From Paludibacteraceae bacterium (lineage in GTDB: Bacteria; Bacteroidota; Bacteroidia; Bacteroidales; Paludibacteraceae), in NCBI GenBank assembly GCA_031292565.1, contig JARLGW010000001.1, positions 434,001-498,000 of the forward strand: a DNA stretch of 64,000 bases. Direction: 5' to 3'. Of this stretch, positions 1-64,000 are shown one piece after another. Under the pieces are notes generated by a model. That model was not told the origin of the DNA. It saw only the letters and a program-made list of their open reading frames with translations, and ran no database searches. Each line of letters begins with the position of its first letter. The stretch's first letter is position 1. Position numbers and translations under genes: made by a program.

Positions 1-875
1 ACGAACTTGCAAAAAAATGTGTAGGCGTGTTGCGCACCAAATATGTAGGTGTTGACCATATTATATATGGCGGTTACAGGATGGGGCTCTATTATTTGGA
101 AACAGGAGCATCTATGCGTGGATCTAAAGTGGTTTACGACAGGCAACACTCGGCGTTTGCCGAAATTAAACCGGGTATGATAAACTGGGAAGCTATTTTT
201 GAAGATGCAGGGTGGTTTCACTGGTCGGGCATCACTCCCGCCCTATCGCAGAATGCGGCGGATGCTTGCTTGGAAGCTATCAAGATTGCGCATAAAATGG
301 GATTAACTATTTCGTGCGACATCAACAACCGATTTTCTTTGTGGAAATATGGTAAAACTATCCAAGAGATACTACCGGAGATGATTAAATATTGCGATGT
401 GATTCTAGCTAGTAAGCAAGATATGGCTACCATATTTGATATTCATCCTTTAAAAGAGGACTTGGAAAACACAATACACACAGAGAGTAAAGATGTTGCG
501 GAATACGAGTCGGTATGCAAACAGTTTATTAAGCAATACCCTAAAGCATCAAAGATTTTTACCACTTTTAGGGACTCTATTAGTGCTAGTCATAATAAAT
601 TAAACGCCGTATTGGTTAATCGTGAGCAGCTATTCAAAGGGCCTCTTTATGACATACCGGATATTATTGACCGCGTAGGTGCCGGCGATTCTTTTATGGG
701 GGGTATGATTTATGGGTTGTTAAACTTCAACGACCAAAAGGCTATCAATTTTGCAGAAACAGCGTCCTTCTTAAAGCATACTATTTATGGTGACTTCAAC
801 CGTGTTACACTTCAAGAGATTGAAGATGTAATGAATGGCATAATACCGGCTGATATTACTTATTGTGGCTCGTAA
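1..875 (+). CDS. kdgK: 2-keto-3-deoxygluconate kinase (PfkB family), 5' end cut by window
   Basis: This is a sugar kinase of the PfkB/ribokinase family that would phosphorylate 2-keto-3-deoxygluconate (KDG) to KDG-6-phosphate, the last step before aldol cleavage in uronate/pectin breakdown. The frame is open to the window edge: codons from base 3 read ELAKKCVGV before the first GTG at 27, so the true start lies outside. About 290 residues of a usual ~340 are present. The C-terminal PfkB signature DRVGAGDSFMGG is visible near the end, with the catalytic Asp in GAGD. The motif GGYRMGLYYLETGASMRGSK resembles Bacteroidota KDG kinases. It converges on the polysaccharide export operon, with the two stops only 3 nt apart. 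Substrate assignment is inference from family resemblance, supported by kduI and kduD in the same window. Confidence 0.8.
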   Translation, partial: ELAKKCVGVLRTKYVGVDHIIYGGYRMGLYYLETGASMRGSKVVYDRQHSAFAEIKPGMINWEAIFEDAGWFHWSGITPALSQNAADACLEAIKIAHKMGLTISCDINNRFSLWKYGKTIQEILPEMIKYCDVILASKQDMATIFDIHPLKEDLENTIHTESKDVAEYESVCKQFIKQYPKASKIFTTFRDSISASHNKLNAVLVNREQLFKGPLYDIPDIIDRVGAGDSFMGGMIYGLLNFNDQKAINFAETASFLKHTIYGDFNRVTLQEIEDVMNGIIPADITYCGS

Positions 876-878
876 TTA

Positions 879-2165
879 TTACAAGCGGGCATCTACTAGA
901 TTTCTATCTACAATATTCTTGGCGTCATAAATAATGGCGCCTTGATTTTTGTATTTAGCAAAGTCAAATGTTTTAAATTGCTGGTGTGCTACAGCTACTA
1001 CAATTGCATTGTACGCTTTATTTGGATCTACTGTTGATATAATGTCGATACCATATTCTTTTTTTACTTCGGCCGCATCAACCCAAGGGTCGTACACATC
1101 TATTTGCAACCCAAACTCTTTAAGCTCCTTATAAATATCCACAACTTTTGTATTACGGATGTCGGGACAATTTTCTTTAAAAGTAATACCGAGAATCAAG
1201 GCTTTTGCACCTTTTATTACATCACCTTTTTTTATCATTAATTTCACTGCTTTATTTGCAATGTGTTCGGCAATACTATTGTTTACCCTACGGCCTGATG
1301 AAATAACTTCGGGGTGATAACCAAGGGCTTTTGCCTTATGAACCAAATAATAAGGATCAACACCTATGCAATGCCCACCGACCAAGCCTGGACGGTATTT
1401 CAAAAAATTCCATTTGGAACCGGCGGCATCAATTACATCATTGGTATCAATACCCATTCTGTCAAAAATCAAGGCCAATTCGTTCATAAAAGAAATATTG
1501 ACATCCCGTTGCGAATTTTCTATTGCCTTGGAGGCTTCGGCCACTTTGATAGAGGACGCTCTAAACGTGCCGGCATCAATAATGGAACTATATAGGGTAT
1601 CAACAAAATCGGCAATTTCAGGAGTCGATCCTGAGGTTACTTTTTTTATTTTAGTTAGTGTATTTACTTTATCTCCGGGGTTTATTCTTTCGGGAGAATA
1701 ACCACAATAAAAATCTTCATTAAACTTTAAGCCTGATGATTTTTCCAATTGAGGCATACAATCTTCTTCCGTACATCCGGGATATACGGTGGATTCATAA
1801 ATCACCACATCGCCAACAGAAAGGGCTTCTCCCACCATTTTACTAGCGGATAATAAAGGGGTTAAATCTGGATTATTAAAAGCATCAATAGGCGTTGGAA
1901 CTGTAACAATATAAACTGTTCGATCCTTTAAATCGGATTGACTTGATGAAAATGATAATCCGATATCATTACCTTTTTTCTGATTAATTACAGTTTTGAG
2001 TTCCGCCAAATTAGCTTCGAGAGTACGATCTATTCCGTTTTGTAATTCACGTACTCTATCGATATTAATATCAAACCCCAATACATCGTATTTCTTTCCA
2101 AATTCAATGGCTAAAGGAAGGCCTACATAGCCTAACCCTATAATGGCAATCTTTATATTTTTCAT
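879..2165 (-). CDS. UDP-N-acetyl-hexosamine 6-dehydrogenase, TviB/VipA/WbpO-like
   Basis: This is a nucleotide-sugar dehydrogenase (428 aa) that oxidises C6 of a UDP-HexNAc to the uronic acid with two NAD+, supplying a charged sugar for surface polysaccharide. Visible features are the N-terminal Rossmann glycine motif IGLGYVGLPLA, the active-site motif GGHCIGVDPYYLV with catalytic Cys266, and the central block ending in KWNFLKYRPG. These match the Vi-antigen TviB / WbpO (UDP-GlcNAc/GalNAc dehydrogenase) branch better than Ugd. It is the last gene of a four-gene minus-strand operon, 30 nt after the Wzc-like kinase. The exact sugar (GlcNAc, GalNAc or ManNAc) cannot be settled from sequence alone. 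Confidence 0.85.
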   Translation of the reverse strand: MKNIKIAIIGLGYVGLPLAIEFGKKYDVLGFDINIDRVRELQNGIDRTLEANLAELKTVINQKKGNDIGLSFSSSQSDLKDRTVYIVTVPTPIDAFNNPDLTPLLSASKMVGEALSVGDVVIYESTVYPGCTEEDCMPQLEKSSGLKFNEDFYCGYSPERINPGDKVNTLTKIKKVTSGSTPEIADFVDTLYSSIIDAGTFRASSIKVAEASKAIENSQRDVNISFMNELALIFDRMGIDTNDVIDAAGSKWNFLKYRPGLVGGHCIGVDPYYLVHKAKALGYHPEVISSGRRVNNSIAEHIANKAVKLMIKKGDVIKGAKALILGITFKENCPDIRNTKVVDIYKELKEFGLQIDVYDPWVDAAEVKKEYGIDIISTVDPNKAYNAIVVAVAHQQFKTFDFAKYKNQGAIIYDAKNIVDRNLVDARL

Positions 2166-2195
2166 AATCTAAAAAGCAACGGTAAACCTAAAATT

Positions 2196-4622
2196 CTATT
2201 TTTTGTTTTTTGGAACTTCGATTTCATCTTCTGCCTGATCGAAATATTCCTTTGCATAAGTATGATATTCATCCTTCTTCATATAATACGACCGTCGTCC
2301 ATATTCATGGTAACTAGAATAACTTGCTTTTTTCTCGTCAACATCATTAAGTACGATATAAAGATTAGGCGTTTTATCTGATTTTACTTGTTGTAGAATA
2401 CTCTTAAAGAATAATTTATTAGTTTTTTCACTTCTGACTAAGAACATGTTGGCATCTACCCAGTACATAAGAGCATAAGCATCTGCCACCAAACCGATTG
2501 GAGAGGTATCTATTATCACATGGTCGTACATGCTACATAGTTGATTATACAAGTCTTTAAGCTTTTCCGACCGGATTAACTCACCTGGGTTCGGAGGAAT
2601 AGATCCTCCGGGAATAATATCAAATTTATATTTTGTATTCTTAATTATTAAATCGTCTAACTCCACTTGTCCGATCAAATAATTGGATATGCCTTTTTTA
2701 TTATCCACGCTTATACCCAATCGATTTGCAATACTTGGTTTACGTAAATCCAAATCAATCAAAACTGTTTTTCTCCCCGTTAAAGCATACATTGCTGCCA
2801 TATTCATAGAATAAGCGGTTTTACCATCGCCGGATTCGGTAGAGGTGACTAATATACTGGTAGGAAACTGCCGCTGTACAACAAATTCAATACGCGTTCG
2901 GATAACCCGATAGGATTCGGCCAAACCTGACCGAGGACTCTTTTGAACCGGCACGGGATCTTTTGTATTTGTATGCCTGATGGCTCCCAAATATGGATAT
3001 GGCGAATAACGTTCAATATCCTTTTTATCTATTATCTTGTTGTTTAGAAGCTCTTTAATTATAACAAAAAAGAATGGAAGTAGAATGCCTATGATTAAAT
3101 ATAACAAACGGGTTTTTTGTTTTACCCCTCCATTTGTAATGGACATGATTCGAGCTTTTTCTAATATCACATTATCGGCAGAGTTGGATGCTTTCTGAAT
3201 TTGTGATTCTGCTCTTTTTTGCAACAGGAAGGTATAATAATCATCATGTATTTTAAATCTTCTCTGATAATTACTTAATTGACTTTCTTGATTTGGTAAT
3301 TGTGCAATTCTCTTTCCAACTTCCTGATTCTTAGATCTTAGGTCATTCTTTTCTATATCCAATGTAGCTCTCATACTACGCAATACTTCCAATAAAGAGG
3401 CTTTAGCAACAACTAAATCTTCATTATACTTTGCATAAAAAGGGTTTTTGGAGCCAACATCTTTTTTCTTAATTTGAAGCTCGTTGTAATCCGTCACTAA
3501 TTTCACCAGTGCTGGGTCAGTAATTCCCATTGAAGTTGGTACTGCAACAACTTCATTCTGAATATTTTTTCTTAAATAATTTGTCAAATAATTAAAATAG
3601 GCTTCCTTTAATTTAAACACCGAATTATCTGTTTCCACTTTTCTTGAATCGCCCAATAGCTGAGATGTATAGCTTTCTACATCAACAATTTGATTGTTTA
3701 CCCTGTACGATTTAAGTCTCCCTTCTGAAATAGAAATTGAATCTGAAATACTAGCAAGTTGAGCCTCAATAAAATCGATAGTTTTATTAGCTACCTCATT
3801 CTTCTTCGCTAAGTTTTCTTCAATAAAAGTTTCGGCTAGGGTATTTATAAAATCAATATCTCTATCGGCAACACTTCCAGTCAATGAAACAGAAACTACA
3901 GAAGCTCCTTGCATAACAAAATCAAATGCAAGCCTGCTACTATAGGAATCTACTAATTCATCCTCCGACTTAAATTGAAAATAGAATTTAAAGCCTGGTC
4001 GGTAAATATCTGTTCTGTTTATATTTAAAGAAAACAGTGAATTTCTTAACGATACACCATATTTACCTTTAACAAAATATTCCTTTTTATTCCGTTTCCA
4101 TAAGATGGTATATCCGCCACCACCTTCATCAACAATTGTATATTCCATACCATAAGCTTCGGGTGAAATATAGTTCTGTGTTATTGTAACAGGGGCTATT
4201 TTATACAGATCGTTAATCTTAAACCGCCCTCTGGTATAGCAATCTACTGTTAATGGTAATTTTTTAACTACTTTACGAACAAGATCGTAGGAACCAAACA
4301 TAATAATCTGGTTGTTTACATTCCGATACCCTGGTTGAACGCCAAACCCTTGCATCAAGTTCTGACTTCCGCTATTGTACATCATAGCAGCCCGCCCTTC
4401 ATCAATCATTACCTGTGCACTAGTTTTATATTCCGGCTGCCACTTACGATTTTGAAGATATGTAAAAATTAATGCTCCTGCTATAAAAATCACAAACAAA
4501 TACCAATATCTAACAAACTTCATTACCCACAACATAATGTCGAATGAAGAATTATCATCATCCGGCTCTTGATTGATATGTGGATTATTATAAATATCGC
4601 TAGTTTTGTTATATTGTTCCAT
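2196..4622 (-). CDS. Wzc-like polysaccharide co-polymerase / bacterial tyrosine kinase
   Basis: This is an inner-membrane polysaccharide co-polymerase fused to a cytoplasmic BY-kinase (808 aa), controlling chain length and export of capsule or exopolysaccharide. Order of parts: short N-terminal tail, membrane segment at about 38-57, long periplasmic Wzz/GNVR-type coiled domain, second membrane segment at about 502-523 followed by KELLNNK, then the kinase. The kinase has Walker A (TSTESGDGKT, Lys near 598), Walker A' (VLIDLDLRKP, near 620) and Walker B (HVIIDTSP, near 700). The C-terminus has a tyrosine cluster (YSSYHEYGRRSYYM and further Tyr residues), the usual autophosphorylation tail. It starts 3 nt after the stop of the second Wza-like gene, so translational coupling is likely. 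Confidence 0.92.
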   Translation of the reverse strand: MEQYNKTSDIYNNPHINQEPDDDNSSFDIMLWVMKFVRYWYLFVIFIAGALIFTYLQNRKWQPEYKTSAQVMIDEGRAAMMYNSGSQNLMQGFGVQPGYRNVNNQIIMFGSYDLVRKVVKKLPLTVDCYTRGRFKINDLYKIAPVTITQNYISPEAYGMEYTIVDEGGGGYTILWKRNKKEYFVKGKYGVSLRNSLFSLNINRTDIYRPGFKFYFQFKSEDELVDSYSSRLAFDFVMQGASVVSVSLTGSVADRDIDFINTLAETFIEENLAKKNEVANKTIDFIEAQLASISDSISISEGRLKSYRVNNQIVDVESYTSQLLGDSRKVETDNSVFKLKEAYFNYLTNYLRKNIQNEVVAVPTSMGITDPALVKLVTDYNELQIKKKDVGSKNPFYAKYNEDLVVAKASLLEVLRSMRATLDIEKNDLRSKNQEVGKRIAQLPNQESQLSNYQRRFKIHDDYYTFLLQKRAESQIQKASNSADNVILEKARIMSITNGGVKQKTRLLYLIIGILLPFFFVIIKELLNNKIIDKKDIERYSPYPYLGAIRHTNTKDPVPVQKSPRSGLAESYRVIRTRIEFVVQRQFPTSILVTSTESGDGKTAYSMNMAAMYALTGRKTVLIDLDLRKPSIANRLGISVDNKKGISNYLIGQVELDDLIIKNTKYKFDIIPGGSIPPNPGELIRSEKLKDLYNQLCSMYDHVIIDTSPIGLVADAYALMYWVDANMFLVRSEKTNKLFFKSILQQVKSDKTPNLYIVLNDVDEKKASYSSYHEYGRRSYYMKKDEYHTYAKEYFDQAEDEIEVPKNKK

Positions 4623-4625
4623 AAG

Positions 4626-5372
4626 CTATTTTGAATATTGTATTACTAATAAAATGAAACTTAAAGAAGAGGTTACTACACCCAAAAAAGTAGAAAAAGA
4701 GGTTATCTTGAAAAAACTTCCCTTGGTAAGTTCCACGTAAATAATGTCGTTAGGCTGAACATAATAATATTCAGAATCAATAATTGATTTAGATCGTAAA
4801 TCGAATTTTATAATCTTCTCTACACCATCTACTTTTCGAATGATTTTCACTTGTTTTCTGTCAGCAGGCACACCTAAATCACCACCTAAAGCAATCGCCT
4901 CAAAAATAGTCATTTTATCTTTGTAAACCGGAAATTGTCCTTTGGCATTAGACTCTCCGATCATATAAAAGTACTTATTCACCACCGAAACTTTAACAGC
5001 TAACTTTTCTTTAATATAATCTTGCAACCTGGTTTCTATTTCATGGGTTGCTTCTCTTTCTGTCAGTCCCTCCACTTTTATTTTACGAATAAAAGGTATA
5101 TCTATTGTTCCATCGCCGAATACTCTAAATGTAGATTGGGTATTGTTACCCTGCGCCCCACCATTAAGAAAAATTCCTGATATTTCAGGGTTCATAGAAA
5201 GAACGCGAATACTTAATTCATCGTCAGGTCTTATCCTATAATCAGTAAATTCCCCCTTCGGATAAGAAGCCTTTGTATCCTGCAAATATGTTGTATCCTT
5301 GGTTGTTACACAAGAAACTACAAAAATTGACAGGATGGCAACTAGCAAATATTTGATTTGATTTATATACAT
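4626..5372 (-). CDS. Polysaccharide export outer-membrane lipoprotein, Wza-like (second copy)
   Basis: This is a Poly_export/SLBB-family lipoprotein (248 aa), the outer-membrane channel partner of the Wzc-like protein downstream. The N-terminus is a lipoprotein signal, with the lipobox ending IFVVSC and Cys21 as acylation site. It is followed by the Poly_export domain (YRIRPDDELSIRVLSMNPE), an SLBB-like segment (FYMIGESNAKGQFPVYK) and the terminal motif YYYVQPNDIIYVEL. A hydrophobic segment near the C-terminus (TSFSTFLGVVTSSLSFILLV) is typical of the short Bacteroidota members. It is a tandem paralogue of the gene at 5385-6158, lying 12 nt after it. Confidence 0.88.
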   Translation of the reverse strand: MYINQIKYLLVAILSIFVVSCVTTKDTTYLQDTKASYPKGEFTDYRIRPDDELSIRVLSMNPEISGIFLNGGAQGNNTQSTFRVFGDGTIDIPFIRKIKVEGLTEREATHEIETRLQDYIKEKLAVKVSVVNKYFYMIGESNAKGQFPVYKDKMTIFEAIALGGDLGVPADRKQVKIIRKVDGVEKIIKFDLRSKSIIDSEYYYVQPNDIIYVELTKGSFFKITSFSTFLGVVTSSLSFILLVIQYSK

Positions 5373-5384
5373 AAATACTTATTC

Positions 5385-6158
5385 CTATTTCAATACAAGG
5401 TGATATAATAAATAGCCAAATGACAATGTAGTTGATACCGTTGTAATAACGGAACTAAAGGTTTCAAATCCAAAAAATTGACCCTTAAATGCTTGTACAT
5501 ATATTACATCATTAGGTCTTATATAATAATACTCGGAATTAATTATATCTTTACTTCTTACATCAAACGATTTTACCAAAGTACCATTTTCGGTTGGCCT
5601 TAACACGTGAATTTTAGCCCTATCCGAAAACGATTTCAAATCGCCGGATATAGCTAATGCCTGAAAAACAGTTAGTTTTTCTTTTGTAATTGGAAATCGT
5701 CCTGAAGCAGCAACACCTACTACGGTAAAAAAACTGTTTGCCAATCGGAGATCTACATCACAATCTGGGATTATAACTTTCAATTTAGATAAAACCGAAT
5801 CTTTTGCTTCTCTTGCTGTTTGCCCTGCAATTTTAATAGAGCCGATAAAAGGAAAATCAATTTTCCCATCAGAAAAAATAGTATAGGCATTAAGATCAAC
5901 TGATGAAGACGACGATGCTGAAGATTCTGCAAAATTTGAATTGCTTCCTGAAAATAATTTTTTAGAGTCCTCATTTAAAGTTGATACATTGATATAAACT
6001 TGATCACCAACTTCAAGCTTGTAATCATCAACCGTGTTTACCTGATTATATGAAGGGATGCCACCACCAGGTGTCTGCAAATAGTTTACACGCTTAGGAG
6101 TTACGCAGGAAGACACCGCAAGTACAACAATAAATACTTTGACCAGATTTTTTACCAT
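5385..6158 (-). CDS. Polysaccharide export outer-membrane lipoprotein, Wza-like (first copy)
   Basis: This is the first gene of the export operon (257 aa), a Poly_export/SLBB lipoprotein that should form the outer-membrane polysaccharide exit channel. The signal peptide ends in the lipobox LAVSSC (Cys18). The mature protein begins VTPKRVNYLQTPGGG and then YKLEVGDQVYINVSTLNED (Poly_export). It carries a serine-rich insert (SSASSSSSVDL) absent from its neighbour, the segment FFTVVGVAASGRFPITK, and the terminal motif YYYIRPNDVIYVQ. The same architecture in the adjacent gene points to a tandem duplication with divergence. It is transcribed divergently from prs. Confidence 0.88.
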   Translation of the reverse strand: MVKNLVKVFIVVLAVSSCVTPKRVNYLQTPGGGIPSYNQVNTVDDYKLEVGDQVYINVSTLNEDSKKLFSGSNSNFAESSASSSSSVDLNAYTIFSDGKIDFPFIGSIKIAGQTAREAKDSVLSKLKVIIPDCDVDLRLANSFFTVVGVAASGRFPITKEKLTVFQALAISGDLKSFSDRAKIHVLRPTENGTLVKSFDVRSKDIINSEYYYIRPNDVIYVQAFKGQFFGFETFSSVITTVSTTLSFGYLLYHLVLK

Positions 6159-6222
6159 AAAAATGCGTGAAAATTTCGGAATTTATTGCAGTTATCACTT
6201 TTGTTCAAATGATAAAGGAATG

Positions 6223-6230
6223 CAAATATA
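6223..6230 (-). promoter_or_regulatory. Possible -7 box for the polysaccharide export operon
   Basis: CAAATATA on the plus strand reads TATATTTG on the minus strand, matching the Bacteroidota TAnnTTTG -7 element, 65 nt upstream of the first Wza-like start. No TTTG-type -33 box is seen at the expected 19-21 nt, so the call is tentative. Confidence 0.4.
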
Positions 6231-6349
6231 CTCCTTTTTATCTGTTTTAATAAAAAAGGTAAAAAAGATTTAATCCGAAAACAAACAAATCATTTCTCTT
6301 CTGCGAAAAATAGAATAGCCTTATTTTTATTTCAAATTTTCTCTCTCTT

Positions 6350-6382
6350 TTTGTAATCAAAACATAATATGTTTTACCTTTG
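6350..6382 (+). promoter_or_regulatory. prs promoter (-33 TTTG, -7 TACCTTTG)
   Basis: TTTG at 6350-6353 and TACCTTTG at 6375-6382 are separated by 21 nt, fitting the Bacteroidota sigma-ABfr promoter consensus. The prs ATG follows 43 nt downstream. Confidence 0.72.
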
Positions 6383-6425
6383 CAGCGACTTTTCCCAAAA
6401 ACGAATAAATTAATCAAAAATCAAA

Positions 6426-7367
6426 ATGATTAAAGACGCACCCATTAAGGTCTTTTCAGGTACAAATACCCGATATTTAGCGGAAAATATTTGTAAGAGC
6501 TTACATTGTGAACTTGGCAAAATGAACATTCAACACTTTGCTGATGGTGAATTTGCAGTATCTTACGAGGAATCTATCCGTGGATCCTATGTTTATTTAG
6601 TTCAATCCACGTTCCCGAATTCCGATAATTTAATGGAATTACTCCTGATGATTGACGCGGCAAAAAGAGCTTCTGCCTACAAAATTATTGCCGTTATTCC
6701 TTACTTCGGTTGGGCTCGTCAGGACAGAAAAGACAAACCTCGTGTTTCCATTGGTGCCAAGCTTATAGCCGATTTACTAAGCGTAGCCGGCATTGACCGA
6801 CTTATTACGATGGATCTGCATGCCGACCAAATTCAAGGTTTCTTCGACGTTCCCGTAGATCATTTGTACGCCTCTACTATTTTCGTAGAACACATTAAAA
6901 GAAATTTCAACTTAGATAATTTAATCATTGCTTCGCCCGACGTGGGAGGTTCCAAACGTGCAGGTTCATACTCCAAATACCTGGGGTTGCCACTCGTACT
7001 TTGCCACAAAACAAGAGAAAAAGCCAACGTGGTGAGCGAAATAAAAGTAATCGGTGATGTAGCCGGAAAAGACGTGTTGATTGTAGATGACATGGTGGAC
7101 ACCGCCGGAACTTTAACCAAAGCCGCCGATGTGATGAAAACTGCCGGCGCAAAATCAGTTCGTGCCTTAGTAAGCCACGCCATGATGTCCGACCCGGCTA
7201 GCGAACGAGTTGAAAAATCAGGTTTAACCGAACTACTGACAACAGATTCCATCCCTTACGCCAAAGGATGTGAAAAAGTAAAAGTACTTACTATTGCCGA
7301 TTTGTTTGCCGACTCCATCCGTCGTGTGTACGAAAACGAATCAATCAGCTCACTGTACATTATCTAA
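6426..7367 (+). CDS. prs: Ribose-phosphate pyrophosphokinase (PRPP synthetase)
   Basis: This enzyme makes phosphoribosyl pyrophosphate from ribose 5-phosphate and ATP for nucleotide, His and Trp synthesis (313 aa, normal length). Hallmarks are RQDRKDKPRVSIGAKLIADLL (ATP/R5P region), DLHADQIQGFFDVPVDHLYA (pyrophosphate region) and the PRPP-binding loop DVLIVDDMVDTAGTL. It has its own recognisable promoter upstream. Its stop overlaps the end of the convergent radical SAM gene by 8 nt, and a strong terminator hairpin lies about 45 nt beyond the stop, inside that gene. Confidence 0.96.
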   Translation: MIKDAPIKVFSGTNTRYLAENICKSLHCELGKMNIQHFADGEFAVSYEESIRGSYVYLVQSTFPNSDNLMELLLMIDAAKRASAYKIIAVIPYFGWARQDRKDKPRVSIGAKLIADLLSVAGIDRLITMDLHADQIQGFFDVPVDHLYASTIFVEHIKRNFNLDNLIIASPDVGGSKRAGSYSKYLGLPLVLCHKTREKANVVSEIKVIGDVAGKDVLIVDDMVDTAGTLTKAADVMKTAGAKSVRALVSHAMMSDPASERVEKSGLTELLTTDSIPYAKGCEKVKVLTIADLFADSIRRVYENESISSLYII

Positions 7368-8202
7368 ATCCACAGACTCTACAAAAGTTTTCAATAGCCA
7401 CTTTGTTGGCAAAGCCCTCCTTTATCAGGAGGGCTTTTTTTGTATGTAATACCTCCCGTAAGTCATCCGTGAAAATATTGCCCAAACGCAAATGCGCATC
7501 CGCGTCAATGCAGCAAGGCACAATCGTGCCGTCGGACAGGATGGCGATGTGGTCTTTCAACGCGTAGCAGGTTTTAGCATCGGTCTCGGAAGGAGTAGCC
7601 TCCGTATCCGGCCAATCAAAACGTGCAGCCGACTGCAAATAGATATGCTTGCGGAGATGAATACCCTTCAAAAAATTCTCTTTTGAAAAAACAGACATGT
7701 CCAAATCCAACTCTTTGGCAAGCAAACTTAAACAACGCTGATTAAATTCGCTCAACGTATCGTCCACCCTATTCCATAGCCGAAGATTTATATACGTGGT
7801 ATCAGCCACACTGTGGGCAAACTGAAGCGTGCCACGGATAAATTCGGGCAACGATTCGGGCGGAATATTCTCCTCCAAATCGTGCAGCGAAACGTTAATC
7901 TGCCGTGGCGGATATTTCTGCAACACCCCCTGTTGCTTGCTTACAAGCGAACCATTTGTAGTGATGTTCACCTGAAAGCCCTGCTGGTTAGCGATGCGTA
8001 AAATCTCTTCCAACTGCGGATGCAGCAACGGCTCCCCCATCACATGCAGGTAAATATAAGCCGTGAATGGCTTTATCTTTTCGCATATAAAACGGAACTC
8101 CTCTACTGTCAATGCCCGCTTCGCTCGCTTGGACGGGTAACAGAAGCTGCAATTAAAATTGCAGGCATTCGTTATTTCTATATATATTTTCTTGAATTTC
8201 AT
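7360..8202 (-). CDS. Radical SAM/SPASM-type protein
   Basis: This is a radical SAM protein of 280 aa. The N-terminus carries the CNFNCSFC cluster motif (Cys14, Cys18, Cys21) that binds the SAM-cleaving 4Fe-4S cluster, followed by the GEPLLHP motif and ITTNGSL. The C-terminal part has a SPASM-like auxiliary cluster region: CYALKDHIAILSDGTIVPCC, LGNIFTDDL, and the terminal NFCRVCGF. The substrate is unknown; members of this group are annotated only as radical SAM/SPASM proteins. No peptide-precursor gene lies beside it, so a RiPP-modifying role has no support here. It converges on prs with an 8-nt overlap and carries the prs terminator in its 3' coding part. Confidence 0.85.
   Translation of the reverse strand: MKFKKIYIEITNACNFNCSFCYPSKRAKRALTVEEFRFICEKIKPFTAYIYLHVMGEPLLHPQLEEILRIANQQGFQVNITTNGSLVSKQQGVLQKYPPRQINVSLHDLEENIPPESLPEFIRGTLQFAHSVADTTYINLRLWNRVDDTLSEFNQRCLSLLAKELDLDMSVFSKENFLKGIHLRKHIYLQSAARFDWPDTEATPSETDAKTCYALKDHIAILSDGTIVPCCIDADAHLRLGNIFTDDLREVLHTKKALLIKEGFANKVAIENFCRVCGFR
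7411..7440 (+). terminator. Intrinsic terminator of prs, inside the convergent radical SAM gene
   Basis: A perfect 10-bp stem (AAAGCCCTCC / GGAGGGCTTT, loop TTTATCA) is followed on the plus strand by a T-run to 7441. On the minus strand no T-run follows, so it should work only for prs. The stem is coding sequence of the opposing gene (KALLIKEGFA). Confidence 0.8.
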
Positions 8203-8228
8203 AAAAGCCTACAAAGATAGTAAAATGA

Positions 8229-8279
8229 ATCGGGGTTCCGACCCGTGGTAACAGATGGTGACAGGTCGCGACCTGTCAC
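8229..8279. repeat. REP-like palindromic element (copy 1)
   Basis: A perfect 22-nt palindrome (8258-8279, arms GTGACAGGTCG/CGACCTGTCAC) is preceded by a weaker imperfect one (CGGGGTTCCGACCCG, near 8231-8245). It abuts the stop of the DJ-1 gene at 8282. A near-identical hairpin is at 41866-41890, so this is a dispersed repeat family. Confidence 0.7.
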
Positions 8280-8281
8280 TA

Positions 8282-8902
8282 CTACCCCTGCATTTTCATA
8301 AACTCACAAAGCCCAAGCTTGTTAAAATTATAATACGCATCTATGTTTTCAAGCGTATCCGCGTTCAGTAAAATTAAAATCTCCTTCGTAAATTCAAGAT
8401 AGCCGGAGCCGTTGGATGTAACGATACCTCCATCGCTCACCACTTGCGCTTCAACATAACGGGCTTCGCCAGTATAATGCTCACCCGCCATCGTTTTCAA
8501 AAAATCGAGCGTGTTGCTCGTATGTCGTACCTCATTCAAAAAGCCATGCATACCCAAATATACCGATCCCATACAAATACCACCCACTACCGCTTTTCGT
8601 TCAATAGCTTTGCTTACAAGCGGTGCTAGCAATTCCACTTTTTCAGAATTCCAGCCGGTACCACCAATTAAAACCAAGGCAGCATAATCGGCAGGCATCG
8701 TATCTATATCATAGTCGGGAATCACCTGAAACCCGCCAATAGAACAAACAGGCTCTTTTGTGATTGACATCGTTTTTGCAATATATTTAAGTTCACCCGA
8801 ATTTTGCATTAAAGTAACACCACCATTCAAAGCCGCGGCTAAAAATGCACTTTCCCAGTCGGCAAATCCATCTATCAACACAAATATTACTTCTTTCTTC
8901 AT
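8282..8902 (-). CDS. DJ-1/PfpI family protein
   Basis: This is a single-domain DJ-1/PfpI (class I glutamine amidotransferase-like) protein of 206 aa. The nucleophile elbow GGICMGSVYLG places the conserved Cys at 110, and VLIGGTGWNSE is the preceding loop. Family members act as stress chaperones, glyoxalases or amidases; nothing here selects among these. There is no C-terminal DNA-binding domain, unlike the GlxA-type regulator at 25256. A -7-like box (CAAAATTA, 8940-8947, minus-strand sense TAATTTTG) lies 38 nt upstream. The 3' end abuts the palindromic element at 8229-8279. Confidence 0.8.
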   Translation of the reverse strand: MKKEVIFVLIDGFADWESAFLAAALNGGVTLMQNSGELKYIAKTMSITKEPVCSIGGFQVIPDYDIDTMPADYAALVLIGGTGWNSEKVELLAPLVSKAIERKAVVGGICMGSVYLGMHGFLNEVRHTSNTLDFLKTMAGEHYTGEARYVEAQVVSDGGIVTSNGSGYLEFTKEILILLNADTLENIDAYYNFNKLGLCEFMKMQG

Positions 8903-9195
8903 TTCCTTTTAATGTATTATCTCAAATTTTAACTATTAACAAAATTAGTAAAAAAACGCCGATATAAATTCAAAGAAACACATTTCATGTTTCATGCCGA
9001 AGCGAATCTTTTGCGGAGTTTTTTTTGCAAGAAAAACACGAAAAACAAAGCCCAAAATACAACTCATCAAATCGAGCACTCTTATTCTTACATACATCTC
9101 TTATTTTCAAATACTTATTCACCTCATCCAAAATCAGCAAGGGTGATTCAATTCGCTTCTTTGTGCACCTTTTCCCCTATTTTCAATCATTTCTT

Positions 9196-9243
9196 GGGTA
9201 ATTTTCAGGGTAGTTTCTCGGGTAGTTTTCAAGGTAGTTTCTT
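9196..9243. repeat. Four tandem 12-nt units (GGGTAGTTTTCA-like)
   Basis: Units at 9196, 9208, 9220 and 9232 share GGGTAGTTT(T/C)(C/T)(A/C/T) with 1-4 differences, and a partial fifth unit (GGGTAAAAATTACCC) forms a small palindrome. Because 12 is a multiple of 3, any frame through it encodes a 4-residue repeat (GSFQ-like on plus). Confidence 0.75.
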
Positions 9244-9334
9244 GGGTAAAAATTACCCTGAAAAATGGGATGAAAAAAGCTTCGATTATCCATTCCCGAA
9301 GGCTAATAAATAAGCACAAGCCATTCCTTTTAAC

Positions 9335-9361
9335 CCTGCTAAGTTTCCAAAACTTAGCAGG
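9335..9361. repeat. Perfect 12-bp hairpin, CCTGCTAAGTTT core
   Basis: Arms CCTGCTAAGTTT (9335-9346) and AAACTTAGCAGG (9350-9361) with a 3-nt loop. The 3' arm (AAAACTTAGCAGG) resembles the hairpin at 35975-36008 (AAAACTTAGAAGG), suggesting one repeat family. No T-run follows, so it is not an obvious terminator. Confidence 0.65.
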
Positions 9362-9551
9362 ATTTACAAACGGTTCTATCTTGATTCTTTCTTCCATATC
9401 CTTTCAAAGATAAAGGATTAGAAAATAATTTGTTTGTCGGGAAAATGACAATTTTTTGTAAAAGGGAACGGTCTAAGAAATAAAATGCAGAATACAAAAA
9501 AAGCAGACAGAACTCGCTCCAAAAAGTAATATTAGAATTTATGTAAATAAT

Positions 9552-10529
9552 CTATATACACCTTTCTATTATTTTTTCCGTAAGTATCTTAAATTCTTCA
9601 TAACTTTTTTGAACAGCATAAAGATGAGCTCCGATAGCACCATCTGCTGGCTTTAACAAAAAGATAGGCTTATGAGCTTCCATTGACATTGGAGCTAAAC
9701 TTCGATAATGTTTTAATAAAGAAATACAATTTTCATCTTGTTCTACTGTAATACTATTATTCAATTGCTCATTACCTAAAACACATTCAGAAAAAACAGC
9801 AGGTATTCTATTTGCCCATTTCAAATAGGATTTAACAGGCCTACTATCTTTTGCAGTGTATTGCATTATTATATAACCACAAGGCAAAGCCAATCCTTCT
9901 GGAATTTTAAATTTAATGTTATCTGGAGTTAATGATTTTCTTAAATTCCATTGTTCCTTCCATTTATTAAGTGTCATACCTAAATTTTTTATTCCCTGTA
10001 AAGAAAATAAATCGGATGCAACAGGCATAATAATATAATCTGAACTAATGGCAATCGTTCTATTGATGGCTCCCAAATTAGGGCCAACATCTATCAAAAC
10101 CATTTCAGCATTAAATCTACTCACAGCATCATCTATTATTGTATTAAAAATACTTATTAGACGGAATGCATAAACTTGAGAATCTAAACATTTCAACCAA
10201 GCCTCACTTAAACTATCTTCAAACGTTGATAATGCTAAATTTCCTAATAATAATCCAAGATTATCATTAATTTTCTCAATATGAATAGGATTATATGGGT
10301 CACCCGAAACTATAGGCGTAATAGAATCTAAAACAGTTATTGGTTCATTATTTTCATATACCTCTTCCAGTCGCTCAGGGGACAAAAACATTGAAGTGAG
10401 GTTGGATTGAGGATCTAAATCTACAGCAATAGTCTTAACTCCCATTTCAGACATCATCCATGCAATATGATACACCGTAGTTGTTTTTCCAACTCCACCT
10501 TTATTGTTGAAGAAAATAATTTTTTTCAT
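9552..10529 (-). CDS. ParA/MinD-like AAA ATPase of an accessory two-gene module
   Basis: This is a P-loop ATPase of the ParA/Soj family (325 aa). It has the deviant Walker A NNKGGVGKTT with its signature first Lys, the A' region AVDLDPQSNLTSMFL, and Walker B-like VLIDVGPNLGAINRTI. It carries a long C-terminal extension beyond a standard ParA core (after about residue 200) that I do not recognise. There is no parB nearby, and the partner gene encodes an AlbA_2/HATPase protein 1 nt upstream. Chromosome partition is therefore unlikely; a regulatory or defence role is inference. The sequence is visibly AT-richer than the adjacent aspS. Confidence 0.8.
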   Translation of the reverse strand: MKKIIFFNNKGGVGKTTTVYHIAWMMSEMGVKTIAVDLDPQSNLTSMFLSPERLEEVYENNEPITVLDSITPIVSGDPYNPIHIEKINDNLGLLLGNLALSTFEDSLSEAWLKCLDSQVYAFRLISIFNTIIDDAVSRFNAEMVLIDVGPNLGAINRTIAISSDYIIMPVASDLFSLQGIKNLGMTLNKWKEQWNLRKSLTPDNIKFKIPEGLALPCGYIIMQYTAKDSRPVKSYLKWANRIPAVFSECVLGNEQLNNSITVEQDENCISLLKHYRSLAPMSMEAHKPIFLLKPADGAIGAHLYAVQKSYEEFKILTEKIIERCI

Positions 10530-10530
10530 C

Positions 10531-11727
10531 TCACCACTCCTTATTAATTGGTATTGTAACCTTAAATTTAGAGACTAAATTTATATCAAATTCAGGTTCT
10601 CCATTGCCATTTTTTTGAAGTTCTTCAATAGCTCTTTTTATTCCATAATTAAATCTATTTACATAACCTAACCTTTTCATCGATTCAGCAATGGCTACAT
10701 TTCTATAATCACTTGCATTAGGAAAATTACTTGCATTCACATCTCCATACAAACCTCCCGGGTTAATTATTTCTATTCTGTTATTGAACTCATAAACATA
10801 AATAGGGGAATTTGACTCATAACTACGATGCATTACAGCATTCATCGTAAGTTCTCTTAAAGCCCAATAAGAATAATTCTTAATGTTCCGTTCCTGAAAT
10901 GAGCCAGATTGAATTGGGCGTTCCTTTATAATATTACTTTTTATAAAATCGTCTAAAGCAGTCAATTCTGTTATAAAAGCCCCGGAAAAAACTTTTTCAA
11001 ATTCTACATCCGAAGTCATTTCTTCACCTGAAAACTTGACATATTGAATATATGCGCCTGGCAAATAAAATAAAGGATTAGTCCCAAACATTAATATTCC
11101 TGCATTTGTAGGACAATTTTCCTTTAGATTGAAAAATCTCAACGAAGCCAATTGTTCTTCAACGGTTCTTCCATTTAGTTTTAATGTTTCAGCATCAAAT
11201 GCTAAAGGCAAATAACTAAATTTAAAATGATCTATACTTAAATCTTTTATAGTAGATTCCTTATTTGGCACTAAATCATAAGTTCTTGCAGAAGCCGATC
11301 GTTTTTCAATCAAAATTCGTTCTTCATCAACAGTCGCCCTTGATTGTCTTGGGCCGATACGAATCCAACAAATCCCATTATACCTAACAGGAGGATATAA
11401 TGAAGGTTTGACCTCTATTACAACGACATCTCCTTCGTCAAAACTGAAAACCTCACTTACAATAAGTGACGGTTGAGGTAAAATATTTCCATTTGTCTTT
11501 ACGGCACCAATAGCTTGTAAATCTCCATCAGTCCATTTTTTACCAGCTATTGAGCCATTATCATTTACCCCGAGAAGAATAAATCCAGATTCTCTATGAT
11601 TAGGATAATCATTAGCAAGAGCACATACCGCTGGGCCTAATTTATCTTCTCTAATAGAAATTGTTCTTTCAATTCTATCTGATTCCATATCAGACAATAA
11701 TTGTTTTACCTTTTCAATACTAACCAT
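10531..11727 (-). CDS. AlbA_2 (Schlafen-type) domain protein with C-terminal HATPase_c_4
   Basis: This protein (398 aa) has an N-terminal AlbA_2/Schlafen-AlbA nucleic-acid-binding domain: ESDRIERT with the ALANDYPNHRESGFILLGVNDNG block, roughly residues 10-140. The C-terminus resembles the GHKL-like ATPase module found with it: LRELTMNAVMHRSYE, then RIEIINPGGL and the tail RLGYVNRFNYGIKRAIEEL. Such proteins are commonly annotated as ATP-binding or putative DNA-binding transcriptional regulators. It starts the module and the ParA-like gene follows after one base, so the two are co-translated. A -7-like box (CAAATATA, 11754-11761; TATATTTG on minus) lies 27 nt upstream. The function is unknown. 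Confidence 0.82.
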   Translation of the reverse strand: MVSIEKVKQLLSDMESDRIERTISIREDKLGPAVCALANDYPNHRESGFILLGVNDNGSIAGKKWTDGDLQAIGAVKTNGNILPQPSLIVSEVFSFDEGDVVVIEVKPSLYPPVRYNGICWIRIGPRQSRATVDEERILIEKRSASARTYDLVPNKESTIKDLSIDHFKFSYLPLAFDAETLKLNGRTVEEQLASLRFFNLKENCPTNAGILMFGTNPLFYLPGAYIQYVKFSGEEMTSDVEFEKVFSGAFITELTALDDFIKSNIIKERPIQSGSFQERNIKNYSYWALRELTMNAVMHRSYESNSPIYVYEFNNRIEIINPGGLYGDVNASNFPNASDYRNVAIAESMKRLGYVNRFNYGIKRAIEELQKNGNGEPEFDINLVSKFKVTIPINKEW

Positions 11728-11774
11728 AATAATTATCGGGTTATTTTAAAGCTCAAATATACAATTTTTAAAAC

Positions 11775-11811
11775 AATAACTCTCTAAATCAATTTGACTT
11801 AGAGAGTTATT
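11775..11811 (-). terminator. Hairpin terminator downstream of aspS
   Basis: A 13-bp stem (AATAACTCTCTAA / TTAGAGAGTTATT) with an 11-nt loop, about 28 nt past the aspS stop. It is followed in the minus direction by a T-rich stretch (TGTTTTAAAAATTG). It should insulate the accessory pair from aspS. Confidence 0.6.
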
Positions 11812-11838
11812 TTAATACCGTTATTTATATTTATCTTG

Positions 11839-13599
11839 TTATTTCTCCAATTTCACCACCAAATTCAATTCCTTCAATTGTTCGTCGTCTATAATAGATG
11901 GAGCATCGCTCATCACATCACGACCTGAATTGTTTTTCGGGAAAGCGATGCAGTCGCGGATACTATCCAACCCGGCCAGCATAGACACGAAGCGGTCGAG
12001 ACCGAAAGCAATACCGCCATGAGGAGGAGCACCAAACTTAAAGGCATTCATTAGGAAGCCGAATTGGTATTCCGCCTTTTCAGGCGTGAAGCCGAGGCAT
12101 TTAAACATGGCTGCCTGCAAATCCTTGTCGTGGATACGGATTGAGCCACCGCCCAATTCCACGCCATTGATTACTATATCATACGCATTGGCACAAACAT
12201 CTTTCAGGTTCGTTTGCGTTTTCACCCATTCCACATGTTCCGGTTTGGGTGACGTAAACGGATGGTGCATGGCCGAAAAGCGTTGCGCCTCCTCGTCCCA
12301 TTCTAGCAAAGGGAAATCTACCACCCAAAGCGGTGCATACACATTTTTATCACGCAAGCCCAAGCGCATACCCATTTCAAGGCGCAGTTCGCCAAGAGCC
12401 TTCAGCGTTTTCGGTTTGTCGCCCGAAAGAATTAAAATCAAGTCGCCCGGTTTGGCACCCAACTTATCCGCCCATGCTTTCAAATCATCCGGCGTGTAGA
12501 ATTTATCCACGGATGATTTCAGCGTGCCATCGGCTTCGTATTTTACATACACCATGCCTTTGGCTCCAATTTGTGGACGTTTCACAAAGTCAGTCAGTCC
12601 ATCCAATTCCTTGCGGGTATATCCGGCACAGCCTTCGGCCAAGATAGCACCCACGTATTCTGCGGAATTGAACACCACGAAATCTTTGGTTTGCACCTCC
12701 TTGGTAATGTCCACGAATCGCATTCCGAAACGAATATCTGGCTTGTCCGAACCGTAAAATTCCATTGCTTCGGCATAAGGCATACGAGGGAACGGCTGGT
12801 CGAACTCCACTCCTTTTATATTTTTGAAAACCGTTTTTACCATGCCTTCAAACAATTCCAACACATCATCTTGCTCCACAAATGACATTTCGCAATCTAT
12901 CTGTGTAAACTCCGGCTGACGGTCGGCACGCAAATCCTCGTCGCGAAAACATTTCACGATTTGAAAATAGCGATCGAAACCGGCTACCATAAGCAATTGC
13001 TTGAACTGTTGAGGCGATTGTGGCAAGGCATAAAATTCTCCGGGATTCATGCGCGAAGGCACCACAAAATCGCGAGCACCTTCGGGGCTGGATCTAATCA
13101 GCACCGGAGTTTCGGTTTCGATAAAATCTTGTGCAATCAAATAATTTCGAGCCTCGAAACAAAGGCGGTTGCGCAACTCCATGTTTTTACGTACGGCGTT
13201 ACGGCGCAAATCAAGGTAGCGGTATTTCATACGCAAATCATCGCCCCCGTCCGTGTTATCCTCAATGGTAAAAGGTGGCGTTTCCGCCGCGTTGAGTATT
13301 ATCAAATCGGACACTACAATTTCGATGTCGCCCGTCGGGATTTTGGCATTTTTGCTACTGCGTTCGGCAACGGTTCCCACCACTTGCACCACGAACTCTC
13401 GACCCAGCTTTTGAGCTCTGTCGCTAAGATCTTTGTTCACCGCTTCATCAAAAGCCAATTGCGTGATACCATAGCGGTCGCGCAAATCAACGAAAGTCAT
13501 TCCACCCAGTTTGCGAGTGCGTTGCACCCATCCGGCCAGTGTTACCTGTGCCCCAGTTTGTTCGATGCGGAGTTCTCCGCAAGTATGCGATCTGTACAT
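11839..13599 (-). CDS. aspS: Aspartyl-tRNA synthetase
   Basis: This class II aminoacyl-tRNA synthetase charges tRNA-Asp (586 aa, normal for the bacterial type with GAD insertion). The N-terminal OB-fold anticodon-binding domain begins [11 protein letters not shown] with [20 protein letters not shown]. Motif 2 is [20 protein letters not shown], and motif 3 is [15 protein letters not shown] near the C-terminus. It follows fabD on the same strand after 104 nt containing imperfect AT-rich inverted repeats. GC-rich codon use contrasts with the accessory genes downstream. Confidence 0.97.
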
Positions 13600-13703
13600 T
13601 TATATAAAATGAAAAAAATTAAGAAATGAAAAAATTAAAGGAATAGCTCGAAAACTATTTTTTAATTATCTTCATTTCTTTCATTCTTTAATTAATCTTT
13701 TTA

Positions 13704-14573
13704 TTATCCTACCTCTACTTCCTTGGCAATTTTGCTTACCAAGCCTTGAAGCACTTTACCGGGGCCTAGTTCGCGGAACGATGTAGCACCATCGGCCACC
13801 ATGTTTTGTACAATTTGAGTCCAACGCACCGGCGAAGTTAATTGAGCTATCAGGTTTTTCTGAATCGCCACAGGGTCGGTTTGCGGTTTAGCATCCACGT
13901 TTTGGTAAACGGGACAAACGGGCTTGTTGAACGTGGTGGCTGCAATAGCAGCTTCCAATTCCACACGAGCAGGCTCCATCAATGGGGAGTGGAATGCACC
14001 CCCCACAGGCAAACGCAAGGCACGTTTAGCTCCTTTTTCTTTCAATATTTCGCAGGCTTTGTCCACGCCTTCAATAGAACCGGAAATAACCAATTGTCCG
14101 GGGCAGTTATAGTTAGCAGCCACCACCACTTCGGGGATGGAAGCACAAACTTCTTCTACCACGGCATCGGGCAACGCGATAATAGCGGCCATCGTTCCGG
14201 GCACTTTTTCGCAAGCTGCCTGCATGGCCAAGGCACGTTTGGACACGAGTTTCAATCCGTCTTCAAAATTCATGGCTCCGGCGGCAACCAAAGCGGAAAA
14301 TTCGCCCAACGAATGTCCGGCCACCATGTCGGGTTTAAACTCTGCACCCAAACATTTCGCCGTAATTACAGAGTGAAGAAATACAGCAGGTTGTGTAACC
14401 TTGGTTTGACGAAGATCCTCGTCGGTACCTGCAAACATAAGGTCGGTTATACGAAATCCAAGAATTTCGTTTGCTTTTTCAAATAAATCTTTAGCTAAAG
14501 GAGAGTTTTCGTAAAGGTCTTTACCCATTCCAACGAATTGAGCGCCTTGACCGGGAAATACAAATGCTTTCAT
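13704..14573 (-). CDS. fabD: Malonyl-CoA:ACP transacylase
   Basis: This enzyme transfers the malonyl group from CoA to acyl carrier protein for fatty acid synthesis (289 aa). Hallmarks are FVFPGQGAQFVGMG at the N-terminus, the nucleophile elbow GHSLGEFSAL with Ser88, the catalytic His in GGAFHSPLM (His195), and the C-terminal ELGPGKVLQGLV. A -7-like box (CAAAGATA, 14600-14607; TATCTTTG on minus) lies 26 nt upstream without a clear -33 partner. It is divergent from the penicillin-binding protein gene. Confidence 0.95.
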   Translation of the reverse strand: MKAFVFPGQGAQFVGMGKDLYENSPLAKDLFEKANEILGFRITDLMFAGTDEDLRQTKVTQPAVFLHSVITAKCLGAEFKPDMVAGHSLGEFSALVAAGAMNFEDGLKLVSKRALAMQAACEKVPGTMAAIIALPDAVVEEVCASIPEVVVAANYNCPGQLVISGSIEGVDKACEILKEKGAKRALRLPVGGAFHSPLMEPARVELEAAIAATTFNKPVCPVYQNVDAKPQTDPVAIQKNLIAQLTSPVRWTQIVQNMVADGATSFRELGPGKVLQGLVSKIAKEVEVG

Positions 14574-14773
14574 TCTTATTAAATTAAAAATTTGTGGCGC
14601 AAAGATAAGAATAATCCGTTGGGCGGAATAGATTTAGTCTTTCATTTTTTCAACAACAGCCGATTTAATCTTTTAATTTTCATCCAAAAACCGCTTTTAT
14701 TTTCCGCCTGGTTTACCACGGTACTGCCCGTCTAATCAACATATCAATTAAAATAGTAAATATATGTTTAAAG

Positions 14774-14805
14774 ATTGAAGAATCATTTCAAAAATCGTAT
14801 TTTTG
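14774..14805 (+). promoter_or_regulatory. Promoter of the class A PBP gene
   Basis: ATTG at 14774-14777 (-33-like) and TATTTTTG at 14798-14805 (-7) are 20 nt apart, fitting the Bacteroidota consensus. The start codon is 31 nt downstream. Confidence 0.68.
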
Positions 14806-14836
14806 CAAGCAAAAATATTATCAAAATTTCGGACTA

Positions 14837-17182
14837 ATGAATAATGTAAAAAAGAATTCGCCTCTCATTAAAAAATTCCTTCTTATTTTTTGGATCACGA
14901 TAGGCTGCGGCATCTTATTTATGTGTTTGTTATTTACACTTATATCCAACGGTTTTATAGGCTACATGCCGCCTATTGAAGAACTTCAAAACCCAAGAAA
15001 TAAGTTTGCCACCGAAATTTATTCTTCCGATATGCAATTGCTTGGCCGCTACTTCCAAAGCAAGGAAAACCGCGTAAACGTAAATTATTCCGAAATATCG
15101 CCCAATGCTGTCAATGCACTCGTTGCTACTGAGGATGCCCGGTTTAAAAGCCATTCCGGCATCGACGGCCTCGCGTTAACCCGCTCCATCCTTCTCCGTG
15201 GCATTCTTCATCGTAAAAGTGCCGGAGGTGGTAGCACCATTACCCAGCAATTGGCTAAACAATTATGGTCGCCACGAGCCGAAAGCTTTATGGAACGTTT
15301 GTTTCAAAAACCAATAGAATGGACTATTGCTGCAAAACTGGAAAAATATTACACGAAAGAAGAAATTGTTACCATGTACTTGAATCAGTTTGATTTCTTG
15401 TATAACGCCGTGGGTATTAAATCCGCCGCGCAGGTTTATTTCAGCACCACACCGGATAAACTCACCATAGAGCAAGCAGCTACCTTAATTGGTATGTGTA
15501 AAAATCCGTCGTACTTCAACCCTATGCGGCAAAAAGACCGTGCAATGGGTAGGCGCAACGTAGTGCTAAACCAAATGCGTAAAGCCGATTACATAACCGA
15601 AGGTCAGTACGACTCTTTGTGCAAAATACCATTGACAACCAAATTCCAGTCGATTGACCATAAATCAGGGCCGGCTCCTTACTTTCGTGAATACCTGCGC
15701 TTGATGCTTACCGCCAACAAACCGGACAGAAGCAACTATGCAGAATGGCAATTGTCCGATTATAAAGAGGATTCACTTTCGTGGGAAACCAATCCGGTAT
15801 ATGGATTCTGCGAAAAATACAAGAAACCTGACGGATCAAAATACAACATCTACACGGATGGATTGAAAATATATACTACCATCGACTCCCGCATGCAAAA
15901 ATATGCCGAAGAAGCGGTGGACGAACATATTCAATCGTTGCAAAAAAAGTTCTTTGATGAAAAGAAAGGACGTAGCTATGCACCATTCTCCCGCCTACTG
16001 TCGAAAGAACAAATTACAGCCAGCATGGATAAATCCATGCGCCAAAGCGACCGCTATATAGGCATGAAACAAGCCGGGGCATCGGATGATGAAATTAAAC
16101 AGGTATTCAACACCAAAATACCGATGCGCGTATTCTCTTACACCGGCACGCGCGACACGGTAATGAGTCCGCTGGATTCCATCCGCTACCAAAAATATTT
16201 CTTGCGATGCGGATTCATGTCCATGAACCCGTACAACGGACAGGTAAAAGCCTACGTGGGCGGGCCTAACTTTAGTCAGTTCCAATACGATATGGTTTCC
16301 AAAGGTCGCCGCCAGGTAGGATCTACCATTAAGCCATACTTATACACGTTAGCAATGGAAGAAGGCATGTCGCCTTGCGATTTGGCTTTAAATGCACCAC
16401 ATACGTTGCAAACAGGTACCGGAACCACATGGACACCTAAAAACGGATCAAAAACCCGTATGGGAGAAATGGTCACCCTACGTTGGGGACTGGCTAATTC
16501 CAACAACTGGATTTCGGCCTACGTGATGAGCCTCTTCACCCCACAAGCATTGGTTAAATTAATGCATTCTTTTGGTATTCAGGAGCATATAGACCCTGTT
16601 GTATCTCTTTGCTTAGGCCCGGTTGAAATAAAAGTAGCTGAAATGGTAGATGCTTACACCACCTTTGCCAACAAAGGATTGCGTGTTGAACCTCAGTTTG
16701 TAACCCGTATAGAGGATGGAAACGGAAATATAATAGCCTCTTTCACCCCTAAAATGAAAGAAGTAATCAGTGAAAACACTGCTTACAAAATGATATACAT
16801 GCTACAAGCCGTGGTGAACGAAGGTACTGCCCAACGATTACGATCAAAATACGGACTGACAGGTGAAATATGCGGTAAAACAGGTACTACACAGAACAAC
16901 TCCGATGGATGGTTTATGGGCTTTACACCAAGCTTGGTATCAGGAGGCTGGGTTGGTGGTGAAGACCGTGGTATCCATTTCGACGGAACTGCGGACGGAC
17001 AAGGTGCCAGCATGGCATTACCTATATGGGCTTTGTATATGAAAAAAATCTATGCTGACCCAAGTCTTGGATATTCACAATCGGAAAGATTTGAAATTCC
17101 TCAAAATTTCAAAGTTGTCAATGGATGTTTACAAGAAGGAGAAGCGGCCGATAAAAATGCAACGGATGAGATATTGAATTAA
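14837..17182 (+). CDS. Class A penicillin-binding protein (PBP1A-type)
   Basis: This is a bifunctional peptidoglycan synthase (781 aa) anchored in the inner membrane. One N-terminal membrane segment lies at about residues 13-37. The GT51 glycosyltransferase domain has ATEDARFKSHSG with catalytic Glu99, then GGSTITQQLAKQL. The transpeptidase domain has SxxK (GSTIKP, Ser496), SxN (SNN, Ser555) and KTGTT (Lys681). Both active sites are intact, so it should polymerise and cross-link glycan strands. It is followed at 75 nt by the TPR protein on the same strand. It is the MrcA/PonA type; the exact paralogue name cannot be assigned. Confidence 0.94.
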   Translation: MNNVKKNSPLIKKFLLIFWITIGCGILFMCLLFTLISNGFIGYMPPIEELQNPRNKFATEIYSSDMQLLGRYFQSKENRVNVNYSEISPNAVNALVATEDARFKSHSGIDGLALTRSILLRGILHRKSAGGGSTITQQLAKQLWSPRAESFMERLFQKPIEWTIAAKLEKYYTKEEIVTMYLNQFDFLYNAVGIKSAAQVYFSTTPDKLTIEQAATLIGMCKNPSYFNPMRQKDRAMGRRNVVLNQMRKADYITEGQYDSLCKIPLTTKFQSIDHKSGPAPYFREYLRLMLTANKPDRSNYAEWQLSDYKEDSLSWETNPVYGFCEKYKKPDGSKYNIYTDGLKIYTTIDSRMQKYAEEAVDEHIQSLQKKFFDEKKGRSYAPFSRLLSKEQITASMDKSMRQSDRYIGMKQAGASDDEIKQVFNTKIPMRVFSYTGTRDTVMSPLDSIRYQKYFLRCGFMSMNPYNGQVKAYVGGPNFSQFQYDMVSKGRRQVGSTIKPYLYTLAMEEGMSPCDLALNAPHTLQTGTGTTWTPKNGSKTRMGEMVTLRWGLANSNNWISAYVMSLFTPQALVKLMHSFGIQEHIDPVVSLCLGPVEIKVAEMVDAYTTFANKGLRVEPQFVTRIEDGNGNIIASFTPKMKEVISENTAYKMIYMLQAVVNEGTAQRLRSKYGLTGEICGKTGTTQNNSDGWFMGFTPSLVSGGWVGGEDRGIHFDGTADGQGASMALPIWALYMKKIYADPSLGYSQSERFEIPQNFKVVNGCLQEGEAADKNATDEILN

Positions 17183-17257
17183 ACCTTCGGTGTAAAACTT
17201 AGTCAAAGCCCGACGAGTTTATGATGAATGACTCCAAACCCTAACAGCTATTTTTTT

Positions 17258-19267
17258 ATGAAACAAAAACTGTTATTACCTATCTTGTTGATTTTTCAGC
17301 TATCGGTATGGAGTCAAATTAATACAGACCGAGTATTGGATAATGGGCGGAACGCCCTGTACTTCGAAGATTACGTGTTGTCCATCCAATACTTCAATAA
17401 GGTTATCAGCCTCAAACCACACCTGGTTGACCCCTATTATTACCGAGCCATTGCTAAAATTCAGTTGGAAGATTACGTCGGTGCCGAAGCCGATTGCTCG
17501 CAAGCCATAGAACTAAACCCTTTCTCGCCCAACACGTATTACGCCCGTGGTTTTGCCCGAAAACGAATGGGCAAATATGAATTGGCGGAAGCCGATTTTG
17601 ACAAAGCCTTGCAGCTAAGTACGCAAAACACCGAATACATGATAAACCGCATCGAGGTGTACGAGCAATTGAAAAAATTCGACAAAGCACTGGCTGACAT
17701 TGAATTCCTTGAAAAACAAAAAACGAAATATACCAACCTGCTCTTGCTTGAAAAAGGCCAAATTTTAATCCAAAAAGGCGACACGACAAAAGCGTATGAT
17801 ACCTTTACTGCTGCCATAAAAAAGGACAGCACTTATGCCGAATTTTGGAGCTCACGGGCATTGATATCCTTGCTAAAGAAAAATGAGAAAGAAGCGTTGA
17901 CTGACTATAATAGGGCGGTGGAGTTAAAATCGCAAAATATTAGCACCTACATAAACCGGGGAATTTTAAACTACCAACAAAAGAACTACCGGGGAGCGTT
18001 GACCGACTATGACAGGGCGGTGGAACTGGATAGTAACAACATTCAGGCTTTATTTAACCGGGGAATTTTACGAACCGAAGTGGGCGACTTAAATAATGCG
18101 GTTTCCGATTTAAGCCGGATTCTTTATCTTGACGAGCAAAATGATGAAGCTCACTACCAACGGGCTTTGGTATCGCTTTCGCTAAAGGATTACAAACAAG
18201 CCAAGCAGGATTTTAAATTCATCATTGACAAGTACCCCATCTTTGCACCGGCCTACTACGGACAGGCTGAAGTGCACGAAGCATTGGGCAATAAACGCCA
18301 GGCAGCAATAGACCGTTACCGTGCCCAACAGCTAATGGAGGAGTATGGCAACAAGAAGCATGATAAAAAATCGGCACCCAACACCAACGCTCAAATTGCC
18401 AAAAACCAACCGAGTATAAAGGATAAGGTGAATGATTTTGATAACTTGACGGATAATGGCAACAACAGCAATAATAAATATGATGACAAAATACGCGGAC
18501 AAATTCAGAATCAGCGTGTTGATGTACATATTAAAAAGAACTTCGTGCTAAGTTATTATTCGCCTAACGATAATTTGCGACAGGTAAATAACTATACCAA
18601 ATTGGTAGATGAACTGAATCAAACGAAGGTGCATAAATCAAATCTATTGCTAACCAACGACGAGGTTTCCCTTACCCAGCCTTTAATAGAAACACATTTT
18701 AATAATATCAATTCGCTCACGGAAGAAATAAAAAAATCAGCTTCTGCCAACCTATACTTTGAACGGGGAATAAATCAGGCATTGGTACTTAACATGGAGG
18801 CCGCCGTTGAGGATATGACTGAAGCTATTAGCAGCAAAAAAGATTTCACCCTTGCTTACTTTTGCCGAGCTAATATCCATTTCAAGATGCTGGACTTCAA
18901 GGCGAACAACAACAGCCAAATAGATAAAAAGAACGAGGTAGCGTTTGACAACAAAGACCTTGCACTAAAAATAAATCAGATTATACAAGATTACAGCAAG
19001 GTGATAGAAGTTTCGCCCGATTTTGCCTTTGCCTGGTTTAACCGGGGTAATACATATTGCGTGGAGAAGGACTATAAAAATGCCATAAAAGATTATACCT
19101 CGGCTATTGCGTCCAAAAATAACTTTGCCGAAGCCTACTTCAACCGGGGTTTATGCAACTTTTTCCTAAACGAAAAAACAAAGGCTATAGAGGATTTGAG
19201 CAAAGCCGGTGAACTGGGTATTTATCAGGCCTACAGCTTAATAAAACGATTCAGGGATAATCTGTAA
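17258..19267 (+). CDS. Exported tetratricopeptide-repeat protein
   Basis: This is a TPR protein of 669 aa. I place the start at the ATG at 17258, because it opens directly into a signal peptide (MKQKLLLPILLIFQLSVWSQ), rather than at the ATG at 17228, which would put ten polar residues ahead of it. At least six TPR units cover residues 20-370 (repeated pattern YYRAIAKIQLEDYVGAEADC, YYARGFARKRMGKYELAEAD, NRGILNYQQKNYRGALTDYD). A linker rich in Asn/Lys follows, then two or more further TPRs at the C-terminus (FAWFNRGNTYCVEKDYKNAI). It is probably a periplasmic or envelope scaffold; partner unknown. It sits between a PBP and an MFS exporter, 40 nt ahead of the latter. Confidence 0.82.
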   Translation: MKQKLLLPILLIFQLSVWSQINTDRVLDNGRNALYFEDYVLSIQYFNKVISLKPHLVDPYYYRAIAKIQLEDYVGAEADCSQAIELNPFSPNTYYARGFARKRMGKYELAEADFDKALQLSTQNTEYMINRIEVYEQLKKFDKALADIEFLEKQKTKYTNLLLLEKGQILIQKGDTTKAYDTFTAAIKKDSTYAEFWSSRALISLLKKNEKEALTDYNRAVELKSQNISTYINRGILNYQQKNYRGALTDYDRAVELDSNNIQALFNRGILRTEVGDLNNAVSDLSRILYLDEQNDEAHYQRALVSLSLKDYKQAKQDFKFIIDKYPIFAPAYYGQAEVHEALGNKRQAAIDRYRAQQLMEEYGNKKHDKKSAPNTNAQIAKNQPSIKDKVNDFDNLTDNGNNSNNKYDDKIRGQIQNQRVDVHIKKNFVLSYYSPNDNLRQVNNYTKLVDELNQTKVHKSNLLLTNDEVSLTQPLIETHFNNINSLTEEIKKSASANLYFERGINQALVLNMEAAVEDMTEAISSKKDFTLAYFCRANIHFKMLDFKANNNSQIDKKNEVAFDNKDLALKINQIIQDYSKVIEVSPDFAFAWFNRGNTYCVEKDYKNAIKDYTSAIASKNNFAEAYFNRGLCNFFLNEKTKAIEDLSKAGELGIYQAYSLIKRFRDNL

Positions 19268-19307
19268 TGTCTTTTCATCTTTTTTTCACACATTCAATTG
19301 GAAATAA

Positions 19308-20561
19308 ATGACAGCCGCGTTTAAAAATATATTCCGTTCTTTAAAATATCACAACTTTCGTCTTTTCTTCACAGGGCAAAGTATTTCGTTGGTTGGCACA
19401 TGGATACAACGATTGGCTCTGCCGTGGTTAGTGTATCATTTAACGAACTCAGTTGTTATGCTTGGACTGGTAGGGTTTTGCGGGCAAATACCCACGTTTC
19501 TGCTGGCTTCTTTTGCCGGAGTGCTTACCGACCGATGGAATCGCTATTATATTCTTATCGCCACACAGGTATTGGCTATGATTCAGGCATTGGTTTTAGC
19601 TCTGCTTTTTTACACGGGTACAATTCAAATATGGCAGATTATCCTACTAAGTGTTATTCTTGGATGTATCAATGCCTTTGATGTTCCAGCCAGGCAATCG
19701 TTACTGGTACAAATGGTTGACAAAAAAAAAGATTTGGGAAATGCTATCGCGCTGAACTCTACCATGGTGAACGGAGCCCGGCTATTGGGGCCTTCCATTG
19801 CCGGAGTTTTAATCGCACTAACAGGCGAAGGAGCTTGCTTCTTAATCAACGGATTAAGTTACATCGTGGTTATTATCTCTTTATTAAACATGAAGATTAA
19901 GCCACGAAAAACGAACAAGATAAACAAAAATGTGTTTAAAGAGCTCAAAGAGGGATTCTCATACACCTTTGGTTTTGCTCCTATCAAATACATTATATTG
20001 CTACTCGCGTTAGTCAGCCTAATGGGTATGCCCTACACGGTGTTAATGCCTGTTTTTGCTAAAGAAATATTCCATAGCGGGGCACATACATTCGGTTTTC
20101 TTATGGGTGCATCAGGATTGGGAGCCTTAGCCGGGGCGGTTTACTTGGCCTCCCGAAAAAACATTGCCGATTTGGAAAAAATTATTCCGCTATCGGCAGG
20201 CTTGTTTGGTGTTTCACTTATTTTGTTTGCATCCTCTCGTTTTTTGATACTTTCACTCGTGTTAATGGTATTAACCGGACTAGGCATGATGCTCCAAATG
20301 GCATCGAGTAACACCATTGTACAAACAATTGTGGATGATGACAAACGTGGCCGGGTTATGAGTTTCCACACCATGGCCTTCATGGGGATGGCACCCTTTG
20401 GAAGCCTTATGGCGGGTGGATTGGCTAAAATGGTGGGTGCCCCTTATACATTAATGATAGGAGGAGCCGCGTGCATCATCGGTGCTGTAATTTTCTCATC
20501 CAAACGCAAATTGATAAAAGAGATTATAGACAAGCACCTTCTCAAATCGAATAAGATTTAG
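19308..20561 (+). CDS. MFS exporter, EntS-like (MFS_3)
   Basis: This is a major facilitator transporter of 417 aa with about 12 hydrophobic segments. The N-terminus (LKYHNFRLFFTGQSISLVGTW) and the loop after helix 2 (GVLTDRWNRYYIL) match the MFS_3/enterobactin-exporter group, which also covers macrolide exporters. The substrate is unknown; family resemblance suggests efflux of a hydrophobic compound or siderophore. It converges on the GNAT gene with only 8 nt between stops. Confidence 0.82.
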   Translation: MTAAFKNIFRSLKYHNFRLFFTGQSISLVGTWIQRLALPWLVYHLTNSVVMLGLVGFCGQIPTFLLASFAGVLTDRWNRYYILIATQVLAMIQALVLALLFYTGTIQIWQIILLSVILGCINAFDVPARQSLLVQMVDKKKDLGNAIALNSTMVNGARLLGPSIAGVLIALTGEGACFLINGLSYIVVIISLLNMKIKPRKTNKINKNVFKELKEGFSYTFGFAPIKYIILLLALVSLMGMPYTVLMPVFAKEIFHSGAHTFGFLMGASGLGALAGAVYLASRKNIADLEKIIPLSAGLFGVSLILFASSRFLILSLVLMVLTGLGMMLQMASSNTIVQTIVDDDKRGRVMSFHTMAFMGMAPFGSLMAGGLAKMVGAPYTLMIGGAACIIGAVIFSSKRKLIKEIIDKHLLKSNKI

Positions 20562-20569
20562 ACAAAGCC

Positions 20570-21703
20570 TTACGAACGACTCATAAACCTATTAGATACA
20601 ATATTTTTATCCACGTCCTTGGATAGGGATTGTAGCATTTCACGGGGTACAGCCATCAAATCCAGAATTAAAAAACCGTCCAACGAATTATTAAACTGTG
20701 GATCGACATTGAAGCCTGCTATTTTAGCACCCAACTGAACATATTTTTTGATTAATACGGGAACCCGTTTCCCTTCCGTTTTCATTATATATTCGTCCAA
20801 CCCCTGCAAATCAGGGATGTCTTTCAAAATACTATCAATATAATCCTTGGCATAATTTTCTTGAAAAGGATTTTTGGGACAAATGTATTGCGAATATACA
20901 TAATGATTATGTTGGCGACGGATTAAGCTCATAATTAATTGTTGCGATAAGGGTGAAAAACGATCGCTAATACTAACGGGGCCTATCAAATAACGGTAAT
21001 CTGAATTTTCGAGAAGAAACATTAATATGCCTTTCCACAACATGAAAAGGGATAGCGGTTTGCGCTGGTATTCGCTTACAATAAACGAACGCCCCATTTC
21101 CATTGATTGACCTAACAACTCATCGGCATAAGGATTCATACGGAAAAGAGTTTGCAGATAGAAACCATCGCTACCTTGCTGACGCATAATATCGCCCCCC
21201 ATACCAATACGGTAACCGCCCACTAATTTCTTTTGGTTATTATCCCAAATAAAAAGCTGCCGGTAATACTGGTCAAACCGGTCGATGTCAAGCGAATTGA
21301 GAGTCCCCTCACCCACTTCGCGGAAGGTAATTTCACGCAAACGGCCTATTTCATGCAATAGGTTGGGGATTCTATTTCCCGGAGCACAATAAACCGAAAA
21401 TTCTTTCAACGTAAAAAGCAGGCAGTCTTTTTCCAACGAACGAACTTCTTTTTCCAAAAAAAATTGAGGTTTACGCAAAGCGATGGGTTGCACTGGATAT
21501 GCCTTGGGGTTAAGATAAAAACTGAGGTAAGTAGTTCGCTCTTTTATTGAAGCGGTTTTCATTTTCCAGTATTCATCATGTTTGAAATGCGATTGCGATT
21601 TGGCAATGAGCAACCCTATTTTTTGTACGCCCTGACTTTCCTTTAAGGATTGAATAGCCTGATTGGTCAATAATTTTTCCTTTGTATCTTTTATAACTGT
21701 CAT
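20570..21703 (-). CDS. GNAT-type N-acyltransferase (hemolysin/OlsB-like)
   Basis: This protein (377 aa) has the Acetyltransf_5/OlsB-like fold. The motif FREVGEGT is the hallmark of the ornithine/glycine N-acyltransferase and 'hemolysin' group. It is followed by RFDQYYRQLFIWD, GGYRIGMG and EMGRSFIVSEYQRKPLSLFMLWKGI. In Bacteroides this group makes N-acyl glycine lipids, so an aminolipid role is plausible but inferred. No PlsC-type O-acyltransferase partner is adjacent. A -7-like box (CAAAGATA, 21762-21769; TATCTTTG on minus) is 58 nt upstream of the start. Confidence 0.75.
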   Translation of the reverse strand: MTVIKDTKEKLLTNQAIQSLKESQGVQKIGLLIAKSQSHFKHDEYWKMKTASIKERTTYLSFYLNPKAYPVQPIALRKPQFFLEKEVRSLEKDCLLFTLKEFSVYCAPGNRIPNLLHEIGRLREITFREVGEGTLNSLDIDRFDQYYRQLFIWDNNQKKLVGGYRIGMGGDIMRQQGSDGFYLQTLFRMNPYADELLGQSMEMGRSFIVSEYQRKPLSLFMLWKGILMFLLENSDYRYLIGPVSISDRFSPLSQQLIMSLIRRQHNHYVYSQYICPKNPFQENYAKDYIDSILKDIPDLQGLDEYIMKTEGKRVPVLIKKYVQLGAKIAGFNVDPQFNNSLDGFLILDLMAVPREMLQSLSKDVDKNIVSNRFMSRS

Positions 21704-21808
21704 ATTTCTTTTTTATGCAAAAAAAGGAAATAAATATTTCAATTTGATTTAGATAAAATTACAAAGATATTTTGAACCGTTTTTGATAATAAATAGCTGA
21801 ATTTCAAG

Positions 21809-23119
21809 CTAAAAACGCCAAGCATAAGAAAGGGTTATCGAAACAGCCGTTTCAAACCGATCAATAGGGTAAGCAGCCTTGAATACAGAGGTTGCATTAA
21901 ATCCGTAACTCGTTTGCAACGACAATATATTTCTTTCCGTGAGGAAGTAGTTTAAACCAAGCAAAACCTTTAAACGAAAATAGCAATCATTCAAATACTT
22001 GTCAATATCTTCAAGCTCGGAATTTTTGGACACTTTTATCATCCCTTGCGATGAGTACAATAACATCAGCTCGGTACCAAAGCCCAATTGAATACCGAAA
22101 TGGGTTGAAATAGGATAATAATGATTTAGCTGCAATGGCACTACCAAATAGGAAGCTGTATTTACATTTGAATAGTTTACATTTACAGTATCATTTTTAT
22201 AGATTGGTGTGCGGGTAACTATCGTGTTATCTGGAGAATCATCATCTCCGGGATCTATTCCCGTTTCATCCGTCACCCAGCTGGTAGATTCATTATACCC
22301 TACAATTTCTGCTAAATTAGGTTTTATAACTCGATAATTGTATTTTACCGACCATTTTTTGCTCGTGATACCTAATCCGGTTTGTAATCCCCAATTACCC
22401 TTTTTGTATTCCAAGGAAATGCCGCCACTAAAAACGGATTTTATTGCTTCCGCATCTTTCACCTCTTTAAAAAGAACATATTGAGCTTTGTTTTGAGATA
22501 ATTCTTCTGAAAGAAAATTATACCCGCCATAAACACCAATATGCCATTCTCTAATGGATGGTGTCCGTGTGGTATTTTTAATTGATATTGCGTTTGCATC
22601 ATCCTGCTCCTTTTCAAGTATTGGGTTTACTACCGTATCCTGTTTAATTACGGCTAAGGTGTCTTTCGTTATAACGGGAGGAGGAAGTACAACCGGAATT
22701 TTCATTACATCAGATTCCTTTAAGGCATCTACACGCTGTAACTTCTTTGTTATGGGTGTTTTATCAGCAGCTATATCTTTATCACCCGACATTTTTTCTT
22801 TTTTTGATAAAACTATGTTTTTACCTCTGGCTTGAAATTCAATGGTTTTATCTTGAATCAGTTTTCGGGTAATAATTCTAAGGGAAGTATTTTTTACTGA
22901 AATGCTGACAAGCCTGTTCGGATTGAACAGCCCGCTTACATATACAAAATTAACATCAGCTTGCTTCTCGATGGACTTTAATACAAACCCTAACGGTTTG
23001 TGAGAAAATTGAATGCTGATCTTTTTATCAAGAACAGATGTTTGGGAAAATGCTACAAAAGAAAGAAGCGAAAAAATGAAAAGAAGAATTATTTTATGTA
23101 GCTTTTCAGTCAAAATCAT
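21809..23119 (-). CDS. Outer-membrane beta-barrel protein with N-terminal STN domain
   Basis: This is the third gene of the sigma/FecR operon (436 aa from the ATG at 23119; an upstream TTG at 23125 is less likely). The signal peptide (LHKIILLFIFSLLSFVAFSQ) is followed by an STN (secretin/TonB short N-terminal) domain, roughly residues 28-90: ISIQFSHKPLGFVLKSIEKQ. Next come a variable Pro/Asp-rich linker and a C-terminal region typical of PorT/OmpA-like barrels (WHIGVYGGYNFLSEEL, LGLNYFLTERNILSLQTSYGF, ending ITLSYAWRF). There is no TonB plug or TonB-dependent barrel, unlike the usual FecA/SusC partner of FecI-FecR. The ATG lies 2 nt after the FecR stop. I infer that it senses or anchors a signal for FecR. 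Confidence 0.75.
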   Translation of the reverse strand: MILTEKLHKIILLFIFSLLSFVAFSQTSVLDKKISIQFSHKPLGFVLKSIEKQADVNFVYVSGLFNPNRLVSISVKNTSLRIITRKLIQDKTIEFQARGKNIVLSKKEKMSGDKDIAADKTPITKKLQRVDALKESDVMKIPVVLPPPVITKDTLAVIKQDTVVNPILEKEQDDANAISIKNTTRTPSIREWHIGVYGGYNFLSEELSQNKAQYVLFKEVKDAEAIKSVFSGGISLEYKKGNWGLQTGLGITSKKWSVKYNYRVIKPNLAEIVGYNESTSWVTDETGIDPGDDDSPDNTIVTRTPIYKNDTVNVNYSNVNTASYLVVPLQLNHYYPISTHFGIQLGFGTELMLLYSSQGMIKVSKNSELEDIDKYLNDCYFRLKVLLGLNYFLTERNILSLQTSYGFNATSVFKAAYPIDRFETAVSITLSYAWRF

Positions 23120-23121
23120 TA

Positions 23122-24138
23122 TCAATCGGAATGTGTATATATTAACAATTTTCCACCAGCATCTTTAATATCTACATTTAACACGATGGAGAGTAGTTCT
23201 TTTATTTGTTCTACATTGGTATTATTATCAAAAGAGGCATTTAACTTGCAATTCTTTAAGCTTGAAGATGCTAAAACAAAATTTGTTTTATAGCGTTCGT
23301 TCAATTTTGCCACCACCACATTCATCGGAGTGTTTTCAAACACCAACATATCATCATTTGAGGTCAATCTAGACGTGGCACTTGTTTTTCCCTCCACGAG
23401 CTTCTTTTTCTTCACATCTGTTTTTGCATATTCGCCCGCGTGCAAAACACTTACTTGACCATAATAATCAACTTTTACTACACCTTCTTTTACAAATATA
23501 TAACTATTTTTTGTTACAGAATCGGTATTCACGTTGAACGCGGTACCAATATCCGTGATAGTTACATCATTTGCTTTAATTACAAACGGGTGTACCTTAT
23601 CATGCTTTACATGAAAAAACGCTTCGCCTTGCAAAGATAAAACTCTGTGCTCTTTATCAAAACTTTTAGCAGCAAAAATTCGGGTATTTTTACTCAAAAC
23701 GGCTTTAGTGCCATCGGACAAAACAACTTGACAGCCTTTATCGGTAGCTTGTGCTAAAACAACATTTTGAGTTCCTGATTTTGTTTTAGTTAAAGAAAAA
23801 ACAACCACAAAAAGAGCCACGGCGGCAACCGAGGTTATCGCCCAAACCACACGTTTCAATGAACGCCGTTGGGTGGTATGAAGTGGAATGTTGGGAATTT
23901 TAGTCTGTACTTTTTTATCAAAAGCAGCCACTGCTTTTGATAAATGAAAATCATCTTCTTGCAGCGACATTTGCCGACAGGCATCTGAAACCTTACGAAT
24001 GGAATTGAACGTTTGAATATGAGATGGGCTTTCCTTTAGCCATTGCAACAAAAGAAGTTGTTCCTTCTTATCTGCGTCTCCGGCAAGGTAGCGAACTATA
24101 AGTTCTTGGAAATCCATATCTAAAATTTCATCTTCCAT
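23122..24138 (-). CDS. FecR-type anti-sigma factor
   Basis: This is a transmembrane anti-sigma regulator (338 aa). The cytoplasmic N-terminus (about 1-90) would bind the sigma factor. A single membrane segment lies at about 97-117 (VWAITSVAAVALFVVVFSL). The periplasmic FecR domain follows (LSDGTKAVLSKNTRIFAAK, then GEAFFHVKHDKVHPFVIKAN). The C-terminal DUF4974 module (MNVVVAKLNERYKTNFVLAS to the end) is the Bacteroidota-specific STN-like fold. It lies 31 nt after the sigma gene and is followed within 2 nt by the STN barrel gene, so the three form one signalling unit. Confidence 0.92.
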   Translation of the reverse strand: MEDEILDMDFQELIVRYLAGDADKKEQLLLLQWLKESPSHIQTFNSIRKVSDACRQMSLQEDDFHLSKAVAAFDKKVQTKIPNIPLHTTQRRSLKRVVWAITSVAAVALFVVVFSLTKTKSGTQNVVLAQATDKGCQVVLSDGTKAVLSKNTRIFAAKSFDKEHRVLSLQGEAFFHVKHDKVHPFVIKANDVTITDIGTAFNVNTDSVTKNSYIFVKEGVVKVDYYGQVSVLHAGEYAKTDVKKKKLVEGKTSATSRLTSNDDMLVFENTPMNVVVAKLNERYKTNFVLASSSLKNCKLNASFDNNTNVEQIKELLSIVLNVDIKDAGGKLLIYTHSD

Positions 24139-24169
24139 GTTTCTATAACAGGTTATTGTATAAAATTAC

Positions 24170-24769
24170 CTAACTATTTTTAGTAAAAAAACAGATTATA
24201 CCTAAAATTAATACCGGTGCTATGTTTTTAAACTTTTCCCGCAGAGTTTTCAATGCATTAAATACATGGGCTTCAACCGTACGTGGCGATAAATTAGTTT
24301 GCGTGGCTATCTCCTTCGTGCGAAGCCCTTCCAAATATTTCATTTTAAAAATTTCGCCACATTGTTTGGGCAAATCATCAATAGCCGCTAATAATTGGTT
24401 TTCAAGAAAAAACTTATCCTCGTCAAAAGCAGTATCCTCATATTGTAGCGATAGTAAATTGATCTCAACCGATACATTCTCGGTATATTTATTCACCACC
24501 TTTTGATGCTCTAAAAAATTAAGACAACTATTTTTCACAGCGGAAAACAGGTATGATTTAAGGCTTGTCAGCCCTGATAATTTCCCCCTCTGCTCCCATA
24601 TTTTCAACAGGGTATCCTGTACTATATCTTCACTTTGAGCAACATCTCCCACATACTTGTAGGCAAAACGGCATAAAGAGACGTAATACAAACGATACAG
24701 CTCTTTGAAAGCGGACGAATCGCCGCCAACAATTAACTTAATCATGTCGTTATGCTCTTTTATTTCCAT
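24170..24769 (-). CDS. ECF RNA polymerase sigma factor (Bacteroidetes family)
   Basis: This is a sigma-70 family ECF factor of 199 aa. Region 2 is at about residues 15-85 (FKELYRLYYVSLCRFAYKYV, SEDIVQDTLLKIWEQR). Region 4 is at about 130-185 (LPKQCGEIFKMKYLEGLRTKEIA, NLSPRTVEAHVFNALKTLRE). The C-terminal hydrophobic tail (IAPVLILGIICFF) is seen in many Bacteroidota members. It is presumed held inactive by the FecR protein encoded next. A -7-like box (CAAAAGTA, 24805-24812; TACTTTTG on minus) lies 36 nt upstream. Confidence 0.93.
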   Translation of the reverse strand: MEIKEHNDMIKLIVGGDSSAFKELYRLYYVSLCRFAYKYVGDVAQSEDIVQDTLLKIWEQRGKLSGLTSLKSYLFSAVKNSCLNFLEHQKVVNKYTENVSVEINLLSLQYEDTAFDEDKFFLENQLLAAIDDLPKQCGEIFKMKYLEGLRTKEIATQTNLSPRTVEAHVFNALKTLREKFKNIAPVLILGIICFFTKNS

Positions 24770-24971
24770 ACTAAATTATGCATTTCCCCCATTGGTATCG
24801 GTTACAAAAGTAAGATATTTTAGCAACAGCTAAATAACACGGTAACTAAAAAAACAAAAGCAATGATTTTTTTTTAACAAATAACGTTCAAAAACAAGAT
24901 TAATGAAAAAGATTACCGTAATTTTTTTTAGCTTACTGTCATAAGTAAGAAATAAATTAGTTATTTATGTC

Positions 24972-25012
24972 TTTTTCGCACATACATATATACATAACTT
25001 ATTTTTCGCACA
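24972..25012. repeat. Direct repeat TTTTTCGCACA, two copies 30 nt apart
   Basis: TTTTTCGCACA occurs at 24972-24982 and 25002-25012, a start-to-start spacing of 30 nt, close to three helical turns. It is a possible binding site for a dimeric regulator. Confidence 0.5.
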
Positions 25013-25068
25013 AAAAGTATAAATGGAATATTGATTTTTTTTCATTGTTTTTATAAATTTAAGGGTAG

Positions 25069-25106
25069 ATTCGTTGACGATGTGATATCGTCAACGAATT
25101 TGTTTT
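25069..25106 (+). terminator. Orphan intrinsic terminator-like hairpin
   Basis: A perfect 13-bp stem (ATTCGTTGACGAT / ATCGTCAACGAAT, loop GTGAT) is followed on plus by TTGTTTTTT. No protein gene lies upstream on the plus strand within the gap, so it may end a small RNA or be a relic. Confidence 0.5.
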
Positions 25107-25218
25107 TTAAAGAGAATTGAAATCTTTGCTAAAATTATTTTTTGAAAAAAATACACATATAAGACTCCTTATCAATTCAAAAAAACAGCCGAATCTAAAT
25201 AAAGACGTCAATTTCCGC

Positions 25219-25251
25219 CATATTTTATATACATTTGTAGTATAAAATATG
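25219..25251 (+). promoter_or_regulatory. Regulator promoter with flanking 11-bp inverted repeat
   Basis: The -7-like TACATTTG (25230-25237) lies exactly between perfect inverted arms CATATTTTATA (25219-25229) and TATAAAATATG (25241-25251), just before the start at 25256. The arrangement fits an operator for autoregulation or a 5' hairpin. Confidence 0.5.
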
Positions 25252-25255
25252 GCTT

Positions 25256-26242
25256 ATGGAAAAGACAAAGCATATTGTAATCATAGCACCTCCTATGACT
25301 TCAATTCTTGATGTTGCCGGACCTATTGAAGTTTTTGCAAAAGCAACAGCGTACATTAAAGAAAATATTCCGAACGGTAAGGAATCATATAAAATACATG
25401 TGCTGTCAGTCAACTCATCAACAATAGTTAACTCTTCGTCAGGATTACCATTTATTTGCGAAGGAGGCATTGAATCTATTGACTATGAAATAGATACTGT
25501 TCTTATTGCAGGCAATGCCCCCGAAAACATAGATTTGCAAAATATCATTGATTGGTTGAAAAACAATGTCGATCATATTCGCAGAGTTGGTTCTATATGT
25601 GCAGGAGCCTTTATATTAGCAAAAGCAGGAATATTGAATGGACATAGAGCTACTTCGCATTGGATGGTTTGTGATAGACTGGCAAAGCTTTATCCCGAAA
25701 TTAAAGTAGAAAACGATCCTATATTTATAAAAGACGGAAATATTTACACATCTGCGGGAATATCTACCGGAATGGATATGTCGTTAGCAATGGTTGAAGA
25801 AGATTTTGGAAGGGATGTAGCTATTATGGTAGCTAGAATTCTAGTTTTATATTTGAAACGCCCAGGCAACCAATCACAATATAGCAATATTCTTAAACAA
25901 CAAAGAGTTGACCACGAACCTATTAAAACAATACAAGATTGGATTCTTGCTCATTTAAGCGAAAATATCACGGTAGAAATACTGGCCGAAAAAGCACTGA
26001 TGAGCCCCAGAAACTTCGCGAGAGTGTTTTTGAGAGAAACAGGTATTACTCCGGCAAAATATATTGAAAAACTTAGACTTGAAACGGCTCGTCGCAGATT
26101 GGAAGAAACCAGCCTAACCCTAGACGAAATTTCTAACGAATGTGGAATAAATAATGCCGACGGACTTCGACGCTTATTTTTGCGTCATATAAAAACAACA
26201 CCCAGCGACTACCGAAAAAATTTTGCCACGGCTTTAAGGTAA
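25256..26242 (+). CDS. GlxA-family transcriptional regulator (DJ-1/PfpI + AraC HTH)
   Basis: This is a two-domain regulator of 328 aa. Residues 1-190 form a DJ-1/PfpI-like domain (VIIAPPMTSILDVAGPIEVF, and the elbow VGSICAGAFILAKAGIL with Cys115). Residues about 220-325 form an AraC-type double helix-turn-helix (LSENITVEILAEKALMSPRNFARVF, then the second HTH ending TPSDYRKNF). Such proteins act as amidase-like sensors controlling catabolic genes; the target here is unknown. It converges on GAPDH across a shared terminator. Its promoter sits inside an inverted repeat, suggesting autoregulation. Confidence 0.88.
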   Translation: MEKTKHIVIIAPPMTSILDVAGPIEVFAKATAYIKENIPNGKESYKIHVLSVNSSTIVNSSSGLPFICEGGIESIDYEIDTVLIAGNAPENIDLQNIIDWLKNNVDHIRRVGSICAGAFILAKAGILNGHRATSHWMVCDRLAKLYPEIKVENDPIFIKDGNIYTSAGISTGMDMSLAMVEEDFGRDVAIMVARILVLYLKRPGNQSQYSNILKQQRVDHEPIKTIQDWILAHLSENITVEILAEKALMSPRNFARVFLRETGITPAKYIEKLRLETARRRLEETSLTLDEISNECGINNADGLRRLFLRHIKTTPSDYRKNFATALR

Positions 26243-26272
26243 AAAAGTGAATATGTACAATATTCACTTTTT
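26242..26272. terminator. Bidirectional terminator between glxA-like gene and GAPDH
   Basis: A 13-bp stem (AAAAAGTGAATAT / ATATTCACTTTTT, loop GTACA) with A/T-runs at both bases, between two convergent genes. Confidence 0.75.
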
Positions 26273-26282
26273 ATCTTACTTA

Positions 26283-27281
26283 TTATAAAGCTCCGAAATA
26301 GGCTGCCACACGTACCATTTGCGATACAAACGACATTTCGTTATCGTACCAAGAAGCAGTTTTAACCAACTGATTATTTCCGGCTGTAATAACTTTCGTT
26401 TGAGTTGCATCAAATAAAGAACCATAACTTATCCCTATAACATCACTCGAAACAATAGGATCTTCAGTATATCCATAAGATTCATTGGTAGCACCTTGCA
26501 TTGCAGCATTTATTTCTGCCACCGATACTTCCTTACCCAACAATGAAAAAAGTTCGACTACCGAACCCGAATGAACTGGAACACGTTGAGAAGACCCGTC
26601 GAGTTTTCCATTTAATTCAGGAATAACAAGTCCGATAGCTTTCGCGGCTCCAGTTGTGTAGGGTACTATACTATCGGCGGCAGCTCTCGACTTTCGGTAA
26701 TTAACCTTCGGGTCGGGCGTATCCATTAGCGGTTGCGAATTAGTATATGCATGAATAGTTGTCATCTGCCCCGCCAGTATTCCAAATTTGTCATTAAGCA
26801 CTTTTGCCATTGGAGCCAAACAATTAGTAGTACACGAAGCACAGCTAATTAGTCGATCTTCAGATGTAAGGATTTGATTATTAACATTGTAAACAATTGT
26901 TTTCACATCTTTATCTGATGGGGCGGATATAATTACTTTTTTTGCACCCGCACTTAAATGAGCCGAAGCTTTATCTTTCGATTCAAAAATACCCGTACAT
27001 TCGAGTACAAGATCAATTTGGTGTTTAGCCCAAGGCAGGTTATGCGGGTCGCGCTCTGCATACACTACTACATGCTTATTATCAATAATCAATTCATTGT
27101 CGTTATAACTGATATTTTTTTTAAATGTTCCTTGTACTGAATCATATTTCAGCAAATATGCTAACATTGACGGAGCACTTAAATCATTAATGGCTACAAC
27201 ATCTAATTTGTCACTGCTTATCATTTCACGGAAAGCCAAACGACCTATCCGGCCAAATCCATTAATTGCAACTCTAATCAT
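26283..27281 (-). CDS. gap: Glyceraldehyde-3-phosphate dehydrogenase
   Basis: This glycolytic enzyme oxidises glyceraldehyde 3-phosphate to 1,3-bisphosphoglycerate with NAD+ (332 aa). Visible features are the Rossmann start VAINGFGRIGRLAFR, Asp33 in INDLS favouring NAD, the active-site SCASCTTNCLAPMAKVL with catalytic Cys150, and the C-terminal WYDNEMSFVSQMVRV. A -7-like box (CAAAATTA, 27316-27323; TAATTTTG on minus) is 35 nt upstream. It is transcribed alone; the next gene upstream on this strand ends in a strong terminator at 27427-27467. Confidence 0.96.
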   Translation of the reverse strand: MIRVAINGFGRIGRLAFREMISSDKLDVVAINDLSAPSMLAYLLKYDSVQGTFKKNISYNDNELIIDNKHVVVYAERDPHNLPWAKHQIDLVLECTGIFESKDKASAHLSAGAKKVIISAPSDKDVKTIVYNVNNQILTSEDRLISCASCTTNCLAPMAKVLNDKFGILAGQMTTIHAYTNSQPLMDTPDPKVNYRKSRAAADSIVPYTTGAAKAIGLVIPELNGKLDGSSQRVPVHSGSVVELFSLLGKEVSVAEINAAMQGATNESYGYTEDPIVSSDVIGISYGSLFDATQTKVITAGNNQLVKTASWYDNEMSFVSQMVRVAAYFGAL

Positions 27282-27426
27282 AATTTTAATTTTTTAGTGA
27301 TAATTATTCATACACCAAAATTACAAAAGAAAGTTGATGTCTGAAATGACAAAAGTCAGTCATTTTCAGCCAATAAAATATCTAAACGATTCATTATCAA
27401 TCTGAAAACGATTCAATCTATTACAG

Positions 27427-27467
27427 AAAACAGAAAAGGCAGGTAAATAACCTGCCTTTTCTGTTTT
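27427..27467 (-). terminator. Strong terminator after the kduI-kduD-DUF4861 operon
   Basis: A perfect 18-bp stem (AAAACAGAAAAGGCAGGT and its complement, loop AAATA) lies 17 nt beyond the DUF4861 stop. The minus-strand 3' arm ends in a T-rich tract. It separates the operon from GAPDH. Confidence 0.85.
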
Positions 27468-27483
27468 TCATCTATATCTCATA

Positions 27484-28611
27484 TTACCTTACATACACTT
27501 CCAGCGGGCTACGCAATTTCTGAGCAAACTGATCCAGATAGTTGAACCAATCCTGATCCGAAGCAAAACCCCATTTGCTCCAACCTGCACCGAAATAATA
27601 TTCAAATGGCCTATCGCTTTTATAATCTGCAACGGCTATAATGTGCTTACCTTCTTGTTTGGCCTCGTTAATTTTGGTAGGAATAACCACCCCTACGTAA
27701 CTGCGACCCGAAGGCACGCCCGCATCAGAAGTAGCTTTCTCGGCATACCCGATGTAAAAACGGTCTTTAGCCAATTTAATTACCCCGATAGAGTCGTGCA
27801 AAAATATTCCGGCAGCCACAGGCATGGAAGCCCTACCTTCGCCTTCATACACCACCGTGGCTTTGTTGAGCTGGCTTCCGGCATCAATGCTTACCAGTAA
27901 AGTTTCCTTTACCGTTTTCTTACCCACACGAACAGTGTCATAAGTCAGTTTGAACACCGTGCGCAAAGGGCCGTTTTCAATTACTTCTGCTTTATTGTAA
28001 TGGTTACCTACCCACAGGGTTTTGTCCACGTAAGGAGCAATACCCCCGGCACCAAGCGTATGAGCTACTTTGTAGCAATCTAAGCCCTGACCGTGGTCTA
28101 TATGGTAATGAATACCTTTTTCCAAATCATCTTTATAGAACCTGTTTACTACCAAATCCTCCGTGCGTTTCAGCCACACATCCACCCCGTCGCTTGGGTT
28201 TTCGGGAGCCAAAGCAGGGCCATACATGCGGAACGCAATCCGGTCGCTCTCCCACGCGAAGTCATCCTTGCGTTCGGGCACCTTTCGCCCGAAGGTTTTA
28301 GGAGCTACAGAGTCAGGTTTACCTATCAGCACACGGTATTTAACCGAATCCTTAGCCGCCACACTCACGGGGAAAATAACCGTTTTTGTGTCCGACAAGA
28401 TTTGGTAAGGCACCTTCTTATTATCTTTATCCAAAATAATAATCTTATCTCCCTCCTTCATACTGAGCTTATGTTCCAACGAGCAGAGGCAAAACTCCAC
28501 CATTTCGTTATTCCGACTGAATGGCAACTTGTTGTACACGGTAATTTCCACCGCCTTGCTACACGACACCAGCCCCAATACGGTACATAAAACAAGAATA
28601 AATCTTTTCAT
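27484..28611 (-). CDS. DUF4861 family lipoprotein
   Basis: This protein of 375 aa has a lipoprotein signal (MKRFILVLCTVLGLVSC, Cys17) and a body typical of DUF4861 (ITVYNKLPFSRNNEMVEF, PYQILSD, WESDRIAFRMYGPALAPENPSDGVDVW, HYHIDHGQGLDCYKVAHTLGAGGIAPY). DUF4861 proteins recur in uronate/pectin loci of Bacteroidota next to KduI and KduD, and are thought to act on unsaturated or linked uronides; the activity is not established here. It is the last gene of the kduI-kduD operon, 72 nt after kduD. That gap holds two small inverted repeats. Confidence 0.82.
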   Translation of the reverse strand: MKRFILVLCTVLGLVSCSKAVEITVYNKLPFSRNNEMVEFCLCSLEHKLSMKEGDKIIILDKDNKKVPYQILSDTKTVIFPVSVAAKDSVKYRVLIGKPDSVAPKTFGRKVPERKDDFAWESDRIAFRMYGPALAPENPSDGVDVWLKRTEDLVVNRFYKDDLEKGIHYHIDHGQGLDCYKVAHTLGAGGIAPYVDKTLWVGNHYNKAEVIENGPLRTVFKLTYDTVRVGKKTVKETLLVSIDAGSQLNKATVVYEGEGRASMPVAAGIFLHDSIGVIKLAKDRFYIGYAEKATSDAGVPSGRSYVGVVIPTKINEAKQEGKHIIAVADYKSDRPFEYYFGAGWSKWGFASDQDWFNYLDQFAQKLRSPLEVYVR

Positions 28612-28617
28612 GGCAAT

Positions 28618-28652
28618 CTGTTTATAAAACAGAACAGATACAACACGTTGTA
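28618..28652. repeat. Two short inverted repeats in the kduD-DUF4861 gap
   Basis: CTGTTT-ATA-AAACAG (28618-28632) and TACAAC-AC-GTTGTA (28639-28652). Their position directly before the DUF4861 start suggests an operator or an mRNA processing site; there is no T-run. Confidence 0.4.
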
Positions 28653-28683
28653 CCTGCTCTTGAATCGTTTTTCTTATAATGAA

Positions 28684-29478
28684 CTATTTAGGTAATTTGC
28701 CCAAATAAGCTAAAATACCACCATCTACATATAAAATCTGTCCGTTCACAAAGTTAGAAGCTTCGGAAGCCAGAAACACGGTAGGGCCTTGCAAATCCTC
28801 AGGCAGCCCCCAACGGGCTGCAGGCGTACGGCCTTTGATAAACTGGTCGAACGGGTGACCGGGTTCGCGCAAAGGAGCCGTTTGTGGTGTGGCAATGTAA
28901 CCGGGGCCTATTCCGTTTACTTGAATGTTATGTTCAGCCCACTCGCAAGCCAAATTCTTGGTAAGCATTTTCAGACCACCTTTGGCAGCAGCATAAGCAG
29001 TGACTGTTTCACGTCCGAGCTCGGACATCAGCGAACATACATTGATAATTTTACCCGACCCTTTTTTTATCATACCCGGAGCCACGGCCTTAGCCATGAT
29101 GAAAGCACCTATCAAATCTACATCAATTACTTCCTTAAACTCGGCCACGGTCATTTCCACCACCGAAATACGTTTAATAATACCCGCGTTGTTTACCAAA
29201 ATATCAATAGAGCCGCCAAAATCTTTTTCAATTTGAGGCACAAATTGATTTACCTGCTCTTCTTTGGTAATATCGAACACATACCCTTTAGCATCAAAGC
29301 CCATTGATTTATATTCGGCTTCCGCCTGTTGCACCTGATCGGCACGACGAGCATTGAAAGCAATACGAGCACCGGCCATGCCCAAGGCTTTAGCCATAGC
29401 CATACCAATACCGTAGGTAGCCCCGGTAACTAGAGCTATTTTTCCTTTTAAAGAAAAACTATCTAACACATTTTCCAT
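28684..29478 (-). CDS. kduD: 2-dehydro-3-deoxy-D-gluconate 5-dehydrogenase (SDR family)
   Basis: This short-chain dehydrogenase (264 aa) would interconvert 2,5-diketo-3-deoxygluconate and 2-keto-3-deoxygluconate with NAD(H). It has the glycine motif TGATYGIG (residues 18-25), NNAG (96-99), a catalytic Ser near 149 and YAAAK with Tyr162 and Lys166. It closely resembles the KduD/gluconate 5-dehydrogenase group. It lies 19 nt after kduI, whose product is its substrate. Its own product feeds the KDG kinase at the left end of the window. Confidence 0.9.
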   Translation of the reverse strand: MENVLDSFSLKGKIALVTGATYGIGMAMAKALGMAGARIAFNARRADQVQQAEAEYKSMGFDAKGYVFDITKEEQVNQFVPQIEKDFGGSIDILVNNAGIIKRISVVEMTVAEFKEVIDVDLIGAFIMAKAVAPGMIKKGSGKIINVCSLMSELGRETVTAYAAAKGGLKMLTKNLACEWAEHNIQVNGIGPGYIATPQTAPLREPGHPFDQFIKGRTPAARWGLPEDLQGPTVFLASEASNFVNGQILYVDGGILAYLGKLPK

Positions 29479-29497
29479 TTCAATATATCAAGTTTAA

Positions 29498-30343
29498 TTA
29501 TTTCAAATCGGTAATTGCAAAGAAATCCTGATCGCCATAATCCAGGTTTTCACCACCCATACCCCAAATAAAAGTATAGTTGTGAGTTGCAGCTGCGGAG
29601 TGGATAGACCATTCGGGAGAAAGCACGGCCATATCATTTTGCATGAAGATGTGGCGGGTTTCGGTAGGTTCGCCCATAAAGTGGCAAATAGTTTGATCTT
29701 CAGGTATCTCAAAATAGAAATAAGCCTCCATACGACGTGAGTGAATATGAGCAGGCATAGTATTCCAAATGCTACCCGGTTTTAACTCCGTCATACCCAT
29801 TTGAATTTGACAGGTTGGCAACACTTGGTTAACAATCATTTTATTAATGTCGCGGTGGTTAGCCATTTCCATAGTTCCAAGCTCTAAGGTAATAGCATCT
29901 TTCTTCGTTACTTTTTTGCAAGGATATGAAACGTGAGCGGTAGCCGAATTGAAGTAAAATTTAGCAGGTTTGGAGGCATCTTTGCTAGTAAAGAAAACGT
30001 CCCGTTCGCCCGAACCGATATATAAAGCTTCTTTATATCCTAATTCAAACTTTTCATCGCCAACCGTTACAACACCTACACCTGCACCCACGTTAAAGAT
30101 ACCAATTTCTCGGCGAGTAGTGAAAAAAGGAGCTTTCAGTGGTTCGATAGCTTCTAGTTTAAGACTTTCCTTTACAGGCATGGCACCACCTACAATCAGG
30201 CGGTCGTACATGGAATACACCATGTTAACTTCATCTGCTGTAAAAACCTTCTCAATAAGAAAATCTTTTCTCAAGCGGGTAGTGTCATAACTTTTAGCAT
30301 CATCGGGATGTGCGGCGTAACGCAATTCATAGTTTGTCTTCAT
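29498..30343 (-). CDS. kduI: 5-keto-4-deoxyuronate isomerase
   Basis: KduI isomerises 4-deoxy-L-threo-5-hexosulose uronate, the product of unsaturated galacturonate, to 2,5-diketo-3-deoxygluconate (281 aa, normal length). The metal ligands are visible: His199 and His201 in PAHIHSRRMEAYFYFE, Glu206, and His248 in SIHSAAATHNYTFIWGMGGEN. It is the first gene of the kduI-kduD-DUF4861 operon. A -7-like box (CAAAGATA, 30411-30418; TATCTTTG on minus) lies 68 nt upstream. It is divergent from pepT. Confidence 0.95.
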   Translation of the reverse strand: MKTNYELRYAAHPDDAKSYDTTRLRKDFLIEKVFTADEVNMVYSMYDRLIVGGAMPVKESLKLEAIEPLKAPFFTTRREIGIFNVGAGVGVVTVGDEKFELGYKEALYIGSGERDVFFTSKDASKPAKFYFNSATAHVSYPCKKVTKKDAITLELGTMEMANHRDINKMIVNQVLPTCQIQMGMTELKPGSIWNTMPAHIHSRRMEAYFYFEIPEDQTICHFMGEPTETRHIFMQNDMAVLSPEWSIHSAAATHNYTFIWGMGGENLDYGDQDFFAITDLK

Positions 30344-30534
30344 AAGTTTTTATGATTTTATTGTATGATAATTAATAATTTACTTTAAGATACCTATTTT
30401 ACACGGATAGCAAAGATAAAAAAAAATATCCCTATCTATAAAACTTCATGCATATTTTAAAAATAACTCAAAAGAAGATATTTTTTCCAATGACATATTA
30501 TCAAAATCTGTTCATAACATTTAACCCATCAGAT

Positions 30535-30564
30535 ATTGATTCTTGCATATTTTTGGTAATTTTG
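30535..30564 (+). promoter_or_regulatory. Promoter of the pepT-fadD-NUDIX operon
   Basis: The -7 box TAATTTTG (30557-30564) matches TAnnTTTG. An ATTG at 30535-30538 with an 18-nt spacer is a possible, slightly close, -33 box. The pepT start is 24 nt downstream. Confidence 0.55.
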
Positions 30565-30588
30565 TGCAACACTAAATCTTAATAAAAA

Positions 30589-31815
30589 ATGGATTTAACC
30601 ACTCGTTTTTTAAAATACATTTCGTTCAACACTACCTCAGACAGTAAAACGAATCTTACCCCAAGTACACCAGGGCAATTAGAGTTTGCATACTTCTTGG
30701 CGGATGAGTTAAAATCAATAGGGCTTAAAGATGTAAATCTCGATAGCAATGGCTATGTAACGGCTACTCTGCCTGCTAACACGGAGAATAAAAAAGCTCC
30801 TGTTATAGGGTTCATCTCTCACATGGATACTAGCCCCGACATGACCGGCAAACACGTGCATCCGCAAATAATAGAAAACTACGACGGGAACGATATTATA
30901 CTCAATGAAAAAGAAAACATTATTCTATCCGCCGACCTTTTCTCTGAAATAAAAAACTATGTAGGGCAGGATATTATTGTTACCGACGGGAAAACGCTGC
31001 TGGGGGCTGATGACAAATCAGGATTGGCGGAAATAGTAACCGCCATGGAGTATTTGATAAAGCACCCCGAAATAAAACACGGCAAAATACGCGTAGCCTT
31101 CACCCCCGACGAGGAAATAGGGAAAGGCACTGAACATTTTGACGTGAAAGCTTTTGGTGCCGATTGGGCTTACACCATGGATGGCGGACAGATAGGCGAA
31201 CTGGAATTTGAAAACTTCAATGCCGCAGGAGCCGAGATAACCTTTAAAGGACGAAACGTACACCCCGGCTATGCCAAGCATAAAATGATTAATTCTATGC
31301 GCATAGCCAACCTGTTTATAAGCATGCTGCCACGAAGTGAAACCCCCGAACATACAGACGGTTACGAAGGTTTTTACCACCTGACCGGCATTATCGGTAC
31401 CGTGGAAGAAACAAAACTGAGTTACATTATACGCGACCACGACCACGACCGCTTTGAACGACGTAAAAAGGAGATACAACATTTGGTAAACAAAATTGCC
31501 GCCGAGTATGGAAGCGACATGGTGAGCATTGAAATAAAAGATCAATACTACAACATGCATGAAAAGATTGAACCCGTGATGCACATTGTAAAGCTGGTGG
31601 AAAAAGCCATGAATGCAGTAGGTGTTATGCCTATTATCAAACCCATACGTGGAGGTACCGACGGGTCTCATCTGTCATACATGGGTCTGCCCTGCCCCAA
31701 TATATTTGCAGGAGGACATAATTTTCATGGCAAATATGAATATGTACCCATTCAATCGATGGAAAAAGCAGTGAAAGTTATTGTAAAAATTGCCGAATTG
31801 GCTGCTCATAATTAA
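30589..31815 (+). CDS. pepT: Peptidase T (tripeptide aminopeptidase)
   Basis: This cytosolic M20B metallopeptidase removes the N-terminal residue of tripeptides (408 aa). The zinc-binding residues are in [27 protein letters not shown] (Glu pair) and the C-terminal [17 protein letters not shown] and [10 protein letters not shown]. The length and motif order match PepT rather than PepD or DapE. It is first in an operon with an acyl-CoA synthetase 22 nt downstream. Confidence 0.95.
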
Positions 31816-31837
31816 TATGACTACGAACTAGAAATAT

Positions 31838-33595
31838 ATGCAAGAAATCACTCGGATTTTTGATCTGATTCCTTATTACTTGGAACAATATCCTACCCAA
31901 GATACCGCTTTTGGTTATAAAAGAAATGGTGAATGGCATCACCTAAGCATACAGGAATACGCTGAAAAAATTAACAATATAAGCTATGGCTTCCTTCAGC
32001 TGGGCATCCAAAAAGGAGATAAAATTGCCATTATAAGCGGGAGCCGCCCCGAATGGAATATCCTCGACATGGCAGCCCTGCAGATTGGAGCCATATCAGT
32101 GCCCATCTACCCCACCATCAGTCAGGAAGATTACAAGTACATTCTCAACCACGCCGAAATAAAACTTATTTTCATCGAAGGCAAAGAACTTCGTACCAAA
32201 ATAGAACCCGTACTACCCGAAGTACCATCCATCAAACATATATACACGTTTATGGATCAAGGGGTATTCTCCTACTTCCAGCAGTTGGAGGACTTGGGTA
32301 AAGCCCACCCCACACCCGAAAAAGTGGAAGCTCTTAAAAGTGAAATACACGAAAACGACCTGGCAACGCTAATCTATACCTCCGGCACCACGGGAACCCC
32401 CAAGGGAGTAATGCTTTCGCACCGGAACTTTATATGCAACGTTAAAAACGTAGCCGAGATTCCAGCCGATTGGGTTACTAAAGCACTCAGCTTCCTCCCT
32501 CTTTGCCATGTGTACGAGCGCATGCTGGTTTACCTGTATCAGTACAAAGGCTACTCCGTGTATTATGCCGAAAATCTGGGTACCATTGCCGAAAACATCA
32601 AGGAAATAAACCCCAACATCATGAGCTGTGTACCCCGCTTGTTGGAAAAAATATACGACAAACTATATATAGCTGGAAAAAAATTACCTTTTTTCAAACA
32701 AAAATTATATTTCTGGGCGTTCAACCTCGCCTTGCTTTACAAGATTGAAGGAAACAACGCTTTCTACAATGCTCAACATAAATTAGCCGACAAGCTTATT
32801 TACAGCAAATGGCGGGAAGCCATCGGCGGGAAGTTCGACATCGTGGTATCAGGCGGTTCGGCTATCAAACCTCAAATGTCATCCTTCTTCTCAGCCATCG
32901 GGATGCCCGTGTTTGAAGGATATGGACTAACCGAAACCTCGCCCGTGATAGCCGTGAGCCGACAAGGCCAACGCAAAGCCGGAACCGTGGGTCCCGCCCT
33001 CCCCGGCGTGGAAATAAAAATTACGGAAAACAAGGAGATATGTTGCCGCGGACATAATGTAATGATGGGCTACTACAAAGACCCCGAACGTACCAAAGAA
33101 GTGATTGATGCGGACGGATTCTTCCACACGGGCGACACAGGAGCGTTTACACCCGAAGGCTACCTGAAAATAACGGGAAGGCTTAAAAGCATATTCAAAA
33201 CCTCGTTCGGAAAATACATCAACCCGCAAAAAATTGAAGAAAAACTTTGTGAATCGACCTTCATAGAAACCCTGTCTGTTTTTGGTGAAAACAAGAAATT
33301 TGCAGCAGCACTTATTGTACCCGATTTTCAGTTCCTCACAGGCTGGGCCAAACGGCATAAAGTAGAATACACCACCAACGACGAAATGGTAAAACACCCA
33401 CAGGTAATAGCCCGTTTCAAAAAAGAAGTGCAGCGATACAACCATAATTTCGGTGACTGGGAACAAATAAAAAAGTTCGAGTTGATAGCCGATGAGTGGT
33501 CGCAAAGCACAGGCATACTCACCCCGACACTCAAAGTGAAACGACGGGTGGTGGAACAACGCTATGCCGAAAAAATAGAGAAGCTATTTTTATAA
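31838..33595 (+). CDS. Long-chain fatty acid-CoA ligase (AMP-binding)
   Basis: This ANL-superfamily adenylate-forming enzyme (585 aa) activates fatty acids to acyl-CoA. The P-loop-like motif is IYTSGTTGTPKGVMLSHRN (near residue 180), the core motif is FEGYGLTETSPV, and the hinge region is GDTGAFTPEGYLKITGR. The size and FKTSFGKYINPQKIEEKL tail fit the long-chain acyl-CoA synthetase group typical of Bacteroidota. It is sandwiched between pepT and a probable CoA pyrophosphatase gene with about 21-nt gaps. Confidence 0.9.
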   Translation: MQEITRIFDLIPYYLEQYPTQDTAFGYKRNGEWHHLSIQEYAEKINNISYGFLQLGIQKGDKIAIISGSRPEWNILDMAALQIGAISVPIYPTISQEDYKYILNHAEIKLIFIEGKELRTKIEPVLPEVPSIKHIYTFMDQGVFSYFQQLEDLGKAHPTPEKVEALKSEIHENDLATLIYTSGTTGTPKGVMLSHRNFICNVKNVAEIPADWVTKALSFLPLCHVYERMLVYLYQYKGYSVYYAENLGTIAENIKEINPNIMSCVPRLLEKIYDKLYIAGKKLPFFKQKLYFWAFNLALLYKIEGNNAFYNAQHKLADKLIYSKWREAIGGKFDIVVSGGSAIKPQMSSFFSAIGMPVFEGYGLTETSPVIAVSRQGQRKAGTVGPALPGVEIKITENKEICCRGHNVMMGYYKDPERTKEVIDADGFFHTGDTGAFTPEGYLKITGRLKSIFKTSFGKYINPQKIEEKLCESTFIETLSVFGENKKFAAALIVPDFQFLTGWAKRHKVEYTTNDEMVKHPQVIARFKKEVQRYNHNFGDWEQIKKFELIADEWSQSTGILTPTLKVKRRVVEQRYAEKIEKLFL

Positions 33596-33616
33596 AAACA
33601 AACAAATAGCAACACC

Positions 33617-34270
33617 ATGAATCTGGAAGATATTCATGACCTACCGGGCAAACTGCCGAAAACCGTTGAGATAAACGGGCGGGACGAATATTTTAATTCC
33701 GTGGTGCTTCTGTTGCTCATACCCGTGGACGGGGAATATCATATCGTACTAGAAAAACGGGCGGGCAACATACGCCAAGGGGGCGAAATAAGCCTACCGG
33801 GAGGCAAACGCGAACCTGACGAACCGATTGAAACCACCGCCCTGCGCGAAACTGCCGAAGAAATAGGCCTTTGCCCAAAGGATATAAAAATAGTAGGTCG
33901 CTTGGATACCGTAATTGCCCCGTTGGGTGTGATTGTTGACGTGTTCGTCGGTGTAACCGAGGTGAATTTCAGCCAACTGAAACCCAACCCTGCTGAAGTA
34001 GAAAAGCTTTTCACGGTGCCCGTATCTTTTTTCAAGCAAACCGTGCCGGAGGAATATGAAGTAATGGTAAAAGTACACCCTTCATTCATAAACGAGGAAA
34101 CGGGAAAAGAAGAAGTGCTATTTCCTTCCACAGAACTGAACATTCCGCCCAAATACCGCACCCCTTGGGGCAAACTCCACAATAAAATATACGTATATAA
34201 AACCGAGGGAGAAGTAATATGGGGCATTACCGCTCGCGTTATCAAGGACTTCACGTCCCGAATAGCCTAA
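33617..34270 (+). CDS. NUDIX hydrolase, probable CoA pyrophosphatase (NudL-like)
   Basis: This NUDIX hydrolase (217 aa) has a complete NUDIX box: GGKREPDEPIETTALRETAEE followed by IGL. The preceding context (LEKRAGNIRQGGEISLPGG) matches the NudL/CoA diphosphatase family, which cleaves CoA and its derivatives. Position directly after an acyl-CoA synthetase (21 nt) supports a CoA-related substrate. A C-terminal segment (YRTPWGKLHNKIYVYKTEGEVIWGITARVI) is also typical of that family. Confidence 0.85.
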   Translation: MNLEDIHDLPGKLPKTVEINGRDEYFNSVVLLLLIPVDGEYHIVLEKRAGNIRQGGEISLPGGKREPDEPIETTALRETAEEIGLCPKDIKIVGRLDTVIAPLGVIVDVFVGVTEVNFSQLKPNPAEVEKLFTVPVSFFKQTVPEEYEVMVKVHPSFINEETGKEEVLFPSTELNIPPKYRTPWGKLHNKIYVYKTEGEVIWGITARVIKDFTSRIA

Positions 34271-34494
34271 GCAAGGACTCTATCATTTTCAATCTTAAAA
34301 TCTAAACATATTTTATACTTTCCTATTTGCTTTTCATCATTTTAATGGTGAAATTTGTACTACAATTTTTGATAAAAGCGACGGTGAAAATCACCTGCTA
34401 TAATGGGACAAGAGATCGTTAATTCATTTATTTTCAAGACACACGCATGTTTTTAAAATGAATATTAGTTATTAACTTTTAAACTTAAATTACC

Positions 34495-34611
34495 ATGTCA
34501 AAAGAAAAAGAGACAAAAAAAGACGAAAAAAAGAAGCCCGCGAAAAGCCTAAAAGAAAAGCGGCTTGAAAAGAAAGAAAAGAAAATGGCTAAAACCGAAG
34601 TAAAAGAATAA
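34495..34611 (+). CDS. Small lysine-rich basic protein, 38 aa
   Basis: This short gene begins ATGTCAAAAGAAAAAG and encodes 38 residues, nearly half of them Lys, with many Glu (MSKEKETKKDEKKKPAKSLK, ending KTEVKE). It has no hydrophobic segment and would be a charged, probably disordered, nucleic-acid- or ribosome-associated peptide; that is inference. Support for it being real: a clear ATG with an AT-rich Bacteroidota-type upstream, a terminator 18 nt after the stop, and 224 nt of dedicated upstream sequence. A TAACTTTT (near 34474) is a weak -7 candidate. I do not recognise a named family. Confidence 0.6.
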   Translation: MSKEKETKKDEKKKPAKSLKEKRLEKKEKKMAKTEVKE

Positions 34612-34629
34612 CAACGTAGAACCTTCTAC

Positions 34630-34669
34630 AAAAAGCCCTAAAAACAAAATTTGTTTTTAGGGCTTTTTT
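34630..34669. terminator. Bidirectional terminator after the 38-aa gene
   Basis: A perfect 19-bp stem (left arm 34630-34648, right arm 34650-34668, 1-nt loop) with GCCC/GGGC in the middle, T-runs at the 3' end on plus and on minus. It ends the small gene on plus and the FISUMP gene on minus. Confidence 0.85.
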
Positions 34670-34710
34670 ATATGATATTATCTCAATTAATTAGGATAAA
34701 CAAATTGAAT

Positions 34711-35448
34711 TTATTTTGCAACAGGGCGAACACTGAAGCCGCAGTCAAGATAGTAATAGTCACTGCCTGCACCACCACCGTTAAAGTATAAAGCCCTATT
34801 CGGCCTGCCACACCAATATCCCCCAAATGATCCTGCGATACCAAACGTGCCATCGCTAGTGTTGTAACCACGGTAGCCTAAAGCTGGTAGAAAAATAGAA
34901 TTAGCACTGGTCTTGTCGGTAAATTTTTCACCGTATACGCTATTTTGCATTGTCCAAGCGCTGGTTACTTTGGTGGCATCTAGCAGTGTTTGTATTTCTG
35001 CATAAGTTGGCACCCTCCATCCTGCTGGGCTTGGGTCGTTTGCTGATGTCCAGTCGGTATCGGATGGTGAGGTATAGCCGCCTTCCCAACTGCTATTCCA
35101 AGTGGTAGACCCATCTGTGGCTGTAATACTGCCTATATTTCCCGTGGCTGGCCAGCCTACCTTGCTGTTCCATTGGTAAAAATCGCCGGCATCGTAGCTA
35201 TTCGTGGTAAACTTTCCGGGAATAGCCACATTACGAGTGGCCCATTTCACTCCGTTTATTACGACAACTGTATCGGTAGTATTTGTCGTATCGGGGGCAT
35301 TTGTCGGTTTAGTAAATGATATACTATCCACTGTGGAAATAGTATAATATATTACAGAACCATCTTTTTTATAGATATAGAAACTGTCTTGTGCCGAAAC
35401 AGACAGGGCACAGGCTATTATTGCCAAGAAAAGAATTAGTTTTTTCAT
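34711..35448 (-). CDS. Exported FISUMP-domain protein
   Basis: This is a secreted protein of 245 aa. The signal peptide (MKKLILFLAIIACALSVSAQ) is followed by a short beta segment (YIYKKDGSVIYYTISTVDSI) and a FISUMP domain (Fibrobacter succinogenes major paralogous domain). The domain runs from NGVKWATRNVAIPGKF through FYQWN, NDPSPAGWRVPTYAEIQTLL, FLPALGYRGYN and YYLDCGFSVRPVAK. The function of FISUMP is unknown; it is common in exported Bacteroidota proteins. Its start overlaps the end of the T9SS-tailed gene by 4 nt (ATGA), so the two are translationally coupled. Confidence 0.82.
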   Translation of the reverse strand: MKKLILFLAIIACALSVSAQDSFYIYKKDGSVIYYTISTVDSISFTKPTNAPDTTNTTDTVVVINGVKWATRNVAIPGKFTTNSYDAGDFYQWNSKVGWPATGNIGSITATDGSTTWNSSWEGGYTSPSDTDWTSANDPSPAGWRVPTYAEIQTLLDATKVTSAWTMQNSVYGEKFTDKTSANSIFLPALGYRGYNTSDGTFGIAGSFGGYWCGRPNRALYFNGGGAGSDYYYLDCGFSVRPVAK

Positions 35449-35924
35449 CGTTTTTGGAATTTTATTGTTTGGTTATTTACTTGTAATAGATATAATCCTT
35501 GTGACAAATCGCCGGTGCTTATTTGCAAACCGTTGTTTACCAAGCCATAGCTTACGCTTAGCTCGCTACCCGTGAGGTTGTAAAGGTGCAGGTTGTCCAC
35601 CTTACTGATACCGTCCACGTTGAGTACTTCTTTTGCCGGGTTGGGGTATGCTTTCAGGCTGCCGGTGCTTACTTCGTTAATAGCTGAAGTACGCAACCCG
35701 AACAAGAGTTTTTGCACGTTGCTAATGGTATAGTCACTCTGTGTAGCATCTTTTTTTACCACGCTCATCGTGCTACCCGAAAAGGTGATTTTTCGTACGC
35801 CACTCAGCACACACGTGCTTTCGCTACCTCCTTTGGCTTGCACCACCAGGCTTTGCACATCGGTGGCCTGCATACACAGAGAACCGCATAACAGGACTAC
35901 TGCAATTAGAATTTGTTTTTTCAT
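35445..35924 (-). CDS. Short exported protein with T9SS type A sorting domain
   Basis: This is an exported protein of 159 aa. The signal peptide (MKKQILIAVVLLCGSLCMQA) is followed by about 60 residues of beta-rich sequence (LSGVRKITFSGSTMSVVKKD, ISNVQKLLFG) and a C-terminal Por-secretion sorting domain (LKAYPNPAKEVLNVDGI, LHLYNLTGSELSVSY, SQGLYLLQVNNQTIKFQKR). The cargo part is unusually small for a type IX substrate. It lies upstream of, and overlaps by 4 nt, the FISUMP gene. A good promoter is at 36021-36052, leaving a leader of about 90 nt that contains a hairpin. Confidence 0.82.
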   Translation of the reverse strand: MKKQILIAVVLLCGSLCMQATDVQSLVVQAKGGSESTCVLSGVRKITFSGSTMSVVKKDATQSDYTISNVQKLLFGLRTSAINEVSTGSLKAYPNPAKEVLNVDGISKVDNLHLYNLTGSELSVSYGLVNNGLQISTGDLSQGLYLLQVNNQTIKFQKR

Positions 35925-35974
35925 TATATGTTGTGTTTAAAAATTGAATTAAAAGATAGTGATCCAAAAAACGT

Positions 35975-36008
35975 ACACCTTCCAAGTTTTAAAAACTTAG
36001 AAGGTGTT
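35975..36008. repeat. Hairpin in the leader of the T9SS gene, related to 9335-9361
   Basis: ACACCTTC-C-AAGTTTT / AAAACTT-A-GAAGGTGT forms a 15-bp stem with one mismatch and a single-base loop. The 3' arm AAAACTTAGAAGG matches the hairpin at 9335-9361 except for one base. It lies between the promoter and the start codon of the T9SS gene. Confidence 0.6.
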
Positions 36009-36020
36009 ATTATTGCGATT

Positions 36021-36052
36021 CAAAAATAGATATTATTCTCAAAACGAACAAA
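36021..36052 (-). promoter_or_regulatory. Promoter of the T9SS/FISUMP gene pair
   Basis: On the minus strand TTTG (36049-36052) and TATTTTTG (36021-36028) are separated by 20 nt, a full Bacteroidota -33/-7 match. Confidence 0.68.
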
Positions 36053-36060
36053 AAAGAATG

Positions 36061-36209
36061 ATAGAATTTCCCGAAGGGAATTAATATCAATAGAAATGCC
36101 AAACGCGAACACTTTTCCCCGAACGGGGATATATTTATTCCCATTCGGAAAATCAATCGGCCAATGCCTTTAACTCAGACATTCCATATCTTGAAGATAT
36201 GGAATGTCT
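36061..36209. repeat. Cluster of short hairpins, ending in a perfect 16-bp stem
   Basis: TTCCC-GAA-GGGAA (36068-36080), TCCCC-GAAC-GGGGA (36116-36129), and a perfect 16-bp stem (AGACATTCCATATCTT at 36177-36192 against 36194-36209). The last is 9 nt from the esterase stop (36219) but has no T-run on minus. This resembles the palindrome clusters at 57706-57910. Confidence 0.55.
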
Positions 36210-36218
36210 AAATAACAA

Positions 36219-37547
36219 CTAGTTGGCCAACGCCTTACTCCAAACGGTTTCCGGGAAATCCTTTTTCAGTTGATTTACATCCGTGAAGCCAAGTTTCAAA
36301 GCCCTTTTGAGCGAGGCTATAGCAGCCACGTTGTTGCCCTGCCAGTAATACGGGAAAGCGGCAAAGTAATATACATACGAATTGTCGGGCTCCAACGCAT
36401 GGTAAATAGCTACAATCCGGGTCAAGGCATCAGCATTCCGTTGCTGCACGGCCTGATTGCCGAGGGAGTAGCAGGCAATACCCCAGAAACCTTTTATACG
36501 CCGATACATGTCGCGGGTATAAACATCCGGTTCCGATTTTATCTTCGTGTCGTTTGTCTTAATTTCGTTTTTCCACCAAGTGCTATCCCGCTTCATAAAT
36601 GCGTCAATATACGGTTGTCGCAGGCTGATTTCTTTATTCAAACACTTGCCTAGTTGCTCCAGCGCGCTAGTATATTCCCTACTGGTTTTCAAGCTATTGT
36701 AAGTAGATGTAAAGATTTTACCCTCGCCATCAAAAACCTCGATTGAAGCCATGTTGCGAGCTATCAAGGTGGCTTTTAGGTAATCGCCCTGCTTTTGCAG
36801 CGTGCTGATTCTCGTTTGCTGTGCACGGCAATAGGCATCCAATTGCAATGGAGATGGAGCTGCCAACTCGTCGGACTTGCACGAGAGGCGCAAAAACCCA
36901 AACGCGTTAGCTAGCATCATGCTGTCAGGCCAGTCGTGCGAGGCATTGGTTAATTCAATATTCAGATTGCCAGGCATGGGTTGTTGCTGAAACAGGTATT
37001 GAGCCGTTTCCATAAAGTTGAAATCGTCCATGCCGGAAATGGAAATAACGGGACACCGCAACGCGCTGATTTGATCCGAACCCGCCAACGCCCCGCAAAG
37101 AATGAGCCCATTCACCGCGTGCGCCTGCGCGTAGCCCAAGGCCATGCGTGCACCGCCCGAAAAGCCGGTGAGAAAAACCATTTCGCCTACCGGATATTTT
37201 TGGCGCACATCGTTAATCAACGTCAGGATAGCCGCATCGTAGCCCGCGAAGCCATTTTTCACCAAGTTAGAGGCTACCAGCACGACGGGAAACCGGTTGA
37301 CTGCCTGCTTGAATTTATCCAAGGCAAACTTACCACTGCCATGCGAATCGAGAATTACCAGCAAGGGCAATTTCCAGTCGGCATCCGTTCGCTTGGGGAT
37401 ATACACTTCATAGCTGTTTTTGGCATCCGCCCGGCAAGAGTCTGTTTTTTCCACGGCCGCAACCGTTACACCCGGCTTACCGGCTCCATTGCAGGATAGA
37501 AGTACGCCCAAAAACAGGGTGGTGAGAAGAAAAAATAATCTGTTCAT
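36219..37547 (-). CDS. Alpha/beta-hydrolase lipoprotein with helical C-terminal region
   Basis: This is an exported serine hydrolase of 442 aa. The lipoprotein signal ends LLSC (Cys19). Residues 45-220 form an alpha/beta-hydrolase core with the elbow GFSGG (Ser130), Asp in ISGMDDF (174/175) and His204 in ASHDWPD, a complete triad. The remaining 220 residues are helical and TPR-like (YYWQGNNVAAIASLKRALKL near the end). Such a fusion suggests a surface or periplasmic esterase with an interaction module. The substrate is unknown. A -7-like box (CAAATTTA, 37570-37577; TAAATTTG on minus) is just upstream. Confidence 0.78.
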   Translation of the reverse strand: MNRLFFLLTTLFLGVLLSCNGAGKPGVTVAAVEKTDSCRADAKNSYEVYIPKRTDADWKLPLLVILDSHGSGKFALDKFKQAVNRFPVVLVASNLVKNGFAGYDAAILTLINDVRQKYPVGEMVFLTGFSGGARMALGYAQAHAVNGLILCGALAGSDQISALRCPVISISGMDDFNFMETAQYLFQQQPMPGNLNIELTNASHDWPDSMMLANAFGFLRLSCKSDELAAPSPLQLDAYCRAQQTRISTLQKQGDYLKATLIARNMASIEVFDGEGKIFTSTYNSLKTSREYTSALEQLGKCLNKEISLRQPYIDAFMKRDSTWWKNEIKTNDTKIKSEPDVYTRDMYRRIKGFWGIACYSLGNQAVQQRNADALTRIVAIYHALEPDNSYVYYFAAFPYYWQGNNVAAIASLKRALKLGFTDVNQLKKDFPETVWSKALAN

Positions 37548-37759
37548 TGTATGTAAAATTCTAAAGCCTCAAATTTAAAGTATTTAAACAACAACGAATA
37601 ATTGATTTGAAAAAAAATTAGCGAAAGAATAAATCGGGTAAACATAAGAAAAGAACCAAATCAGAAATTTATCGTTTTATGATAAAAAAATAGTTGCAAC
37701 GCGTTAAACCTTTATCGATTTATAACGTCTCATAAATAGAATAAAAATATAGACTGACT

Positions 37760-38350
37760 ATGAAACGAAGTATAATAATTACATTAGCAATGGGATTGTT
37801 GTTTATCATTGAACTACAAATATTTGCTGAAAGAGATTTTCACGGTGACAGGCACGGTGACAGAGGTAGAGGTAGAGGAGCGGTCGTAGTAGAACCACAC
37901 AGATTTTCAAGGAATAAAGTGGTAGTAGTAAAACCTCGAAGAGTGCGCACGATGAGAGTTCTTCCGAGAGGTTATTCAACTATTGCTTTTAGCGGAAGAA
38001 ATTATTATTACCGTGGAGGGCTTTTTTATGGCCTTTTCGGAGGTGCTTATACCGTTATAGCTGCACCGATAGGCATACGGGTAAGAATATTGCCAGTAGG
38101 TTACCGGAGAATATTTATCGGGGGTGCTCCGTACTTCTATTACAGTGGCGTGTATTACAGGCCTGTGGATGACGGATACGAAACAATAGAGCCCACCTCT
38201 GGTACTATAGTGCCCGAACTACCACAAGATGATGTGGATAAAGTAACTATTGACGGACAAACGTATTACGAATACGACAAAATATTGTATAAACCGATTG
38301 TAACTGATAATGGGTTACAATATCAAGTGGCAGGAAAATTGGATAAATAG
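37760..38350 (+). CDS. Exported DUF6515-like protein
   Basis: This is an exported protein of 196 aa with signal peptide (MKRSIIITLAMGLLFIIEL..., cleaved around IFAE) and a His/Arg/Gly/Asp-rich mature N-terminus (HGDRHGDRGRGRG). Aromatic repeats follow: YYYRGGLFYG, PVGYRRIFIGGAPYFYYSG and VYYRPVDDGYETIEP. The last segment is VTIDGQTYYEYDKILYKPI. This pattern matches the DUF6515 group of Bacteroidota; function unknown. It is monocistronic, with a terminator about 50 nt downstream. Confidence 0.7.
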   Translation: MKRSIIITLAMGLLFIIELQIFAERDFHGDRHGDRGRGRGAVVVEPHRFSRNKVVVVKPRRVRTMRVLPRGYSTIAFSGRNYYYRGGLFYGLFGGAYTVIAAPIGIRVRILPVGYRRIFIGGAPYFYYSGVYYRPVDDGYETIEPTSGTIVPELPQDDVDKVTIDGQTYYEYDKILYKPIVTDNGLQYQVAGKLDK

Positions 38351-38400
38351 TAACAGTGGTTTGACAAAAGGTTTTCAGTAGTAGTTTTATAAATATCTTG

Positions 38401-38442
38401 GCTTCGACGTGGGTTTTGGTTTTGCCCGTGTCGAAGCTTTTT
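38401..38442 (+). terminator. Terminator after the DUF6515-like gene
   Basis: GCTTCGAC..GGG pairs with CCC..GTCGAAGC (38401-38437, one internal mismatch pair), followed by TTTTT. Confidence 0.75.
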
Positions 38443-38501
38443 CTATTACAAAACCTCTGTTGCTATTTTACTTAGCGTCTTTCCGCCTTCGCGTTTAATT
38501 T

Positions 38502-40331
38502 CTATCGTCCTCCAAACAACCGCTTCACCAAATCATCCCGCTTCATCCGACGAAGAGCATTCATAATTTGTTGACGCGATTCCTTTTTGTACCAAAAGAA
38601 AAATTGCTGTTGGTTGAGCTTCTCCTGCTTTGTTTTGGCAGTAAACACAGGTTCCAGCGTGTACGGGTGGAAGCCCGAATAATATATTTCGGTAGCCAAA
38701 GTCATAGGCGTGGGCGTGAAGTCCTGCACCTGCTCCAAATGAAATTGCATTTGCTTGGTTTCGCAAGCCAATTCAGCCATGTCGGCTTCCGTGCATCCGG
38801 GATGGCTGGAGATAAAATACGGTATCAGTTGCTGATTCAACCCAGCCCCCTCGTTAAGGCGGTCGAACTGCTTTTTAAATTCCTTGAAAAGCTGAAACGA
38901 AGGTTTACGCATCAAGCTCAACACATCGGTGGAAGTATGTTCGGGAGCCACTTTTAAGCGGCCGGACACATGTTTCTCTATCAGTTCCTTGGTGTAAGCC
39001 GTGTGGCTTTTGTTCACAGCCTCATCGTCCGAACGATGCAGCAGCATGTCATACCGCACCCCGCTACCGATAAACGATTTCTTAATACCCGGCAAGCTAT
39101 CCACCACCTTGAAAATATCCAACATGGGGCGATGATCGGTATTCAGGTTATTACATACCTTGGGGAAAATACACGAAGGATTTTTACACTTTTTGCAAAT
39201 GTTCAAATCCTTGCCATGCATTTGATACATGTTGGCCGAAGGGCCTCCCAAATCGCTCAAATACCCCTTAAAGTCAGACATAGCAATAATAGCCTTCACC
39301 TCTTTTATAATAGACTCCTTGGAGCGAGATGCAATAAACTTCCCTTGATGAGCAGAGATGGTACAAAACGCGCAACCACCAAAGCAACCCCGGTGGAGAT
39401 TCACCGAAAACTTAATCATATCAAACGCCGGAATGGTTTTTCCCTTGTACTTGGGGTGAGGCAAGCGGGTATAAGGTAAGTCGAACGAAGCGTCCAGCTC
39501 CGCCGCTGTCATGGGTGGAAAAGGCGGATTCACCACCACTACCCTATTATTCACCTGCTGAAACAAACGCACCGCCTCATACTTGTTACTCTCCTCCTCT
39601 ATCAGGCAGAAATTGGCAGCATATTTCTTTTTATCTTTCAGGCATATTTCGTGCGAAGTAAGCCATTGGTAGGACTTTCGCTCTTCATTTTTATAGGATG
39701 CAAAATCATCCAAATAGCTCGTTTGCGGAATATCTTTGATACTATTGAAATCCTCTCCCCCGCGCAAGCGAGCCAATAAAGTATGCAAGGGCTTTTCACC
39801 CATGCCGTAAATCAACAAATCCGCCTTGGTATCCACGAGGATGGATGGCTTCAAACTGTCCGACCAATAATCGTAATGCGTGAAACGCCTCAACGAGGCC
39901 TCAATCCCCCCGATAACCAACGGCACATCGGGATATAGTTGCTTTATTATTTTAGCATAAGTAATGGTAGCATAATCGGGGCGCAAGCCGGCCTGCCCGT
40001 TGGGCGAATACGCGTCGTCAGAGCGTAGGCGTTTGTTGGCCGTATAATGATTCACCATGCTGTCCATACAGCCTGCTGAGATAGCAAAAAACAAACGAGG
40101 TCGCCCCAGCTTTTTAAAATCACGAAAGTCGCCCCTCCAGTCGGGTTGCGGTACAATGGCCACACGGAAGCCTTCGGCTTCAATAATGCGCCCAATTACC
40201 GCCGCTCCAAAGGAAGGATGATCTACATACGCATCGCCGGAGAAAAGGACTACATCCACATCTTCCCAACCTCGTATTTCGAGTTCCTTTTTAGTAGTAG
40301 GTAGCCAGTCGGTGAGTTTTAATTCTTGCAT
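38502..40331 (-). CDS. YgiQ family radical SAM protein (UPF0313)
   Basis: This is a large radical SAM enzyme of 609 aa from the ATG at 40331 (MQELKLTDWLPTTKKELEIR). The upstream ATG at 40370 would add 13 atypical residues. It has a B12-binding-like N-terminal region (VVLFSGDAYVDHPSFGAAVI) and the cluster motif CFGGCAFC around residue 314. The ICKKC..C..C segment follows, then the VAPEHTS and FISSHPGCTEADM motifs typical of YgiQ. The reaction is unknown for the family. A TATCTTTG -7-like box on the minus strand (40336-40343) touches the chosen start, so the mRNA might be leaderless. Confidence 0.9.
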   Translation of the reverse strand: MQELKLTDWLPTTKKELEIRGWEDVDVVLFSGDAYVDHPSFGAAVIGRIIEAEGFRVAIVPQPDWRGDFRDFKKLGRPRLFFAISAGCMDSMVNHYTANKRLRSDDAYSPNGQAGLRPDYATITYAKIIKQLYPDVPLVIGGIEASLRRFTHYDYWSDSLKPSILVDTKADLLIYGMGEKPLHTLLARLRGGEDFNSIKDIPQTSYLDDFASYKNEERKSYQWLTSHEICLKDKKKYAANFCLIEEESNKYEAVRLFQQVNNRVVVVNPPFPPMTAAELDASFDLPYTRLPHPKYKGKTIPAFDMIKFSVNLHRGCFGGCAFCTISAHQGKFIASRSKESIIKEVKAIIAMSDFKGYLSDLGGPSANMYQMHGKDLNICKKCKNPSCIFPKVCNNLNTDHRPMLDIFKVVDSLPGIKKSFIGSGVRYDMLLHRSDDEAVNKSHTAYTKELIEKHVSGRLKVAPEHTSTDVLSLMRKPSFQLFKEFKKQFDRLNEGAGLNQQLIPYFISSHPGCTEADMAELACETKQMQFHLEQVQDFTPTPMTLATEIYYSGFHPYTLEPVFTAKTKQEKLNQQQFFFWYKKESRQQIMNALRRMKRDDLVKRLFGGR

Positions 40332-40460
40332 GATGCAAAGATACGGAAATTTGATAACGTAGTTACACATCGCAACCTATCCCTATTTTATTATTTTTGC
40401 AACATTTTTGACACAAACAAAAGCCATTTTCGCCATTTATTGTAACCTAGCAACAATTTT

Positions 40461-40508
40461 ATCCCCACTTATGGGGATGGTGGGCGAAACTATTCACCCG
40501 TACTTTTG
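40461..40508 (+). promoter_or_regulatory. Promoter region of the OprB-like porin with two inverted repeats
   Basis: The -7 box TACTTTTG is at 40501-40508, 32 nt before the ATG. Just upstream lie ATCCCC-ACTTAT-GGGGAT (40461-40478) and the imperfect GGGCGAA-ACTA-TTCACCC (40482-40499), placed where a -33 box and spacer would be. They are candidate operators; no clear -33 TTTG is seen. Confidence 0.5.
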
Positions 40509-40540
40509 TTTCAAATAATTATTACCAAAACCGAAAAGAC

Positions 40541-41857
40541 ATGAAATTTCTTAAAACTCTAGTTATCTTACTAGGCTTTAGCTTTTATCTAGAGGCTCAA
40601 CAAACCGACACTTTATCCATGGAACGACTGTCTATCCACGCGCAAGCAACCGTGATTGACCAATATAAACCCGGCTTTAGTGCCAAGTATTCGGGTACGA
40701 ACAGCCTGCAAACAAAACAGGAAAGCCAGACGTCCATTACCTCCTCCTTATACGTGGGAGCCAAGCTGTGGAAAGGCGGAAGTGTTTTTATTAATCCTGA
40801 AATTGCCGGAGGTTCCGGGTTAAGTGGTGCGGTAGGAATTGCAGATGCTACCAACGGAGAGACTTTTCGTGTAGGCGACCCGGCTCCTCAAATTTATTTA
40901 GCCAGGATGTTTTACCGCCAATTGTTTGCCTTAACTTCTTCAACTACTTACCAAGCTAGCGATATGAATCAACTTGCAGAACGCGTACCCAATAAATACA
41001 TTTCGCTTACCGTGGGGAAAATTGGCGTGGCCGATTACTTTGACGACAACAAATACAGCCACGACCCCCGTACGCAATTTATGAGTTGGGGGCTTATGGA
41101 CAACGGTGCGTGGGATTATGCTGCCAATACACGTGGATACACGCCAAGCATCGTGCTAGAATATGTAACTCCGACCGACGAAATTAGATACGGCATTTCG
41201 TTAGTACCCAAAGAGGCTAACGGCAATGATATGAACTGGGAGGTGAAAAAAGCCAGTTCGCAAGCGTTAGAATACACCCACCGCTATAAAATAAAAGGTA
41301 AAGACGGTGCCTTTCGTTTATTGGCGTTTTACACCACCACCAACCTGGGTAACTACGAACAAAGCATTGCACTGAATCCAACAAACCCTGATATTGATGC
41401 CACGGGCACTTACGGCAACTACAAATATGGATTCACGCTGAACGCTGAACAAGATTTCAACCGTTATTTGGGCGGATTTTTCCGCGCCGGATGGAATAAC
41501 GGGAAAACAGAGACTTGGATGTTTACCGAAATAGACAGAACGGTGAGTGCCGGACTTACGCTGAACGGACAGCTATGGAAACGAAAGGGTGACAATGTAG
41601 GGCTTGCTTATGTATGCTCCGGCATATCAAAAGAGCATCAGGACTATCTGGCTGCCGGAGGTTCGGGCTTTATGCTTGGCGACGGCAATCTAAACTATGC
41701 ACCCGAACATTTAGCCGAACTTTATTACTCTGCCGAACTAGTTAAAAACCAAATATATTTAACCGGGGCTTACCAATTAGTTGTTAACCCCGGCTATAAT
41801 GCCGATCGCCAAGGGTCTGTAAACGTATTCTCCGTAAGATTGCATTTGAATATATAA
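40541..41857 (+). CDS. Carbohydrate-selective porin, OprB family
   Basis: This is an outer-membrane beta-barrel of 438 aa. The signal peptide (MKFLKTLVILLGFSFYLEAQ) is followed by the OprB pattern: SIHAQATVIDQYKPGFSAKY, LYVGAKLWKGGSVFINPEIA, GGSGLSGAVGIAD and NGETFRVGDPAPQIYLARMF. Later come KYISLTVGKIGVADYFDDN and a C-terminal barrel ending VNVFSVRLHLNI. The family allows sugar diffusion across the outer membrane, but the substrate cannot be inferred. It is monocistronic, converging with the GNAT gene at a palindromic repeat. Confidence 0.85.
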   Translation: MKFLKTLVILLGFSFYLEAQQTDTLSMERLSIHAQATVIDQYKPGFSAKYSGTNSLQTKQESQTSITSSLYVGAKLWKGGSVFINPEIAGGSGLSGAVGIADATNGETFRVGDPAPQIYLARMFYRQLFALTSSTTYQASDMNQLAERVPNKYISLTVGKIGVADYFDDNKYSHDPRTQFMSWGLMDNGAWDYAANTRGYTPSIVLEYVTPTDEIRYGISLVPKEANGNDMNWEVKKASSQALEYTHRYKIKGKDGAFRLLAFYTTTNLGNYEQSIALNPTNPDIDATGTYGNYKYGFTLNAEQDFNRYLGGFFRAGWNNGKTETWMFTEIDRTVSAGLTLNGQLWKRKGDNVGLAYVCSGISKEHQDYLAAGGSGFMLGDGNLNYAPEHLAELYYSAELVKNQIYLTGAYQLVVNPGYNADRQGSVNVFSVRLHLNI

Positions 41858-41865
41858 ATAACCGT

Positions 41866-41890
41866 AGTGACAGGTCACGAACCTGTCACT
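41866..41890. repeat. REP-like palindromic element (copy 2)
   Basis: AGTGACAGGT-CACGA-ACCTGTCACT, a perfect 10-bp stem, nearly identical to the palindrome at 8258-8279. It lies between convergent gene ends and supplies the last codons and stop of the GNAT gene. Confidence 0.7.
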
Positions 41891-42444
41891 ATATTATATT
41901 GCAGATGTTCCATACTTTCCCCTACCAGCATTTGCTTGCCAACCACCTTAAAGCCCAATTTCAAATAGAGTTGTTTGGCCGTGGGGTTTGCCACATCCAC
42001 TAGTAAACCTAACGTTTCGCCACGTTTATTTACATATTTCTCAATTAGGAACGTTAGCAGTTTAGAGCCGATACCTTTACCTTGCCTATCGGGGTTCACA
42101 CCCAGGGTATCTATGTAGTATTCCCCCACCGAAGTTTCATCCTCAGGCGAAAATTCTTTACTAAATTTGGTTTGAATATATTCTCTCACGGGAGTTCTCA
42201 GTTCTTCTAATAGAGCCCCATCATACACGTTAACAGCAGCCACCACCTCATCGTCATCCTCCATCACCCAACAATTTTCGTAAGAATACTGATTATGCTT
42301 TTGCACGATGAAATATTTCAGCAAATTCACGGCCTGCTCCTGATCTTTTATTCCCATAAACTGATAAACAATATCCTCCATGGCCAACACCATACAGCCG
42401 GCAATAGGGTCAACATCTTTTATAAGTGCTTTTCTTATTATCAT
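41875..42444 (-). CDS. GNAT family N-acetyltransferase
   Basis: This is a GNAT acetyltransferase of 189 aa from the ATG at 42444 (MIIRKALIKDVDPIAGCMVL). A TTG at 42462 would give six more residues and is less likely. The acetyl-CoA-binding motif A is visible as DTLGVNPDRQGKGIGSKLLTFLIEKYVN, followed by LLVDVANPTAKQLYLKLGFKVV. The substrate is unknown. The last five codons (IVTGS) and the stop are formed by the palindromic repeat at 41866-41890, suggesting the repeat inserted at or rewrote the 3' end. Confidence 0.85.
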   Translation of the reverse strand: MIIRKALIKDVDPIAGCMVLAMEDIVYQFMGIKDQEQAVNLLKYFIVQKHNQYSYENCWVMEDDDEVVAAVNVYDGALLEELRTPVREYIQTKFSKEFSPEDETSVGEYYIDTLGVNPDRQGKGIGSKLLTFLIEKYVNKRGETLGLLVDVANPTAKQLYLKLGFKVVGKQMLVGESMEHLQYNIVTGS

Positions 42445-42765
42445 TACATTTATTCCATTCAAAAATTAGAATACAAAATTTGATTGTAAATTTAAGCACT
42501 AATTTAACCATACAAAACAACTTCCATTAAATAAAATGTAATAACTTTGTACATTAATCGTTATACAATTACACAAATGAAGTAAAAAAGGAAACCACAA
42601 GAGGTTTTATTTTTTTGCCTTATTTACTTACCGTACATTTTACGTTAATTTTAATAAATATCTAATGCGAATCTTATTTGGCTCTAATGTAAAAAAACGA
42701 GATGAATCATTGATGAAAAACACGAACCATATAACCTAACTATGAAAATCTAATACTACTAATCC
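42445..42765. other. 321-nt upstream region of the polygalacturonase gene
   Basis: A -7 box TAACTTTG lies at 42542-42549, implying a leader of about 210 nt. The leader contains a short stem (AAACC/GGTTT, 42592-42607) followed by a T-run, a possible weak attenuator, and no ORF of note. Confidence 0.4.
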
Positions 42766-45222
42766 ATGAAAACCAAAATTCTATTTTTCAACGTACTACT
42801 ATTACTACTTATCCCGGCAATGGTTGTTAACGCCAAAGTTAAACTACCAACCATTTACCCCACTAAGTATTCTATAATAACTTATGGAGCCACCACATCA
42901 AGCATTGATAATGCCTCGGCAATAAATGCAGCCATAACAGCCGCCAGTAGCAAAGGTGGAACGGTGGTAATTCCCGCCGGAACATTCTTGAGCGGCCCTA
43001 TCACCATGAAAAGCAATGTAAACCTCTATTTATCAGCCGGAGCTGTATTGCAAATATTACCTTATGGAACCGGTAACGGGACTGGAGCTGCCGGATCAAG
43101 TTATTATCCCAATAGCGGAACGGCAGATCAATATAACCCATTTATTTTTGGTAAAGGCTTGAATAATATTGCCGTAACAGGAACAGGTACTATTGAAGGT
43201 AACGGTTCTGCTTGGTGGGCAGCCTTCAATACGGGAATAACAAACATGAAAAGACCTTGTTTAGTTCGTTTCGCAGCCTGTAACTATGTATTAATAGATA
43301 GCATAACATTAAAAAACTCTCCGGGAGTTCACCTCACCTTGGGGCAAAGCAGTAGCATGGGTTCAAACGGTACCATATCCAATGTAAACATCAGCGCACC
43401 ATCTAACTCGCCAAATACCGATGCCATTGATACCTGGTATTGGAAAGGAATTGACATCAAAAACTGTAACCTGTCAGAAGGTGACGATAATGTGGCCATG
43501 GATAGTTACTCTCAAGGTGTAACCATAAAAAACTGTAATCTTGGTTTTGGCCATGGTATTTCAGTTGGTAGTTATACCACCGGGGTAGATAGCGTTAACG
43601 TGGATAGTTGTACCTTTAACTACACCACCAACGGTATCAGGTTAAAATCGCAAGACGACAGAGGTGGAGTTGATTCTGTTTTCAACTACTCCAATATTAC
43701 AATGAATGCTGTTACTAATCCATTTTACATAACTAGTTATTATTCCCAAGAACCATCATCGCCATCCTACACACCAATAATAACAGGAACAATTCCTCCA
43801 AGTTTCAGAAAAGTTAGGTTTAAAAACATTACGGTTACAGGGTCTTCCAACGCGGGGCATATTTTCGGATATATAGGTTTTCCCGATCAGGATATTACAT
43901 TTGAAAATGTTCAAATTTCAGCAGCTTCAGCTTTTAATATATACTTTGCAAAAAACGTGGTATTTAATTGTTCAAATATAACAGTACCAAAAGGAAACGC
44001 CCTATCCACGTATAGTGCCACCGTAAGTGGTGTAGATAGTGTAAAAGGAACATCGACCAACTGTGTGAGGCCAAGCATTACCCTGACTTCCGGCTCTGTA
44101 TTGGAATCGGCCAAACAAGATAGCAGCTTAACCAATATTGTTTACACCTACGGAGGCTCTGCTACCGGTGCCAGTGTATCCACGTTACCTGCTGGTGTTA
44201 GTGCCTCAATCAACACTACCGCCCAAACCGTTACCATATCAGGAAGCCCTAGTGTTATAGGCATTTATCCATATAAAGTAACCGCGTATTCCGCCAACGA
44301 TACTAGCACAATATCGGCAGAAATTATTTGTTCGACTGATACAGCCAAAAAAGTTGCGTATGTAACAATTCCAAGCAGCACGGCTGATAATCTTATTTTA
44401 AACAAACTTATTTCAAATAACAATTTTGCAGTTACGGTAGAAAATGCAGGTAGCTCCAGTTTGAGTTTAAGTGGTTACGATTTGGTGGTTATAAGCCCTG
44501 TTCCAGCAACAACGGCAGCGGCTATGAGCGGACTTAAAACGTTGGCAAAACCAAGATTGTTATTAAAACCGTTTTCACTAAAAAGCGGTATTTGGAGTTG
44601 GAGTTCAAGCACTAAAGGAGCTGTAAATCTAAACGATTCTACCGTTACCATCGTAAAGAAAACACACCAAATTTTCAACGGGCTAACCTTTACCGGAACC
44701 AATAACAACGAATTGCAACTGTTTAGAACCGTTTATACCAATGGAGTAACGGGCATAACATCATCTACATGGGTAACCGCACCTACCGTGCTAGGCAACG
44801 CGTCAACCAGTGCCACCACCAACAGCATCGTGGAAATACCCGTAGGCACCACCATGAATGGCACGTTGGTAAGCAAACGTTTTATTATGATCGGCCTAAG
44901 TGAAGCATCCACCATAAACCTCACCCCCACGGCAACCCAACTGATTGAAAACGCTTGCTTGTACCTATTGGGCGATTCCGTACCATCCTCCATACAAATG
45001 GCAACAGCAGCAGGCGGATTCACCGTGATTCAAAACGGCAATACCATTCGGGTAAGTTCATCTGAAACCGTTACCGGATTGCAGTTTATAGGCATTACAG
45101 GCATTACATACGCCAAAGCAGCAGGGAATGAACTAACCGAACAGCTTCAACCCGGAGTGTACATCCTCAAAATAAGCTATGGCAACAACCAAACCTATTA
45201 CAAAAAAGTGTTTATAAAATAA
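42766..45222 (+). CDS. Secreted polygalacturonase (GH28) with Ig-like and T9SS-like tail
   Basis: This is a pectin-degrading glycoside hydrolase of 818 aa. The signal peptide (LLLLLIPAMVVNA) leads into a GH28 beta-helix, residues about 30-430: YGATTSSIDNASAINAAI. Its catalytic motifs are NTDAID (217-222), GDDN (Asp240, Asp241), GHG (His263) and RLK (292-294), all GH28 hallmarks. Residues about 445-535 resemble an Ig-like module (LPAGVSASINTTAQTVTISGSP). A further unrecognised domain follows, and the last ~60 residues (SSETVTGLQFIGITGITYAK to YYKKVFIK) look like a type IX sorting tail, implying surface release. It is transcribed alone with a strong terminator. Confidence 0.9.
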   Translation: MKTKILFFNVLLLLLIPAMVVNAKVKLPTIYPTKYSIITYGATTSSIDNASAINAAITAASSKGGTVVIPAGTFLSGPITMKSNVNLYLSAGAVLQILPYGTGNGTGAAGSSYYPNSGTADQYNPFIFGKGLNNIAVTGTGTIEGNGSAWWAAFNTGITNMKRPCLVRFAACNYVLIDSITLKNSPGVHLTLGQSSSMGSNGTISNVNISAPSNSPNTDAIDTWYWKGIDIKNCNLSEGDDNVAMDSYSQGVTIKNCNLGFGHGISVGSYTTGVDSVNVDSCTFNYTTNGIRLKSQDDRGGVDSVFNYSNITMNAVTNPFYITSYYSQEPSSPSYTPIITGTIPPSFRKVRFKNITVTGSSNAGHIFGYIGFPDQDITFENVQISAASAFNIYFAKNVVFNCSNITVPKGNALSTYSATVSGVDSVKGTSTNCVRPSITLTSGSVLESAKQDSSLTNIVYTYGGSATGASVSTLPAGVSASINTTAQTVTISGSPSVIGIYPYKVTAYSANDTSTISAEIICSTDTAKKVAYVTIPSSTADNLILNKLISNNNFAVTVENAGSSSLSLSGYDLVVISPVPATTAAAMSGLKTLAKPRLLLKPFSLKSGIWSWSSSTKGAVNLNDSTVTIVKKTHQIFNGLTFTGTNNNELQLFRTVYTNGVTGITSSTWVTAPTVLGNASTSATTNSIVEIPVGTTMNGTLVSKRFIMIGLSEASTINLTPTATQLIENACLYLLGDSVPSSIQMATAAGGFTVIQNGNTIRVSSSETVTGLQFIGITGITYAKAAGNELTEQLQPGVYILKISYGNNQTYYKKVFIK

Positions 45223-45257
45223 CCAACCATACCTTTTAAGTAAAACCATGAATGCAG

Positions 45258-45298
45258 AAAACGGGATTAATCAAAATTTGATTAATCCCGTTTTTTTT
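45258..45298 (+). terminator. Terminator after the polygalacturonase gene
   Basis: A perfect 18-bp stem (AAAACGGGATTAATCAAA at 45258-45275 and its complement 45277-45294) followed by a T-run to 45298. The A-run on the other side lets it also serve the convergent AT-rich gene. Confidence 0.88.
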
Positions 45299-45315
45299 AT
45301 TTCAAGTACAACTGT

Positions 45316-46212
45316 TTATCTTAAAGATGTAATTTTGCGAACTTCGTCAAAACTTAACTCTCCTTTTTCCCATTTTTTTTCTAATAAAAGAACTTTGTCT
45401 ATATCATAAACATCACTACTAAAAACAACTTTTGCTCTTTCATGAAGTTTCTCGTTTAATTTTATTACGATGTTGTTTAGTCCATCAATTAATGCAAGAA
45501 TACAATAAACTTGTGTTTTTTTTAATCTAAAGTCATTAATCACATTATAATATTCAGTTGTATTGTTTTCAAGATGAATATTACCCCATTTTGAGACTAT
45601 TTTATTAAAATTTTTATCCCATTCTTTCATATGTTTAGTACTTTTATATACATCAAACTTCCCTGAATCTAAAAACTTTGAACCAATTTTAAATACAGAA
45701 TAAACAACGTTCTGATATCCCCGATATCCACCTAATTGCTTTGGAAAATTTATAATAATACATTTAGATTTAGGAATAACTACCTTTTTTTCATTCCCAT
45801 TATAATCAGGAGCTTTAAATAGAACTTTATTCCTCTTAATTAAACAAAAATCAGGATCCAATCTTACTAATTCAAAAGCTTTAAAAGTTTCATCTTCTGA
45901 AAAAGAAGAAACAAATTCAAAGACTACTCTTCCTTTATAAACTAAATCATTTCCCATGTGCAAAAGCAAACTTAATAAGCTATTTCTTCCGTAACCATTA
46001 TGATTTTGTTCTAAATAATTATTTAAAATCTCAGTAAAATTGTCCGAACAATTAGAAAATTTTATTAAGTCTTTGAAACCTTCTTTTATCGTTGGATCAA
46101 TGCAAAAATATAGATCTCTAAAATATATTGAGTATAACTCATTATCTTGATATTTATTCTGCTCTTTATAATCAAAAGATAATTTATCGTTGAAATCTGT
46201 TTCTGCATTCAT
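45316..46212 (-). CDS. Unrecognised soluble protein of an AT-rich accessory module
   Basis: This protein of 298 aa matches no family I recognise. It has no signal peptide or membrane segment. It is rich in Lys, Asn and Phe, with acidic N-terminus (MNAETDFNDKLSFDYKEQNK) and motifs LSLLLHMGNDLVYKGRVVFEF, VVIPKSKCIIINFPKQLGGY and a C-terminal helix pair (VLLLEKKWEKGELSFDEVRK). The ATG is at 46212; the gene follows the interrupted membrane-protein gene by 26 nt on the same strand, so they are probably co-transcribed. Base composition is strikingly AT-rich compared with the GH28 and SNF2 genes on either side, pointing to horizontal acquisition. Confidence 0.6.
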   Translation of the reverse strand: MNAETDFNDKLSFDYKEQNKYQDNELYSIYFRDLYFCIDPTIKEGFKDLIKFSNCSDNFTEILNNYLEQNHNGYGRNSLLSLLLHMGNDLVYKGRVVFEFVSSFSEDETFKAFELVRLDPDFCLIKRNKVLFKAPDYNGNEKKVVIPKSKCIIINFPKQLGGYRGYQNVVYSVFKIGSKFLDSGKFDVYKSTKHMKEWDKNFNKIVSKWGNIHLENNTTEYYNVINDFRLKKTQVYCILALIDGLNNIVIKLNEKLHERAKVVFSSDVYDIDKVLLLEKKWEKGELSFDEVRKITSLR

Positions 46213-46238
46213 TAAAATAGAATTTATAAGTGTATTTT

Positions 46239-46889
46239 TTATTCTTCATTTTTCTCCAATTCTTCTTTGAGATATAACCCATAATTAGTTTGTTCTATTT
46301 TTAAATTTTTTAGATCATTATCTTGTCTTAAAAAGAATTCAATAAAAATGTCCTCTAAATTTTGAGTGTTAAAAGAACTATGATCTACTGGCAATCTTTT
46401 TATAAATGCTCTAAAATAAGGGTCTTTTATGTCTGTTTCAAAATAATTTGCCAAATAAGAGGGTTCTCTCTGATGTATTTTCACAACAGAACTTTCTTTT
46501 ATACACTTTGTAAGCTTTAACATACGCTCATTCTTTTTTGTGTATGCAATTGTATTATAGCGAAAGTCTGTCCTCAATAAAGAATACAATGGATACCATG
46601 CACTCCAAAACTCTTTTTTTTTCTCGTTAAATAAAATTTCTTTTATAGTATCAATTATTTCGGGATGGTCAAAACCTCTTGAAATAAGAATTACAATTGA
46701 CGATATTTCAAATAAGTCAATTAAGATTGGAGACAAAGGAACTAACGTTGAAACGTTTTTTGAGTCAATCAGAAGCCTCAGTTTGTCTAAATACGACAAA
46801 TTATATACATAATATTGTTTTAGTTTATTTGTTATATCGTCAGCTAATTCAACCTGTAGTAATCTATCGACAACATCTTTTGTGAGTAT
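46239..46889 (-). pseudogene. C-terminal part of the 46890-48698 gene, beyond an in-frame stop
   Basis: This stretch continues in exactly the same reading frame as the 602-codon gene upstream, separated from it only by the TAA at 46890-46892. The first 30 codons read ILTKDVVDRLLQVELADDIT and on, with no stop. The first candidate start is a TTG at 46799 and the first ATG is about 70 codons further in, so an independent gene is unlikely. The sequence (LDKLRLLIDSKNVSTLVPLS, then helical Lys-rich segments ending LKEELEKNEE) looks like continuing helical protein. The whole would be about 819 residues. A nonsense mutation, a sequencing error or a recoded stop are all possible. Confidence 0.65.
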
Positions 46890-48698
46890 TTATACATTTC
46901 CAAAAACATCTGGTAAACTAACATCGTTTACTTTATATGCACTTAACCCAGCCACCCATAAATTATCGAGTATAATAACTTTGAATAAATTATTTTTTCT
47001 TGTTATCTCATTTATTTCTAAAAACTCGAATTTCTTTTCTTGCGCTAAACTCATTAAGTTTAAGTTATCATTTATTTTATCAACTGTTTTAGAAAAGCTA
47101 TTAATTTTTTGATTTATTTCTAATGATTGTAAACAAATTATTGTTGCTTCTAAATACAGTTTATTTTCAATTAAGTATTTAATAAATTTCTCTGTTGTCT
47201 CTATTGTGAAATTACTAATATCGATTATGTGTGATTTTAAAATCTGAGCCATTTTTTGTGCTAACTTATACTCTGTATAAAACAATGGTGTAATAAACTT
47301 TCCTTCTAAATATTTTTCATTAGATAAGGCTTCTTGATATGCATCTATCCAAACCCGCAACTCATATGGGAAAGGCATTCCTTTATTTATGCTTTTAAAT
47401 ATATTAATATTACTTGCTAATTTTTTTAGAGAATCTACCGTAATAATCTTTGAAATATTATAATTGAATCCGACGAAATATTGAATTACAAGATTTGTAT
47501 ATACTGAAGATAACTCAATTTTATAGATTTCAGATTCTTTTTGAGACTGTTCTATTTTTTGCCTAAGTGTAATATAAAGTTTTCCAAAAAAATATTCATA
47601 TAAAGATTTGCTACACTGAAAGGCTAGGACTTGCAGATATTCTTGTTGATTAGCTAAAAGATCTACTTTTTTATGATTCTCAAGCTCATTGTTTATAAGT
47701 TTAAATTGAATATCTATAATACTTTTTTCAAGAGCACAATGATCGTCTATGTTTTCTGAGATTATTGGCATACCAACAATTTCAAGGGCTCGGTAGTCCA
47801 TCTCAGTAGCCTTATCCCATCTTCTAAATATCCGTTGTTGTAAATGTTGACCTTGATTTGATGGTATTAGATGTTTGTTTTTATTAAATATTTGTGCAAA
47901 AACCTTCAAATTATCCGAATATCTAAAAATATCATTTTCAGGAGCTCCATGACTCAAACTGTCATCAATAATGATTTCAATTTTATTTAAATTTCGCTTT
48001 ACATTTAATAAAATTGACTTTGGTGAACTTTTTGTTTTACTATTAAATTTATGTGTTTTGAATAATTCTCTAATAGAAACATCTAATGCATCAATAATTA
48101 AATTACTTGCATCGAAATATCTTAACGAATAGCTACCAAAATAAATAAATGAAAGTATTGCAAAAACAGTTAGAATAGTAAAGATTGATGCACTTAGAAG
48201 AGTCGGTTGATAGCCTAATATAAGAACAAACTGAAAAAGAATCGCTGTTGACACTAAAAATGATAGATATTTTAAATAGCGTTTAATGATCTTCTGTTGT
48301 AAAAATAATTCTGATATAGTAGTATCTACATTACGATATTTAGAAGAAAGGACACTAATTATGACAGTATAAAACAGACCCAATAAAACACCTAACACAC
48401 CTGCAACAATAACTATCTCATCTTTGAAAAAATCAAGCACCTTAAAACCAATAGTGTTATTTATAAGATGTATTATTGCTGCAATAGAATTTAGTGTATT
48501 TGATTTCGATTCGCATAATAACAAAGTGATATGACGAGCACCAGAATCAATTAAAAGTAAAAAAATTATAAAGAAGAAAGAAGTTAAGAAACCCTTTAAA
48601 CTATTTTTAATAAGCATTTTATAAAAGGAAATATTATCTTTCTTTTTTTCGTTTAAATTATATAAATTCAATTTTATTAATTGTCGGTATCCCTTCAT
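46890..48698 (-). CDS. Unrecognised membrane protein, N-terminal 602 residues of an interrupted gene
   Basis: This protein has four predicted membrane segments in its first 190 residues (about 36-52, 93-116, 144-163 and 169-190). A long cytoplasmic-looking helical region of about 410 residues follows, rich in Lys, Ile, Asn and Glu. I recognise no domain. The stop is TAA at 46890-46892; the frame then stays open for another 217 codons (see 46239-46889), so the intact protein was probably about 819 residues. It is AT-rich like its downstream partner. No convincing TAnnTTTG box was found upstream. Membrane anchor plus large soluble domain, paired with a second soluble protein, is an architecture common in defence systems, but that is only an analogy. 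Confidence 0.6.
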   Translation of the reverse strand: MKGYRQLIKLNLYNLNEKKKDNISFYKMLIKNSLKGFLTSFFFIIFLLLIDSGARHITLLLCESKSNTLNSIAAIIHLINNTIGFKVLDFFKDEIVIVAGVLGVLLGLFYTVIISVLSSKYRNVDTTISELFLQQKIIKRYLKYLSFLVSTAILFQFVLILGYQPTLLSASIFTILTVFAILSFIYFGSYSLRYFDASNLIIDALDVSIRELFKTHKFNSKTKSSPKSILLNVKRNLNKIEIIIDDSLSHGAPENDIFRYSDNLKVFAQIFNKNKHLIPSNQGQHLQQRIFRRWDKATEMDYRALEIVGMPIISENIDDHCALEKSIIDIQFKLINNELENHKKVDLLANQQEYLQVLAFQCSKSLYEYFFGKLYITLRQKIEQSQKESEIYKIELSSVYTNLVIQYFVGFNYNISKIITVDSLKKLASNINIFKSINKGMPFPYELRVWIDAYQEALSNEKYLEGKFITPLFYTEYKLAQKMAQILKSHIIDISNFTIETTEKFIKYLIENKLYLEATIICLQSLEINQKINSFSKTVDKINDNLNLMSLAQEKKFEFLEINEITRKNNLFKVIILDNLWVAGLSAYKVNDVSLPDVFGNV

Positions 48699-48977
48699 AT
48701 TCTTATTGTATAAAATATTATTGTCTCCATTTTCAAAAGGCCTCTCTCCTTTTAAAGTGAATTTTTTCTGAGTTTGAATCTAAAAGTAAATTTATCAACA
48801 TGCAAAATCAGACAAATAAATTAGAAGCATAAACTAAAAATTATTTCTTCCTCAAAATTAAATTATTTTTATTCGCACCAATCAATTTGTTCAAAACTTT
48901 TCAGCCTTTTCATAGAAAATAAAAAAGGATACAATCTTACCCCAAAACCCACCCCTAAAACTAAATACCGTCCATTC
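48699..48977. other. AT-rich gap between the accessory module and the SNF2 gene
   Basis: About 280 nt of AT-rich sequence; no gene, hairpin or repeat stands out. The composition changes towards the SNF2 promoter, so the right edge of the accessory patch probably lies here. Confidence 0.4.
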
Positions 48978-49009
48978 ATTGCCTAATCCGGGTATAATTG
49001 GTAAGTTTG
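48978..49009 (+). promoter_or_regulatory. Promoter of the SNF2 helicase gene
   Basis: ATTG (48978-48981) and TAAGTTTG (49002-49009) are 20 nt apart, matching the Bacteroidota consensus; the ATG is 23 nt downstream. Confidence 0.7.
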
Positions 49010-49032
49010 TAGTCTTTGTTTAGAAAAAATTT

Positions 49033-51996
49033 ATGGCGGAACAGGTAATACTCACTATTAATCAACATCCCCAGTGGGGGCATGTACTCCAGGCCGTTAT
49101 CGTGCAGGAGGAAACAGCCGGGGGGCTATCGATAATTGAAACCGCGAGCGCGGAAAGTCCGTTGGTACGCCAATCGAGCGACGCTGTACAAGAAATTGTG
49201 CGCCTCACGGAGAAGATTTCCGACAAATCGCTTATCAAAAGCTATTCCAAGGAAAAAACACTCGCAGCATTCTACAAAAACATTACCCCCGAAACCATCG
49301 AGCGATACATCCGCCCCTTTATAGAAACCAATCACAAGAAAATAATAGCCCGGCTAGCCGAAAGCAAGCTGCCCCTATACACCCGCAAAAGCACCAAGAT
49401 ACGCACCCTCTACGACACCGAAAAAATAGATACCGATGGCGGGCTAGCCCACGTGATATTCTATTTTACCAAAGACGAAGAAAACGGGCTCTATTACTTC
49501 GTGCGCGTAAAGCACCAAGGCAAAGAGCTTTCGCTCCTCTCCCAGCCCTACGTGCTGCTATGTGCTGCACCGGCGGTAATGGTGGTGGGCAGTATGCTGC
49601 TCGCGTTTCAGGACATTGACAACAAAAAGCTATTGCCGTTTTTCGAGAAAAAGCAAATACAAATACCCCCCTCATCCGAAAAAGAATACATACGCAAATT
49701 TGTTCGCACTTGCGTGCAGAAATACGAGGTAATAGCACAAGGCATATCAATAACTGAAACAAAACCACGGAAGAAAGCGGTATTAAAACTGGAAGCCGAC
49801 TGGCAGAACCAACCCGTGCTAAACCTAAGCTTCCTATATCAAGACAAAAAATATCCGGCTGACAGAGCCGCCGAAAAAATAGTAGTTGCAAGCGAACGCG
49901 ACGGCGAAACCACCCTAACCTGGTTTCACCCCGACAAAGACTGGGAAGCCCTGCAAATAAAACGCCTTACCGGCAACGGATTGGTAAGCACCGGCATAGA
50001 ATCGTTCGGCCTGCCACAAGCCCCAAACACGGAAGCTGCACAAACCGACATACCGCTTATGATAGACTGGCTGCGGGAACATCAAAGCCTGCTGCAAGAA
50101 TTTGATTTTTCGCAGCAACTGCCCTCCAGCCATTATTTCATGGGTGAAATAAGCATGGAAAACAGGGTGGAAACGGGCAACGACTGGTTCGACCTCAGCA
50201 GCGAAGCCGTGTTTGGCGAGTTTCGCGTACCCTTTTCCGCCTTTCGGGATAACATCTTGAAACAGGTGCGGGAATACGTGCTGCCCGACGGCTCCATTGC
50301 CATACTGCCCCTCGAATGGTTTGCCCGCTACACCGAACTAATGCGCTTCGGTAAAAAGCAAAACAACAGCATCCGCCTGCAAAAAACACTTTTCAAGCTG
50401 CTGGAAGGTATCAACGAAGGCGGAAACCCGGCTTCGGGCTGTTTGTTCAACAACCAGTTGCTACCACCGCCCGAAGGCTTACAAGCCACGCTGCGCACGT
50501 ACCAGCAACTGGGCTTCTCGTGGATGGTATATCTGTACGAACAAGGATTCGGCGGTTGCATGGCCGACGATATGGGGTTGGGTAAAACCATACAAACCAT
50601 CAGCCTGCTGCTGTATATACAATCCATTCAGAAAGAAAAACAACCCGAGGTACAAGCGGAAAACGAAATACCCGAACTGGACTTACCCGAACCGGGACAG
50701 CTCACAATATTCGACCAACCCACGCCAAAAAACACACTGCCCGTACAGGGAGTAAACACGCTGCCATCCTTGGTAGTTGTGCCCACCTCGCTGGTGTACA
50801 ACTGGGTGAACGAGCTGAAACGCTTCGCCCCCTCGCTGATGTACTACGTGCACACGGGAAACAAGCGGCTGAAAAACCAACATTCCGTGTTCAAGATGTT
50901 CGACGTGGTAATTACCACCTACGGCACCCTGCGGAAAGACATCAACCTGCTGCAAAAATGCAAGTTCCACCACCTGGTGCTAGACGAAAGCCAATACATC
51001 AAGAATCCGGCTTCGGACACGCACAAAGCCGTGAAGCAGATTAATGCACTGCACAAACTGGCGTTGACGGGTACGCCGATTGAAAACTCGCTTGTAGATC
51101 TGTGGTCGATATTCGACCTGCTCAACCCGGGCATGCTCGGCTCGCTTTCCGCCTTCAAAGAGCGGTACGCGAACAACGCCCGCCTACTGGAGGACAAACT
51201 GGCCGAGGAAAGGCTACTGAGCCTGATAAACCCCTTTATACTAAGGCGCACCAAGGAACAGGCGGCTCCCGAGCTGCCTCCGTTGCAGGAAGAAACGGTG
51301 TATTGCGACATGAGTGCCGACCAACAACAATATTACGAGGAGGAAAAGAGCAAGCTACGCAACCGACTTACCGACGTGCAGCTTACCGACCGCAAACAAA
51401 CGGCCTTTGTGGCCTTACAGGGGCTTACCAAACTGCGCCTGCTGGCCAACCACCCGGCACTAACGGATAACGAATACACTGGAGAATCGGGCAAGTTTGA
51501 AGAAATTATCAGTCGCATCCGCACGCTGCGGGAAGAAGGCCACAAGGTGTTGGTATTCTCCTCCTTCGTGAAACACTTACGGCTACTATCCGATTATTTC
51601 GAGCTACAGGGTTGGGACTATGCCTGGCTTACAGGTGCCACCGACCCTGATGAACGCGAACGGCAAATTAATAAATTTATGAACGTGGCCTCGGCCGGAT
51701 GCTTCTTCGTTTCACTCAAAGCGGGTGGCGTGGGGCTCAACCTCACCGTGGCCGACTACGTGTTTATCCTCGACCCGTGGTGGAACCCGGCTGCCGAAAT
51801 GCAAGCATTGAGCCGTACCCACCGCATAGGGCAGCAACACAAGGTAATGGCCTACCGCTTTATCACCACCGACAGCATCGAAGAGAAAATCCGCCGCCTA
51901 CAGGAAACAAAATCACAACTGGCGGATGCTTTTATCAACAATCCAAACCCGTTGGCACAAATGAATGGGGAGGAAATTTCGGAACTGATTAATTAA
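49033..51996 (+). CDS. SNF2-family DEAD/DEAH-type helicase
   Basis: This is a large SNF2/Rad54-like ATPase of 987 aa. The N-terminal 480 residues are a bacterial SNF2-associated region. The first RecA-like lobe carries motif I MADDMGLGKTIQTISLL (Lys518) and motif II LDESQYIKNP (DESQ, Asp651), and LTGTPIENSLVDLWSIFDLL is motif III. The second lobe has SLKAGGVGLNLTVADYVFIL, DPWWNPAAE and motif VI RTHRIGQ (928-934). All catalytic motifs are intact, so it should be a dsDNA translocase that remodels nucleoprotein. It is of the stand-alone Bacteroidota type, with no nuclease or methylase partner adjacent. It converges on yaaA. Confidence 0.93.
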   Translation: MAEQVILTINQHPQWGHVLQAVIVQEETAGGLSIIETASAESPLVRQSSDAVQEIVRLTEKISDKSLIKSYSKEKTLAAFYKNITPETIERYIRPFIETNHKKIIARLAESKLPLYTRKSTKIRTLYDTEKIDTDGGLAHVIFYFTKDEENGLYYFVRVKHQGKELSLLSQPYVLLCAAPAVMVVGSMLLAFQDIDNKKLLPFFEKKQIQIPPSSEKEYIRKFVRTCVQKYEVIAQGISITETKPRKKAVLKLEADWQNQPVLNLSFLYQDKKYPADRAAEKIVVASERDGETTLTWFHPDKDWEALQIKRLTGNGLVSTGIESFGLPQAPNTEAAQTDIPLMIDWLREHQSLLQEFDFSQQLPSSHYFMGEISMENRVETGNDWFDLSSEAVFGEFRVPFSAFRDNILKQVREYVLPDGSIAILPLEWFARYTELMRFGKKQNNSIRLQKTLFKLLEGINEGGNPASGCLFNNQLLPPPEGLQATLRTYQQLGFSWMVYLYEQGFGGCMADDMGLGKTIQTISLLLYIQSIQKEKQPEVQAENEIPELDLPEPGQLTIFDQPTPKNTLPVQGVNTLPSLVVVPTSLVYNWVNELKRFAPSLMYYVHTGNKRLKNQHSVFKMFDVVITTYGTLRKDINLLQKCKFHHLVLDESQYIKNPASDTHKAVKQINALHKLALTGTPIENSLVDLWSIFDLLNPGMLGSLSAFKERYANNARLLEDKLAEERLLSLINPFILRRTKEQAAPELPPLQEETVYCDMSADQQQYYEEEKSKLRNRLTDVQLTDRKQTAFVALQGLTKLRLLANHPALTDNEYTGESGKFEEIISRIRTLREEGHKVLVFSSFVKHLRLLSDYFELQGWDYAWLTGATDPDERERQINKFMNVASAGCFFVSLKAGGVGLNLTVADYVFILDPWWNPAAEMQALSRTHRIGQQHKVMAYRFITTDSIEEKIRRLQETKSQLADAFINNPNPLAQMNGEEISELIN

Positions 51997-52024
51997 GAAG
52001 AAATAGTTTACATTTGAAATTGCA

Positions 52025-52792
52025 TCACCGTGTAAACACAAATTTATCCTCCGTCGATAATTGCGGGCTAAACCAATAGCCCTCGGCAGCAAAGCCTTTC
52101 AGCAATTCGGGGTCTTCTATTTGGTGCTGCACGATGTAACGAGCCATCATGCCACGGGCTTTTTTGGTATATACCACGATGGTTTTGAGTGTATCGTTTT
52201 TGGTTTCGTAAAACTCTACATCTATTACCCGTGCCTTGAGTTTCTTCACGTTTACCGACTTGAAATATTCGCCCGAAGCTAGATTAACCAACACTTTCGG
52301 TTCGCCGCTTACGGCTAATGCCTCGTTGAGCTTGTCGGTTATCCGGTCGCCCCAAAACTTGTATAGGTTGGTAGCCTTCCCCACCTCGAACCGTGAACCA
52401 ATTTCCAACCGGTACGGCTGCATCAAATCCAACGGCCTCAACACCCCATACACACCCGAAAGAATACGCAGGTGGTTTTGCAGGTACGCAAAATCATCAT
52501 TACTAAGCGTCCTAGCCTGCAAGCCGTTGAACACCTCGCCGTTGAACATCAGCACGGCCTGCTTGGCATTGTCGGGCGTAAACGGCAAGTGCCAGTTGTA
52601 AAAGCGGTCGTGGTTGGTTTGCGCGATGCTTCGATTTATTTTCGAGAGTTCCATCAGCTCCTCCACATCCAATTGCCGTGCCTGCTTCACCACCTGTTGA
52701 GCTAAGTTGAGCATATCGGGCAACGTATAGTCCGAAATAATATCTTGAGGCTTCAAGTTCAGTATTTTGGCAGGTGAAAGGATAATTAGCAT
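52025..52792 (-). CDS. yaaA: Peroxide stress protein YaaA (UPF0246)
   Basis: This DUF328/UPF0246 protein of 255 aa begins with the family signature MLIILSPAKILNLKP. Further conserved blocks are SKINRSIAQTNHDRFYNW, AVLMFNGEVFNGLQA and ILSGVYGVLRPLDLMQPYRLEIG. NLASGEYFKSVN and TKKARGMMARYI complete the pattern. In E. coli YaaA lowers intracellular iron and limits DNA damage under peroxide stress. It converges with the SNF2 gene with 28 nt between stops. Confidence 0.94.
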   Translation of the reverse strand: MLIILSPAKILNLKPQDIISDYTLPDMLNLAQQVVKQARQLDVEELMELSKINRSIAQTNHDRFYNWHLPFTPDNAKQAVLMFNGEVFNGLQARTLSNDDFAYLQNHLRILSGVYGVLRPLDLMQPYRLEIGSRFEVGKATNLYKFWGDRITDKLNEALAVSGEPKVLVNLASGEYFKSVNVKKLKARVIDVEFYETKNDTLKTIVVYTKKARGMMARYIVQHQIEDPELLKGFAAEGYWFSPQLSTEDKFVFTR

Positions 52793-53027
52793 AGGATAAA
52801 ACGTTTAAAAGTTAGAAATAATTTCACCCAGTTCGGGGTTACTTTATTTTGAAAAATAGGCTTTCTATAATAATATCATCCTTTCAGGATTAAAATATCT
52901 CAAATTAAAACAAAACAAGATACACACAAATATACAAAAAACACCTTACTCCTTTGCTAATATCTTATTGTTTAAAAGTTTTCAAAAACAAGAAGACCTT
53001 TAGAACGGTTTATTTAATATAAATAGT

Positions 53028-53035
53028 TATTTTTG
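53028..53035 (+). promoter_or_regulatory. Possible -7 box of the 53070 gene
   Basis: TATTTTTG at 53028-53035 matches TAnnTTTG, 34 nt before the start codon; no clear -33 partner. Confidence 0.4.
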
Positions 53036-53069
53036 AAATGAAAAATTTTAAAAATAACTAAATTAACTT

Positions 53070-53786
53070 ATGGCTTTTCCTGATAAATTAAAATGCGAAG
53101 TGGAAAATTATATAAATAAACATCATCCTAATCAAGCATGGTGGGAACAATATTTTGACATAGCTTTTGTAAGTGATGTTGAATTAGCAAAAAGATTAGT
53201 CCAAGAGATGATGTCAATTAGAACAGTATATCAACTGCTAGAAGGATTAAGGGCTCAAAATGAATTATTGAGAGCTCAATCAAAAATCCAAATAATAACG
53301 TATGCATCTGTTTATGAAGCCATTTTACACCATATCATTTTTAAAACAGATCTAAAACTTAATCAAGAAGTAATAAATCTATTGTCCAAAGAAAAATATG
53401 TCAAGAGATCGTTGCCAATGCCGCATCAAAATATCACTCATAATGGGGAAATAATCTATACAATGGCAAAAGTTCCTATTACAAGAGAAGAACGATATAT
53501 TAAATTTGAAGAGATTTTACACGTTACGCAAAAACTTAATCTAATTGATAGTTCATTATATGAAGACTTACTTGAATTATATAATTTACGAAATGCAATA
53601 CATATTCATGCTGAAATTGCTAAAGGCATTAATTATCAACTAGAAATATCAAAAAAAGCACATAAACTTATTAAACCTTTTAAAAATCAAATTATTGATG
53701 GATTAAAGGCTCATAAATTAGTTGATAGAAAATACAATGTAAAATTCTCCAGAAAAGAACTTATTCCTAAATTTGATATTCAATAG
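53070..53786 (+). CDS. Unrecognised protein with a HEPN-like RN(x)4H motif
   Basis: This soluble, all-helical-looking protein of 238 aa belongs to no family I can name. Near the C-terminus it carries LYNLRNAIHIHAE: Arg174-Asn175 followed by His178 and His180. This fits the R-N-x(3-5)-H signature of HEPN RNases within a helix preceded by a conserved-looking DLLELYNLR. The middle part (YASVYEAILHHIIFKTDLKL) could be the partner helix. It lies in an AT-rich patch 135 nt upstream of a second gene with the same kind of motif. A HEPN nuclease or HEPN-fold structural role is inference. Confidence 0.6.
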   Translation: MAFPDKLKCEVENYINKHHPNQAWWEQYFDIAFVSDVELAKRLVQEMMSIRTVYQLLEGLRAQNELLRAQSKIQIITYASVYEAILHHIIFKTDLKLNQEVINLLSKEKYVKRSLPMPHQNITHNGEIIYTMAKVPITREERYIKFEEILHVTQKLNLIDSSLYEDLLELYNLRNAIHIHAEIAKGINYQLEISKKAHKLIKPFKNQIIDGLKAHKLVDRKYNVKFSRKELIPKFDIQ

Positions 53787-53921
53787 GCAAATACGTCCTT
53801 AATACATTACAAGATAAAACACCTGATTATTTAACAAATACAAACACACGATAATAATACGGGTTTCAACTCAATAAACTAATAATACAAGTTCTGAAAA
53901 TTTAAAGTTTAACTAAAAAAT

Positions 53922-54614
53922 ATGGACTCACATATAAATGCGATACTAGACAAAATGACAGGATTAAAATATTCTGAATTAACATTTGAAATGGCGCACA
54001 AACTTACTAATGAATCGGAAAGGGGTGCTCTATTAATTGGAGTCGGTAAAATAGAAGAATATTTAGAAAAATTAATCAACAAAATACTGCCTGCAAAACA
54101 AAAAAATTATACTCTAAGATTGTTAAATTATCCAGGTCCTCTAAGTTCTTTTTCTGGAAAAATTGAACTTCTTTATGCATTCCGTATCATTGATAAAAGA
54201 TTATACGACTCAATAACTATTTTAAGAAAACTAAGGAATAAAGCAGCTCACTCTTCTGAAATATTTTCTCTTCAAGACACAAATGAAAGTTTAGATAAAA
54301 TTTATGATTTTGAATACGGCTTCAAAGAAGTAGTGCATAAACTTGCATATGATCATCTAATAAAATGGAAAATTGAAACTATAAAAGATGGATTTAAGGG
54401 AAAAAACATGGACAAGATTGATGTAAATGAATTATGGACAAAATATTATGATGATCTAGAACATAAAAAAATAATTCAGGAACAATTAACGATATGGAAA
54501 CTTGCTTATGGATTAACATTTCTTTGTCTTAAAATTGAAGTTTTGATAGATGAATTTGATTTTTTAGATGAATCTAATGAAATTTGGATTCATTATATTA
54601 AAAGCAATAAATAA
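53922..54614 (+). CDS. MltR-like / HEPN-fold protein
   Basis: This soluble protein of 230 aa has an N-terminal half resembling the MltR (mannitol operon repressor) family: ERGALLIGVGKIEEYLEKLI, GPLSSFSGKIELLYAFRIID and LRKLRNKAAHS. The last segment holds Arg105-Asn106 and His110, an Rx4H HEPN-type motif. The C-terminal 100 residues are Lys/Asp-rich and helical without clear match. MltR-type proteins are used both as regulators and as members of mobile accessory loci. No mannitol genes lie nearby, so a mannitol role has no support. It is AT-rich like its upstream neighbour. Confidence 0.7.
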   Translation: MDSHINAILDKMTGLKYSELTFEMAHKLTNESERGALLIGVGKIEEYLEKLINKILPAKQKNYTLRLLNYPGPLSSFSGKIELLYAFRIIDKRLYDSITILRKLRNKAAHSSEIFSLQDTNESLDKIYDFEYGFKEVVHKLAYDHLIKWKIETIKDGFKGKNMDKIDVNELWTKYYDDLEHKKIIQEQLTIWKLAYGLTFLCLKIEVLIDEFDFLDESNEIWIHYIKSNK

Positions 54615-54728
54615 AAAAATTATGAAGAATCCATTCATGAAGGTAAATGGATTTACACAACCGTGAACGGTTCTACAAACTTAAAAGATATATTGACACT
54701 GCTAAACATCCGCCTAACGATAAAATAA
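54615..54728 (+). pseudogene. Possible 3' remnant of a DUF3788-like gene
   Basis: Directly after the MltR-like stop, the same frame stays open for 37 codons (EGKWIYTTVNGSTNLKDILT, then LLNIRLTIK and TAA at 54726-54728). The W-I-Y...LKDIL.LL.I pattern resembles the C-terminal end of DUF3788-type proteins. No start codon or upstream portion is present, so it would be a fragment left at the insertion boundary. The assignment is weak. Confidence 0.3.
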
Positions 54729-54742
54729 TTTTCGTTAGAAAA

Positions 54743-54776
54743 AAGTTACGCCGCCTCAATATCACATTGAAGCGGC
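54743..54776 (-). terminator. Terminator of the xylose operon
   Basis: GCCGC-C-TCAAT / ATTGA-A-GCGGC (54750-54776, loop ATCAC) is followed on the minus strand by AACTTTTTT. It lies about 50 nt past the xylE stop. A second, smaller hairpin (CTAACGA/TCGTTAG, 54714-54738) follows. Confidence 0.7.
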
Positions 54777-54826
54777 GCGAAAAAAAAGGGAGAAAATAAT
54801 GAGGTAACCTTAACAAAACCCCACAT

Positions 54827-56224
54827 TTATTTTTTCCACAAATGTTGCATTTCCTCCAACGTTTTACCTTTGGTTTCGGGCACCATTTTCCAAACAAACA
54901 ATATAGATAAAACCGACATCACGCCGTATAAAAAATACGTGAACGAAATACTAAAAGCCGACAGACTGGGGAACGTGGCGGACACTACAAAATTGGTAAT
55001 CCACTGTACCGCTACCGCAATAGCTACCGCTTTTCCACGAATGGTATTCGGGAAAATTTCGGAAATAAGTACCCAACAGATGGGTCCCCACGACATCATA
55101 AACGCGGCGGAATAAATAACGATAAACAGCAACGTGCTTACTCCTATAATTTGCAAATGCGCCAGTAACCCGATGGCAAACATACCGATAGCCATGCCCA
55201 CGGAACCGATAATAAGCAAAGGCTTACGCCCGAACTTATCCACGGTGAAAATAGCCACGAGGGTAAACACGATGTTTACAAAACCCATAATCACCGTTTG
55301 CCACATAGCGGCATCGTTGCCAAAGCCCAAGCTTTTGAAAATGGTAGGAGCATAATACAGCACCACGTTGATACCCACCACCTGCTGAAACACAGAAAGC
55401 AAGATACCCACTATCAGCACTTTCCAGCCGTAGGACGAAACCCGTTCCACTTTTTCGTGAATGGTTTCTTTTATTTCGGCCAAAATTTCACGGGCTTTTT
55501 CTTTCCCGTTTATTTTACCCAAAACACGAAGAGCCTTTTCCTCATCGCCTGCCAACGTAAGATAGCGGGGCGTTTCGGGCACAAAGGATAGCAACAGGCC
55601 GAACAGTGCAGCCGGAATGGCATTCGATGCAAACATCCAACGCCAGCCTTCGGCATCAATCCACGCCTGGGGTTCGCCTTTGGTAATAAAGAAGTTGACA
55701 AAATATACCACCAACATACCGAAAATAATAGCAAACTGATTCCATGAAACCAACTTACCGCGAATTTCGGCAGGGGCAATTTCGGCTATATACATGGGGC
55801 AGATGGCGGATGCCAGCCCTACCCCCATGCCTCCGAGAATACGATACAGATTGAACGCGATGAGCACCGGCACCGAGCCGTCGCCCTTGGTAAAGAAAAG
55901 AAATTCGGGATGAGCAGCCCCAAGTGCCGACACGAAAAACAAAATAGCTGCCAGCAACAAGGATTTTTTACGCCCCAAACCGGTGGCAAACCAACCCGAA
56001 AATGCACTACCGATAATGCACCCGATAAGTGCGCTAGACACCGTGGCTCCATGATAGAACGTGGCGGCATCGCCAAACGTGGCGGCATCCAAATGGAAAA
56101 ACATCTTGAGCGAATCGACCGCACCGGAAATAACAGCCGTGTCGTATCCGAACAGCAATCCACCCAAGGTAGCCACCAGCGTAATACTGAAAATGTAGAG
56201 ATTTTCCTGTTTGTGTGAATTCAT
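54827..56224 (-). CDS. xylE: D-xylose/proton symporter (MFS sugar porter)
   Basis: This 12-helix sugar transporter of 465 aa brings xylose into the cell with protons. Sugar-porter signatures are present: GGLLFGYDTAVISGA in helix 1, GLGRKKSLL and DKFGRKPLL (R-x-G-R-K loops), GMGVGLASAICPMYIAEIAP, QQVVGINVVLYYAP and the C-terminal PETKGKTLEEMQ. It is the last gene of the regulator-xylB-xylA-xylE operon. The 120-nt gap from xylA contains a heptanucleotide repeat that could alter its leader. Assignment to xylose rests on the operon. Confidence 0.92.
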   Translation of the reverse strand: MNSHKQENLYIFSITLVATLGGLLFGYDTAVISGAVDSLKMFFHLDAATFGDAATFYHGATVSSALIGCIIGSAFSGWFATGLGRKKSLLLAAILFFVSALGAAHPEFLFFTKGDGSVPVLIAFNLYRILGGMGVGLASAICPMYIAEIAPAEIRGKLVSWNQFAIIFGMLVVYFVNFFITKGEPQAWIDAEGWRWMFASNAIPAALFGLLLSFVPETPRYLTLAGDEEKALRVLGKINGKEKAREILAEIKETIHEKVERVSSYGWKVLIVGILLSVFQQVVGINVVLYYAPTIFKSLGFGNDAAMWQTVIMGFVNIVFTLVAIFTVDKFGRKPLLIIGSVGMAIGMFAIGLLAHLQIIGVSTLLFIVIYSAAFMMSWGPICWVLISEIFPNTIRGKAVAIAVAVQWITNFVVSATFPSLSAFSISFTYFLYGVMSVLSILFVWKMVPETKGKTLEEMQHLWKK

Positions 56225-56288
56225 TAGTATTAGATTTAAGGTTAGCGAGAATAGATAAGGTCTTTTTGTGTTTTGTCTTGTCTTCTGT

Positions 56289-56337
56289 CTTTGTTCTTTG
56301 TTCTTTGTTCTTTACTCTTTGTTCTTTACTCTTTCAT
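56289..56337. repeat. Heptanucleotide tandem repeat (CTTTGTT/CTTTACT), seven units
   Basis: Seven contiguous 7-nt units run CTTTGTT x3, CTTTACT, CTTTGTT, CTTTACT, CTTTCAT between the xylA stop and the xylE start. Such tracts are prone to copy-number change by slippage. Confidence 0.8.
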
Positions 56338-56344
56338 CTCCTCG

Positions 56345-57670
56345 CTACAAATACAGGTTAATCAACGCTTCATACAATTCCTGTTTTCCACTGATGACCT
56401 TGGGTTCGCCATTGGCAAAGGCAATATATCGTAAATCCTCAAGGGTAAGTTTTCCTGCTTCAAATTCAGCAGCTTTGCCTGCATCAAACGAAGCATAACG
56501 CTCGGCACGCCATTTTTTGTAAGGCGACTTGGTAAGTATCTCGTTGGCTATTAATAAGGCACGAGCAAAGGTATCCATACCCGAAATGTGGGCGATAAAA
56601 ATATCCTCCAAGTCGGTAGAGTTACGACGGGTTTTGGCATCAAAGTTTACGCCTCCCGTTTTAAAACCTCCCGCTTCGAGTATAACCAACATAGCTTCGG
56701 TGATTTCGTAAATATTGATAGGGAACTGATCGGTATCCCAGCCGTTTTGGTAATCGCCACGGTTTGCATCAATTGAACCGAGCATACCGGCATCAGCCGA
56801 CACTTGCAAATCGTGTTGAAACGTGTGTCCGGCCAGCGTGGCATGATTCACTTCTATATTTAATTTGAAATCGTTTTCCAAGCCATATTGTTTCAAGAAG
56901 CCGATAACCGTTGCCGCATCGTAATCATATTGGTGCTTGGTAGGTTCCATCGGTTTGGGTTCGATGTAGAAGCAGCCTTTAAATCCTTGCGCACGGGCAT
57001 AATCGCGCGCCATGGTAAGGAAACGCCCCATGTGTTCGAGCTCACGTTTCATATTGGTATTGAGCAAACTCATATAACCTTCACGACCGCCCCAAAACAC
57101 GTAACCCTCGCCACCCAATTCGATAGTGGCATCAATGGCATTTTTCACCTGCGTGCCGGCATGTGCCAACACATTGAAATCGGGATTGGTAGAAGCCCCG
57201 TTCATATACCGTGGGTTGGAAAACACGTTGGCCGTTCCCCATAGCAACTTCACACCCGAAGCCGCCTGCTTTTCCTTGGCATAGCTTACTATCGCTTTTA
57301 GGTTGCTTTCGTACTCGGCAAGGCTATTGCCCTCCGAAACCAAATCCACATCATGGAAACAATAATAAGGAGCTCCCAGTTTGGTGATAAATTCAAAAGC
57401 GGCATCCATTTTTTCACGAGCAGCATCAAGCGGTTTCTCCGCTGTGCTCCAAGGATAAAACTTGGTTTTTCCTCCAAACGGATCGCCACCATCGCCACCG
57501 AAGGTGTGCCAATAAGCCACGGCAAAACGCAAATGTTCTTTCATGGTTTTACCGCCGATTAGCTGATTTTCGTCGTAATAACGAAAGGCTAACGGATTTT
57601 TACTTTCTTTTCCTTCAAATTGTATTTTTTCTATTCCTTTAAAATACTCTTTGTTTCCTAGTGTTACCAT
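56345..57670 (-). CDS. xylA: Xylose isomerase
   Basis: This class II xylose isomerase of 441 aa converts D-xylose to D-xylulose. Conserved regions are [32 protein letters not shown] (active-site His), [34 protein letters not shown] and [19 protein letters not shown], the last two holding metal ligands. The C-terminus ends [13 protein letters not shown]. It lies 247 nt after xylB, in a gap with a hairpin cluster, and 120 nt before xylE. Confidence 0.97.
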
Positions 57671-57705
57671 AGTAGTGTTGATTTATAGAGTTTTAATATT
57701 TTGTT

Positions 57706-57910
57706 GAACCCCATCCGGGGTTCGGGTTCTGTGTGTTTGCATTACCCCGCATTGCATACTGGGTTAGTAATGTTTAACCACGCTATGGTTAAATACATAC
57801 ATTTATCCCCTACGGGGAATCGTTTATTTCGGTTTTGCTTTTTTATTAATATATATTGCCTACGGCAAAAAACAATCAGGTTCTGTATATGAGAAAACTC
57901 CTTCAGAGTT
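57706..57910. repeat. Cluster of five short hairpins in the xylB-xylA gap
   Basis: GAACCCC-ATCC-GGGGTTC (57706-57723), TTTAACCA-CGCTA-TGGTTAAA (57773-57793), TCCCC-TAC-GGGGA (57806-57818), TTGCC-TAC-GGCAA (57856-57868) and AACTC-CTTCA-GAGTT (57896-57910). The dense array of unrelated-stem hairpins resembles REP/BIME-type intergenic elements. An ORF across it (57701-57892) is regarded as spurious. Confidence 0.6.
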
Positions 57911-57917
57911 CTTTTTC

Positions 57918-59399
57918 TTAAAGTAATTTATTCAGCCTACTCAACCACAAATCATAAGCTTCGCGTGTGGACTTAACCTCTTTGATATTAGGCTCTACAA
58001 TGGCCAATCGCTTTAAGGAAGCAAAAGCTTCTTTTTCATTTTTATAAATTCCGGCACCCATACCGGCACCTTTGGCAGCTCCCACCGCTCCATCGGTATC
58101 GTATAGCTCAATAACGGCTCCGGTTACATTGGCCAATGTTTGACGAAAAACCGGGCTGAGAAACATATTTGCTTTTCCGGCACGAATCACGTTGGTGGTG
58201 ATACCTACCTGCTGCATTATATCCATGCCGTAACGGAATGTAAACACGATGCCTTCCTGAGCCGCACGAGCCAAATGCTCCCGGCCATGTACATTAAAGT
58301 TCACGCCGTTAATATGGCAACCTATCTCTTTGTTTTCGAGTACACGTTCGGCTCCATTGCCAAAAGGTAAAACACTTACACCACCCGAACCAATTGGAGC
58401 CGTGGCAGCCAATTCGTTTATAGCCTGGTAAGACATTTCGGGCAACACGTTTTTGCGCATCCACGAATTAAGAATACCTGTGCCATTGATGCAAAGCATC
58501 ACACCAATACGTGTAGTTGAGCTTGTATGATTTACATGTGCAAAGGAGTTTATCCTCGAACGCGTATCGAATTTAACCTCGTCGCTTATACCATATACCA
58601 CACCCGAAGTGCCGGCTGTTGCAGCCACTTCACCGGGATTGAATACGTTTAAGGAAAGGGCATTATTAGGTTGGTCACCTGCCCGATAGCTCACCAAAGT
58701 ACCTTTGGAGAGACCAAGCTCCCGCGCCGCTTGTGCCGACACGGAACCTTGGTCTCCAAAGGTTGGTTGGATGGTTGGTAGTTTATCTTTTTCAAAACCG
58801 AAAGCATGTAGTACGTCTTCGGATATACAATTATTTTTAAAGTCCCAAAAAATGCCTTCCGAAAGACCACTCACGGTGGAACAAATTTCGCCGGTGAGCC
58901 GCATGGCAATATAATCGCCGGGCAACATTATTTTATCAATGCGGGCATATAAATCGGGCTCGTTTTCTTTTACCCAAGCCAGCTTGGCTGCCGTAAAATT
59001 ACCCGGCGAGTTGAGCAAATGTGCCAAGCAACGTTCGTCTCTTATTTGTGTAAAAGCTTTTTGCCCGTAAGGTACCGCACGGCTATCGCACCAAATAATG
59101 GAAGGGCGAAGCACTCTTTGCTTCTTATCCACTAGCACGAGGCCGTGCATTTGATACGAAATGCCGATGGCGGTAATATCATTCTTATTTATTTCCGACA
59201 GGACAAGAGCCTCCGCTAAGGCTTCTTTCAGGTAGTTCCACCACTGCTCGGGGTCTTGTTCCGCCCAACCCGTTTTTTGCGAAATAATGGGTGCCTCTTG
59301 CTTTGGATAAAATGCCGAAGCTTGACACAAACCCGTTTCCGCGTTTACCAAAGCTACCTTTACCGATGAACTGCCTATATCAATGCCGAGTAAAAACAT
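57918..59399 (-). CDS. xylB: Xylulokinase (FGGY family)
   Basis: This carbohydrate kinase of 493 aa phosphorylates D-xylulose to xylulose 5-phosphate. FGGY features are GIDIGSSSVKVALV at the N-terminus, ISYQMHGLVLVD, IIWCDSRAVPYG, GEVAATAGTSGVVYGI and the C-terminal ATP-binding segment VGAAKGAGMGAGI. Length is typical. It follows the NUDIX regulator after 23 nt and precedes xylA. Confidence 0.95.
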   Translation of the reverse strand: MFLLGIDIGSSSVKVALVNAETGLCQASAFYPKQEAPIISQKTGWAEQDPEQWWNYLKEALAEALVLSEINKNDITAIGISYQMHGLVLVDKKQRVLRPSIIWCDSRAVPYGQKAFTQIRDERCLAHLLNSPGNFTAAKLAWVKENEPDLYARIDKIMLPGDYIAMRLTGEICSTVSGLSEGIFWDFKNNCISEDVLHAFGFEKDKLPTIQPTFGDQGSVSAQAARELGLSKGTLVSYRAGDQPNNALSLNVFNPGEVAATAGTSGVVYGISDEVKFDTRSRINSFAHVNHTSSTTRIGVMLCINGTGILNSWMRKNVLPEMSYQAINELAATAPIGSGGVSVLPFGNGAERVLENKEIGCHINGVNFNVHGREHLARAAQEGIVFTFRYGMDIMQQVGITTNVIRAGKANMFLSPVFRQTLANVTGAVIELYDTDGAVGAAKGAGMGAGIYKNEKEAFASLKRLAIVEPNIKEVKSTREAYDLWLSRLNKLL

Positions 59400-59422
59400 A
59401 GTTGATTAATGTTGAAATTTAT

Positions 59423-60163
59423 CTACAAAAAAAACAAACTCATTTCCCGCTGGTTTTGCGCGTATTTATCCGCGTCGAAGCGGTACAGCTTGGCCGGACG
59501 GTGCGTTACCTTTTGTTCCGTTTTGTCTGTTTCCACCAGATAGGACATTTTTAATATTTTTTTTCGGAAATTCCGATTGTCAAAATGCTGATCTAAAATT
59601 ACTTCATATAAACTCTGTAAACTATTTAGCGTGAAATATTCGGGCAACAGATTAAACTCCAAGGGTGATGTTGTAAGCTCTTTTTTCAAATGAGCATACG
59701 CCTCCTGTAAAATTTCATCGTGGTCGAAAGCTAGGCCTTTCACTTCTGGCAGATTAATCCATCGGGCATTGTGCCGTTCCAACATATCCGTGAGATCCTC
59801 TTCTATTTTTATCAACGCGTAAAAAGCGATGGTTACCACCCGCCGGATAGGCAACCGTGTTTGCGTTTGCAACCAAAGCAAGTCATTCGGACTTTGAATT
59901 CGGTTGGGGTTGCCAAACACTTGAAACTGTTGCATGTGAATATCATCACTCGATGTCAGCTCCTTTATAAGCTTGGAGGCTGCATCTTCCAGAAATTCAT
60001 CTTCGTAAATCAACCGACCGGGCAACTTGAACAAACCCGAATGTAAATCAGGATTCTCGCCCGGCACCCGATCTCGTTTGACCACCAACACCTTGAGCTG
60101 CTTTTCATCAAAACCGAAAAGCACACAATCGACAGAGAGATGTGGTATATAAACATTTTCCAT
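59423..60163 (-). CDS. NUDIX-type transcriptional regulator of the xylose operon
   Basis: This protein of 246 aa is placed at the ATG at 60163 (MENVYIPHLSVDCVLFGFDE); a TTG at 60184 would add seven residues. It has an N-terminal NUDIX-like domain (VVKRDRVPGENPDLHSGLFK, LPGRLIYEDEF) that lacks a canonical catalytic NUDIX box, and a C-terminal winged helix (LNSLQSLYEVILDQHFDNRN, FRKKILKMSYLVE). This NrtR-like layout is used by Bacteroidota arabinose/xylose regulators (AraR of B. thetaiotaomicron type). As first gene of the xyl operon it is likely a xylose- or xylulose-phosphate-responsive regulator controlling itself through the palindrome at its promoter. Confidence 0.85.
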   Translation of the reverse strand: MENVYIPHLSVDCVLFGFDEKQLKVLVVKRDRVPGENPDLHSGLFKLPGRLIYEDEFLEDAASKLIKELTSSDDIHMQQFQVFGNPNRIQSPNDLLWLQTQTRLPIRRVVTIAFYALIKIEEDLTDMLERHNARWINLPEVKGLAFDHDEILQEAYAHLKKELTTSPLEFNLLPEYFTLNSLQSLYEVILDQHFDNRNFRKKILKMSYLVETDKTEQKVTHRPAKLYRFDADKYAQNQREMSLFFL

Positions 60164-60181
60164 ACTACCTTTTCTTAATGA

Positions 60182-60220
60182 CAAATATATAACAGATCAA
60201 CTTAACGTACAAATAACGTT
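60182..60220 (-). promoter_or_regulatory. xyl operon promoter with overlapping palindrome
   Basis: On the minus strand TTTG (60210-60213) and TATATTTG (60182-60189) are separated by 20 nt, a full Bacteroidota promoter. The inverted repeat AACGT-ACAAATA-ACGTT (60204-60220) covers the -33 box and is a candidate operator for the NUDIX regulator. Confidence 0.68.
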
Positions 60221-60261
60221 TAGTGTTGTAAAACATAAAAATAGGAATTATTTATAAACAA

Positions 60262-60292
60262 GAAACGCCATCCAACTACAGGACGGCGTTTC
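60262..60292 (-). terminator. Hairpin terminator after transketolase
   Basis: GAAACGCC-A-TCC / GGA-C-GGCGTTTC with one mismatch and a 7-nt loop, about 28 nt past the tkt stop. T-rich sequence follows on the minus strand. Confidence 0.65.
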
Positions 60293-60320
60293 CGATTAAT
60301 ATATTATTTTTCTCTTACTC

Positions 60321-62345
60321 TTATTTCAACAAAGCTTTTATTTGAGTATATACAGCCTGGGCAGTAAAGCCGAATTTTTCGTCAAGCACTGTATAAGGTG
60401 CCGAAAAGCCGAAATGATCCAAGCCAAACACCGTTCCGCTTACACCAACCAACCGTTGAAGTGTAGAAGGCAATCCGGCAGTTAAACCAAACACTGGCAC
60501 CCCGGCAGGAATAACACCGGCTAGGTAAGCCGCATCCTGATTGAAGAACAAGCCTTCCGACGGAGCGGATACCACTTGCGCTTTAATGCCGTCGGCCTCC
60601 AGCAATGGCAGTGCGGCTATCAAGGTTGCCACTTCGGAACCATTGGCTAATAAAATAACATTGGGCTTATCGGCTTTTTTCACCACATAAGCTCCTTTTT
60701 TTAGTTGCAACGCTTTTTCGTAGCCGTTTTCTGTATTTAAACTCTTTATATTTTGGCGGGAAAATATCAACGTGGTTGGTGTATTGGTATTCTCCAATGC
60801 TGTTTGCCAGGCCACGGTGGTTTCATCCACATCTGCCGGGCGAAGTACCAACATACCGTTTCGTCCGTGATGATTTTTCAATTGTTCAAGCAAACGTACT
60901 TGTGCTTCCTGCTCCACAGGCTGATGCGTAGGGCCATCCTCTCCTACCCTGAAAGCATCGTGTGTGAATATATATTTAACAGGCAATTCCATTAAGGCTG
61001 ACATACGCATGGCTGGCTTCATATAATCCGAGAACACGAAGAACGTGGCACACGCGGGAATAATTCCACCATGCAAGGCCATACCGTTTGCAATACAAGC
61101 CATCGTGAGTTCGCTCACGCCTGCTTGTAAAAAAGCTCCCGTGAAATCGCCTTTTTGAAAAGCATGCGTTTTTTTCAAGAAACCATCCGTTTTGTCAGAG
61201 TTTGACAAGTCGGCAGAAGCTACCACCATATTTTCTACCTGCTCAGCATACGCACCCAACACGGTGGAGGAGGCTGCACGGGTAGATTGGTCAGCCTTTT
61301 GCACGATAGCTGCATAATCTATAGCAGGTGCTTTACCGCTAAAGAATTTATCCAATTTGGCTCCCAATTCGGGATTTTGTTTTGCCCAAACGGCTTGATC
61401 CATTTTCTTAACCGCAACAATTTCGGACAATTCGGATTGACGGGCAGCATATAATTCTTTTACTTCGGGGAACAGTTGGAAAGGATTGGCAGAATCGCCC
61501 CCTAGGTTTTCAATCGTTTTCGCCAAGCTTGCTCCTGCTTCACCCAATGGTTGCCCGTGGGTGGAAACCTGATTTTCAAAATTAGTTCCATCGGCTTTAA
61601 CAGCCCCTTTACCCATTAATGTTTTACCTATAATAAGGGTAGGCTTTTCGGTTTCAGCCTGTGCTTTTTTCAATGCTTCACGAATTTGTTGCGCATCATT
61701 TCCGCTCACGGTAATCACGCGCCAACCCCAAGCTTCGTATTTAGCAGCCGTGTTTTCAGCCGTAACCACTTCTACCTTGGTAGAAAGCTGAATGTTGTTG
61801 GAATCGTAGAACATGATGAGGTTGCTCAAACCCAAGGTTCCGGCAACACGCCCGGCACCTTGCGAAATTTCTTCCTGCACACCACCATCGGAAATAAAAG
61901 TGTATATTTTGTGCGACATCCATTCGCCAAAGCGGGCTACCAGAAATCGTTCGGCAATAGCAGCACCCACAGCCATCGTGTGGCCTTGACCAAGCGGCCC
62001 AGAGGTGTTTTCCACGCCACGCGCTACATCCACTTCAGGATGTCCGGGAGTAATGCTTCCCCACTGGCGGAAATTCTGTAAATCCTCCATATTGTATTTA
62101 CCACACAACGAAAGTGTAGAATACAACATAGGCGACATGTGTCCGGGATCGAGAAAGAAACGGTCGCGATTGATCCAACGAGGATCTTTGGGGTCGTATA
62201 TTAAAAATTCGGAAAATAGCACATTGATAAAATCAGCACCACCCATAGCACCACCGGGATGCCCCGATTTAGCTTTTTCCACCATAGATGCCGCCAAAAT
62301 ACGGATATTATCCGCCGCACGATTAAGTGTTGAAATTGAAGTCAT
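60321..62345 (-). CDS. tkt: Transketolase
   Basis: This thiamine-diphosphate enzyme of 674 aa moves two-carbon units between pentose and hexose phosphates. Hallmarks are GHPGGAMGGADFINVLF, DRFFLDPGHMSPMLY, GPLGQGHTMAVG, the ThDP motif SDGGVQEEISQG...N, and the pyrimidine domain EDGPTHQPVEQEAQVR. It lies just upstream of the xyl operon, whose product xylulose 5-phosphate it uses, but has its own terminator. It follows the nitroreductase gene by 24 nt. Confidence 0.96.
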   Translation of the reverse strand: MTSISTLNRAADNIRILAASMVEKAKSGHPGGAMGGADFINVLFSEFLIYDPKDPRWINRDRFFLDPGHMSPMLYSTLSLCGKYNMEDLQNFRQWGSITPGHPEVDVARGVENTSGPLGQGHTMAVGAAIAERFLVARFGEWMSHKIYTFISDGGVQEEISQGAGRVAGTLGLSNLIMFYDSNNIQLSTKVEVVTAENTAAKYEAWGWRVITVSGNDAQQIREALKKAQAETEKPTLIIGKTLMGKGAVKADGTNFENQVSTHGQPLGEAGASLAKTIENLGGDSANPFQLFPEVKELYAARQSELSEIVAVKKMDQAVWAKQNPELGAKLDKFFSGKAPAIDYAAIVQKADQSTRAASSTVLGAYAEQVENMVVASADLSNSDKTDGFLKKTHAFQKGDFTGAFLQAGVSELTMACIANGMALHGGIIPACATFFVFSDYMKPAMRMSALMELPVKYIFTHDAFRVGEDGPTHQPVEQEAQVRLLEQLKNHHGRNGMLVLRPADVDETTVAWQTALENTNTPTTLIFSRQNIKSLNTENGYEKALQLKKGAYVVKKADKPNVILLANGSEVATLIAALPLLEADGIKAQVVSAPSEGLFFNQDAAYLAGVIPAGVPVFGLTAGLPSTLQRLVGVSGTVFGLDHFGFSAPYTVLDEKFGFTAQAVYTQIKALLK

Positions 62346-62369
62346 ATAAAAAAGTATGTATATAAATAA

Positions 62370-62882
62370 TTATTCTATCCACGAAACGATTTCGTCCATG
62401 CTCTTTCTCTGTTTCTCATGCACTTTATTTTCCCCGGGATACCCGATTGGAATTAAAGCGATAGGCTCTATATGAGCAGAACAATCAAAAATTTCTTTAC
62501 ATTTTTTCACGTCAAAATTACCAATCCAACAAGAACCTAAGCCTTGCTCAGTAGCCGCTAGCATTAAATGAGTAACAGCAATGGCTACATCTATATCGCA
62601 ATGGTCTTTACCATCCTTAGGCCGTTTCCACGATTGCTCGTGATTGCCAAACGCCACCACGCAGGTATGAGCGGATTTAAACCAATCGCGAGGATAACAG
62701 GCGTACAGCTTTTTCATCATTTGGGCGTTGGTTATTACAACAAAACTCCATGGCTGAAAGTTTACCGCCGATGGAGCTAATTGTGCCGCCTGTAATATAT
62801 AATCAATCTTTTCCCGTTCAACGGGAACTGACGAAAACGTTCGTGTTGAATTGCGGGTATTGACTAGTTGAAGGAAATTCAT
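62370..62882 (-). CDS. Nitroreductase family FMN-dependent oxidoreductase
   Basis: This flavin oxidoreductase of 170 aa begins NTRNSTRTFSSVPVEREK, typical of the nitroreductase fold. It has the FMN-binding QLAPSAVNFQPWSFVVI, the central DVAIAVTHLMLAATEQGLGSCWIGNFD, and the terminal IALIPIGYPGE. The substrate is unknown. It sits between a small membrane-protein gene and tkt with 24-nt gaps each side, in an apparent four-gene minus-strand operon. Confidence 0.9.
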   Translation of the reverse strand: MNFLQLVNTRNSTRTFSSVPVEREKIDYILQAAQLAPSAVNFQPWSFVVITNAQMMKKLYACYPRDWFKSAHTCVVAFGNHEQSWKRPKDGKDHCDIDVAIAVTHLMLAATEQGLGSCWIGNFDVKKCKEIFDCSAHIEPIALIPIGYPGENKVHEKQRKSMDEIVSWIE

Positions 62883-62906
62883 ATCAAAATAAAAATACGG
62901 TAGTAA

Positions 62907-63428
62907 CTATCCCATTTTGGCTATGTCAACTTTTAGCATGGCTAAAGCAGCATCCAAGGGGGTTTTCTCCACTGATTGATACGTCTCGATAATCAATTTT
63001 GCAAAGTCCAAAGCGGAAGCACTCATCGTGGCTTCGGCGGCGCAAGTATTTATCAATTGCACCATACTTTCCTTCGCGTTGCGAAGCATAATCCAACTGT
63101 CTGCTTTTATATATAATTGCTGTGAGATATTATGTTCCCACTCCTGACGGATTTGTTGCAACAACAAGCTTTGCAATTGCAACGCCGAAGTGTCTTTCAG
63201 GGTTTGACGTGTAAGTATGGATTCGGGATTGATGCGTTCCAAGAAAATAACCATGCGCTCATACGCCTTTAGCCTGATGGGGGTCATGGTTTGCATGGCC
63301 GACTTTCTTACTTCAAAGTTTCGGCGTGTATTTTCGGCTTTAAGCATCTTGTCTATCACCAGATAAACGATGATAAGAATTAACACGGCAGGAATGGTAG
63401 CCGCTAAAATGACAGTTAATAAATCCAT
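62907..63428 (-). CDS. Small membrane-anchored protein of unknown function
   Basis: This protein of 173 aa has one N-terminal membrane segment (about residues 2-24, LLTVILAATIPAVLILIIVYLV) followed by a helical, Gln/Leu-rich cytoplasmic domain (LKAYERMVIFLERINPES, LQSLLLQQIRQEWEHNISQQ, ending ALAMLKVDIAKMG). It looks like a conserved Bacteroidota family, but I cannot name it with confidence. It lies 16 nt after the glycosyltransferase gene and 24 nt before the nitroreductase. Confidence 0.7.
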   Translation of the reverse strand: MDLLTVILAATIPAVLILIIVYLVIDKMLKAENTRRNFEVRKSAMQTMTPIRLKAYERMVIFLERINPESILTRQTLKDTSALQLQSLLLQQIRQEWEHNISQQLYIKADSWIMLRNAKESMVQLINTCAAEATMSASALDFAKLIIETYQSVEKTPLDAALAMLKVDIAKMG

Positions 63429-63444
63429 GATAACTCTTTATTTA

Positions 63445-64000
63445 TTAAATTTCTTTTTCAATTTTATAATTATTGCGTTCGGACGAGTTGCGGGAAATAA
63501 GCTCCCCTACAAACCCGGTAAGGAATAATTGTGTACCTAATATCATGGCTACCAATGCTAGATAAAAATAGGGACTGGAGGTTACCAACGGAGCACGCAC
63601 ACCATCGTAAATGGCTATTAATTTGGATGCGCCCACGCCAATTACAGCGAGCAACCCGAGTAAAAACATCAACGTACCTACCAAACCGAAAAAGTGCATG
63701 GGTTTACGCCCGAACTTGGACAAAAACCAAAGGGAAATTAAATCCAAATACCCGTTTACAAAACGATTTAAACCAAACTTGGATGTGCCGTATTTCCGTG
63801 CTTGATGGGCAACGGGCTTTTCTACAATTTTAGAGAAGCCTGCATTCTTGGCCAGGTATGGAATGTAGCGGTGCATTTCGCCATACACTTCAATGTTTTT
63901 TACCACATCTACGCGGTATGCTTTTAGTCCGCAATTCATGTCGTGCAGCTTCAATCCCGTAATTTTACGAGCTGTGGCATTGTATAGTTTGGATGGAATG
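63445..64000 (-). CDS. Family 2 glycosyltransferase (DPM1/GtrB-like), 5' end cut by window
   Basis: This is the C-terminal part of a polyprenyl-phosphate glycosyltransferase. The frame is open to the window end (reading IPSKLYNATARKITGLKLHD upstream of an internal TTG at 63954), so about 185 residues are present and the start is outside. Visible are LHDMNCGLKAYR and YGEMHRYIPYLAKNAGFSKI with ARKYGTSKFGLNRF, which are GT2 acceptor-side motifs. Two C-terminal membrane segments (FFGLVGTLMFLLGLLAVIGV and FYLALVAMILGTQLFLTGFV) are typical of the GtrB/DPM group. It heads the four-gene operon leading to tkt. Confidence 0.9.
   Translation of the reverse strand, partial: IPSKLYNATARKITGLKLHDMNCGLKAYRVDVVKNIEVYGEMHRYIPYLAKNAGFSKIVEKPVAHQARKYGTSKFGLNRFVNGYLDLISLWFLSKFGRKPMHFFGLVGTLMFLLGLLAVIGVGASKLIAIYDGVRAPLVTSSPYFYLALVAMILGTQLFLTGFVGELISRNSSERNNYKIEKEI

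What the first reader, a model, noticed from the sequence alone, without database searches (positions are those of the whole stretch)
9552..11727. ParA-like ATPase coupled to an AlbA_2/HATPase protein
The two genes are 1 nt apart, lie beside aspS, are AT-richer than their surroundings, and have no ParB or plasmid genes nearby. An AlbA_2/Schlafen-type nucleic-acid binder with a GHKL-like ATPase plus a ParA-type switch ATPase with a long unknown C-terminus would make a two-ATPase regulatory or defence unit. I know of no characterised role for this exact pair.
Basis: partly seen in the sequence, partly recalled or inferred. Interest (0 to 1): 0.62.

Follow-up and report, generated by a model that had tools for sequence, protein, structure and literature searches.

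The report
Schlafen–ParA gene pair, probable defence module
A bacterial Schlafen-type protein (relative of animal antiviral RNA-cutting enzymes) and a ParA-like ATPase always travel as overlapping neighbour genes and sit inside restriction systems in some relatives, so they probably form a two-part anti-phage or toxin–antitoxin module that nobody has tested.

Summary
Two genes at 9552–11727 (minus strand, 1 nt apart) encode an AlbA_2/Schlafen–HATPase protein (398 aa) and a ParA-like ATPase (325 aa). The pairing is fixed: in 40 of 40 intact loci from many Bacteroidota families the Schlafen gene comes first, on the same strand, with −16 to +2 nt between the genes; the two proteins' distances correlate (r=0.94). 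In relatives the pair is wedged between mod and res of type III restriction–modification systems (5 loci, 2 of them decayed) or next to HmaA/HmaB of Hma systems. Elsewhere, as in this window, it stands alone beside housekeeping genes. The AlbA_2 model matches SLFN13 and the SAMD9 tRNase domain; E15, E20 and D56, spaced much like SLFN13's catalytic triad, are invariant in all 40. Paired proteins lack the C-terminal extension of unpaired relatives. The ParA belongs to a non-partition branch whose distant members overlap SIR2, HEPN or RelA/SpoT genes. Best reading: a Schlafen RNase effector controlled by its ParA-like partner, for phage defence or as a toxin–antitoxin pair. No function is shown. 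ParA–HEPN dyads and bacterial Schlafen defence were proposed before; this combination was not found in the literature searched.

The parts
10531..11727 (-). Schlafen (AlbA_2)–HATPase_c_4 protein, 398 aa; first gene of the pair; lacks the C-terminal extension (winged-helix-like in those inspected) of unpaired relatives; putative RNase effector
   Evidence: Pfam; model matches 3lmm Z 19.7, SLFN13 Z 9.1, SAMD9 tRNase domain Z 9.2; E15/E20/D56 invariant in 40
9552..10529 (-). ParA-like deviant-Walker ATPase, 325 aa, of the DIP2308/3pg5 family; putative regulatory partner
   Evidence: Pfam; 3pg5 sequence match over residues 1–304 and Z 24.2 over 276 residues; tree
9639..9704 (-). codons 276–297 of the ParA-like gene: conserved C-terminal block RSLAPMSMEAHKPIFLLKPADG, mostly below pLDDT 50 in the model; candidate contact with the partner (inference)
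   Evidence: alignment, wider family, model
11728..11774 (-). short gap between the aspS-side hairpin and the Schlafen start codon that should hold the pair's own promoter and ribosome-binding site (inferred, not shown)
   Evidence: position between hairpin I3 and gene start
11775..11811 (.). near-perfect hairpin (18-nt arms, 94% complementary, 1-nt loop) between aspS and the pair; probable terminator separating the transcription units
   Evidence: inverted repeat I3

Best explanation
The two genes form one functional module. The first gene makes a Schlafen-type RNase effector (AlbA_2 domain) fused to a GHKL-type ATP-binding domain; the second makes a ParA-like ATPase that is its dedicated regulatory partner. 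Most likely the ParA-like protein holds the Schlafen protein inactive, or licenses it only in a given nucleotide- or DNA-bound state. A phage-induced change then releases the RNase, which cuts tRNA or other RNA and stops translation (abortive infection or toxin–antitoxin-like behaviour). In relatives the module is carried as an accessory inside DNA-modification defence systems (type III R-M, Hma), and it also persists alone, as here. Shown by sequence: the pairing, its geometry, co-divergence, conserved catalytic-type residues, R-M/Hma embedding in relatives. Inferred: RNase activity, direction of regulation, trigger, defence function.
For: Fixed overlapping order in 40/40 intact loci, gaps −16 to +2 nt. 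Co-divergence r=0.94 for 40 pairs and 0.82 within the close family, no permutation as high in 2000. AlbA_2 model residues 1–118 align with SLFN13 187–324 (Z 9.1, 2.4 Å, 103 residues) and with the SAMD9 tRNase domain (Z 9.2). E15, E20 and D56, spaced 5 and 36, parallel catalytic E205, E210, D248 of rat SLFN13 (PMC5862951) and are invariant in 40 proteins. Placement between mod and res of type III R-M: L064 (both intact), L057, L063, and decayed L050, L058. Placement after HmaA (2010 bits, L110) and before HmaB (1027 bits, L105), plus HmaA remnants in five more loci. Distant ParA relatives overlap SIR2, HEPN or RelA/SpoT genes, which are recognised conflict effectors. Precedents: ParA/Soj–HEPN dyads predicted as toxin–antitoxin (PMC3710099); Schlafen–histidine-kinase-fold–wHTH proteins as backup effectors in over 1000 taxa with BREX-type loci (PMC12839542). 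dN/dS 0.05–0.24 for both genes in one genus, including loci whose HmaA has decayed.
Against: No experiment; neither RNase activity nor toxicity is shown. The window copy and many others lie among housekeeping genes. Effector-first gene order is the reverse of the ParA-first order of the SIR2, HEPN and RelA/SpoT dyads. In one genus several loci have lost the Walker-A lysine (L107, L111, L080, L086), so ATPase activity is not needed everywhere or those copies are decaying. AlbA_2 proteins are also annotated as DNA-binding or transcriptional regulators. Schlafen model confidence is moderate (mean pLDDT 73.5, pTM 0.54).
Confidence: 0.5

Rival explanations
1. The pair is a DNA- or nucleotide-responsive transcriptional regulator: the AlbA_2 protein binds DNA and the ATPases switch it, with no nuclease activity.
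For: AlbA_2–HATPase proteins with wHTH are traditionally annotated as transcriptional regulators (own knowledge); the pAgo survey counts AlbA_2 as a DNA-binding domain (PMC6299218).
Against: Paired proteins are 391–412 aa and lack the C-terminal extension of most unpaired relatives (440–576 aa; winged-helix-like where read by eye). Catalytic-type acidic residues are invariant. Neighbours outside defence systems are not conserved, so there is no fixed target gene.
Confidence: 0.15
2. The pair is an accessory of type III R-M/Hma systems that guards or tunes them (for example, triggered when phage inhibits restriction), and lone copies are remnants.
For: Precise insertion between mod and res or next to HmaA; R-M-linked copies in three subclades of the Schlafen tree; stubs of mod/res or HmaA next to intact pairs.
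Against: Many copies are solitary and intact; the window genome has no detected mod/res relative (an empty answer without positive control is weak). In decayed loci it is the R-M/Hma genes that are broken while the pair is kept under purifying selection, so the pair does not seem to need them.
Confidence: 0.2
3. A housekeeping or stress-response enzyme pair without role in conflict (for example RNA processing under ATP control).
For: High conservation (61–77% identity across families) and solitary copies.
Against: Patchy distribution: about 5% of sampled genomes, ParA absent from three congeners and pair absent from their aspS junctions; defence-system embedding in relatives.
Confidence: 0.11
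4. The pair is a ParA-type partition or positioning system with the AlbA_2 protein as the ParB/adaptor analogue.
For: ParA fold with P-loop.
Against: Chromosomal loci among housekeeping genes, no parS-like repeat array near the pair; the family is separated from chromosomal Soj by a long, fully supported branch and has its own motifs FNNKGGVGKT and DxGPxLGxxNR; distant members partner with SIR2, HEPN and RelA/SpoT enzymes.
Confidence: 0.04

Closest known systems
Bacterial Schlafen proteins (AlbA_2–HATPase–wHTH) as auxiliary effectors of BREX/BREX-related systems (PMC12839542; cites bioRxiv 10.1101/2025.07.24.666596, not readable here)
   Same: AlbA_2 domain with catalytic-type acidic residues, HATPase domain, helicase/methylase defence genes (HmaA/HmaB) as neighbours in some loci
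   Different: no fused C-terminal wHTH; obligate overlapping ParA-like partner; also found between type III mod and res, and alone. The paper has no whole-word mention of ParA
ParA/Soj–HEPN (MAE_18760) dyads predicted as toxin–antitoxin (PMC3710099)
   Same: two overlapping genes, ParA/Soj-like ATPase plus putative RNase; distant ParA relatives found here do overlap HEPN genes (L163, L099)
   Different: effector is Schlafen–HATPase, gene order reversed, distinct well-supported ParA clade
C. diphtheriae DIP2308 (3pg5) and DIP2311 (3lmm) structures
   Same: top structural matches of the ParA (Z 24.2) and of the Schlafen protein (Z 19.7) come from one organism, three locus tags apart
   Different: 3lmm is longer (583 aa); that locus could not be read here, so pairing there is only suggested
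SLFN13 / SAMD9 tRNase domains
   Same: fold and spacing of the acidic triad
   Different: one AlbA_2 lobe here instead of the pseudo-dimeric SLFN N-domain; no activity shown
Type III R-M and Hma defence systems
   Same: host loci for the pair in relatives
   Different: neither system's defining genes are in the window

Membership tests
Bacterial Schlafen (SLFN_AlbA_2) proteins | SLFN_AlbA_2 domain above Pfam cut-off | tested here: met
   49.0 bits vs cut-off 25.3
Bacterial Schlafen (SLFN_AlbA_2) proteins | fold of the Schlafen RNase core | tested here: met
   SLFN13 Z 9.1 over 103 residues at 2.4 Å, SAMD9 tRNase domain Z 9.2; model of moderate confidence
Bacterial Schlafen (SLFN_AlbA_2) proteins | acidic catalytic triad | tested here: inconclusive
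   E15, E20, D56 invariant in 40, spacing 5/36 against 5/38 in SLFN13; no residue-level structural alignment was available
Bacterial Schlafen (SLFN_AlbA_2) proteins | RNase activity | not testable with these tools
   needs purified protein
Schlafen–histidine-kinase-fold–wHTH effectors of BREX-type loci | C-terminal wHTH | tested here: not met
   398 aa ending with the HATPase domain (residues 307–392); all 40 paired proteins are 391–412 aa, nearest unpaired relatives 478–496 aa apart from a contig-truncated one
ParA partition ATPases | deviant Walker A and ParA fold | tested here: met
   KGGVGKT; AAA_31 102 bits; ParA/Soj structures Z about 22
ParA partition ATPases | adjacent ParB/adaptor and centromere | tested here: not met
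   no ParB gene recognised nearby; no parS-like repeat array
ParA partition ATPases | equivalog scores of ParA/RepA partition models | tested here: not met
   52.3 bits vs cut-off 348 for RepA; 48.5 vs 180 for ParA_partition
DIP2308/3pg5-type ParA family | full-length similarity including the C-terminal third | tested here: met
   phmmer E 5e-29 over residues 1–304; C-terminal block shared with SIR2-linked relatives
ParA–HEPN toxin–antitoxin dyads | HEPN partner | tested here: not met
   partner is Schlafen–HATPase; no HEPN domain found
Known PADLOC defence systems | a complete known system at the locus | tested here: not met
   only partial hits: pAgo-fused AlbA_2/HATPase region and P-loop
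Type III R-M / Hma | mod and res next to the pair in the window | tested here: not met
   no mod or res remnant near the pair; own genome gave no mod or res match, without a positive control in that search; Hma genes were not searched for genome-wide
Toxin–antitoxin systems | toxicity of one gene neutralised by the other | not testable with these tools
   needs expression tests

The most novel reading that the evidence does not exclude
ParA-like ATPases of the DIP2308/3pg5 family are a general control subunit for interchangeable effectors (Schlafen RNase, SIR2 NADase, HEPN RNase, RelA/SpoT synthetase). Because ParA-ATP dimers bind bulk DNA, the ATPase could read the state of the nucleoid: when a phage degrades or takes over host DNA, the ParA-like protein is released and unleashes its effector. 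Schlafen–ParA would be one branch of this class.
Probability: 0.13. Interest if true: 0.88.

Novelty: new variant of a known kind. Interest (0 to 1): 0.58.

Why it matters
It gives a common annotation problem ('ParA family protein' next to 'putative transcriptional regulator') a testable meaning, links a bacterial relative of animal antiviral Schlafens to a new partner, and adds an accessory module that repeatedly settles inside restriction systems and can outlive them. If the ParA-like protein controls four unrelated effector types, a DNA-binding ATPase used as an immune sensor would be a new principle that can be tested with a few two-gene constructs.

Tried and rejected
Plasmid partition: rejected (no ParB, housekeeping context, separate clade, partition models far below cut-off). 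Insertion element with defined ends: no tRNA gene in the window, no shared sequence seen by eye at the pair's boundaries in 16 loci, no recombinase recognised among the nearby genes; rejected for lack of support. aspS as a preferred site: the pair also follows aspS in L059 (Cyclobacteriaceae MAG), but the aspS junctions of three congeners and nine other relatives hold other genes; left open, probably coincidence. Empty-site comparison: impossible, the downstream gene is not syntenic in the relatives. Type III mod/res in the own genome: no match, no positive control. DIP2308–DIP2311 neighbourhood: papers searched held nothing useful. Literature on a Schlafen–ParA pair: Schlafen+ParA+restriction-modification returned only the 2013 HEPN paper. 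The 2025 Schlafen defence preprint is not held. The PADLOC pAgo hit as an Argonaute system: rejected, it is the AlbA_2/HATPase region shared with fused pAgos.

Full report
On the minus strand, 11727–10531 encodes a 398-residue protein with SLFN_AlbA_2 and HATPase_c_4 domains, and 10529–9552 a 325-residue ParA-like ATPase with an intact KGGVGKT motif; one base lies between them. The pair has 32.2% GC against 40.0% for the window and 48.4% for aspS. A hairpin at 11775–11811 between aspS and the pair looks like the aspS terminator, so the pair should have its own promoter in the ~45 nt that follow (inferred).

The pairing is fixed. A scan of one genome per species with the ParA protein returned 17 loci at 61–77% identity, and every one has the Schlafen homologue directly upstream (in L054 it is cut by the contig end). 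Profile searches of 395 genomes of the phylum and 298 genomes of one order gave 19 genomes with ParA matches over 300 bits in the first (ten of them from a single genus) and 14 at E below 1e-60 in the second. Of 46 loci kept, 40 have both genes intact, always same strand, Schlafen first, with −16 to +2 nt between them, most often a 4-nt overlap. The other six are cut by contig ends, broken or truncated; only one (L153) shows no trace of the Schlafen gene. Protein distances of the two partners correlate at r=0.94 (0.82 within the close family; none of 2000 permutations as high). None of 27 Schlafen relatives outside the paired group has this ParA nearby (flanks of about 1.5 kb); paired proteins form one side of the tree, though that branch is weakly supported (55/82).

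Genomic context in relatives. In L064 the order is mod–Schlafen–ParA–res of a type III restriction–modification system, with Pfam and PADLOC support for mod and res types. L057 has the pair followed by res (the mod side lies beyond the contig). L063 has mod and a res gene with an early stop. In L050 and L058 mod is reduced to joined N- and C-terminal pieces and res to its first 50–90 residues, with the pair intact between them; L055 keeps ten residues that resemble the Mod C-terminus (weak). In one unnamed genus the pair follows HmaA (2010 bits in L110) and precedes HmaB (1027 bits in L105), and five further loci (L080, L107, L108, L109, L111) carry pieces of HmaA beside the pair. In L105 an 80-residue protein matching the Fic-like C-terminal domain family, similar to the end of some unpaired Schlafens (read by eye), lies between ParA and HmaB. 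L112 and L113 lie beside helicase/methylase, Fic or type I-restriction-like genes. Most remaining loci, including the window, are flanked by unrelated housekeeping genes. Since loci were found with ParA alone, the restriction context was not selected for.

Where HmaA has decayed, both genes of the pair still show dN/dS of 0.05–0.24. That suggests that the pair is useful without its former host system. A caution: four ParA copies in that genus have lost the Walker-A lysine (L107, L111, L080, L086), all at loci without an intact HmaA on the stretch read, so some copies may be decaying.

What the Schlafen protein may do. Its model, of moderate confidence, matches 3lmm (DIP2311, Z 19.7), SLFN13 (Z 9.1, 103 residues, 2.4 Å, model 1–118 on 187–324) and the SAMD9 tRNase domain (Z 9.2). 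SLFN13 uses E205, E210 and D248 (PMC5862951); the window protein has E15, E20 and D56, invariant in all 40 pairs. N296, H300 and several glycines of the HATPase domain are also invariant. The unpaired closest relatives carry about 85 extra C-terminal residues that look like a winged helix; paired ones do not, so the ParA-like protein may replace that part (inference).

What the ParA-like protein is. It matches DIP2308 (3pg5) over nearly its whole length in sequence and structure (Z 24.2). Partition models score far below their cut-offs. On a tree with distant relatives the Schlafen-linked ParAs form a well-supported clade (100/99), as do SIR2-linked ones (98/99), and the whole family is separate from chromosomal Soj (100/99). 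Distant members overlap SIR2 genes in Vibrio, Spirosoma, Salmonella, Photobacterium, Neorhizobium and Burkholderia plasmids and have one next to them in L120; HEPN genes in Burkholderia glumae and L099, and RelA/SpoT genes in Caballeronia and L119. Others are solo in phages, including Pf1 Orf317 and the P22-like SE1 gene close to the CI repressor. The shared motifs FN[NH]KGGV[GS]KT and DxxPxxxxxN mark most of the family.

Mechanism proposed: a Schlafen RNase effector under control of the ParA-like ATPase, acting in phage defence or as a toxin–antitoxin pair. The direction of control and the trigger are inferences. The 2013 HEPN survey proposed ParA/Soj as the antitoxin of HEPN RNases (PMC3710099), and a 2026 survey lists Schlafen–histidine-kinase-fold–wHTH proteins as backup effectors of BREX-type loci (PMC12839542). 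Neither describes this pair, as far as the passages read show. I therefore rate it a new variant of a known kind, with a possible larger class behind it.

Noticed in passing
L068:6001-7853, L069:6001-7889, L070:6001-7919, L161:3501-5364, L162:3429-5358, L073:5977-7846, L120:8016-9876: ParA-like ATPase overlapping or adjoining a SIR2-type protein in plasmids and chromosomes of several phyla; a candidate NADase dyad, not matched as a system in PADLOC (only the SIR2 proteins hit ThsA/Dsr-type models).
   Followed up: partly
L165:3579-5269 and L119:7974-9718: ParA-like ATPase overlapping a RelA/SpoT-domain protein (candidate toxic small alarmone synthetase dyad); the L165 ParA reading frame seems broken near its P-loop.
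   Followed up: partly
L163:3495-5134 and L099:1471-3103: ParA-like ATPase overlapping a RiboL-PSP-HEPN gene, matching the dyad predicted in 2013.
   Followed up: partly
L065:4073-5026 and L066:3995-5068: Solo members of the family in phage Pf1 (Orf317) and P22-like phage SE1, the latter near the CI repressor where lysogenic-conversion genes often sit.
   Followed up: no
L050:4750-5157, L058:5666-6030, L109:11144-11569, L111:3471-3911, L159:5321-5722: Genes next to the pair (mod, HmaA) and one Schlafen gene are shortened by internal deletions rather than by end truncation.
   Followed up: no
L059:4874-8990: Pair directly downstream of aspS in the same orientation as in the window, in a different family; coincidence or a preferred site.
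   Followed up: partly
window 9190-9237: Three imperfect copies of a 24-nt stretch at 12-nt spacing (TTTCTTGGGTAATTTTCAGGGTAG) between the ParA gene and the DJ-1-type gene.
   Followed up: no
window 45316-48698 and 53000-55000: Two blocks of 26–30% GC, more AT-rich than the pair, with ORFs not identified here.
   Followed up: no
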